DNA of 34,529 nt from Verrucomicrobiia bacterium (lineage in GTDB: Bacteria; Verrucomicrobiota; Verrucomicrobiia; Limisphaerales; UBA8199). The stretch is taken from NCBI GenBank assembly GCA_035946615.1, contig DASYZB010000091.1, positions 1 through 34,529 on the forward strand, read 5' to 3'. Below, piece after piece: positions 1 through 34,529 of this stretch. The notes below the pieces were generated by a model. The model made no database searches, was not told the origin of the DNA, and saw nothing but the letters and a program-made list of their open reading frames with translations. Every line of letters begins with the position of its first letter. Positions within the stretch are counted from its first letter, which is position 1. The translations under genes were made by a program, and so were the position numbers.

Positions 1-325
1 GGAACCGGAAGTGCCGGGTCGCTTATCTCGCTTGGGTGGAATTCGCCTCGACACTTCCAGGCTCCTGGTCGAATGGTCTTGCATTTTGGCCGTGGCTGGT
101 GCGGGTTGGTTCATATGCGGCGTATCCAGGCCGAGGGACCAAAACCCGGGAATATAGCGCCCTGACCTCATCGATTTCAAAAACCTCACTCATTTTCTTT
201 GGCACCAGTGGCGGAAAATGCTCGAAAATGCGCCCGGACACAGAAAAACCAATTCTCCTTCACCCGCGCAGCGTACAAAACAATTCGCGTGCCAAAAAGC
301 AATTTCTTATCAATCCCTTTTTTCG
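1..325. other. no gene recognised
   Basis: Short open frames exist on both strands here, but none shows a signal peptide, a recognisable motif or a convincing ribosome binding site. The stretch upstream of position 325 is therefore left unassigned. It could hold the edge of a gene or repeat that lies mainly outside the window. Confidence 0.4.
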
Positions 326-353
326 TTGCCGACCTTCCTCTCTTTGATACAAT
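326..353 (+). promoter_or_regulatory. possible sigma70-type promoter
   Basis: A -35-like TTGCCG (326-331) and a -10-like TACAAT (348-353) are separated by 16 bases. Transcription would start near 360, only about ten bases before the ATG at 370. That would give a nearly leaderless message and fits the absence of a clear Shine-Dalgarno sequence there. This is a pattern match only. Confidence 0.3.
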
Positions 354-369
354 ATAAGTAATTCATTGT

Positions 370-1137
370 ATGAAAGCAGCAGTTCAAAGCATGCCCGTTG
401 CGCTCATATTACTGGTGGCGCTTTCAATGTTCAACCCGCGTATGTCAGCGCTCCGCGCGCAGGGCACAACGGCGTTCACCTATCAAGGCCAGCTTCGCGA
501 CGGAGGCACCAACGCCAACGGGACTTACACCATGATTTTCAAGCTATACGATGCCATTAGCAATGGGAACCTAATTGGCAGCGCCATCACCAACAATCCT
601 ACACTCGCCAATGGTCTTTTCACGACTAGTCTGGATTTTGGTCCCGGGGCCTTCGACGGCAACGCCCGATGGCTGGAGATTACCATCACGAACGGTCCGG
701 ACACACAAACACTTTCCCCACGCGTGCAGGTCTTGCCGGCGCCATATGCTCAATACGCGGCCATTGCAGCGACGGTGACCAACGGTGCGATCAACTCGGC
801 TCAACTCGCCCCGGGAGCTGTCGCTGACTCAAACATTTCTTCAACCACAGCTTTGTTAAAATCAATATCCGAGAACAACCTGCAGATCGTGCGCGGCACT
901 ATCAACGCTAACGGCGTGGCGGTGGAAGGCCAGGGTTTCACGGTAAACGTGACCTCCTCGAGCACGCGCACCATCAATTTCGCAATTCCATTTTCCGCGA
1001 ATCCGACCGTTGCCCTCGGACAACACGGATCCAGCGGGAATTCCGTGGTCGATTTGGTATCTTCAAGCGCCGGCTCCTTTTCGACTGTGGCCAATGGCTC
1101 GGCGGGATTCGAATTCATCGCAATCGGTCCAAAATAG
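370..1137 (+). CDS. secreted protein with F-x-YQG-x-L N-terminal motif
   Basis: 255 residues. Residues 1-31 form a signal peptide (basic start, hydrophobic VALILLVALSMF, small residues before cleavage near RAQG). The mature N-terminus reads FTYQGQLRDGGTNANGTY followed by FKLYDA. This pattern is common to secreted Verrucomicrobiota and Planctomycetota proteins of unknown function, sometimes joined to tail-fibre-like domains. The last ~65 residues (FTVNVTSSSTRTINFAIPF to GFEFIAIGPK) look like a small beta-sandwich, loosely reminiscent of H-type lectin domains; that likeness is my inference. The next gene starts one base after this stop, so the two are probably translated together. Function is unknown; an extracellular or surface role is likely. 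Confidence 0.8.
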   Translation: MKAAVQSMPVALILLVALSMFNPRMSALRAQGTTAFTYQGQLRDGGTNANGTYTMIFKLYDAISNGNLIGSAITNNPTLANGLFTTSLDFGPGAFDGNARWLEITITNGPDTQTLSPRVQVLPAPYAQYAAIAATVTNGAINSAQLAPGAVADSNISSTTALLKSISENNLQIVRGTINANGVAVEGQGFTVNVTSSSTRTINFAIPFSANPTVALGQHGSSGNSVVDLVSSSAGSFSTVANGSAGFEFIAIGPK

Positions 1138-1138
1138 A

Positions 1139-1588
1139 ATGAAGCTGAGAATTTTGACTTTTTCGACCTTGATCGTAATGGTTCTGGGCGGCGCGCCGGT
1201 GCGTGGACAAAGCAGTGCCCGGTTTGCCATCACGCGCAGCGTGATAGCAAGCGGCGGTGCAACGCTCAGCGCGAGCGCACGCTTCCAGTTGGCAAGCACG
1301 GTCGGCCAGCCTCTCGCGTCCGTGCCTGCAAGCGCCCGGTTCTCAGTCCAAGGCGGTTACTTCATCCAGGCCGCCCCAATACTCTTCCCACCCGCCATAA
1401 TCGGGACGAACCTGATTTTCTCATTTCAGACCGAGTCCGGAGAAGTTTACATCCCGCAATATCGCGCTTCGTTAACGACCGGCGGTTGGCAAAACCTCTC
1501 ACCGGGTGTTAGCGACGGCACGGTGAAGACGACCACCAACTCTCTCGCTGGCTCGGCACAAATGTTTTTCCGGCTGCTGGAGCGATGA
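1139..1588 (+). CDS. small secreted protein with C-terminal Y...W...FFR module
   Basis: 149 residues from the ATG at 1139; the frame stays open further upstream, but that part overlaps the previous gene. A signal peptide covers about residues 1-23 (ILTFSTLIVMVLGG, cleavage near VRGQ). The mature N-terminal half has the pattern S-ARF-x(n)-GGATLS-x(n)-TVGQPL-x(n)-ARFSVQGGYF, a module I know from many Verrucomicrobiota exported proteins. The C-terminal part (LIFSFQTESG...QYRASL...GWQNL...MFFRLLER) is a second recurrent module in this group, also visible in other genes of this window. Its start lies 2 bases after the stop of the preceding gene, implying coupling. Biochemical function is unknown. 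Confidence 0.8.
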   Translation: MKLRILTFSTLIVMVLGGAPVRGQSSARFAITRSVIASGGATLSASARFQLASTVGQPLASVPASARFSVQGGYFIQAAPILFPPAIIGTNLIFSFQTESGEVYIPQYRASLTTGGWQNLSPGVSDGTVKTTTNSLAGSAQMFFRLLER

Positions 1589-1649
1589 TGAAATCTGCGC
1601 TGCCAGACCAAGCGACTGAAAAGAGGTAACTATTCAGGTCGGTTCCAAG

Positions 1650-1710
1650 GCAGTCCAAGACCCGGCGTCATGGACTGCGCCGTCAAGCGTAGCGCGACGG
1701 CGCTTTTGGG
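1650..1710 (+). repeat. hairpin repeat family, copy 1 (terminator-like)
   Basis: The conserved flanks TGGACTGCGCC and GGCGCTTTTGGG enclose a stem of GCGCCGTC (1677-1684) and GACGGCGC (1696-1703), followed by TTTT. An upstream GCAGTCCA (1650-1657) can pair with TGGACTGC (1671-1678) as an alternative fold. It lies about 60 bases after the stop at 1588. Related hairpins occur at 15946-15994 and 18866-18912, also downstream of stop codons, so a role in transcription termination is plausible. Confidence 0.6.
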
Positions 1711-2094
1711 TTGAGGCACGTGAATCACCCGCGCAGCCCCCGGATATTGGACACGCAACTTGCGAGCCATGGCGTCCATTGATCCACAAGCCGAACTTAT
1801 CTGTCAATCTCATTAACTGACTCCTTGTCCTTTTTTTCCGGTTTGGCGCCCCTGCGGCGCGCCAAACCGGAAGGAAAAAAGAGGCTGGGAGGGGTGGCGT
1901 TTTACCCAGGGCGGCGGCCTCGGCGGCCTTGGCCTGGGCTATTATCAGGCGGCCCCTCCGGGGCTTTGGAAAGGCGAACCAGCCGCGGCAGCCAACGCCG
2001 GGAGGCCGCTCGGCGCGTAGCAGGCGCCGTCGGCCCGGAGCGCCTGACGACAATCGTTGGGCATCATGGAGTAAATTCCTGCGGAATCCGTCAA
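1711..2094. other. GC-rich intergenic stretch with strong hairpin
   Basis: No convincing gene is seen. A perfect 11-bp stem, CCGGTTTGGCG (1838-1848) with CGCCAAACCGG (1860-1870), is preceded by seven T and followed by an A-rich run. The order of T and A tracts does not suit a rho-independent terminator in either direction. The following ~170 bases are extremely GC-rich and open in several frames, which produces long spurious reading frames. The stretch may be a dispersed intergenic element of this lineage, but no second copy is present in the window. Confidence 0.4.
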
Positions 2095-2103
2095 ATGGGA
2101 GAT

Positions 2104-2376
2104 ATGAGAGCGAATTTTATCAAAATCGTTGGACCGGCCATCCTGCTTGCTTTGGGGTCGATTTTTCTCATCAGCGTCCGCGCGCAGAAAACTGGCAGCA
2201 GCTCCAGTTCAGTCGCTATGACTACCAACTGGGTGGGATGTTTGGTGGCCGGACGGAGCGACGCTTCCGACCGGATATCACCGGGTCCCTCTCCGACGAT
2301 TGTTCGTCAGGTGGAGATTGGTTTGCGGAGCGACGGTGTTGTCATCTGGCGAGAAGCCATGGAGCCAGTGAGGTAA
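2104..2376 (+). CDS. small exported hypothetical protein
   Basis: 90 residues from the ATG at 2104; an ATG at 2095 is an alternative. The first ~28 residues are a clear signal peptide: MRANFIKIVG, then hydrophobic PAILLALGSIFLIS, then VRAQ as a likely cleavage site. The mature part is about 60 residues, begins KTGSSSSS, and has one cysteine and no recognisable domain. The frame continues upstream into GC-rich sequence, which is unlikely to be coding. I recognise no family; the signal peptide is the main reason to believe the gene. Confidence 0.5.
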   Translation: MRANFIKIVGPAILLALGSIFLISVRAQKTGSSSSSVAMTTNWVGCLVAGRSDASDRISPGPSPTIVRQVEIGLRSDGVVIWREAMEPVR

Positions 2377-2434
2377 TACGTCACGTCTGACCGATTCAAC
2401 CGGCGCAAGCAGTCGATCAGAAGTTCTCCCTCAT

Positions 2435-2638
2435 TCATGCTGCACGGGCGAGCTCGAGACGATGACGAAGCAGGCGTTCTACTTCAGCAACATCGGCTTG
2501 TGGGTGTTGCCGGCGAATGCCTTCGCGCGCAATTTCGCAGGACATCTCATGCAGGTCCAGTGCGACCGCGAGCCGTTGCTCTCCTGTCATACCGCGATAG
2601 CGCTCGATCTGTTTCGTCAATGCCGTGGCAGCGTCCAT
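2435..2638 (-). CDS. small conserved hypothetical protein (67 aa)
   Basis: 67 mostly helical residues with the pattern MTGEQRLAVALDLHEM, EIAREGIRRQHP and VERLLRHRLELA. Similar short proteins (MT-x-EQRL-x-ALEL-x-E, GIR-x-x-HP) are known in Planctomycetota, Verrucomicrobiota and Cyanobacteria. They often sit beside a nucleotidyltransferase or PIN-type partner, suggesting a toxin-antitoxin-like or accessory role. Here the region just upstream on the same strand (2640-2700) holds no complete partner; one frame reads AIPLFEVVSRRELAY before a stop, which could be a degraded partner or chance. A GAGAAG-like ribosome binding site precedes the ATG. Function is unknown. Confidence 0.65.
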   Translation of the reverse strand: MDAATALTKQIERYRGMTGEQRLAVALDLHEMSCEIAREGIRRQHPQADVAEVERLLRHRLELARAA

Positions 2639-2754
2639 GTCTTCTCAATACGCTAATTCACGGCGACTCACAACTTCAAACAGAGGAATGGCGAAAACAA
2701 GTTTGAGCCGTGACAATCAGCCGGACTTGTGGCAAACATATTGCGTTACCACGT

Positions 2755-3006
2755 ATGAACGGACCACAAGCCTTTTGTCCACGCTGCAAGAAGGACACCG
2801 TTTTTGTCAATGCCGGCGGAATGCGCAGGTGCACAGTTTGTGGTTTCGAAACTGAACTGAGCGAGCCCCATGCGCCTGAGGCAGACTGGGTTGAATCAGC
2901 CGTGATGACTGTGGGGCACGTGTTGTTGCGCGTCATCCTTATTATAGGCGTCCTGCTGCTGGTTGGAGTGGCAGTGGTGTTCGCAAGCTGCGCCTTTCAT
3001 TTCTAG
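2755..3006 (+). CDS. zinc-ribbon protein with C-terminal membrane helix
   Basis: 83 residues from the ATG at 2755; a GTG at 2710 in the same frame is less likely. The N-terminus carries a zinc ribbon with CPRC (residues 8-11) and CTVC (residues ~26-29). A linker is followed by one C-terminal transmembrane segment (LLRVILIIGVLLLVGVAVVF). Proteins of this shape are widespread membrane-tethered zinc ribbons without a defined role. The next gene, also a membrane protein, starts 25 bases downstream on the same strand, so they may be co-transcribed. Function is unknown. Confidence 0.7.
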   Translation: MNGPQAFCPRCKKDTVFVNAGGMRRCTVCGFETELSEPHAPEADWVESAVMTVGHVLLRVILIIGVLLLVGVAVVFASCAFHF

Positions 3007-3031
3007 CGCCCGCGCCTGCTTCCTAAATCCT

Positions 3032-3433
3032 ATGAAGCTGATTCTCTTGCGCTATTTGCTGATGCTCGATGCAGCCGTTTTGTTGCTGATTGGGGGATTG
3101 TTGGTCTTTGCGCCAGGCCAGGTTGAAATAGTATTTCATTTTCACGACCTGCCAAATGCGGTGAATTACTTGCTCGGGTTATGGGGGTGCGTGTTTGTCA
3201 CGCTGGGGGTTGGTTACGTGGTTGCTGCCACACATCCCATTCGACACCTGGTCTGGGTGCAGGTGGGCATCGCGCGCGGCGCACTGGAGTGCCTGCTCGG
3301 AGGGGTTTACCTGGCGCGCGGGGTCGTCACCTGGCAGCAGGCGGGTTTCGGGATTGTCACGGCGGCTTTGATTACGGGGGCTTACACCGCTCTTTATCCG
3401 CGCCGCCCTCTTCGGCCGCCGGCAGCCGCATGA
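3032..3433 (+). CDS. four-helix integral membrane protein
   Basis: 133 residues from the ATG at 3032 with about four hydrophobic segments: LLMLDAAVLLLIGGLLVF, LLGLWGCVFVTLGVGYVVA, a third around ARGALECLLGGVYLA, and IVTAALITGAYTAL. It ends in a proline- and arginine-rich tail. Topology and length resemble small BphX-like or DoxX-like membrane proteins, but I see no diagnostic motif. It is followed after 22 bases by the Tes-like radical SAM gene and may be part of the same transcript, which would place it in a lipid or membrane context. Function is not established. Confidence 0.75.
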   Translation: MKLILLRYLLMLDAAVLLLIGGLLVFAPGQVEIVFHFHDLPNAVNYLLGLWGCVFVTLGVGYVVAATHPIRHLVWVQVGIARGALECLLGGVYLARGVVTWQQAGFGIVTAALITGAYTALYPRRPLRPPAAA

Positions 3434-3455
3434 ATGATTCCATGGAGTTTTCCCG

Positions 3456-4883
3456 ATGCCGGCTGAGACCATAGTTCCGCAAGAGCCCATGGCGGCCACC
3501 CCTGGCCGCTTGCTTAAATGCACCCGCAGCCGTTGCCCGGTGTGCCAGGCTGCCTGCCCTGCCGAGGTTTGGTTGCTGGGCGCTGCCCCGGCAAAAGTCT
3601 TTCTCCGGCGCTTTTGCGCCCAGCACGGTGAGGCCTCCGTTTGCATTGCGTCGGACGCGCGCTTTTACTGGGTCGCGCGCGGGAAGCCAGAAAATGCGGA
3701 ACGATTGGGGGAATCTCCCACCCTGAAAACCGCGCCGTTTAAGAAGCAGGCCTGCTGCGCCGCCACCGGGTGCGCCTCCGGCACGCTGGGGCAGAATGCC
3801 GACGGACGCGGCGAAGGCCCCTTCGAGAAACTCTCCACCTGTCTGGCACTCATCGAGGTAGTTCAATCCTGCAACTTATCCTGTCCGACCTGCTACGCCG
3901 ACTCACCAAACGGCGCGGCCAACCAGGTGACAGCAATCCCGCTTGCGGAGCTACAGACCAGAATCCAGGGGGTCATCGAGCGCAAAGGAGGCATCGAGAT
4001 TCTGCAGCTTTCAGGAGGCGAGCCGACATTGCATCCCCAGTTTTTTGAGCTCGTTGAATGGGTCCAAAACCACCCCCAAATCGGCTACCTGCTGCTCAAT
4101 ACCAACGGAGTGCGCATTGCAACGGATGAACGATTTGCAAATCAATTGGGCCTGGCAGCTCGACACGGGCGGCTGCAAGTTTATCTCCAGTTCGATGGGG
4201 TTCAGGAGCAAGGGCAGCGCCTTTTGAGAGGAGGGGACCTGCGCTCGCTGCGCCAACGGGCTATCGAGCGCTGCGGCCAGATGAAGCTGCCTTTGACACT
4301 GGCAATGACGGTGACCCCGATGACCTTGGGCTGGCTTTGGGATGCAATTGAGTTTGGATTACAGCACTCGCACATTCGCGGCATCTGTTTCCAACCACTC
4401 TTCCGTTCGGGCCGCCTGCCTGTGCAGCCCGGAGAACGGCTGAACACAGCCGATATCATTTTGTCAGCGGTGGACCAGTCTAAAGGCCGGCTGCGTTTTG
4501 AAGATTTCACGCCTCTGCCTTGCGGCGATCCGAATTGCGCCACTATTGGTTACCTCCTGAGAGCAAACGGTCGCACCTATTCTGTGAGCGACTTCATCGA
4601 TTTCTCACAGGTGCAGGGTTTCCTGAGGGACAAGGTTCGCTACAGACTTGAGGACCTGGTCCGCTGCGGCTGCGAGTCAGAACCGCTGGGCAAATTGTTA
4701 AAGCAGTTCGAGATGGACGCATCGAACACCTTCAGGATTCTGATCAAGCCTTTCATGGATGCCTGGACCTGGGACGAGGACCGCATTGACCGGTGCTGCA
4801 CGCACGTGATTCGACCTGATGGCAAGCTCGATTCATTCTGCAGGTATTACTCCGGTTTCGCCGATATGAGAGCGGCGCCATGA
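3456..4883 (+). CDS. radical SAM enzyme, tetraether-lipid synthase (Tes)-like
   Basis: 475 residues. The radical SAM cluster motif C-x3-C-x2-C is C139, C143 and C146 (CNLSCPTCYADS); the SAM-binding SGGEPT is at 186-191. An N-terminal cysteine-rich region (C22, C27, C30, C34, then C54-x2-H57) and C-terminal cysteines (LPCGDPNC, RCGCES, RCCTHVIRPDGKLDSFC) suggest further metal sites. This arrangement of N-terminal metal-binding segment, radical SAM barrel and CCxH-x(n)-FC tail matches the Tes/MJ0619-like family. Archaeal Tes joins lipid alkyl chains into membrane-spanning tetraethers, and bacterial relatives are linked to membrane-spanning lipids. The substrate here is an inference; other members could act differently. 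The stop overlaps the start of the Lgt-like gene by 4 bases. Confidence 0.75.
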   Translation: MPAETIVPQEPMAATPGRLLKCTRSRCPVCQAACPAEVWLLGAAPAKVFLRRFCAQHGEASVCIASDARFYWVARGKPENAERLGESPTLKTAPFKKQACCAATGCASGTLGQNADGRGEGPFEKLSTCLALIEVVQSCNLSCPTCYADSPNGAANQVTAIPLAELQTRIQGVIERKGGIEILQLSGGEPTLHPQFFELVEWVQNHPQIGYLLLNTNGVRIATDERFANQLGLAARHGRLQVYLQFDGVQEQGQRLLRGGDLRSLRQRAIERCGQMKLPLTLAMTVTPMTLGWLWDAIEFGLQHSHIRGICFQPLFRSGRLPVQPGERLNTADIILSAVDQSKGRLRFEDFTPLPCGDPNCATIGYLLRANGRTYSVSDFIDFSQVQGFLRDKVRYRLEDLVRCGCESEPLGKLLKQFEMDASNTFRILIKPFMDAWTWDEDRIDRCCTHVIRPDGKLDSFCRYYSGFADMRAAP

Positions 4884-5590
4884 TGCTGGCCCCTTATGGC
4901 TGGCTGACCCTGGGCGGCCTGGCGGGGAGCCTGGCTTTGTGGCGTCGCATGGCTCGACGCGACCCGCGGTTGCTCACCATTTACCTGGCGGCGTTGGCCG
5001 GGGCATTGCTCGGGGCCAAAGTAGTGTATTTCCTTGCGGAGGGATACCTGCACTTAGGCGCGCCGGACATGTGGCGGCAACTGGCAACCGGCAAGAGCAT
5101 CCTGGGGGGATTGCTGGGCGGCTACGCTGCCGTCGAGGCGGTAAAACGGTTTCTGGGATTTCCCGGCATGACTGGAGACCTGTTTGCGCTGATCGTGCCG
5201 GCCGGTGTCCTGGTGGGCCGTATCGGATGTTGGACGAGCGGTTGCTGTCAGGGAATCGCGTGCCAGCCCGCCTGGTTCACCGTGCAGGACGCATCAGGAC
5301 AAACGCGATGGCCTGCTGTTCCCGTGGAAATGCTCTTTAACCTTCTGGCGTTGGTTATCATTCTTTGGCTGCGTCGGACAAAGCGCCTGCCAGGTCAGCA
5401 CTTTCATATTTACCTGATCGGGTACGGTGCTTTCCGTTTCCTGCACGAATTCCTCCGTGAGGAGCCGCGGGTATTGGGCCCGTTCACCGGCTACCAAATC
5501 GCAGCCCTCGCGGTCCTGACGCTGGGCGCCGCTCGCTTCATTTCAAGGTCGCACAGGGAACACGACAAAATGAGCGCGGAGGAGCTTTGA
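4880..5590 (+). CDS. divergent prolipoprotein diacylglyceryl transferase (Lgt)-like membrane protein
   Basis: 236 residues with about six to seven hydrophobic segments. Lgt-family landmarks are visible: GKSILGGLLGGY (71-82), the GRIG motif with R114, and the late YGAFRFLHEFLREEP segment with its conserved arginine, followed by GxxTGYQ. Lgt transfers diacylglyceryl from phosphatidylglycerol to the lipobox cysteine of prolipoproteins at the inner membrane. The HGG histidine of classical Lgt (SFHGG) is replaced here (SILGG). The usual GNF-x-NGE is GCWTSGCCQG, so the Asn and Glu positions are changed. It may be a non-canonical transferase acting on another lipid substrate. Its ATG overlaps the radical SAM stop codon (ATGA), implying translational coupling. 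Confidence 0.75.
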   Translation: MMLAPYGWLTLGGLAGSLALWRRMARRDPRLLTIYLAALAGALLGAKVVYFLAEGYLHLGAPDMWRQLATGKSILGGLLGGYAAVEAVKRFLGFPGMTGDLFALIVPAGVLVGRIGCWTSGCCQGIACQPAWFTVQDASGQTRWPAVPVEMLFNLLALVIILWLRRTKRLPGQHFHIYLIGYGAFRFLHEFLREEPRVLGPFTGYQIAALAVLTLGAARFISRSHREHDKMSAEEL

Positions 5591-5641
5591 TCGATTCGGA
5601 AGCTTGTTGAAGCCTTTCATGTCTTCGCGTAAATTGCGGTC

Positions 5642-6052
5642 ATGCAGGCCATCGCTGAAACTGGGGTGCTGCTGGGCTTATTCAACCTTGGAGGAAGGGA
5701 ACTAATCCTCTGCCTCGCCTTGGTTGTCATCGTAGTTGGCGCCAGGAAGTTGCCAGAGCTTAGCCGAGGGCTGGGGCGGGGGATTTTCGAGTTTCGTGAT
5801 TCAGCCCGGCGGGTGACAGAGGAAATCGATGAGGAGGCGAGCGAGGCGGGACGAGCGGTAGGAGGAATTTACGGGAAAGCGGCGGCCCAAGCGATAGCAC
5901 CAGATAATCAGGTAGCGGAACTATATGATCCCGCAGTGTTTCGGAAAATAACCCAACCACGCAAACGCCCTAATTTTGTGATAAGGAGACTCCTCAGTCT
6001 CCGCGAAATGACGCGCCGGGTGCTGCGAGCAATTCGCGGCGTGGGGAGATAA
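5642..6052 (+). CDS. twin-arginine translocase subunit TatA/TatB family
   Basis: 136 residues. A short periplasmic N-terminus is followed by one transmembrane helix (GRELILCLALVVIVVGA), the hinge KLPEL and an amphipathic helix (SRGLGRGIFEFRDSARRV), the classic TatA/B architecture. The C-terminal tail is longer than in most TatA proteins and ends in a basic region (RRLLSLREMTRRVLRAIRG). TatA forms the pore that moves folded proteins across the inner membrane. The gene lies 51 bases after the Lgt-like gene on the same strand. Likely clients in this window are the two proteins with twin-arginine signals at 14561 and 17276. TatA rather than TatB is my preference because of the overall shape. Confidence 0.85.
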   Translation: MQAIAETGVLLGLFNLGGRELILCLALVVIVVGARKLPELSRGLGRGIFEFRDSARRVTEEIDEEASEAGRAVGGIYGKAAAQAIAPDNQVAELYDPAVFRKITQPRKRPNFVIRRLLSLREMTRRVLRAIRGVGR

Positions 6053-6108
6053 GACGCTGCGCGTCATCAGCCAGTTTGGAGAAGAAACGACGAAGGTATT
6101 GTCTGTGG

Positions 6109-6666
6109 CTACTCGATGAGCAGGGCAAATTCCGCAGGACGCTCGGGTGTGTTCAGGCATTCGCGAAGGTAAGCAACGATTTGCTCTTCGAGCCCCTGGC
6201 AACGGGGAGTCCAGCGGCGGGCGCCGGCCAATTGCTTTACGCAGCCGCGCAGGCCATGGAACCGCAGGAGGCGCGGGCTTTGCCGCAGATGCTGCCGCAG
6301 CGCTTCGCGCAGGAGCGGAAAGAAAAGCAGTTCGCAACTCTGCCCGGAGTCCCGCGCCAGGCGGAACAAGTCCGATTCGACAACCCTTGTTGCGCGCGGA
6401 GCTTCCAGCGGGGCGGCAGGGAGGGGATTGAACCCGCGCAGCACCTTTTCCAGGGCCTCGGCAAACTCGGCGACCGACACGGTCTGCCGCCCCAACTCAT
6501 GTTTGAAGAAATGGAAAACCGCTTTGGCGGCATGCCGCACAAAATCCGGCTCAAAGCACTGCCCGCTTTGACCGGTTAGCTCGATGGAAATCATGTCCGA
6601 CGAGAACGGGACGCCCTCGCCGTTGGCCATTTCGAAAATCAAACAGTCCGCCGCTAATGTAATCAT
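6109..6666 (-). CDS. conserved hypothetical protein coupled to nrdR
   Basis: 185 residues, soluble, without signal peptide or membrane helix. It begins MITLAADCLIFEMANGEGVPF and contains FDxxxVRHAAKAVFHFFKHELGRQTVSVAEFAEALEKVLRGF, a helical segment likely to form a domain with the preceding strand-rich part. The C-terminal half has cysteine and arginine clusters (GLRGCVKQL, RCQGLEEQIVAYL) but no catalytic motif I can name. The ATG overlaps the nrdR stop codon by 4 bases, so both are made from one message. That points to a role in nucleotide metabolism or its control, but this is inference. I do not recognise the family. Confidence 0.75.
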   Translation of the reverse strand: MITLAADCLIFEMANGEGVPFSSDMISIELTGQSGQCFEPDFVRHAAKAVFHFFKHELGRQTVSVAEFAEALEKVLRGFNPLPAAPLEAPRATRVVESDLFRLARDSGQSCELLFFPLLREALRQHLRQSPRLLRFHGLRGCVKQLAGARRWTPRCQGLEEQIVAYLRECLNTPERPAEFALLIE

Positions 6667-7118
6667 TCGCCTCCTCCCAGTTTTTTTACTTCATGAACGA
6701 AATCAGTAGCCTCCTGGAACCGCCGGTAAACGCTGGCAAACCGCACATAAGCGACCTCATCGATCTGGCGCAAGCCATCCATGACCATTTTGCCGATGAC
6801 CTCGGCGGGCACCTCCCGTTCGTAGCGGTCCGTGACCTCGTTGACAATTCGCTCGGCCAGGTCCTCGATTATCTTGGGGCTGATTGGCCGTTTCTGGCAG
6901 GCCTTCCGGACCCCGGCCAGCAACTTCTCCTTCGAGAAGTCCTCGCGCCGGCCATCATGTTTGAGCACCACAAGACCCGCGCGCTCGACCTCTTCATACG
7001 TCGTAAACCGATAAGCACAGCCGAGACATTCACGCCGGCGCCGAATCGTGGCCCCCTCACGCGAGGCGCGCGAGTCGATTACTTTATCGTCCTGACAGCC
7101 GCATTTTGGGCAGCGCAT
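6663..7118 (-). CDS. nrdR: transcriptional repressor NrdR
   Basis: 151 residues from the ATG at 7118, giving MRCPKC, the standard NrdR start; a GTG at 7133 would add five residues. Counting from the ATG, the N-terminal zinc ribbon uses C3, C6, C31 and C34 (CPKC and CLGC) with the basic RRRREC between. The VIDSR and FTTYE segments are typical. An ATP-cone domain follows (VLKHDGRREDFSKEKLLAGV to YVRFASVYRRF). NrdR binds nucleotides through the ATP-cone and represses ribonucleotide reductase genes at paired NrdR boxes. No reductase gene lies in this window, so targets are elsewhere. A 185-residue gene overlaps its stop codon. Confidence 0.96.
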   Translation of the reverse strand: MRCPKCGCQDDKVIDSRASREGATIRRRRECLGCAYRFTTYEEVERAGLVVLKHDGRREDFSKEKLLAGVRKACQKRPISPKIIEDLAERIVNEVTDRYEREVPAEVIGKMVMDGLRQIDEVAYVRFASVYRRFQEATDFVHEVKKLGGGE

Positions 7119-7151
7119 AATCGGTGTTGCCACTGCTAATAGTGGCCGGCC

Positions 7152-7182
7152 ATTATTAACATACTAAACCTTGGGGAGTCAA
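7152..7182 (-). promoter_or_regulatory. possible promoter of nrdR
   Basis: On the minus strand a -35-like TTGACT (7182-7177) is followed after 19 bases by a -10-like AATAAT (7157-7152). Transcription would begin near 7145, ahead of nrdR. The spacing is longer than the usual 17 bases, so confidence is low. Confidence 0.25.
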
Positions 7183-7239
7183 GCAGGGGACTGGCGAAAA
7201 GTTCTCGGAACGCCAATAACAAGGTCGGTTCCAAACCTT

Positions 7240-7341
7240 TGTAGGAGACGACGTCATGAGTCTCTGATCAAGATTGTCAGATGGCCGCCTTTGGTTCACG
7301 CGGAAGTTGCTGACCAGAGACTCCTTACGTCGTCTCCTACA
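7240..7341. repeat. 102-bp inverted-repeat element
   Basis: Two 31-base arms face each other. The left arm (7240-7270) starts TGTAGGAGACGACGT and the right arm (7311-7341) is its reverse complement with three mismatches. About 40 bases of unrelated sequence lie between. The size and long terminal inverted repeats resemble a miniature transposable element or a large hairpin unit. No flanking direct repeat is visible, and no second copy lies in this window. Confidence 0.6.
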
Positions 7342-7398
7342 CTCAGGAATCGCGGTTCGTTGCTTTGACTTTGTCATTGGCCCCGAAAAGTTCTTGCA

Positions 7399-7515
7399 GC
7401 GTACGGGTAATGCCTCCGTGACTACGGGGCTGCCGGCTGAAGCCGGCGTTCCAGACGCGCGGAACGCCGCCTTTAGGCGGCAGCGCCCGCCGTCACTAAC
7501 CGATTACGCGTACGG
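7399..7515 (+). mobile_element. 101-bp palindromic mobile element, copy 1, with target duplication
   Basis: The element spans 7407-7507. It begins GTAAT and ends ATTAC, and its two halves form an imperfect palindrome with inner hairpins GCCGGC-TGAA-GCCGGC and GCCGCC-TTTA-GGCGGC. The 8-bp direct repeat GCGTACGG flanks it on both sides (7399-7406 and 7508-7515), as expected of a target site duplication. It is 99 of 101 identical to the inverted copy at 10936-11036. It encodes no protein; movement would require a transposase acting in trans. Confidence 0.8.
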
Positions 7516-7563
7516 CGGAATTCATCTGTCTAAGGGCTGTACTTTGGATTATATTTTATTCTC

Positions 7564-7947
7564 ATGAATGATAATGCAATTCCATGGTTATTTGGGCTGC
7601 TAACAGCGGGTTGGTTTGGCCTCATGGCTCAGAGGGCAGAACGCAATTGGGTCCTGTGGGTGTTGGCTGGAGGTTTTTTTGGCTTAGTCACGACCACCTT
7701 TGTGTTCGGTTTGGGCCATGCGGCTGCCATTCCGTTCTCTGATCACCAGAAGGGCGCGCTCCATATCGAATGGACCGTGTTAGCGGGGGTTCTCATCGCC
7801 GTGTTCGGCGGGCTCTTTACGATTGGGCTCCGGCGCAAAAACGGCGGCGCCGCCGCGACTGGCAAGGCCGACCCGCAGCTTTCGGAGGGGCCGCCGGCCA
7901 ACGTGGGTGTCCCTGCGCAACCAGCGGCCAAGACATTAAAGCGCTGA
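7564..7947 (+). CDS. small integral membrane protein
   Basis: 127 residues with three hydrophobic segments: IPWLFGLLTAGWFGLMA, WVLWVLAGGFFGLVTTTFVFGLG, and WTVLAGVLIAVFGGLFTIGL. A hydrophilic, alanine- and proline-rich tail of about 35 residues (GGAAATGKADP... to AAKTLKR) follows and is probably cytoplasmic. No family is recognised. It follows the palindromic elements and precedes the aminotransferase gene by about 80 bases on the same strand. Function is unknown. Confidence 0.7.
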   Translation: MNDNAIPWLFGLLTAGWFGLMAQRAERNWVLWVLAGGFFGLVTTTFVFGLGHAAAIPFSDHQKGALHIEWTVLAGVLIAVFGGLFTIGLRRKNGGAAATGKADPQLSEGPPANVGVPAQPAAKTLKR

Positions 7948-8025
7948 TTCGTTGCACTGCCGCCGCCTTTATTCCTAAGCGCTGGGCTTGCCTTTCGCAG
8001 GTTGCTGGTGAAAAATTCGGTTCCT

Positions 8026-9114
8026 ATGGGACACGTCAAACTGCATATTCCGGGGCCGGTCGAGGTGAGCGAGAAGACATTTCGCGCCTTTTGCTCGCCG
8101 ATGATCGGTCACCGCAGCCAGGGGTTCAAAGATTTATACGCCAGGATTCAGCCGCAGTTGCAGCAACTGCTATCAACCAAGCAATTGGTTTATATCAGCA
8201 CTTCCTCGGCTTGGGGTGTTATGGAAGGGGCCATTCGAAACCTGGTCTCCAAGAAGGCGCTTAACTGCATGTGTGGCGCTTTTTCGGATAAATGGCTCGA
8301 TGTCTCAAAACGGTGCGGCAAACAAGCCGAGGCGCTGCAAGTGCCGTGGGGCTCGCCCATCCGCGCCGAGGAGGTGGATAAGAAGCTGGCGAGCGGCCAA
8401 TTCGACGCTCTGACCCTCATCCACAACGAGACCTCAACGGGCGTAATGAGCCCCCTGGCAGAAATCGCCGCACTCAAGAAGAAGTATCCGGAGGTGATGT
8501 TCATCGTCGATTCGGTCAGCTCGATGACAGCGGTGCCGCTGAAGTTCGACCAATTGGGAATCGATGTGCTTTTGGCCGGAACGCAAAAGGCCTTTGCGCT
8601 GCCGCCGGGGACCGCATTATTTGTTTGCTCTGCTGCAGCTTTGGCGAAGGCAAGCACCATGAAAGACCGCGGTTACTACTTCGATTTTGTCGAATTCCAG
8701 AAGAATGCGGAACAACACATGACGCCCAGCACGCCGAGCATCGGCCACGTCTTCGCGCTCGAATCGAAGCTGGGAGATATTTTTGCGGAGGGATTGGAGG
8801 CCCGTTACGCGCGGCACCAGCGCGCCAACCGGATGACGCGTGATTGGGCAACCCGGCACGGGTTCAATTTGTTCCCTGAAAAAGGATACGAATCCCTCAC
8901 GCTGACCTGCGTCAATAACGGGGCCAAACCTGGCAGCCGGACGGTCGATGTGCCCAAGCTGCAGAAACTGGTCAAGGAGCAGGGCTTCCTGATTGATGGC
9001 GGCTACGGAAAGATCAAGGGGACGACCTTTAGGATTTCCAATATGGGCGACGAGACCGAATCGAGCATGGGCCGGTTGTTCGAGGCGATGGACAATGCGA
9101 TGAAACAGTTGTGA
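8026..9114 (+). CDS. class V aminotransferase (alanine/serine-glyoxylate type)
   Basis: 362 residues from the ATG at 8026; upstream GTG and TTG codons in frame are less likely because MGHVKLHIPGPVEV is the normal start of the family. It is a pyridoxal-phosphate fold-type I enzyme. The SSAWGVMEGAIRN segment fits the phosphate-binding region, HNETSTGV and VDSVSSM provide cofactor contacts, and K188 in AGTQKAFALPPG is the Schiff-base lysine. Members transfer amino groups from alanine or serine to glyoxylate or pyruvate; exact substrates cannot be read from sequence. GGYGKIKGTTFRISNMGD near the C-terminus is typical. The next gene follows after nine bases, suggesting one transcript with the M32 peptidase. 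Confidence 0.88.
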   Translation: MGHVKLHIPGPVEVSEKTFRAFCSPMIGHRSQGFKDLYARIQPQLQQLLSTKQLVYISTSSAWGVMEGAIRNLVSKKALNCMCGAFSDKWLDVSKRCGKQAEALQVPWGSPIRAEEVDKKLASGQFDALTLIHNETSTGVMSPLAEIAALKKKYPEVMFIVDSVSSMTAVPLKFDQLGIDVLLAGTQKAFALPPGTALFVCSAAALAKASTMKDRGYYFDFVEFQKNAEQHMTPSTPSIGHVFALESKLGDIFAEGLEARYARHQRANRMTRDWATRHGFNLFPEKGYESLTLTCVNNGAKPGSRTVDVPKLQKLVKEQGFLIDGGYGKIKGTTFRISNMGDETESSMGRLFEAMDNAMKQL

Positions 9115-9123
9115 ACGCTTATT

Positions 9124-10614
9124 ATGGAGACCAAATTCGCTCCTTATCGGAACCTGCTGAAGCGGAGCCGTCAAATCGCCTGGGTTTCAAGCGCCGCCGA
9201 GGCGCTGGCCTGGGACATCGAGACCTACATGCCGCCCAAGGCCTTGGATTTTCGCGCCGAGCAAATGGGCCATTTGAGCGGCCACACCCACCGGCTCTTT
9301 ACCGCAAGAAAAACGGGCGACTGGATTGCGGCGTGCGAACAGAACGGTTTTGTTGCCGATTCCCCTGAGGCCGCTAATGTGCGGGAATGGCGCCGGCGCT
9401 ATGACCGAGCCGCGAAATTGCCGGCGCGATTGGTCGAGAGGTTTCAGAAAACCTGCGCGCACGCGCGCGAGGCCTGGAAGAAAGCGCGGCAGGAGTCGAA
9501 TTTTAAGATTTTCAAGCCGCACCTGAAGAAGGTGCTGGAACTGAGCCGGCAACGGGCCGATTACTGGGGCTTCCCGGAATCCCCCTACGACGCCCTGCTG
9601 GATGAATTTGAACCCGGCATGCGGGCCGGCCAGGCGCGCGCCTTGTTTGCCCAGTTGCGCCCCGCCATTACCTCGGTTCTCGGTGCCGCCCTTAAACGCT
9701 CGGCTTCAGTACCGGAAGATTTGCTCAAGGGCAACTATCCAACCACCGCCCAGCAGGCGCTCAACCGGCGCGCAGCCGAGGCCATCGGTTTCGACTTTTC
9801 CGCAGGGCGAATCGATACCACGACACATCCCTTTTGCACCACGCTGGGGCCCGGAGATTGCCGGCTGACCACCCGCTATAACGAGCAGAACTTTACCCAG
9901 TCCTTTTATGGCGTGCTTCATGAAGCCGGCCATGGGCTCTACGAGCAAGGGTTGCCCACCGAACATTTCGGCACGCCGCTGGGCAGCGCGGCCTCTTTAG
10001 GCATTCACGAATCCCAATCGCGCCTGTGGGAAAACCACATCGGACGCCACCCGGATTTCTGGAAGCATTGGCATCCCATCGCCTGCGAGCACTTTCCCGA
10101 ACTGAAGCGCATCCCTCCGGAACAACTGGCCGCAGCGGTCAACCGTGTCGCGCCTTCTTTTATCCGGGTCGAAGCCGATCAGGTCACTTACGACCTGCAC
10201 ATCATCCTGCGATTCGAAATTGAAGTGAAGATGATCGAGGGCCAGTTGCCCGTGGCCGATGTGCCGGCCTATTGGAACGAGGAATTCCAGAAGATGCTCG
10301 GGTTAAAAATCACCAGGGACTCTGACGGTTGCTTGCAGGACATCCACTGGAGCATGGGGAGTATCGGCTACTTCCCCACTTACACTTTAGGCAACCTCAA
10401 TGCGGCCCAACTCATGCGCCGGGCGATGGCGGATAACCCAAACCTGGAATCCGCGCTTGCTCAGGGACAGTATCAAACGTTGCTGGCCTGGTTGCGCCAG
10501 AAGGTCCATCGTCATGGCCTGCGCTACCTGCCGCAGGAACTGATGCAGCAGGCCACGGGCGAAACCACCCAGACAGCCCATCACCTGGAGTACTTGCGCG
10601 CGAAATTCTTGTAG
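9124..10614 (+). CDS. M32 family metallocarboxypeptidase (Taq-type)
   Basis: 496 residues, normal for the family. The zinc-binding HEAGH motif is H266-H270 (GVLHEAGHGLYEQGL), and the third ligand is probably E296 in GIHESQSRLWEN, both diagnostic of carboxypeptidase Taq. The substrate-loop segment (HPFCTTLGPGDCRLTTRY) and the C-terminal GSIGYFPTYTLGNLNAAQL are also characteristic. The enzyme removes C-terminal amino acids from peptides and has no signal peptide, so it acts in the cytoplasm. It lies directly after the aminotransferase gene. A hairpin terminator follows at 10630. Confidence 0.95.
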   Translation: METKFAPYRNLLKRSRQIAWVSSAAEALAWDIETYMPPKALDFRAEQMGHLSGHTHRLFTARKTGDWIAACEQNGFVADSPEAANVREWRRRYDRAAKLPARLVERFQKTCAHAREAWKKARQESNFKIFKPHLKKVLELSRQRADYWGFPESPYDALLDEFEPGMRAGQARALFAQLRPAITSVLGAALKRSASVPEDLLKGNYPTTAQQALNRRAAEAIGFDFSAGRIDTTTHPFCTTLGPGDCRLTTRYNEQNFTQSFYGVLHEAGHGLYEQGLPTEHFGTPLGSAASLGIHESQSRLWENHIGRHPDFWKHWHPIACEHFPELKRIPPEQLAAAVNRVAPSFIRVEADQVTYDLHIILRFEIEVKMIEGQLPVADVPAYWNEEFQKMLGLKITRDSDGCLQDIHWSMGSIGYFPTYTLGNLNAAQLMRRAMADNPNLESALAQGQYQTLLAWLRQKVHRHGLRYLPQELMQQATGETTQTAHHLEYLRAKFL

Positions 10615-10629
10615 AAACGGGTAAGTGAG

Positions 10630-10693
10630 ACGGAGTGATGCAGTATTGGCGTGATGGAGTGGTGGGAAACCCAATACTCCAGCACTCCGTTTT
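10630..10693. terminator. hairpin terminator between converging genes
   Basis: The 20-base arms ACGGAGTGATGCAGTATTGG (10630-10649) and its near reverse complement (10671-10690) pair with two mismatches, and a TTTT run ends at 10693. It lies between the stop of the M32 peptidase gene (plus) and the stop of the small membrane protein gene (minus), so it could stop transcription from both sides. It may also be a member of a dispersed repeat family. Confidence 0.6.
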
Positions 10694-10698
10694 GAGAT

Positions 10699-10878
10699 TC
10701 AGTCTTTCATCAGGCGGAAGGCGCAAACGATCAGTAGCAGCAGCGCAAAGCCGGCGATCGCAGCGGCCACGGACTCGACGATAACACCAGCCGTCCCCAA
10801 AATAACCCCAATGAACCCCATTCCGAACAGGACGTAATCCACGGGACCACGAGTGGTCGAATCAAAGTATTCTTCCAT
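10699..10878 (-). CDS. small membrane protein (59 aa)
   Basis: A 59-residue frame from an ATG at 10878 to a TGA at 10699. It starts MEEYFDSTTRGPVDYVLFG, has two hydrophobic segments (VLFGMGFIGVILGTAGVIV and AAAIAGFALLLLIVCAF) and ends RLMKD, a coherent hairpin membrane topology with charged ends. The ribosome binding site is weak (CTGAG about 7 bases upstream). It converges with the M32 peptidase gene across a shared hairpin and has a palindromic mobile element about 60 bases upstream. No family is recognised. Confidence 0.6.
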   Translation of the reverse strand: MEEYFDSTTRGPVDYVLFGMGFIGVILGTAGVIVESVAAAIAGFALLLLIVCAFRLMKD

Positions 10879-10935
10879 AATTACTCAGAATTTAGAACAA
10901 GGGCAGAGAAACGCAATGGAACAAACCCATGGAAC

Positions 10936-11036
10936 GTAATCGGTTAGTGACGGCGGGCGCTGCCGCCTAAAGGCGGCGTTCCGCGCGTCCGGAACGCCGG
11001 CTTCAGCCGGCAGCCCCGTAGTCACTGAGGCATTAC
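10936..11036 (-). mobile_element. 101-bp palindromic mobile element, copy 2, inverted
   Basis: In reverse orientation this matches copy 1 (7407-7507) at 99 of 101 positions, with the same GTAAT...ATTAC ends. The 8-bp direct repeat CATGGAAC flanks it (10928-10935 and 11037-11044). This sequence differs from the one around copy 1, which indicates independent insertions at different targets. It lies between the 59-residue membrane protein gene and the PRC-barrel gene. Confidence 0.8.
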
Positions 11037-11098
11037 CATGGAACCAACCCTTGCTCCCCCTGGTCTTGAGGCGTAAGTTGACATCGAAAGGGCGGTTT

Positions 11099-11920
11099 AT
11101 GCTGCGAAAGACCAAAGAACTGCGACACGCCAAGCTGAGCGCGCGTGATGGGAAGATCGGGCATCTCGAAGACTTCTATTTCGACGACCAGACCTGGACC
11201 ATGCGCTACCTGGCGGCAGATACCGGCGACTGGCTGCCTCAGCGCAAAGTGCTGATCTCGCCTTTTGCTGTAGCGGCCATCCACTTGGAGCGACATAAGG
11301 CCATCGAGGTCAATCTCACCAAAAAACAAATCAAGGACAGCCCCTCCATTGAAACCCATAAACCCGTTTCGCGGCAATTCGAGGCGGAGTACTTTCAGTA
11401 TTATGGCTGGCCTTATTATTGGCCCGGACCATTACTTTGGGGACCGCTGGAAGCGCCGGGCGCTTTCATTCCATCGGCGTTTCCACCTGAACCGCACCCT
11501 CGCCAGGCGCCCGAGGGGCCGGATGCCCACTTGCGCAGTGTGTTCGAAATAATCGGGTTCAACGGCTACCAGGTCCAGGCACTCGACGAGGTATTCGGCC
11601 ACATCGAGGAGTTTATCTTCGATGATCAGACCTGGTCGATTCGCTATCTGGTGGCTGATAGGCGCCATTGGCTGCCGGCAAAACGCGCGCTCCTGGCGCC
11701 TCAGTGGATTTCCTGGGTGAGTTGGCCTGAAGCAAGGGTCTATATCGATCTGGATAAGGAAACTGTCCGGCGCGCCCCGGAATATGAGCCCTCCAAACCG
11801 ATTACGCGCGAATACGAAGAGAAGCTCTTCACCCATTACACCCGCCAGCCCTATTGGGAGATGCAAGGCGCTTCAAAAAGCTCCCAGGAAAAGCAGAAAG
11901 CGGAAAGAGGAAATTTCTAA
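11099..11920 (+). CDS. tandem PRC-barrel domain protein
   Basis: 273 residues from the ATG at 11099; a TTG at 11051 is an alternative. Two homologous PRC-barrel-like domains are visible. The first has GKIGHLEDFYFDDQTWTMRYLAADTGDWLPQRKVLISP in its core; the second has VFGHIEEFIFDDQTWSIRYLVADRRHWLPAKRALLAP. A linker rich in Pro, Trp and Tyr (YYGWPYYWPGPLLWGPL) joins them. PRC-barrels are small beta-barrels found in RimM, photosynthetic reaction centre H subunits and stress proteins. This double form is common in soil and marine bacteria without known function. There is no signal peptide. A long inverted repeat overlaps its 3' end. Confidence 0.85.
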   Translation: MLRKTKELRHAKLSARDGKIGHLEDFYFDDQTWTMRYLAADTGDWLPQRKVLISPFAVAAIHLERHKAIEVNLTKKQIKDSPSIETHKPVSRQFEAEYFQYYGWPYYWPGPLLWGPLEAPGAFIPSAFPPEPHPRQAPEGPDAHLRSVFEIIGFNGYQVQALDEVFGHIEEFIFDDQTWSIRYLVADRRHWLPAKRALLAPQWISWVSWPEARVYIDLDKETVRRAPEYEPSKPITREYEEKLFTHYTRQPYWEMQGASKSSQEKQKAERGNF

Positions 11921-12027
11921 AGGGGGCATGTTTTGAAAGTGGTCGGCTCTCCCGTCGTTCTCCTCGAAACCCCCGGAAAACCGAGGACGAATAGCGGCAG
12001 TTTCACTTCTGCTTTCCGCTTTCTGCT
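11892..12027. repeat. 16-bp perfect inverted repeat, wide spacing
   Basis: AGCAGAAAGCGGAAAG (11892-11907, inside the last codons of the PRC-barrel gene) recurs as its exact reverse complement at 12012-12027, 104 bases later. The match extends by two more bases outward. It could fold in the transcript between the PRC-barrel gene and glyQS, or it may be a dispersed low-complexity repeat. Confidence 0.5.
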
Positions 12028-12095
12028 TTAACCAATGAGGCATCATTCCCATCCTCATTGACATCCCAAGCAGCTTTAAGAACACTGCGCGTCTT

Positions 12096-13889
12096 ATGGC
12101 TGAACCCAAGACGGGCGAGTTGATGGAGAAAATCGTTTCGCTTTGCAAGCGGCGGGGTTTCATTTTCCAATCCTCAGAAATCTACGGTGGTTTGAACGGG
12201 TTCTGGGATTACGGCCCGCTTGGGGCCGAGCTTAAGCGCAACATCAAAGAGTGCTGGTGGCGCCAGATGAGCCAATTGCGCGACGATGTGGTGGGCCTGG
12301 AGGCTTCGATTATCATGCACCCCCGCATTTGGGAGGCCAGCGGCCACACCAGCACCTTTAGCGATTTAATGGTCGATTGTCTCCTGACCCAAAAGCGGTT
12401 CCGGGCCGACCAAATCGAGCCACAAAGCGGCGTAGCGTGGTTTTATTCCGGCGCCACCGATGGGGCCAAAGATTGCAAGGAGCACTTCTCGGTGCTGGTC
12501 GCCAAGGGCAAACCGGTCGAAAGCGCCCGCCGGGCGGCGGCAACGTTTTACCGCCAGCGCGGTCTGCAGGAACCCGTCCTGGCGGGCGAACGCTCCGAGC
12601 TGGTGCAGAACTCGACGCGCTACAATCCCGAGAACGGCAGCCTGCTGACTGAACCTCGCGCCTTTAACCTGATGCTCAAGACCTATGTCGGCCCAGTCGA
12701 GAGCGAGGATAACAAATCCTACCTTCGGCCCGAGACGGCCCAGGCCATTTTTGTTCAATTCAAGAACGTGCTGGAAGTATCGAGGCAGCGGGTGCCCTTT
12801 GGGATATGCCAGGTCGGCAAGGCCTTTCGCAATGAAATCAATCCGCGTAACTTCACCTTCCGCTCGCGCGAATTCGAGCAGATGGAACTCGAGTTTTTCA
12901 TCAAGCCTGACGAGGCAATCGAAGCCATTTGCGGGAGCGTCGCCCAATCGAGCGGCCCGGGCCATCCGGGCGAACCGCAACCCAACTGGGGCTGGCAGCT
13001 TTGGCACCAATACTGGGTCGAGGAGCGCCTTCGGTTTTATGAAAGTATCGGCCTGCCCCGCAGGTCGCTGGTCGAGTATTGGCAAAAACCGCAGGAACTG
13101 GCTCATTATGCCCGTGCGACGGTCGATATTCTCTTCAAATTCCCGTTCAGCAAACGGGACGAAAGCGGCGAACTGACGGGTGAGGAGCTGGAAGGAGTGG
13201 CCGCGCGCGGGGATTTCGACCTCTCACAGCACCAGCGTTTTGCGGCCAAACCGATGAGCGTTTTCGATGAAGACCTCAAGATGGCCTGGCCTAAGCTGGC
13301 GGAGTCTAAAAAAGCCGAGCTGTCGCAACGCTATGGCCAAGGGCGCAGAAAGTATCTGGTAAAAATGGGCGAGACGGAAGAACGCGCCGAGGTGCAGGCG
13401 CGCGAGGATGCCGAATCTCTCGGAAAGGGCTACTATATACCCCACGTTATCGAGCCTTCGGCGGGCGTGGATCGGCTGGCCCTGGCGCTCATTTGCAATG
13501 CCTATACCGAAGACCAGGCTCCGGACGAAAAGGGCAAGCTCGAAGCGCGCGTGGTCATGAAATTTCACCCCCGAATTGCACCCATCAAAGTCGCCGTGTT
13601 CCCGCTGCTCAAGAACAAACCCGACCTGGTCAAAAAGGCAAAAGAGGTCCGTGACTTGTTGCGCCCGCACATGTCGGTCTTTTATGATGAAGCGGGCGCA
13701 ATTGGCCGCCGGTACCGGCGGCAGGATGAGGCGGGGACCCCCTTTGGCGTGACGATTGATTTCGAGACTCTGGGAGAACAAGGGCCGGCGCTCACCGACA
13801 CAGTAACCCTGCGCGAACGCGACAGCATGAAACAGGAGCGGGTCAAGATTGCGGCTCTCCCGGCCCTCCTGGTGGAGAAGGTTCGTTGA
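12096..13889 (+). CDS. glyQS: glycine--tRNA ligase, single-chain type
   Basis: 597 residues, the homodimeric (alpha2) class II glycyl-tRNA synthetase rather than the alpha2-beta2 form. Landmarks in order: the start EKIVSLCKRRGFIFQSSEIYGG; GFWDYGPLGAELKRNIK and the ASGH segment; an inserted region around residues 90-185; LRPETAQAIF; motif 2 as FRNEINPRNFTFRSREFEQME; motif 3 as EPSAGVDRLALAL; and a C-terminal anticodon-binding domain (APIKVAVFPLLKNK). It charges tRNA-Gly in the cytoplasm. No T-box or other leader element is evident in the 175 bases upstream. Confidence 0.96.
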   Translation: MAEPKTGELMEKIVSLCKRRGFIFQSSEIYGGLNGFWDYGPLGAELKRNIKECWWRQMSQLRDDVVGLEASIIMHPRIWEASGHTSTFSDLMVDCLLTQKRFRADQIEPQSGVAWFYSGATDGAKDCKEHFSVLVAKGKPVESARRAAATFYRQRGLQEPVLAGERSELVQNSTRYNPENGSLLTEPRAFNLMLKTYVGPVESEDNKSYLRPETAQAIFVQFKNVLEVSRQRVPFGICQVGKAFRNEINPRNFTFRSREFEQMELEFFIKPDEAIEAICGSVAQSSGPGHPGEPQPNWGWQLWHQYWVEERLRFYESIGLPRRSLVEYWQKPQELAHYARATVDILFKFPFSKRDESGELTGEELEGVAARGDFDLSQHQRFAAKPMSVFDEDLKMAWPKLAESKKAELSQRYGQGRRKYLVKMGETEERAEVQAREDAESLGKGYYIPHVIEPSAGVDRLALALICNAYTEDQAPDEKGKLEARVVMKFHPRIAPIKVAVFPLLKNKPDLVKKAKEVRDLLRPHMSVFYDEAGAIGRRYRRQDEAGTPFGVTIDFETLGEQGPALTDTVTLRERDSMKQERVKIAALPALLVEKVR

Positions 13890-13982
13890 AAGAGGCTGCT
13901 CAGACCACGACCCAGACAAAAGGCGGGCCAGTTCCAGAGGAGTCTTCAACATGCGCTACAACCGTAAGCTGCCGAGGATTCT

Positions 13983-14009
13983 CCCTCTCCCCTTCGGAAG
14001 GGGAGAGGG
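13983..14009. repeat. perfect 12-bp hairpin between glyQS and next gene
   Basis: CCCTCTCCCCTT (13983-13994) and AAGGGGAGAGGG (13998-14009) pair perfectly around a three-base loop CGG, and a second GGGGAGAGGGG follows immediately. This is a very stable stem. Similar CTCTCCCC...GGGGAGAG palindromes are common dispersed elements in many GC-rich bacteria. Its downstream G-rich arm lies just ahead of the likely GTG start at 14030 and could serve as, or mask, its ribosome binding site. Confidence 0.65.
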
Positions 14010-14029
14010 TCGGGGAGAGGGGTCCCTCT

Positions 14030-14539
14030 GTGTGTAGTCCATCCCACGGTCCTCCCAGTCAGAAGCGGGCGCCCACGCTCTATGCCATCATCGCGATCAA
14101 GCTGCTCAAGGGATTACTCTTCGTTCTCCTGGCTATCACCGCTTACACGCTCTCGGATAACGATCTGCCGGCCGAATACAGGAATCTTCTGTTGCATCTG
14201 AAGCTGAACCCGGAACGGAAGTTCTGGGCCGATTTGGCTGTTCAAGTAGGAAGTCTCACGGAGCAGAAGGTCCTCTGGACGGCTGCCGGAACCCTGGTTT
14301 ACAGCCTGTTCTCCCTGGTCGAAGGCGTCGGGTTGGTTTTTCGCGTAAGCTGGGCGGGTTGGATGGCCATTGGAGAATCGGCATTTTTTATTCCAATCGA
14401 GATTTACCGCCTGGTCAGTGATCACCGCAACCACAAAGCTCCGGTGATGCTGTTGGTGATTCTAGCCATTAATATCCTGATCGTCTGGTATCTATTCCAG
14501 AATCGCCAGCGCCTGTTCCGCCATCATCACCGGCAGTAA
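14030..14539 (+). CDS. DUF2127-like integral membrane protein
   Basis: 169 residues from a GTG at 14030, chosen because GGGAGAGGGG lies about eight bases upstream. The frame remains open back to a TTG at 13886, which overlaps the glyQS stop, but that extension would translate a palindromic repeat. About four hydrophobic segments follow a short N-terminus: YAIIAIKLLKGLLFVLLAITAY, a central VLWTAAGTLVYSLFSLVEGVGLVF, ISxAFF-like WMAIGESAFFIPIEIY, and VMLLVILAINILIVWYLF. The pattern KLLKG...EGVGL...W-x(n)-E-x(n)-PxEIY fits the DUF2127 family, whose function is unknown. The next gene follows after 21 bases. Confidence 0.75.
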   Translation: MCSPSHGPPSQKRAPTLYAIIAIKLLKGLLFVLLAITAYTLSDNDLPAEYRNLLLHLKLNPERKFWADLAVQVGSLTEQKVLWTAAGTLVYSLFSLVEGVGLVFRVSWAGWMAIGESAFFIPIEIYRLVSDHRNHKAPVMLLVILAINILIVWYLFQNRQRLFRHHHRQ

Positions 14540-14560
14540 GGCACTTTCACAATCCTCCAC

Positions 14561-15916
14561 ATGAACTCTTCCAGTCGCCCGTTCAATATTTCCCGGCGTT
14601 CGTTTCTCAAGGCTTGCTCATTAACCGCCGCGGCCAGCGGCTTGCCGCTTTGGTTTGTGCAAGAGGAACTGTTGGCCGCTGACGCCCAGACCAAACCGCT
14701 TGCCGCCAACGACCGCCCCGGCATCGCCCTTGTCGGCTGCGGCGGCATGGGCCGCGGCGATGCCGGTAATGCCTCACGTTTCGGCGAGTTGCTGGCCGTG
14801 TGTGATGTGGATAAGAACCATGCCGAAGCGGCAAGCAAGCAGTTTGCCAAAAACGGCAAAGCGCCGGAAAAGTACAACGACTTTCGCAAGCTCATGGAGC
14901 GCCAGGATGTCCATGTGATTCTAACCTGTACCCCGGACCATTGGCATACGCTGGTCAATCTCGCCGCAGTCAAAGCGGGCAAGGACATTTATTCCGAGAA
15001 ACCGCTCACCCTGACCATCGATGAAGGCAAACGGCTGGTTGAAGCCGTGCGCGAGCGAAAGACCGTGTTTCAGACCGGCACCCAGCAGCGCAGCGACCCC
15101 CGGTTCCGGCTGGCTTGCGAGTTGGTGCGCAATGGCCGGCTCGGCGCCCTCAAATCCATTACAGTCTGGCTCCCAGCAGGCTTGCGCGAAGGCCCCTTCA
15201 AGCCGGTCCCGGTCCCTTCCGAACTGAATTGGGATTTCTGGCTCGGCCAGGCCCCGAAAGTGGATTACATGCCGCAACGCTGTCACTTGTTCTTTCGGTA
15301 TTGGTACGATTACTCCGGCGGGACCATGACCGACTGGGGCGCGCACCATAACGATATTGCCCGATGGGCTGTTGGGTTGGATGGGCCGGTCAGCGTTGAA
15401 GGCAGAGCCCTGGCCCAGCCCATCCCGGGCGGCTACACCGCCATTAGCGAGTACGATGTCCAGTTCACTTATGCGAACGGCGTCCTTCAGAATGCCCGCA
15501 CCACGCGCGCCGATAATATCTACGGGGGCGTCGAGGACCCAGCAGGCCAGCGCAACGGCATCCGCTTCGAGGGGAGTTCCGGCTGGATTTGGGTCAATCG
15601 CGGCGCCCTGCGGGCCAGCGATAAGGCACTCATTGAAACCCCGCTGCCGGAAAGCGCCCATCGGCTTTATAAAAGCGACGATCACATGGGCAACTTCTTT
15701 CAATGCGTCCGATCCAGAAAAGCGCCCGTCGCCGATGTCGAGGCTGGACACCGCTCGGTGACGATGTGCCACCTTGGGAATATCGCCCTGCGGACGGGGC
15801 TCAAGCTTACCTGGGACCCCGCTCGCCAGGAGTTTACAGGGCCTGAAGCAAAGCAAGCCAATGCATATCTCATCCGCGAAATGCGCAAGCCGTATGATTA
15901 CGGTTTTGTGGGCTAA
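14561..15916 (+). CDS. Tat-exported Gfo/Idh/MocA family oxidoreductase
   Basis: 451 residues. A twin-arginine signal (SRRSFLKA, R12-R13, then a hydrophobic stretch to about residue 40) predicts export of the folded enzyme. The NAD(P)-binding Rossmann start is GIALVGCGGMGRGD (54-67). The EKPLT motif (E145-K146-P147) carries the usual catalytic lysine. The C-terminal beta-sheet domain contains MTDWGAHHNDIARWAVG. Exported members of this family are abundant in Verrucomicrobiota and Planctomycetota and are thought to act on sugars or cyclitols; the exact substrate is unknown. A terminator-like hairpin repeat follows at 15946. Confidence 0.92.
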   Translation: MNSSSRPFNISRRSFLKACSLTAAASGLPLWFVQEELLAADAQTKPLAANDRPGIALVGCGGMGRGDAGNASRFGELLAVCDVDKNHAEAASKQFAKNGKAPEKYNDFRKLMERQDVHVILTCTPDHWHTLVNLAAVKAGKDIYSEKPLTLTIDEGKRLVEAVRERKTVFQTGTQQRSDPRFRLACELVRNGRLGALKSITVWLPAGLREGPFKPVPVPSELNWDFWLGQAPKVDYMPQRCHLFFRYWYDYSGGTMTDWGAHHNDIARWAVGLDGPVSVEGRALAQPIPGGYTAISEYDVQFTYANGVLQNARTTRADNIYGGVEDPAGQRNGIRFEGSSGWIWVNRGALRASDKALIETPLPESAHRLYKSDDHMGNFFQCVRSRKAPVADVEAGHRSVTMCHLGNIALRTGLKLTWDPARQEFTGPEAKQANAYLIREMRKPYDYGFVG

Positions 15917-15945
15917 CGGCTCGGTTTGCTGAATGGCATCAGTCC

Positions 15946-15994
15946 GCGCGAAACGTCTTGGACTGCGCCAGTCCCTGGCGCTTTTGGGCGGTCC
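15946..15994 (+). repeat. hairpin repeat family, copy 2 (terminator-like)
   Basis: The stem GCGCCAG (15965-15971) and CTGGCGC (15975-15981) closes on a three-base loop and is followed by TTTT (15982-15985). The flanks CGTCTTGGACTGCGCC and GGCGCTTTTGGG are shared with the other copies. It begins 30 bases after the stop of the Gfo/Idh gene, consistent with a rho-independent terminator for that gene. Confidence 0.65.
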
Positions 15995-16151
15995 ATTGGG
16001 CAGGAGGTTCCATTATGAGGTCTGGTGGCATTTGGATTGGGCGGGCAGGGTCATAACGGAAAGAAGCGTCATGCGCAAAATTTTCATAACCCCTGCTTGA
16101 CCTCTGCGGGACAGGCGAACAAGCTGGACACTGTTAATTAACAACTTTGAC

Positions 16152-17051
16152 ATGAACATAAAGGCTCTCTTTTGCGCTCTGCTGCTCTTCGCAATGATTT
16201 CACTGGCCGGCGCGCTACCGGCGGCGCGCCACGCGCGCAACGGCACAATCTCCCGCGCACCCTACCTGGGCGCCATCGTGGTGGACGCCTCTACGGGCAG
16301 GGTCTTGTTCGAAGACCACGCCGATACCAAAGGCTACCCCGCCAGTGTGCTCAAGTTGATGGACCTGTTGATTATCCTCGAGAAAATCGAGCATGGGCAA
16401 CTCTCGCTTCAGGACCAGGTCCCGGTGAGCGCCAAGGCATCGCACACGGGCGGCTCACGCGTCTGGCTCAAAGAGAAGGAATCGTTCACGGTCGATGAGA
16501 TGCTCTATGCCCTGATGATCCAGTCCGCAAACGATTCCGCCGTCGCCCTGGCCGAAAAGGTAGCCGGCAACACCGACGCCTTTATCGAGTTAATGAACCG
16601 AAAAGCTAAAGAGCTGGGCATGACAAGCACGGTCTTCCACTCCGTCCATGGTTTGCCCCCCGGCCGCGGTCAGCACCACGACCTCACCACCGCGCGTGAC
16701 CTGTCCATTTTGTGCCGGGAAGTGCTCCGGCACACCGATACCCTGCGTTATACCTCGACTCGCGAGCGGCCTTTCCGCCAAAACGTGCCCGGCAAAACGA
16801 TCATTATGCGCGCCCATAACCATCTGCTCGGTCATGTCCAGGGCTGTGACGGGCTTAAGACCGGCTACATCGCCCAAGCCGGCTTTTCCATAGCGGTGAC
16901 CGCTTCGCGCCAGGGCCGGCGTCTGGTGGCCGTGGTGCTCGACAGCACCGATTTGAAGACGCGCGATCACAAAGCGGCGGAGTTGGTCGAGAAGGGTTTC
17001 AGCCTGCTGTTGCCCGGAGCCGGCCTTCCGCAGACCGCCCACCGCCGCTAA
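16152..17051 (+). CDS. D-alanyl-D-alanine carboxypeptidase (PBP5/6 family)
   Basis: 299 residues with an N-terminal signal peptide (ALFCALLLFAMISLAGALPA). The three serine penicillin-binding motifs are present: S65-V-L-K68 with the catalytic serine, S125-A-N127, and K236-T-G238. The latter lie in LMIQSANDSAVALAE and GCDGLKTGYIAQAGF. The enzyme trims the terminal D-alanine from peptidoglycan pentapeptides in the periplasm and so limits cross-linking. It ends soon after the peptidase domain (VAVVLDSTDLKTRDHKAAEL), so the C-terminal beta-sandwich and amphipathic anchor of E. coli PBP5 appear absent. The gene seems to be a single unit, with hairpin-bearing spacers on its left. Confidence 0.93.
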   Translation: MNIKALFCALLLFAMISLAGALPAARHARNGTISRAPYLGAIVVDASTGRVLFEDHADTKGYPASVLKLMDLLIILEKIEHGQLSLQDQVPVSAKASHTGGSRVWLKEKESFTVDEMLYALMIQSANDSAVALAEKVAGNTDAFIELMNRKAKELGMTSTVFHSVHGLPPGRGQHHDLTTARDLSILCREVLRHTDTLRYTSTRERPFRQNVPGKTIIMRAHNHLLGHVQGCDGLKTGYIAQAGFSIAVTASRQGRRLVAVVLDSTDLKTRDHKAAELVEKGFSLLLPGAGLPQTAHRR

Positions 17052-17275
17052 GAGCCAAGCCACCTCCACGGGCAAAGGTTTTCTCAGCGCCTCAACCTCT
17101 CTGGTTATAGTTTGGCGGCCTCGCAGGCTTGAAATCCAAGACGCCCATCTGGACCCGGTCCCGCTCTCCGGTCTGCCACGTTCATCCTTTGGACCTCCGA
17201 CCCTTGACGCCATAAAAAACGAGCGTACAGTTTCACTTGCAGCCTGGTCACAGTATTTAGGAAGGAGAACTAATT

Positions 17276-18838
17276 ATGAAAACGCCGTATAATCGTCGAG
17301 AGTTCCTGACCGAGGTCGGCCAAGGCATGCTCATCGCGGCGGTTGGCTACGATGTCGCCAACGATCTTGGGTTCGGCTCCGCTTTGGCCCAGGAGACCGC
17401 CGGCCGCCTTTCGTTTGGGACACTCGAACCCCTCGTTTGTCTCATGCAGGAAACACCCGTCAATCATTTGCTGCCCACGCTCGCCAACCTGCTGCATTCC
17501 GGCACAGGTTTGCGGCAATTGACATCCGCGGCCGCCCTCGCTAACGCCCGCACCTTTGGCGGGGAGGACTACGTTGGGTTTCATACGATGATGGCCTTGG
17601 CGCCAGCCCTGCGCATGGCCCGCGAACTCCCAGCCGAATTGCAACCGCTCCCGATATTCAAGGTGCTGTATCGAAATACCAACCGCATTCAGGAATACGG
17701 CGGACGCAAAGTGGAAGTCCTGCGCCAGGTCGCGCCGGCGGCTCAAAGCTCAACTCCGATCAACGGTGAACTGCTGCGCGACGCCGTGAGGCGCAAAGAC
17801 GTCACCGAGGCCGAGCAGGCCTTTGCCCGGATCGCGCAAAGCTCGCCAGAAGACGCTTTCAACGATTTGTTATTCGCCGTCGATGATCACACTGAGGTGC
17901 ATCGTGTCGTATTGCCCTATCGCGCCTGGGACTTGCTCGGCCTCATCGGCAAAGAACAAGCCCATACCCTGCTTCGGCAATCCGTCCGTTACTGCGTCAA
18001 AGCCGAATCCTGGCAGAATCCCGGCGGGGGAAATGCCCCACGCGCGCTCCTGCCCAAATTACTGGAAGCGCGCAAACTGCTGGGGCGCATGCCCGGGGAA
18101 CGAAAACCTGACGACGGATGGGTCGAGCGAACCAGCCAGACCATCTTCAAATCCACACCGGAGCAGGCCGCCGAAATCGCAGCCGCATCGCTTGCCGAAG
18201 GCATTGCTCCTGCCGCAGTTGGCGAAGCGATTAGCCTTGCAGCCAATCAACTCATTCTGCGCGATATGGGCCGCACCCCTCGAGACGAGGTCGCCGGCAA
18301 ACCCATTGGCAGCGTGCATGGTGACTCGATCGGTGTCCATGCCTGCGACTCCGCCAATGCCTGGCGCAACATGGCCCTCGTCACCAACTCCCGAAACTGC
18401 TTTGCGTGCCTAATTCTGGGCGCCTACCAGGTCGCATTCGATCGCACCGCGCGCGGCGGCGATTTTCTCAACTGGCAGCCCCTGCCCTTCGCCCGGCACC
18501 TGCAGGAAATCAAGAGCAACAATCCTCAGGACCTTCTGCGGGACGCCGAAGAGGCCATCCGCGGGAACCTTCAAGCCAAAGCCAGCGCCGTTGCCCAACG
18601 TTACGGCGAGTTAGGTCACGAGCCACGGCCCTTGTTCGATCTCTTCTTGCGCTATGCCGTGAGTGAAGATGGCTCGCTTCACGCTGAGAAATTCTACCGC
18701 ACAGTCTCTGAAGAGTTCGCCGCCACCCGCCCCGCCTACCGTTGGCGGCACGTCATCGCCCTGGCGCGCGTCACCGCCAGTGAATTCGGACGCCCCGCCC
18801 CGGGCATGGCCGAAGCCAGGTCTCTCTTGAAAGTATAG
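17276..18838 (+). CDS. Tat-exported protein of unknown function
   Basis: 520 residues with a strong ribosome binding site (AAGGAG at 17262-17267, eight bases before ATG). The N-terminus NRREFLTEVGQGMLIAAVGYD is a twin-arginine signal, with cleavage near SALAQE. The mature part is mainly helical and has conserved-looking segments: FHTMMALAPALRMA, VDDHTEVHRVVLPYRAWDLLGLIG, LLRQSVRYCVK, and HGDSIGVHACDSANAWRNMA. The spaced histidines (F-H, DDHTEVH, VHGDS-x-GVH) could bind a metal or other cofactor acquired before Tat export; this is inference. I do not recognise the family, although similar Tat proteins occur in Verrucomicrobiota and Planctomycetota. A hairpin repeat follows about 30 bases after the stop. 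Confidence 0.85.
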   Translation: MKTPYNRREFLTEVGQGMLIAAVGYDVANDLGFGSALAQETAGRLSFGTLEPLVCLMQETPVNHLLPTLANLLHSGTGLRQLTSAAALANARTFGGEDYVGFHTMMALAPALRMARELPAELQPLPIFKVLYRNTNRIQEYGGRKVEVLRQVAPAAQSSTPINGELLRDAVRRKDVTEAEQAFARIAQSSPEDAFNDLLFAVDDHTEVHRVVLPYRAWDLLGLIGKEQAHTLLRQSVRYCVKAESWQNPGGGNAPRALLPKLLEARKLLGRMPGERKPDDGWVERTSQTIFKSTPEQAAEIAAASLAEGIAPAAVGEAISLAANQLILRDMGRTPRDEVAGKPIGSVHGDSIGVHACDSANAWRNMALVTNSRNCFACLILGAYQVAFDRTARGGDFLNWQPLPFARHLQEIKSNNPQDLLRDAEEAIRGNLQAKASAVAQRYGELGHEPRPLFDLFLRYAVSEDGSLHAEKFYRTVSEEFAATRPAYRWRHVIALARVTASEFGRPAPGMAEARSLLKV

Positions 18839-18865
18839 CGTCAGCCTCAGGGGCCTTGGTACGCG

Positions 18866-18912
18866 CGCAGCGTCTTGGACTGCGCCAGTCCTCTGGCGCT
18901 TTGGAACCGCCC
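18866..18912 (+). repeat. hairpin repeat family, copy 3 (terminator-like)
   Basis: The stem GCGCCAG (18882-18888) and CTGGCGC (18893-18899) closes on a four-base loop TCCT and is followed by TTT. Its upstream flank GCGTCTTGGACTGCGCC matches copy 2 almost exactly. It lies 28 bases after the stop of the Tat-exported protein gene. Confidence 0.65.
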
Positions 18913-19002
18913 TGTGGGTTGATATCCCTCACCACAGCACGGAAGAACCAAAGAACCAAGGTGTTTGGCTGGATTTGGCGGGGCAACGGGTTAAAATGCC
19001 GA

Positions 19003-19361
19003 ATGCGCTCTAAAACCTTACGGTCAATGGTGCCTAAATCAGTCGTGCGGATGTTGATGATTTTCCCCGCGCTTTTATTGACGCTCAGTTCGATGGCCGC
19101 CCGTGCCTCCACGTTCTCGGCCTTATGCTCGGTGCGGCGGCATATGCCTGCGTGGGCGTTGCGATGAATCTCGCCGGTAACGGCTCGAATTTTAATCTGA
19201 AGATCAACGATCTGTTTCCCGCATTGCCCTACACGATTGAGAGCAGCACGGATTTGAGGACGTGGATGACTTACCTGGCATTCACCCCCAGCGCGACCAA
19301 TTCAATCCTGTCGGTGACCAACAAATCCACCCGGCAGGTGTTTTTCCGCATCAATTATTAG
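19003..19361 (+). pseudogene. frameshifted small secreted protein
   Basis: Two overlapping frames together look like one short exported protein. The first frame (ATG at 19003 or 19027, ending at 19167) encodes a signal peptide (RMLMIFPALLLTLSSMAARAS). The second frame (open before 19125, ending at 19361) encodes NLAGNGSNFNLKI, then PYTIESSTDLRTW and a VFFRINY end. That is the recurrent C-terminal module also found in other secreted proteins here. Neither frame alone makes sense: one has a signal without a domain, the other a domain without a signal. A one-base deletion or two-base insertion between about 19090 and 19165 would join them. A sequencing error is possible. Confidence 0.5.
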
Positions 19362-19563
19362 AGCGGCGGCACTGCGCCACTTTTGAAAATGTGGCAGCAG
19401 CCCCTACGGCTTCCAATTCCCTTCGGCGGAGCCATCTGGACTCGCAAGGACGACTTTGTAACCGTTCGCAGAAAGCATCCGCTGGAATACCCACGAACCG
19501 CCACTTTCATGAACAAACGTTCTATGGTCATGGAGCCGGCGGCGCGGGTAAGATGGGGAAACC

Positions 19564-21315
19564 ATGACGGATAACCAGCTTTTGACCCCCATTGTTAATC
19601 AAGAATTGCGTCCGAATTCGCGAAATACTCGGATAGCTGGATTTTGCTCTCGCGCAAGGAATCTTCTCAAAATGAAGGGTTTCGGGCAGAACCTGGCAGG
19701 TTTCCAAGATTTCCAATCAGCGCAACAGACCTTGTCAGCCGCTCTGCCTGCCGTGGGCGCGCCCTCAAGAAACCTGCTGAAGCGAGCTTTCCTCGCGGCC
19801 GGAGCTGTAACCTTGAGCCTGGTTTGGGTCGCTGCCGGCGCCGAACCTAAATCGAGCGTTTCCACGCCTGACGCGGTCCGCCAAGAACACGCGTTCATCG
19901 GCGTCGGTTCAACCAAATCCACGGAGCATACGCAGAACCCCGATGCGCAATGGTTTCCTCAAGCCGGGTTGGGCTTGTTTATTCATTGGGGATTGTCCTC
20001 GGTAAAAGCCATGAACATCTCGTGGCCGATGATCCCTGGCCGGGCATTGGCCAAAAAGCGAATTGATGATCCGGCCGAACGAGAGCGCATCATCCGGGAG
20101 AGCGACTGGAATCTGAACGGCAAGAAGCCGCCCATCACGCCCAAACAATATTGGCTCATGGCCAAGGACTTCAATCCGCAGCAGTACGACCCGGAGAAGT
20201 GGCTCAAGGCAGCCCGCGAGGCCGGCTTTGCCTACGCGGTCCTGACGACCCGGCATCATGAGGGCTTTTCCCTGTGGCCGAGCGCCTATGACGACTTTAA
20301 CACAAAACTCTACATGGGTGGCCGGGACCTGGTGAAGGATTACGTCGTGGCCTGCCGCCGCAATGGCCTCAAGGTCGGCCTTTATTATTCGCCGCCCGAT
20401 TGGCATTTCGATCACGATTACATGAATTTCCTGTATCACGGCGCCGCAAAACTGAATCCCGAATTCCCGTCGCTCGATGCGGATTTGAAACCGCGCGCGA
20501 CCCGGCACACGGCGGAGGAACTGGCCCGGCACCAGGCCGAGTATGCCCGGCTAGTGAATGGTCAGGTCGAGGAACTGCTCACTCGCTATGGGAAGATTGA
20601 TCTGCTCTGGTTTGATGGCAAGCCGGCAGCGGGCGCCAACCCGATCATCTCGCAGGAGCGGATTCGTCAGTTGCAACCCGGCATTGTCATTAACCCACGG
20701 CTGCATGGGCACGGGGATTTTGTCACATTCGAGCGCACCCTGCCGGTCACCACGCCGGTCAAAGGGTGGGCAGAATTTTGCAACACCTGGACTACGGCCT
20801 GGCCGTACACACCGCAACCGTTCCGCGCGCCGGGCTATGTCCTTGGCCAACTGGCAACCAGCCGCTCGCTGGGGGTGAATTACCTGTTAGGGGTCGGTCC
20901 CATGGCCTCGGGGGAATTCTGCCAGGCGATTTACGATAACATGCAGAAAATCGCCCCGTGGATGCGGCGCAATCGCGTTGCCGTCACAATGGCCAAGCCC
21001 TTGCCGGCCCTCGAGACGGCCTCGGTTCCTGCCACCGCTTTGGGCGCAACGCGGTATCTGTTCGCGTTGCCACGGTTCAGCCAGGGCGGCGCGTATGAAA
21101 AGGACCTGCTGCCGCCCAGCGACGTGGTCCTAACTCTCACCGGGGCGCAAAAACCGGCGCGTGTCATTCTGACCAGCCAGGATCGCGACCTGGAGCATGA
21201 GTATTCCGCAACAACTTTGACGATTCGCTTGCCTGCCGCCAAACGCACACAGCTCGTGGATGTGGTGGAAGTGGACCTGCAGGCGGAGCCCCAATCGAAT
21301 GCCCGGGTCCATTGA
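19564..21315 (+). CDS. secreted alpha-L-fucosidase (GH29)
   Basis: 583 residues if read from the ATG at 19564. The signal peptide (LLKRAFLAAGAVTLSLVWVAAGAEP) begins only near residue 70, so the true start may be the ATG at 19672 or a GTG at 19753. The GH29 catalytic barrel is clear: WFPQAGLGLFIHWGLSS, AREAGFAYAVLTTRHHEGFSLWPS, GLKVGLYYSPPDW, and LLWFDGKP with the probable nucleophile D351. NYLLGVGPMASGEF and a C-terminal beta-sandwich follow. The enzyme removes alpha-linked L-fucose from glycans outside the cytoplasm. It lies next to a giant surface protein gene and near lyase-type genes, which suggests use of fucose-containing polysaccharides. Confidence 0.92.
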   Translation: MTDNQLLTPIVNQELRPNSRNTRIAGFCSRARNLLKMKGFGQNLAGFQDFQSAQQTLSAALPAVGAPSRNLLKRAFLAAGAVTLSLVWVAAGAEPKSSVSTPDAVRQEHAFIGVGSTKSTEHTQNPDAQWFPQAGLGLFIHWGLSSVKAMNISWPMIPGRALAKKRIDDPAERERIIRESDWNLNGKKPPITPKQYWLMAKDFNPQQYDPEKWLKAAREAGFAYAVLTTRHHEGFSLWPSAYDDFNTKLYMGGRDLVKDYVVACRRNGLKVGLYYSPPDWHFDHDYMNFLYHGAAKLNPEFPSLDADLKPRATRHTAEELARHQAEYARLVNGQVEELLTRYGKIDLLWFDGKPAAGANPIISQERIRQLQPGIVINPRLHGHGDFVTFERTLPVTTPVKGWAEFCNTWTTAWPYTPQPFRAPGYVLGQLATSRSLGVNYLLGVGPMASGEFCQAIYDNMQKIAPWMRRNRVAVTMAKPLPALETASVPATALGATRYLFALPRFSQGGAYEKDLLPPSDVVLTLTGAQKPARVILTSQDRDLEHEYSATTLTIRLPAAKRTQLVDVVEVDLQAEPQSNARVH

Positions 21316-21518
21316 AACCTGGAACGGTTAGCGCGGTGCTTTCGCGCTCAGAGCCTCCGCGGAACTTTAAACAGGCTCTCAGATCGAACAAACGTTCAAT
21401 AGCGCGCTCCGTGCGAATGTGGCAATAATTAGCGAGCCATTAAACCAATTTATCTCATGAATCAGGATGCCAGCACCGGCTCGATCCTGGCCTTTCGGGG
21501 TGCTCATGCCAACAACTC

Positions 21519-24500
21519 ATGGAAATCTTTATGAAAAAGAATTCACTCTTCCAAACCAGCGCATCCGCTTGGGCTCTGCCCGTCCTGCTCATCGTTCTGT
21601 ATCTTGTTCCTGCCCGCATATTGGCTGCGGATCAGACCTGGACCGGCGCGGGCGGGGACGGTTTTTGGCACAATGGCGGCAACTGGGCCGGTGGCATCCT
21701 GCCTTCGGCGGGAGATTCTCTCTCTTTCTCGGGAACAGTTGGCCTGGCCAACACAAATAATTTCAGCATGGGCACCGCCTTTAGCGGGATCACCTTCAAG
21801 GGGCCGGGCGGATTCACGCTCTCGGGAAATTCGATTGGTTTGGCCGGTGGGATTACCAACCGCCAGGTAGTGACCCCTGAATCCATCAACCTTTCGCTAT
21901 CATTGAGCGCCAGCCAGGACATCGATGTGGTGGGCAATGGGTTGCTGGCCATTAACAGCGCCATCTCTGGGGCCGGCGGTATCACCAAGACCGGCGATGG
22001 GGTCTTAACGCTCTCAGGAGCAAACAGCTTCACTGGGCCTGTGGGAATTTTAGGCGGGAAATTAGCCGTCAATTCAGCCGGAAACCTGGGTGCGCCCTCA
22101 CGGCTTTCAATCGATAAGGGCGCTCTTGAGACCACCGCCAGCCTGGCGCTCAACTCGAGCATGGGCATCGCTTTGGGCCCAAATCCCGGCGCCGGCGCCG
22201 GGACGCTCACCGTCGATTCGGGCACAACCTTGTCGTATGGCGGGGTGATAGCAAATAATGGCAGTGGTCCCGATGGCTTGACCAAAAACGGCTTCGGCAC
22301 CCTGGTCCTTTCGGGGGCCAATACTTATACCGGCTCAACCTCCAACCGGGTTGGCACTTTGACTCTGGATTTCTCCCAACCTGGCGCGCCGCTAACCAAC
22401 ATTATCTCGCCGAGTTCTTTCCTTATTCTTGGTGGAGAAAATGCCGGGTTCGGCGCGCTTAATTTCGCCCAACTCAATTTGGTAGGAGGTGGCGGAGCCG
22501 CGAATTCCCAGACCTTCAATGGGACACATGTCACCTTTGCGTCCTCGGTGATCCTCGCAACCAACGGACCCGGCGGCACGGCCAATCTTGACCTGGGCGC
22601 CCTCGATCACGACCCGGGCGGGACGCTGACCCTCATTACCCCGGCCTTGGGAGGAGGGGGGAACATTATCACCTCGAGCACGAACGTGAACGGCATCCTG
22701 GGCGGCTGGGCGACTCTCGGCGATGGATCGGCTGTGACGATCACCGGCAATAACGTCGCCAATTCCATCATCCTCGGGACCGATTTCGCGAGCGTCGATC
22801 CCCTCGGGCATATCGTTAATTTCACCGGTTACACGCCTCTGGCCAATGGCCAAACCATCCACAGTATCAGCACCGCGGCGGCCAATCTGCTCATCACCAG
22901 CGCCGTCACCGGAGATATGCTCGTGGATAACGACAACGCGGGAACACTCACGGACGTCAACGCTATCAACTGGAACCGGACGGACAACGGCGTTACTCTA
23001 AAGATCGGCATCGGAAACACCCTGCGGCTTGGCCGCTTTGGCGCCATCTTCAAGCCCAATACAACCTCGGGCCTAACCTGGTTGATCGGCGAGACGCCCA
23101 AAGGCGCCAATGGGCCGGACCAAAACATCGGCATCCTGACGGCGGGTGGCGCCGATAACACGCCAGGCGAGATCGTGGTTGATGTCAACTGCGCCAGTTC
23201 ATCCTCTGGAACGCTCATCATTGATTCTCAAATCACCGACAACGGCTCGGCTCCAGTTACGTTTGTGAAAACCGGAGCCGGCTCAATGAAACTGCGCGGC
23301 CACAACACCTTCTCGGGCGGCACTTTCCTCCTCCAGGGCCGCGTCCAATTTGTCGGTGGCGAGGGCGGCGTTGGCACGGGCAATGCCGATGCGGGCGGCA
23401 CCGGCCCTATTTATATCCTTCCCGGTTGTTATCTCTTCCCCAGCGGCGCCGGCCCCACGACCCCAGTCACCAACGCCGTCTTCATTGCGGGCAACGGCAC
23501 GGCGGGCGAGCCTCTGGGCGCGATTCGCACGACAGGTGGCTGGCTCTTTAATGGACCGTGGACCCTGATTGGGGACACCACCATCGGCGGTAACGGCGGC
23601 GCCAGCGGGGCCATTGGGGCTAAACTCTCCGGACCGTTCAACCTGTCTTTGTGCTCGCCGGTCACAGTCAACGGCACCGTCTCCTTGACCAACTCGCAAA
23701 ATGATTGGAGCGGCACGACCACGATGAACGCCAGTCCCCATGGCGCCAACACCTTCCTGAGCGGCAACAGCGAGATCATCCCCAACGGCTTTGGCAAAGG
23801 CAACGTCCTCATGAACGGCTTGGGCGCCGACACAATCACATGGAATATGAACGGCTTCAACGAAACCATCAACGGCCTGTCCAGCTCCGGCGTGGGGGCA
23901 AGTTGCTTCATTGTCAACAATGGCCCCTCGCCTTCTTCGCTCACGATCGGCGACAACGACCAGTCCGGCGTCTTCGCCGGCGCGATTCAAGACGGTGCTA
24001 ACAACATCACACTGACTAAGATTGGCGGGGGTGTCGAAATGCTGACCGGCAACAACACCTATTCGGGCCCCACTCTCATTAACGGGGGCGCGCTGGCTTT
24101 GAGCGGCGCCGGCTCGATTGCAACCAGTTCCTCTATTCAGGTCAACCCCGGCGCCGCGCTGGATGTTTCCGGCGTGACCGGCGGATTCTCCTCCTTCAAT
24201 CCGATTGGGATTAATGGGGGTTCGATCATCGGTAATACCTCCGCTTCCGGCATTACCAGCCTCGGCCTGACCAATTCATCGCTTGCGCTTTCAGTGGACC
24301 CCAGCGTGACCAATCTGGTCGTCGGCAGCTTGACAACGGGCGGCGCCAATACCATCAATATCAGCTCTGTCTTTAACGTGCCCAGTTACCCTGCCCTCTT
24401 CACGCTTCTCAAGTACACCGGGGCCATTGCCGGGAGCGGCTACAATTTCACCCTCGGAACCCTGCCGACTTCCACAACCCTAGGCTATGTCTCGAATGAT

Positions 24501-27500
24501 ACGGCCAATGCATCTGTGGTTTTGGTTTTAACCTCCGGGCCCAAAGCGCTCACTTGGGCCGGCAATGTGAACAACGACTGGGACATCGCGACAACCGCAA
24601 ACTGGACTTTTTCCGGCAACCCCGTCCAATTTAATAATTTGGACTCGGCATTTTTCGATGATACCGCTGCAACCACCACCGTGAACCTCGCAACCGTGGT
24701 TCTGCCCGGCGCGATTACAGTCTATACAACTAACGGTTACACCTTTACCGGGAACGGAGCTATCAGCGGCGCCACCTCATTAACCAAGAACGGCTCGGGA
24801 CCTTTGACGTTGCTCGAAACGGGGGGCGATACCTTTAATGGCGGCGTGGCAGTCAATGAAGGCGCGGTCATTTTCGGCGCCGATAACGCCATCGCCGGCG
24901 GGCTGGCTATTGGCGGCACGGCCAACGTCCAGGTTGGGACCAATGGTGGCACTGGAACCTTGCCCTCGGGCGGCGTAGCCGACAATGGCGCACTCACCTT
25001 CAACCGTGGAGCGGACCTGGTGGTGCCCAATCCCATCTCGGGCACGGGCGTGGTAAGCAAGATCGACTCGGCCATCTTAACTTTGAGCGGGGGCAATGGC
25101 GCCCTTGCCGGTGCGGTCAGCGTGGCCCAAGGAACTCTCAAAGCCGGCAGCAGCAGCGCCTTGGGCGCGCCCGGCGTGGTCACAACAGTCAGCAGCGGCG
25201 CCACTCTTGATGTCAATGGCCAGCAACTCAACAATGTGACTGTGGTTGTTTCAGGGGCTGGCGCCGGCGGCCAGGGCGCCATTGTTAACTCTGGGCCAGA
25301 CAATATCAATGCCTTGGGCTGGGTGACCCTTGCCGGCAATACGACTTTTGGCGGCACCGGGCGTTGGGACATCCGCGGAGGCGCGGCCCAACTGCTAACC
25401 GTTCCTCCCAGCAGCCCCTATACACTCACTAAGATCGGTCCGAACCAAGTTTCGTTGGTTGGCCTGACGGTGGATGCCGGCCTTGGCGACATCAACGTCC
25501 TGAACGGCCTTCTCAGCGTCGAAACCACTACCGGTTCGCTGGGAGACCCCAATCACACCTTGACCGTCGCGCCGGGGGCTGAACTTCAGTTCTATAACAG
25601 CACCATCTCATTGGGCAAAAAATTTGTGCTCAACGGCACCGGAACCAACACCACGCTCAATTGCGGGAGTGGGATAGCCAATTCAGTTGGCGGTCCGGTG
25701 GTCCTCAATGGGAATTGCCTGTTTAACGCCGCTAGCGGCTCCGCCCTGACATTTAACGGCGCTCTGAGCGGCAGCGGCAGCTTCATTAAGACCGGGAGCG
25801 GAACCAATGTGATAGCGGGAGTTGTCACAGCCAGTTATGGCAGTACCATCATCAGCAATGGCACCTTGGCCGTCGAGGGGACCGTGGGTAGCAATGTGGC
25901 TGTCTATAACGGCGGTATCCTGGGAGGTTTCGGCGCAGCCACCGGGAATGTGGGGATTACCAACGGCATTTTGAGCCCTGGGGATGCGAATCTGCCGCTG
26001 GCCATGCTCACATTGGGCGCGTTGGTTCTCGATAACGCGACTTGCACGTTCGAGCTCTCGACAGCGGCTTCATCGGGCAACGATCAGGTCGTGGTGACGG
26101 GCGGATTGACTCTGAGCGGCACCAACACACTGCAAATCGTCCCCCCAGCGACGATGAATCCAGGCGATGTGTACACCCTTTTCCGCTACAGCGGCGCTCC
26201 CCTGCCCAGCAGCGCTACCAATAACCTCATTGTGCTTTCCACCCAGGCCGGTTTCACTTTCTCCATCGTCGATCCGGCAACAACCCCAGGCGCCATCAAT
26301 CTCCTGGTCCAGACAGCCATTGGTGATGATCTCTGGACCGGTGCCACCTCATCCATCTGGGACAATTCCACAACGAACTGGACCAGAAATGCCGCCCCGG
26401 CTGTGTTTAATAACCTCGATTTCGTCTCCTTTGATGATTCGTCCTCTGTGACAAACGTGAGTCTCTCCGGCGCGTTGACGACCTCCGGCATCACCATGAA
26501 CAATGCCAGCCGGGCCTACACCTTCAGTGGCAGCGGCAAGCTCACCGGAAAAGGCGGATTGCACGTCGCCGGCATCGGATTGACGATCGCCAATCAGGGC
26601 AGCAATGACTTTACCGGACCGATCACGATTGATTTTGGCATATTGCAGGTGGGTAATGGCGGCGCTAATGGCAACCTGGGCTCAAGCATTCTCACCAACA
26701 ACGGTTCGCTGGTGTTCGATCGGACCGGGAGTTTGATGGTGAACAACTCCATCACCGGCACGGGCTCGCTGACAAACATCGGCACGGGAATCGTAACCCT
26801 GAGCGGCGCCAGCACTTTTGACGGCGAGGTGGACGTGTTCCAGGGCACCCTTCAGATCAACAACAATGCCGCTCTGGGCAGTACAGTCGGAAATACTGTC
26901 GTCACCAATGGCGCAACCTTGGACCTCGGCGGCCCGGGTTTGGCCAGCAACGGATTGAATCTCGGCCAGGAACACCTCTTCGTCAGCGGCGGTGGTGTAG
27001 GCGGCAAAGGTGTTATTGTCAATAACGGCAGCCAGGGCCAGATTCATGCCCTCCAAGTCGTGAGCCTGACAGGTGATGCAACCTTTGGGGGCACGCAACG
27101 GTGGGACATTCGCGCCGCAAATGCGACCAGCCTCACCGAGTTGAACACCGCCGGCCAGTCGTTCAACTTGACCAAGGTGGGCGCCAACCAGATATCTCTT
27201 GTCGGGGTTGCCGTGGACCCGGCGCTCTCCAATATCGTGGTGCTGGCAGGCATGCTGGGTGTCGAGGCTGGAACAACTTCTTTAGGCGATACTAACGCCA
27301 CCATCAGCATCGCCAGCAACGCAACTCTCGAGTTTTATCAGTTGGTGGCAACCAACATCGCCAAGCCGCTTGTTCTTAGCAACGCCGCCACCGTCCTGAA
27401 TAATAGCGGCGCCAACGTCTATGCCGGCTCTATCTCTCTGGAGGGGGACGCGACTTTCAACATTGGTGGGACCTCTTTCACCCAAAGCAACAGCATCAGT

Positions 27501-28301
27501 GGCACGGGCGGCCTCATTAAGAGCGGAGGCAGCCCGCTGCTCCTGGCGGGCCCTTTGACTTTCGCCGGCCAGACCAAAATCACCGCGGGCCGCCTTGCGC
27601 TTGTGGGTGATTCGTTGACCGCGAGTTCCCTGATTAATATTGCTGCTGGAATGCTGGACCTAAGCCAGGCCTCGAGCCCTACCCTCACTTTGCTGTCCGG
27701 CCAAACCCTGGAAGGCGCCGGCACAATTTGGGGCAGCGTGATTGCCGGCGCGGGTTCCACGGTCGCCCCCGGCAGCCTGAGCGCCCTGACGGTCACCAAC
27801 ACCATCACTCTTCAAGGCCAAACCGTGATGGAACTCAACGCAGCGGCGGGAACTGCCGACCAGCTCGCCGCTGCCAGCATCGCCTACGGCGGCGCTCTGA
27901 CGGTTACCAATGTCAATGGCGCTTTGGCCTCCGGCAACAGCTTTAAACTTTTCAGCGCCCCGAGCCTAACGGGAACCTTCAACGCAATCACCCTGCCCGC
28001 ACTCTCGCCAGGGTTGTATTGGAGCAATACCCTTGCCGTGGACGGCAAAGTCGCTGTCGCCGGCGCGCTCCAAGTGCGGCCCATCCTGGGGATTCTCTCG
28101 AGTTCGCAAGGGGGCTTTGTGCTGAGTGGCACAAACGGGACTCCTGGCGCCACCTATTACGTGCTATCAACCACCAATGTCGCCTTGCCGCTCTCTGAAT
28201 GGACGCCGATTGCCACGAACCAACTCGACTCATCCGGAGCATTCCATTTCACCAATTCCGAATCTCTGTCTCAGCAGTATTTCATCCTTCAATTGCCTTA
28301 G
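21519..28301 (+). CDS. giant autotransporter-associated beta-strand-repeat protein
   Basis: 2260 residues; the true start may be the ATG at 21531 (MKKNSLF). A signal peptide covers about residues 5-37 (ALPVLLIVLYLVPARILAA). The rest is built of glycine-, serine- and asparagine-rich beta-helical repeats of the form GGITKTGDGVLTLSGANSFTG-x(n)-GG-x-L (PATR type). Three large modules each begin with a W-T/A-G-x(n)-W-x(n)-NW block, near residues 38, 1010 and 1604. The second and third share a long homologous segment (TTFGGTGRWDIRGG; ATFGGTQRWDIRAA). No C-terminal autotransporter barrel and no PEP-CTERM anchor is visible; the protein ends in a Y...W...YFILQLP module. It is probably a secreted or surface-attached fibre; its export route is unclear. 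Confidence 0.9.
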   Translation: MEIFMKKNSLFQTSASAWALPVLLIVLYLVPARILAADQTWTGAGGDGFWHNGGNWAGGILPSAGDSLSFSGTVGLANTNNFSMGTAFSGITFKGPGGFTLSGNSIGLAGGITNRQVVTPESINLSLSLSASQDIDVVGNGLLAINSAISGAGGITKTGDGVLTLSGANSFTGPVGILGGKLAVNSAGNLGAPSRLSIDKGALETTASLALNSSMGIALGPNPGAGAGTLTVDSGTTLSYGGVIANNGSGPDGLTKNGFGTLVLSGANTYTGSTSNRVGTLTLDFSQPGAPLTNIISPSSFLILGGENAGFGALNFAQLNLVGGGGAANSQTFNGTHVTFASSVILATNGPGGTANLDLGALDHDPGGTLTLITPALGGGGNIITSSTNVNGILGGWATLGDGSAVTITGNNVANSIILGTDFASVDPLGHIVNFTGYTPLANGQTIHSISTAAANLLITSAVTGDMLVDNDNAGTLTDVNAINWNRTDNGVTLKIGIGNTLRLGRFGAIFKPNTTSGLTWLIGETPKGANGPDQNIGILTAGGADNTPGEIVVDVNCASSSSGTLIIDSQITDNGSAPVTFVKTGAGSMKLRGHNTFSGGTFLLQGRVQFVGGEGGVGTGNADAGGTGPIYILPGCYLFPSGAGPTTPVTNAVFIAGNGTAGEPLGAIRTTGGWLFNGPWTLIGDTTIGGNGGASGAIGAKLSGPFNLSLCSPVTVNGTVSLTNSQNDWSGTTTMNASPHGANTFLSGNSEIIPNGFGKGNVLMNGLGADTITWNMNGFNETINGLSSSGVGASCFIVNNGPSPSSLTIGDNDQSGVFAGAIQDGANNITLTKIGGGVEMLTGNNTYSGPTLINGGALALSGAGSIATSSSIQVNPGAALDVSGVTGGFSSFNPIGINGGSIIGNTSASGITSLGLTNSSLALSVDPSVTNLVVGSLTTGGANTINISSVFNVPSYPALFTLLKYTGAIAGSGYNFTLGTLPTSTTLGYVSNDTANASVVLVLTSGPKALTWAGNVNNDWDIATTANWTFSGNPVQFNNLDSAFFDDTAATTTVNLATVVLPGAITVYTTNGYTFTGNGAISGATSLTKNGSGPLTLLETGGDTFNGGVAVNEGAVIFGADNAIAGGLAIGGTANVQVGTNGGTGTLPSGGVADNGALTFNRGADLVVPNPISGTGVVSKIDSAILTLSGGNGALAGAVSVAQGTLKAGSSSALGAPGVVTTVSSGATLDVNGQQLNNVTVVVSGAGAGGQGAIVNSGPDNINALGWVTLAGNTTFGGTGRWDIRGGAAQLLTVPPSSPYTLTKIGPNQVSLVGLTVDAGLGDINVLNGLLSVETTTGSLGDPNHTLTVAPGAELQFYNSTISLGKKFVLNGTGTNTTLNCGSGIANSVGGPVVLNGNCLFNAASGSALTFNGALSGSGSFIKTGSGTNVIAGVVTASYGSTIISNGTLAVEGTVGSNVAVYNGGILGGFGAATGNVGITNGILSPGDANLPLAMLTLGALVLDNATCTFELSTAASSGNDQVVVTGGLTLSGTNTLQIVPPATMNPGDVYTLFRYSGAPLPSSATNNLIVLSTQAGFTFSIVDPATTPGAINLLVQTAIGDDLWTGATSSIWDNSTTNWTRNAAPAVFNNLDFVSFDDSSSVTNVSLSGALTTSGITMNNASRAYTFSGSGKLTGKGGLHVAGIGLTIANQGSNDFTGPITIDFGILQVGNGGANGNLGSSILTNNGSLVFDRTGSLMVNNSITGTGSLTNIGTGIVTLSGASTFDGEVDVFQGTLQINNNAALGSTVGNTVVTNGATLDLGGPGLASNGLNLGQEHLFVSGGGVGGKGVIVNNGSQGQIHALQVVSLTGDATFGGTQRWDIRAANATSLTELNTAGQSFNLTKVGANQISLVGVAVDPALSNIVVLAGMLGVEAGTTSLGDTNATISIASNATLEFYQLVATNIAKPLVLSNAATVLNNSGANVYAGSISLEGDATFNIGGTSFTQSNSISGTGGLIKSGGSPLLLAGPLTFAGQTKITAGRLALVGDSLTASSLINIAAGMLDLSQASSPTLTLLSGQTLEGAGTIWGSVIAGAGSTVAPGSLSALTVTNTITLQGQTVMELNAAAGTADQLAAASIAYGGALTVTNVNGALASGNSFKLFSAPSLTGTFNAITLPALSPGLYWSNTLAVDGKVAVAGALQVRPILGILSSSQGGFVLSGTNGTPGATYYVLSTTNVALPLSEWTPIATNQLDSSGAFHFTNSESLSQQYFILQLP

Positions 28302-28348
28302 AGCTACCGAGGGCAACCTGATTGGGCTCCACTCGATGGAATAGCCCT

Positions 28349-31108
28349 TCAACGCTGACGGGCTCTGAAGAAGCCGGCAGGCAGGCCAGCCGGGAGCGGC
28401 AGTTCGACCGTGTTGGATGCGCCGGCGAGGTAAGGCAACTCGGCAATATCCATCCAATTGGTCGGGCCATCCAAGGCCTGGGCCTGCTGCAGCACAAAGG
28501 CGGGCGCAGGGCTATTCCAACTAATGGCCAGTGTGCCCGCAGCCTGGGTCATAGCCAGAAAGGGCGAACTCAGCGGTTGAAAGGCGCCCGGGAGGGTGGC
28601 GAATTGGCCATCTTCGCGAATCGCTTGCGCATCGGGCAGCAGGCCGGGCTTGACATTGTTCCTGATGCGCACGCCCGGGTAATCGCATGCCCAGAGGTCC
28701 GCCACAACATGGTTGGTGAGCGCCGTCAATCCGTAGTTCGTCAGGGGCGGGCCGAAGTAATTGCCGATGATGTTGGCATCGGTGACGTTGTGCAGGGTGA
28801 TGGCGCCCCGGCGCCACTGCAGAAACGCGTTGTAGAGGATGCGGATGCCGGAGATTTCCTGTCCCTGCGGGATGTAATCGGAGGCGGCGATGGCCTTGTG
28901 CAACTGAATCAATGCCCAGGTGGGTTCCTGGTTCGGATCGGTGTTGTGGATGGCTTCGTAGGAACACCCGCCATCCGCCAGAACGTTGTCCATGATCACG
29001 ACATTGGTGGGCACGAAGGAATTGGGTCCACTCAGGCTCAATGCCGGATGCGCCGCGATAGCGCTGACTCCCATCCCAGTGATGACATTGCGCGCGATCA
29101 GCATGTTATTGGCCCGGCAATAAATGCCGTGGATTCTTGAATTGCTGAAGGTGTTGTTGAGATAGACGGCGGAGCTGTTCAGTGAATTATCAAACAGAAG
29201 CGTGTTGGTCGTGTCCAGGCCGGCAAAAATGCCTGAGATATTGTGATCGAAGGTAACATAAGGTGGTTCAACGCTCGTGATGGAGGCCCGGTTAAAAACC
29301 GTTCCATTGGTCCCATTGTAGAACATAACATCATCACCCGCCTGCAATTGCTGGCTGGTCACGTCCGCCAGGGCGCCTCCGGGAGTATATCCGATCAAGT
29401 GGAAGGTATTTGTCGAATTGGGGACAGGGCCTGCGACGAAAAAAGGAAGGGTGTTTGCATTGGCTACATCGTCGCTTAACCCGATGAAATTGCAGCCCTC
29501 GACCCAGGGTCCTATGCGCGGGTTGCCGAATAAGCCGCCATCGGCATTGGTGGTCTTGACTCGAGGGACGCCCTGCGGGCCTCCAGGGGAAGGGCCAATG
29601 ATGATTTGGCAATCGATCTCGTTTACGAGGTAGGAGTTACTGCCGGCGAAAGCCGCCGCCGCCCCCGTATAATTGGTCAGGTCCAAAAAAGTTACCTGGT
29701 AGCAGTTGCGCGCCCGAAAGAGCGTGGAACCGTCCCAACGGCCAAGCTGGCACCAGATGTCGCCGGGTTGGATGGTCGCCAGTTTGGAGGCATTCTTGAG
29801 CACCACTTTGAAAATGCCGCTGGTTGGGGTCGCCTGAACGGCGCTGAAGTCGTAAATGGTGGAGTGATTGTCGGCCAGCCGCCCCGGGCGCGTGGGGTCC
29901 ATGAACGTGCCCCACTGCGGCTGGTCGAGGTAATTGGAATTGGTCGGCGCAGGATAGCCTGGGTCCACGCGGAACTCGAACGCCTTTTCTGTGCCTGAGA
30001 GGTTCGTGGTCACTACCCCCTGCGTAAAGGGGAGAGGATCGTAATCGACCGAAAATCCCTGAACGATAATGTTGGTGCACATGAAGAGGTCGAGGAATCC
30101 GATGCGCGGATTTGCGATCAGGACCTTGCAGCCGTTGCCATTGACCAGAACCGCTGTTGCGTGAGAGAGCGACAAGGGCACGCCCGCCGTGGTTGAGTTG
30201 TTGGTGATGATGTAGGTCGCACCGGACTGGAAACGGACCTCGGCGCCCCCGCTCAGGCTTGCCGCTGCGTTGAGCGCCCCTTGGATCAGTTGTATATCCG
30301 ACCCGCCGGTTGGTGCTCCGACGCTCACGACGTTTGCCGCAGGCGGCGTGGGCAGAGCGAGCAACGGGCCTGGCCGTGGATGCCAATCTACGGACACCGG
30401 GCCGACAGACCGTGCAGAGGGAGGTGCTGCGTTGCTGGGAAACTGAAAGATAAGATAGTGCGCCAGGACGGCGCCCAGAGAATTGGTGATCGGCATGTTG
30501 TCGAACACGGTATTTGTGACCCCGCTCGCCGCCACCTTGACCGTTGCGGAGGCAAGAAACGCGTCATAAGCGAGCGCGAACTGCACCGGTGCGCCCGTGT
30601 TCGCATAGGCTGAGGGAACGAGAACCCCGCCGTTCTCGCCGCTTCCGCTATAAAGGGTGAGCGAGCCGTTGCCTTGCACCTTGAGCCAGGGGCCGCTCTG
30701 GCTGCCATTGCCCGCCAAAAACTGGTTGCTGTTCCCGAACCCAAAGCCGACCCACTCGGACGATGCGGGGGGCAGACTCACTGTGGCGTAAATGGTCATC
30801 GACCCGTGCGGCCCGATCGGGATCAACGGAACGCCGGCTGAACCACCCAGGTTGGTAACAGGGTTAAACAGGTGGCCTTGGCCATCGATGGACAGCCCGA
30901 GGGCAGGTGAGCTCGCCTGCCACCCATCGCCTTGAACATCTATCCAGGGAATGCTGTTGGTCACGCTTCCAGCCGGTTGCGTGAAGAGGTCCTCGAAGAT
31001 GATTTCCCCCAACGCCCGGTAACATCCGAGCAGCCCCAGGCCGCTCGCAAGCAACGCCAGAACTAATCGGTGCGCAGCGTGATACCGCCAAGCAGAAAGA
31101 GGGTTCAT
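28349..31108 (-). CDS. secreted right-handed parallel beta-helix protein (GH110/lyase-like)
   Basis: 919 residues from the ATG at 31108; the frame stays open to 31222, but the signal sequence (RLVLALLASGLGLLGCYRALG) favours 31108. LLGC is lipobox-like, so a lipoprotein is possible. A jelly-roll-like N-terminal part (FEDLFTQPAGSV...GFGFGNSNQFL) is followed by a parallel beta-helix: ADxxLIQ-like DIQLIQGALNAAA, FSVDYDPLPFTQGVV, GCNFIGLSDDVANANT and many N-x-F/I-x-N turns. The DYDPLPFTQG and SDDVAN segments occur in beta-helix glycan-active enzymes related to GH110 alpha-1,3-galactosidases, but I cannot assign a substrate. The protein ends in the W...FFR module. It converges with the giant repeat gene. 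Confidence 0.82.
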   Translation of the reverse strand: MNPLSAWRYHAAHRLVLALLASGLGLLGCYRALGEIIFEDLFTQPAGSVTNSIPWIDVQGDGWQASSPALGLSIDGQGHLFNPVTNLGGSAGVPLIPIGPHGSMTIYATVSLPPASSEWVGFGFGNSNQFLAGNGSQSGPWLKVQGNGSLTLYSGSGENGGVLVPSAYANTGAPVQFALAYDAFLASATVKVAASGVTNTVFDNMPITNSLGAVLAHYLIFQFPSNAAPPSARSVGPVSVDWHPRPGPLLALPTPPAANVVSVGAPTGGSDIQLIQGALNAAASLSGGAEVRFQSGATYIITNNSTTAGVPLSLSHATAVLVNGNGCKVLIANPRIGFLDLFMCTNIIVQGFSVDYDPLPFTQGVVTTNLSGTEKAFEFRVDPGYPAPTNSNYLDQPQWGTFMDPTRPGRLADNHSTIYDFSAVQATPTSGIFKVVLKNASKLATIQPGDIWCQLGRWDGSTLFRARNCYQVTFLDLTNYTGAAAAFAGSNSYLVNEIDCQIIIGPSPGGPQGVPRVKTTNADGGLFGNPRIGPWVEGCNFIGLSDDVANANTLPFFVAGPVPNSTNTFHLIGYTPGGALADVTSQQLQAGDDVMFYNGTNGTVFNRASITSVEPPYVTFDHNISGIFAGLDTTNTLLFDNSLNSSAVYLNNTFSNSRIHGIYCRANNMLIARNVITGMGVSAIAAHPALSLSGPNSFVPTNVVIMDNVLADGGCSYEAIHNTDPNQEPTWALIQLHKAIAASDYIPQGQEISGIRILYNAFLQWRRGAITLHNVTDANIIGNYFGPPLTNYGLTALTNHVVADLWACDYPGVRIRNNVKPGLLPDAQAIREDGQFATLPGAFQPLSSPFLAMTQAAGTLAISWNSPAPAFVLQQAQALDGPTNWMDIAELPYLAGASNTVELPLPAGLPAGFFRARQR

Positions 31109-31294
31109 CGGAGAGCACCATGACACCATCGCTGCGCGCTGTCCAAAGAAAACCTGTAGGGCCCTAGAATTCGCTGTTACGCTCTTCCGCGGTTTTGCCT
31201 TTCTGTTTGCGGTCCTGTTCATTTTTCACCACAGAGTCGGAGAGAACGACTGCAAAAACCCTTTCGTTCTTTCTACGGGCAACCCTCATCTAAC

Positions 31295-33202
31295 TCACTC
31301 CGCACACGGCGCAATCCTCAAGGTTACCGCCGCTTCTCGGACTGGCGCCTCGAGCGTGATGAGCAAGCGCACCGGTTTCTCCGGCGTCACGACGTCTTCG
31401 TCCAACGTTTCCGCGCTCACTTTAAACCCGCAGCCGCCGGTTTCGATGCCGACCCGCACGGCCCCCGCCTTGTCCGTAAGCAAGAGTTCGTGCTGCGATG
31501 TCTGCTTCCATTTGCCCCAAGTAATGAGCGTCGTTGCAAAATCCCTGGGTTCGCCGAAGCCCGCCTCGTCGCGCACCGTCAGCGAGACTGGGTCCGTCCG
31601 GTGGAAGAGAAATGTCCGTTGCAGCTTTTTCAGTTCCGGCACGGCGTATGCCGACCGCAGGTCAAAAGCCACCACATCCTCTGCGTCGCTAAAATCCGTG
31701 CGCAGCACGACCGCCCGGGCTCGGGCGCCCGCCTGCTGTAATTGACCGGCGACAACCGGCACGGCATGGCCGTAAGAGCTCAGTACTTTGCTGTCATAAC
31801 GATGCGCGCTGAAGGTCCGCCGGGTATAAACCTCCGCGCCGGGGTCGCAAATCACCATGGAGCGGCCAGCCACGACGCTGAAGCTGCCGACGTCGTTGTG
31901 GTTGTGGTTTTCGGCATTGTTCCCGCCTTTGAGCGCCACTGCGAAGGGCGCCCCCGACCCGGGCGCTGGCCGGCAGATGAGCGCGCCCGCGTCTTTGAAC
32001 CAGGTGCGCAATGGAGATTCCGCGGCCAATGGCGGATGCGCGATGACCGGCAAGGGCGAGGGGAGAGAGCAAAAGAGCATCGTCTCGGCCAGGCCGCCTC
32101 TTGGTCTGACAAATCCGGCTGGTTTGCCTGCCGGCGGTGTCAGCGCGAACCGCTCGCAAATGTAACGGACGAACTCCGCGTCCGGCCGGGTCCCTGGATG
32201 CACATCCGAGATGGTCAAATAAATGCCGTTGAGGATTTCGCTGCGGCGGCAAAAGAGCGCCGGCTCCAACGCCGCCGGTTGGGCCAGCAGGTCCACGCGC
32301 CCGCCAGTGGCCTGCCGAATCGTCTCGCCCAACGTCAGAAAATGCCCAAACCCGTAATTCCAATACCCAACGCCTTCGCTGCAGTACCCATCCGGCCCGA
32401 ACCCACTCAGAAAACTCGCAATGTAATGCTCCGCCGCCGCAACGAACAGAGCCCGGTCTTGCCGTGAGTCCTCGAGCGCCAAGGCCGCCCCGGTCACGCC
32501 CGCCAGGCACACGGCGTTCCAATTGTTCTGAACGTGCAGCCAATAGATTTCAGCACGGCGCCCTTCGACCATGTCCCGGAATGGTTGGAGCGCGCGGCGC
32601 CGTACATTCTCCCGAATCAACCGCCTGGTGCCCGGGGAGAGCTTGTCACCCAAGACATAATCCGCCGTAGCCAGTTCCCAGGCAACGGCTGTCGCGCGCA
32701 GGTCCATCTCGACCGTGCGTCCGTAGAAATTGTTGAGCCGTCCATCATGGGCCGGAAGGACCCAGGTGCGTTCCTGGCAAATGGCTTGTACGGTTTCGGC
32801 GAGCGGGCCGACGAAGCGCCCGCGGTCTTCGAGCCCTTCAGCCAGGCTGAACGTGACCAACCGCTCGCCCCGCTCACCCAGGACCTTTTGGCACCGCTCC
32901 CGGTTGCCGGTTTTGGAGTAGTCGAGATAGAGGCTGTCCGGCAAGGCCGGCGCAGGTTCTTTGGCCAACGCCTCGGCTCGGGCAATTATGGACCCAAAGG
33001 CCGGTGTTTTCGCCAGCTTCTCCCAGGCAACGCGGTCGGTAACTGGCCGGCCCAATCCGGCCGGCGCAACCGGCAACCACTCGGCCAACTCTGTGACGCG
33101 TCCGGGCGCAATACTGGCCCCCGCCGAAGCGCTCAGGAGCGCAAACCAAAAAACCAGGCCCGCAGCAAACCTCGTGGGACCAAGCCAGACAGAATCAAAC
33201 AT
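31295..33202 (-). CDS. secreted heparinase II/III-like polysaccharide lyase
   Basis: 635 residues from the ATG at 33202, chosen because a signal peptide follows at once (FAAGLVFWFALLSASAGAS). The frame is open upstream to 33523, but that part overlaps a relic gene on the other strand. An alpha-helical toroid domain (LHVQNNWNAVCLAGVTGAAL) precedes a beta-sandwich with the hallmark H433-N-H435-N-D437 (NAENHNHNDVGSF). Further on come VICDPGAEVYTRRTF and SSYGHAVPVV. Such lyases split uronic-acid-containing polysaccharides by beta-elimination; the substrate (alginate, heparin-like or other) is not determinable. It is read in the same direction as the beta-helix gene 73 bases downstream, so they may form an operon. 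Confidence 0.9.
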   Translation of the reverse strand: MFDSVWLGPTRFAAGLVFWFALLSASAGASIAPGRVTELAEWLPVAPAGLGRPVTDRVAWEKLAKTPAFGSIIARAEALAKEPAPALPDSLYLDYSKTGNRERCQKVLGERGERLVTFSLAEGLEDRGRFVGPLAETVQAICQERTWVLPAHDGRLNNFYGRTVEMDLRATAVAWELATADYVLGDKLSPGTRRLIRENVRRRALQPFRDMVEGRRAEIYWLHVQNNWNAVCLAGVTGAALALEDSRQDRALFVAAAEHYIASFLSGFGPDGYCSEGVGYWNYGFGHFLTLGETIRQATGGRVDLLAQPAALEPALFCRRSEILNGIYLTISDVHPGTRPDAEFVRYICERFALTPPAGKPAGFVRPRGGLAETMLFCSLPSPLPVIAHPPLAAESPLRTWFKDAGALICRPAPGSGAPFAVALKGGNNAENHNHNDVGSFSVVAGRSMVICDPGAEVYTRRTFSAHRYDSKVLSSYGHAVPVVAGQLQQAGARARAVVLRTDFSDAEDVVAFDLRSAYAVPELKKLQRTFLFHRTDPVSLTVRDEAGFGEPRDFATTLITWGKWKQTSQHELLLTDKAGAVRVGIETGGCGFKVSAETLDEDVVTPEKPVRLLITLEAPVREAAVTLRIAPCAE

Positions 33203-33238
33203 GCCGCCAGAATGGCAGGAGCTGGTCTTCTCCGCAAC

Positions 33239-33504
33239 ACGCCCCGCGCCTTTTATGAAACCCTGGCGCGCGAGGCCGCTGCCGCCGCGCGGCTGGGCCC
33301 GCTCCTCGATGTGCCCCCGGGCGTCGAAGCGGCCACCCGCGAAACAACGGACACGACTTATTACTTCCTGCTCAACCTGACCGATACTCCGCACCATGTG
33401 CCGCTCCCGCGTCCTCTGAAAGGGTTGATTACCGGGCAAGAACAAGTTGCTGAGGTCAAACTCGCAGCACTCGAGTCGCCGTGCTCGCCGAGCGCAAGAC
33501 ATAA
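33239..33504 (+). pseudogene. relic of GH42 beta-galactosidase, C-terminal domain
   Basis: On the plus strand this stretch translates as TPRAFYETLAREAAAAARL, LLDVPPGVEAATRE, YYFLLNLTDTPHHVPLPRP, LKGLITGQE and VKLAA. This matches the small C-terminal beta-sandwich of GH42 beta-galactosidases (G-V-E-x-x-x-R-x(n)-FLLN...LLTG...L-x-VAVL). Near 33470 the frame breaks; one frame away it continues RVAVLAERKT to a stop at 33502-33504, where such proteins end. The catalytic barrel is missing because 37 bases to the left the heparinase gene begins on the other strand. It is therefore a truncated and frameshifted remnant, and no product is expected. Confidence 0.6.
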
Positions 33505-33571
33505 AGGGGTGAAGCCTCAACAAGAGCCCCCGAGGCTCCCACGCTCGAGGCTCCTGACGCCCGGGGCCGCG

Positions 33572-34375
33572 CTACTTGGCTGGCGAGGAGGCGCGCAGCC
33601 GCAGCCAGGCCAAGTCGGGATTCTTGGGCGATGGCTCGTCGTGCCGATGGTAATCCAGCGAGAAGGCGCGGATCGTTCGAGGGTCCTGCCATCGATGGAA
33701 TTCAACATGAGCATCGGCGAATGAAACCACACCGCCCTGGTTATGGGAACTGTTGGGGAAATTGAAGAAGCTGTCGCGGGTCATGTAGATTCCGAAATAG
33801 GGCCAGCAAATGCTGTCGGGCTGCACATCCAGGAACGTCAGCAACCCGGCGGGCATATCGACTCCCGTTTGGGATTGTTTGTGAAAAACCGTGAACGCCG
33901 AGGAAAGCCGCGTATCCCACTCCCCGGCCCACCCGCAGTAACAGTTCAGGGAATAACTGCGCAGCCGGGGATAAGGGCGGCCCGAAATCATAATGGTGTC
34001 ACGGTCCGTCGGGCACAAATACACCCTGCGGTCCTGAAGATAATTGGCGAACAGCGCGAATTTGGGGTCAAGAATGAGCGTCAGGTTGGTGTTATCCAGG
34101 ACGTGGAAGAAAGCCCCCTGAACCCAAAGCTTTCGCACCGGGTTGGGTGGGTCGTTCATGCCATTGAGCGCGAGGCTATCCGCGTTGTCCGTGGCGTACA
34201 TTGTCCAGATGGCCATCAGTTGCTTCTGGTTATTGGTGCATTGAACCCGTTTAGACGCGGCCTTGGCCCGGGCCAGGGAAGGCAGCAGCAATGCCGCCAG
34301 GATGGCAATCACGGCGATAACCACCAGCAACTCGACCAGTGTAAACCCAAGGCCGCCCTGCTTTGTGCCTCGCAT
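33572..34375 (-). CDS. type II secretion/type IV pilus pseudopilin-like protein (H-X9-DG type)
   Basis: 267 residues. The N-terminus is a prepilin leader: a short basic segment, G10, then [27 protein letters not shown], with cleavage after G10 and the conserved E15. Then QCTNNQKQL and YATDN follow, and near the C-terminus [19 protein letters not shown], the H-x(n)-D motif of the DUF1559/H-X9-DG pseudopilin-like family. These are very numerous in Verrucomicrobiota and Planctomycetota. They are presumed minor pseudopilins or surface proteins; specific roles are unknown. Positions around the YLCPTDRDT and [10 protein letters not shown] segments are typical. The palindromic mobile element copy 3 begins about 70 bases upstream of its start. 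Confidence 0.92.
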
Positions 34376-34448
34376 AGCTCGTTTCGGGATGATTATCTAC
34401 TTCTACACTTGCCCCCCGGCGATTGCAAGCCTGGGAAGTGGTGAGGAA

Positions 34449-34529
34449 GTATCCCCTCAGTGACTACGGGGCTGCCGGCTGAAGCCGGCGTTCCGGACGC
34501 GCGGAACGCCGCCTTTAGGCGGCAGCGCC
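34449..34529 (+). mobile_element. 101-bp palindromic mobile element, copy 3, cut by window end
   Basis: The first 81 bases of the element are present in the same orientation as copy 1. They match copy 2 except for three changes at positions 4-6 (GTATCC instead of GTAATG). The full element would end at 34549, outside the window. The eight bases before it are GTGAGGAA (34441-34448); whether they are duplicated on the far side cannot be seen. Confidence 0.75.

Follow-up and report, generated by a model that had tools for sequence, protein, structure and literature searches.

A mobile 101-bp palindromic element with IS66-type ends and a REPIN-like core in a Verrucomicrobiia genome

RESULTS

The genome of a Verrucomicrobiia bacterium carries approximately 50 copies of a 101-bp hairpin that is very probably a MITE of the IS66 family (ISBst12-like) with a REPIN-like core. 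We studied this element from a window of 34,529 nucleotides that represents a complete contig (G000:C91) of the host genome (5.6 Mb, 161 contigs). An initial annotation of this DNA had described two 101-bp copies that start with GTAAT and end with ATTAC, each bracketed by a different perfect 8-bp repeat. We confirmed both observations. The two copies lie in opposite orientations and agree at 99 of 101 positions, with 2 differences, and the repeats are GCGTACGG at copy 1 and CATGGAAC at copy 2. The window also contains a third copy, absent from the initial annotation, whose 16-bp left end is identical to the left end of an insertion sequence (IS) at locus L159, described below. The features are as follows.

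7399..7406, no strand: target-site duplication (TSD), left of copy 1, GCGTACGG
7407..7507, + strand: copy 1, 101-bp element in consensus orientation
7407..7422, + strand: terminal repeat at the left of copy 1, GTAATGCCTCcGTGAC, an IS66-type end, then TACGG
7430..7452, - strand: REP-like unit 1 of copy 1, GGAACGCCGnnTnnAnnCGGCAG on the minus strand (unit pattern)
7461..7483, + strand: REP-like unit 2 in copy 1, in inverted orientation to unit 1 after an 8-bp spacer (unit pattern)
7492..7507, - strand: terminal repeat at the right of copy 1, reading GTAATCGGTTAGTGAC in the inward direction, then GGCGG
7508..7515, no strand: TSD, right of copy 1, GCGTACGG
10928..10935, no strand: TSD of copy 2, CATGGAAC
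10936..11036, - strand: copy 2, equal to the genome consensus over all 101 bp
11037..11044, no strand: TSD of copy 2, CATGGAAC
34449..34529, + strand: third copy, truncated where the contig stops, with the left end GTATCCCCTCAGTGAC

One strand of the element folds into a single long hairpin (-34.5 kcal/mol with DNA parameters, z -5.3, none of 200 shuffles as good), and the palindrome spans nearly all of the 101 bp. The window gave no Rfam match at gathering thresholds. A plasmid search returned no match, and no viral contigs containing GTAATCGGTTAGTGACGGCGG were found.

Copy number and target duplications

Searching the host genome with the element gave 41 matches, one of which is the self-complement match of C26, so that 40 places remain. 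With 40 of 94 candidates scored, the number of places is at least 40. A second search with a pattern for the ends, allowing up to one mismatch, gave 48 forward and 48 reverse matches, compared to 0 and 1 for the reversed control. We assembled a set of 44 complete copies from the 40 places (2 of them in the window) and four copies added by the end pattern (C116:51134, C35:42801, C121:28824, and C72:14339). The criterion for choosing copies was their ends, searched with a pattern adapted to the observed variants; their flanks played no part. Truncated or decayed copies (C10:1829, C87:6549, C21:2716, C116:106393, and window 34449) were excluded, as was C113:29681-30164, which spans 484 bp and has no TSD. 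Single ends with one mismatch at C73:21771 and C55:43275 were not counted as copies.

The host copies are flanked by duplications of a fixed length. An exact 8-bp duplication is present at 38 of the 44 copies, and four more (C33, C107, C41:4413, and C74:21719) match at 7 of 8 positions. The two others are a copy at C10:6762 with a 5/8 match, which sits at the boundary of a possible composite, and the C72 copy, which has a decayed right end. Exact direct repeats of 5, 6, 7, 10, 11, or 12 bp at the same boundary were found at none of the 44 copies, and a 9-bp repeat at one. When left and right flanks were re-paired at random, 10,000 shuffles produced no exact octamer. No target motif was evident from base counts in the duplications. 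The initial annotation had named further copies without flanking 8-bp repeats as the finding that would speak against mobility, and these counts favor mobility instead.

The copies are also uniform in length and at their ends. Thirty-four of the 44 are 101 bp long and all fall between 100 and 106 bp; the left end reads GTAATGCCTCAGTGAC in 30 and the right end GTAATCGGTTAGTGAC in 40. As expected of a MITE, the element is shorter than 500 bp, lacks a gene, reaches a high copy number, and combines terminal inverted repeats with a duplication of fixed length. Eleven of the first 40 copies match the consensus at every one of the 101 bp, which suggests that the element spread recently.

We found a site that resembles an insertion target before insertion. 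The C35:42801 copy is inserted within another interspersed palindromic repeat. When the element and one octamer are removed, the joined flanks align across window positions 7228-7342 (85% over 115 bp) and across positions 1178-1293 of locus L026 (87%). Both of these loci are uninterrupted relatives of the C35:42801 repeat, and each contains TGATCAGA once. Judged by these alignments, they represent a paralogous empty site for the C35:42801 copy. The full-length element was not found in 39 other relatives, none of the same genus, with up to 22 candidates scored per genome. The exact octamers and the paralogous empty site bear out the earlier proposal of a mobile, non-coding element with an 8-bp duplication, and we consider it well supported that the 101-bp element is a real mobile element.

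An IS66-type partner insertion sequence

A complete 1,854-bp IS with related ends is present in a genome of the same family (L159, PSRM01000107.1). Its ends, at positions 5903 and 7756, are GTATCCCCTCAGTGACGGCGG and GTATTCCCTCAGTGACGGCGG, and it is bracketed by two copies of CATTTTTG. A DUF6788 open reading frame (6001-6339) is followed by an IS66 DDE transposase frame of 463 codons. The transposase matches PF03050 (E 1.5e-34) and the NCBIfam IS66 model NF033517 (200.7 bits against a cut-off of 180, 340 aa submitted), placing an IS66-type DDE transposase within an IS that has such ends. Locus L162, titled Lentisphaerae and grouped here with the same phylum, has the same gene pair, with an end reading GTAATGGGTCAGTGAC, and its transposase scores 220.9 bits against the same NF033517 cut-off. 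Residues D209, D260, and E378, which we take to be the catalytic DDE residues, are identical in the two transposases. The L162 IS has the ends GTAATGGGTCAGTGACGGGGG and GTAGTGCGTCAGTGACGGGGG and lacks a TSD. Both ends are visible in four ISs of the L159 group. One of them has an exact TSD, two (L162 and L189) lack one, and at L183 the TSD cannot be judged because the locus stops right at the end of the IS.

The L159 IS shares its end sequence with a subset of host copies. This end is identical over 21 of 21 bp to one end of the truncated copy C116:106393 and over 16 of 16 bp to those of C49:6966 and window 34449. These three copies carry the variant end GTATCCCCTCAGTGAC. C49:6966 has an exact TSD, C116:106393 has none, and the window copy is ended by the contig end. 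Only these variants, 3 of approximately 50 copies, match the IS end exactly, and the commonest host ends agree with it less well (GTAATGCCTCAGTGAC vs GTATCCCCTCAGTGAC). The element thus shares ends with an autonomous IS by way of its variant copies, and it combines GTAA ends with an 8-bp duplication as IS66 elements do. The initial annotation noted that 8 bp fits several IS families. The duplication stands, and the family, then left open, can be narrowed: the ends and the duplication together point to IS66. We strongly infer from these sequence comparisons that the mover is an IS66-type partner, and movement of the 101-bp element in trans would fit.

We found transposases of this kind in at least 2 of 293 genomes of the order (E<=1e-30; one is a fragment) and in at least 8 of 387 genomes of the phylum, including L162 (E<=1e-60), with at most 4-5 candidates scored per genome. 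In genome G116, a DUF6788 frame and the beginning of a transposase frame follow the end. The DUF6788-bearing copies in G116 are deleted or decayed; L093, for example, is a deletion derivative with DUF6788 and the flanks CAGTCAAG and CGGTCAAG (7/8). L159 and L162 supplied the complete ISs.

The expected transposase gene did not turn up in the assembly of the host. No L159-type transposase matched (E<=1e-30, best 5 of 6 candidates), and DUF6788 gave no match. The host matches to PF03050 were rejected as a helper IS: they comprise a different IS66-like gene, on C4, and, where contig C26 begins, a tail of 70 aa with an end that reads GTAACTGCTCAG. A helper IS in the same genome, as is typical of a MITE, was thus not found in this assembly, which is 96% complete in 161 contigs, so that absence from the organism is not proven. 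Repeats may have broken the assembly at the helper, as the C26 tail at a contig start illustrates; the helper may have been lost; or another IS66 may act on the element.

The REP-like core

Element positions 24-46 and 55-77 form an inverted pair of GGAACGCCGnnTnnAnnCGGCAG, the arrangement that characterizes a REPIN. We found this REP-like unit in 15 of 293 genomes, a count that includes the host, and the reversed control has 0 in the table. The host has 105 units, followed by G008 (57), G017 (56), G268 (50), and G200 (25); the IS66-type end was not matched exactly in any of the latter four genomes. Among the matches listed for the host, most units lie inside the element, and the one at C13:61254 lacks the ends. 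In G008 and G017 many unit pairs lie within longer repeats with other surroundings.

The link of the unit to RAYT genes comes from two genomes. Units lie on both sides of a RAYT open reading frame at G017:C27 and G008:C813, and the two RAYTs are 74% identical. No unit was found near RAYT genes in 12 loci (L170-L181) or in 9 loci (L214-L222), which are overlapping sets. The host has Y1_Tnp matches at 7 loci, one of them 263 bp from an element copy on C4. The unit-flanking RAYT type is not among these 7 loci, three of which show partial matches of 26-27%, and a cognate RAYT such as a REPIN would have was therefore not found among them. The 8-bp duplications also depart from what is expected of a REPIN. 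The initial annotation had described the element as mobile rather than a REP hairpin. Mobility held up, and the contrast proved too sharp, as the core is an inverted REP-like pair.

These observations suggest the following mechanism. A DDE transposase of the L159 kind would recognize the ends GTAWYSSSTYAGTGAC (the right then GGCGG, the left then TACGG) in trans and cut the target with an 8-bp stagger. Gap filling would then produce the 8-bp duplication, which itself is observed. Between the ends lies the inverted pair of GGAACGCCGnnTnnAnnCGGCAG with its 8-bp spacer. Since RAYT genes with this unit on either side occur in two related genomes, a REPIN-like pair was probably captured within IS66-type ends in the host and would now be spreading on IS66 machinery. 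We give an even chance to a broader model in which the driver was switched: a REPIN-like palindrome spread by RAYT (HUH) was enclosed by IS66-type ends, the RAYT was lost, and the palindrome is now spread by a DDE transposase. Repeated enclosure of palindromes within the order would have generated hybrids with one end type and interchangeable palindromic cores.

The same ends around other cores

We searched the order for the ends of the element. GTAAYSSSTYAGTGAC is present as an exact match in 11 of 293 genomes, host included, with 81 matches in the host, 9 in G012, 8 in G078, and 5 each in G009 and G116. The reversed control gave scattered single or double matches per genome, so single end matches mean little. 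Twenty-eight end places are listed for genomes G009, G012, G074, G078, and G116. The 20 loci we examined cover 21 of them; the 7 left out are 3 of G078 and 4 of G012. In 8 of the 20 loci the contig stops within the element, 5 have one end only, and 7 have both ends. Exact 8-bp TSDs are present at 4 of these 7 (L095, CGCGCCCC; L099, GTCAAATA; L101, CCCTAAAG; L106, CTTCGTTT), 7/8 matches at 2 (L093 and L098), and none at L097. The second ends of L093 and L097 were assigned by eye.

The elements at L095, L098, L099, L101, and L106 are 113-179 bp long and have palindromic middles that, by eye, are unlike that of the host element. A search of G009 and G012 with the host element matched none of these five loci (G116 was outside that search). 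L098 and L099 have a common middle, and GTAATCGGTTAGTGAC in L101 is exactly the host right end. Folding of L095 and L101 gave hairpins with z -7.4 and -9.0. In 37-85 kb each of G009, G012, and G116, the longer core units of these elements occur inside elements only or are absent; the 7-base unit GGAGCGC is too short for this inside/outside comparison.

A possible composite

Two mutually inverted copies on C10, one truncated (outer end 1829) and one full (outer end 6861), each have the right-type end GTAATCGG facing outward. TCGACAGT abuts both outer ends and is absent elsewhere in 9 kb on either strand, and ACGGCACT adjoins the full copy on its inner side. A repeat found at the outer ends only is not what an inversion between two copies would be expected to leave. 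The two copies may have moved the intervening 4.9 kb as a 5,033-bp composite (C10:1829-6861, a single case). The open reading frames inside resemble, from their translations, what we take to be a HAD phosphatase and two subunits of a 2-oxoacid:ferredoxin oxidoreductase. A 5-kb stretch with putative keto-acid:ferredoxin oxidoreductase genes may thus have moved as a composite transposon.

DISCUSSION

We weighed three other explanations for the element. Movement of a true REPIN by a RAYT (HUH/Y1) transposase, with the 8-bp repeats as a secondary feature, would account for the inverted REP-like core and for the units that flank RAYT genes in G008 and G017, and the host does have seven Y1_Tnp loci, one of them close to the C4 copy. 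We know of no 8-bp duplication at REP or REPIN insertions, whereas the duplications here mark a single exact boundary at 38 of 44 copies. The conserved unit also reaches past the REP pair to the GTAAT...ATTAC ends, which have no exact match in the REP-bearing genomes G008, G017, G020, G021, G200, and G268, and the unit-flanking RAYT type has only the partial matches noted above in the host. We regard movement by a RAYT as very unlikely. An inert hairpin spread by recombination rather than transposition, for example a terminator or a chromatin site, would fit the strong folding and the location of 34 of 44 sites outside open frames of at least 200 codons (a crude stop-to-stop measure). This reading is hardly credible: the boundaries are precise, different octamers are duplicated at the 38 sites, and a paralogous empty site exists. 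The target duplications refute it.

Target duplications of 8 bp also occur outside IS66, and the element could be a MITE of another such DDE family (IS256, ISL3, IS1595, or IS1), its likeness to IS66 ends arising by convergence. The host was searched for PF03050, PF01797, and two proteins only, which leaves room for such a family. Against it stand the identity of host end variants, over 21/21 and 16/16 bp, to an end of a complete IS66-type IS from the same family of bacteria, with an equal TSD length, and the published example of an ISBst12-group IS66 with the end GTAACTGCTCAGCA (PMC12898284). We consider this origin improbable and favor an IS66-type MITE with a REPIN-like core.

IS66 elements are described as having 8-bp duplications and ends that start with GTAAGCG or GTAACTGCTCAGCA (PMC11946415, PMC12898284, as far as the portions consulted go). 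ISDge4, of the ISBst12 group, has the ends GTGACTACTCAGCA and GTAACTGCTCAGCA and a 449-aa transposase (PMC12898284, same portion). The host element resembles this group in its 8-bp duplication and in its end GTAATGCCTCAGTGAC, and L162 has an open reading frame of 449 aa. It differs in that the 101-bp element has no gene and the L159 IS has a DUF6788 frame before the transposase; by inspection, no TnpA- or TnpB-like frame stood out in the L159 list. MITEAba12 offers a parallel in size and organization, being 111-114 bp long with a 9-bp duplication and terminal repeats common to an IS (PMC6382973). Both elements are roughly 110 bp long, share terminal repeats with an IS, and make a duplication of fixed length. 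The host element is set apart from MITEAba12, as described there, by its 8-bp duplication, IS66-type ends, near-total palindrome, REP-like pair, and the lack of a helper found in its genome.

In common with the element, REPIN/RAYT systems have a core in which a short palindromic unit is present twice in opposite orientation; the unit of the element flanks RAYT genes in G008 and G017. These systems are unlike the element in that the latter has IS66-type ends and 8-bp duplications, and the unit-flanking RAYT type was not found in the host. The GTAG-tagged REPs of Opitutus terrae (Verrucomicrobia) are high-copy palindromes from the same superphylum (PMC3733652, in part). They belong to the REP class and, in that portion, apparently lack IS ends; the word-start "duplicat" has 0 occurrences in that paper. 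The portions consulted of PMC3733652, PMC11946415, PMC3281130, PMC9769881, PMC10969869, PMC8024623, PMC6382973, and PMC12898284 contain no IS66 MITE with a REP core, which does not prove that none has been described.

The element therefore belongs to a known kind, the IS66-type MITE. What is new to us is the REPIN-like core within IS66-type ends and the existence of sister elements with other palindromes. Our reading links a specific transposition chemistry to a palindrome in high copy number, a type of repeat that is commonly classed as REP or "hairpin". If our model is true, RAYT-linked palindromes can change their driver, and palindromic cargo is recurrently carried by IS66-type ends. Transposition in the ISBst12 branch was seen to be active for the first time in a 2026 paper, by its own account (PMC12898284), and the element described here offers a concrete experimental handle on that branch of IS66.

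Arrangements of the element in the host genome and the window

We noted several further arrangements of the 101-bp element in the host genome (G000). The segment G000:C10:1829-6861 (L164) may be a composite transposon with an element copy at each boundary, and its outer duplication is TCGACAGT. A 484-bp segment on another contig (G000:C113:29681-30164, L064) has an IS66-type end on both sides and contains two element-like halves separated by other DNA; no 8-bp target-site duplication flanks it. Three features lie within 2.3 kb on host contig C4 (L166):
627-1289, IS66-like gene of another type
2353-2453, copy of the 101-bp element
2716-2874, RAYT-like fragment

A second interspersed repeat, also palindromic, occupies window positions 7228-7342, about 60 bp before copy 1. 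It starts with TAGGAGACGACG and finishes with CGTCGTCTCCTA. Relatives of this repeat are present in L026, L027, and L072; in L072, the 101-bp element has inserted into the relative. The window also contains a 2260-aa open frame (21519-28301).

Related elements in other genomes

In the complete IS66-type element at L159 and the same gene pair at L162 (titled Lentisphaerae), the open transposase frame overlaps the DUF6788 ORF (approximately 6330-6339 and 4565-4670, respectively). The earliest ATG, GTG, or TTG in the L159 transposase frame is at 6699, so the transposase may be expressed by translational coupling or frameshifting.

Longer repeats in the related genomes G017 (L200-L209) and G008 (L190-L199) contain the same REP-like pair as the element, and the surroundings of these repeats are not alike in the two genomes.

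In G078, contigs at L087-L091 break approximately 54 bp inward of the end GTAATGCGTCAGTGAC. The inner sequence beyond this end is of two kinds, as for the two ends of one unassembled multi-copy IS.
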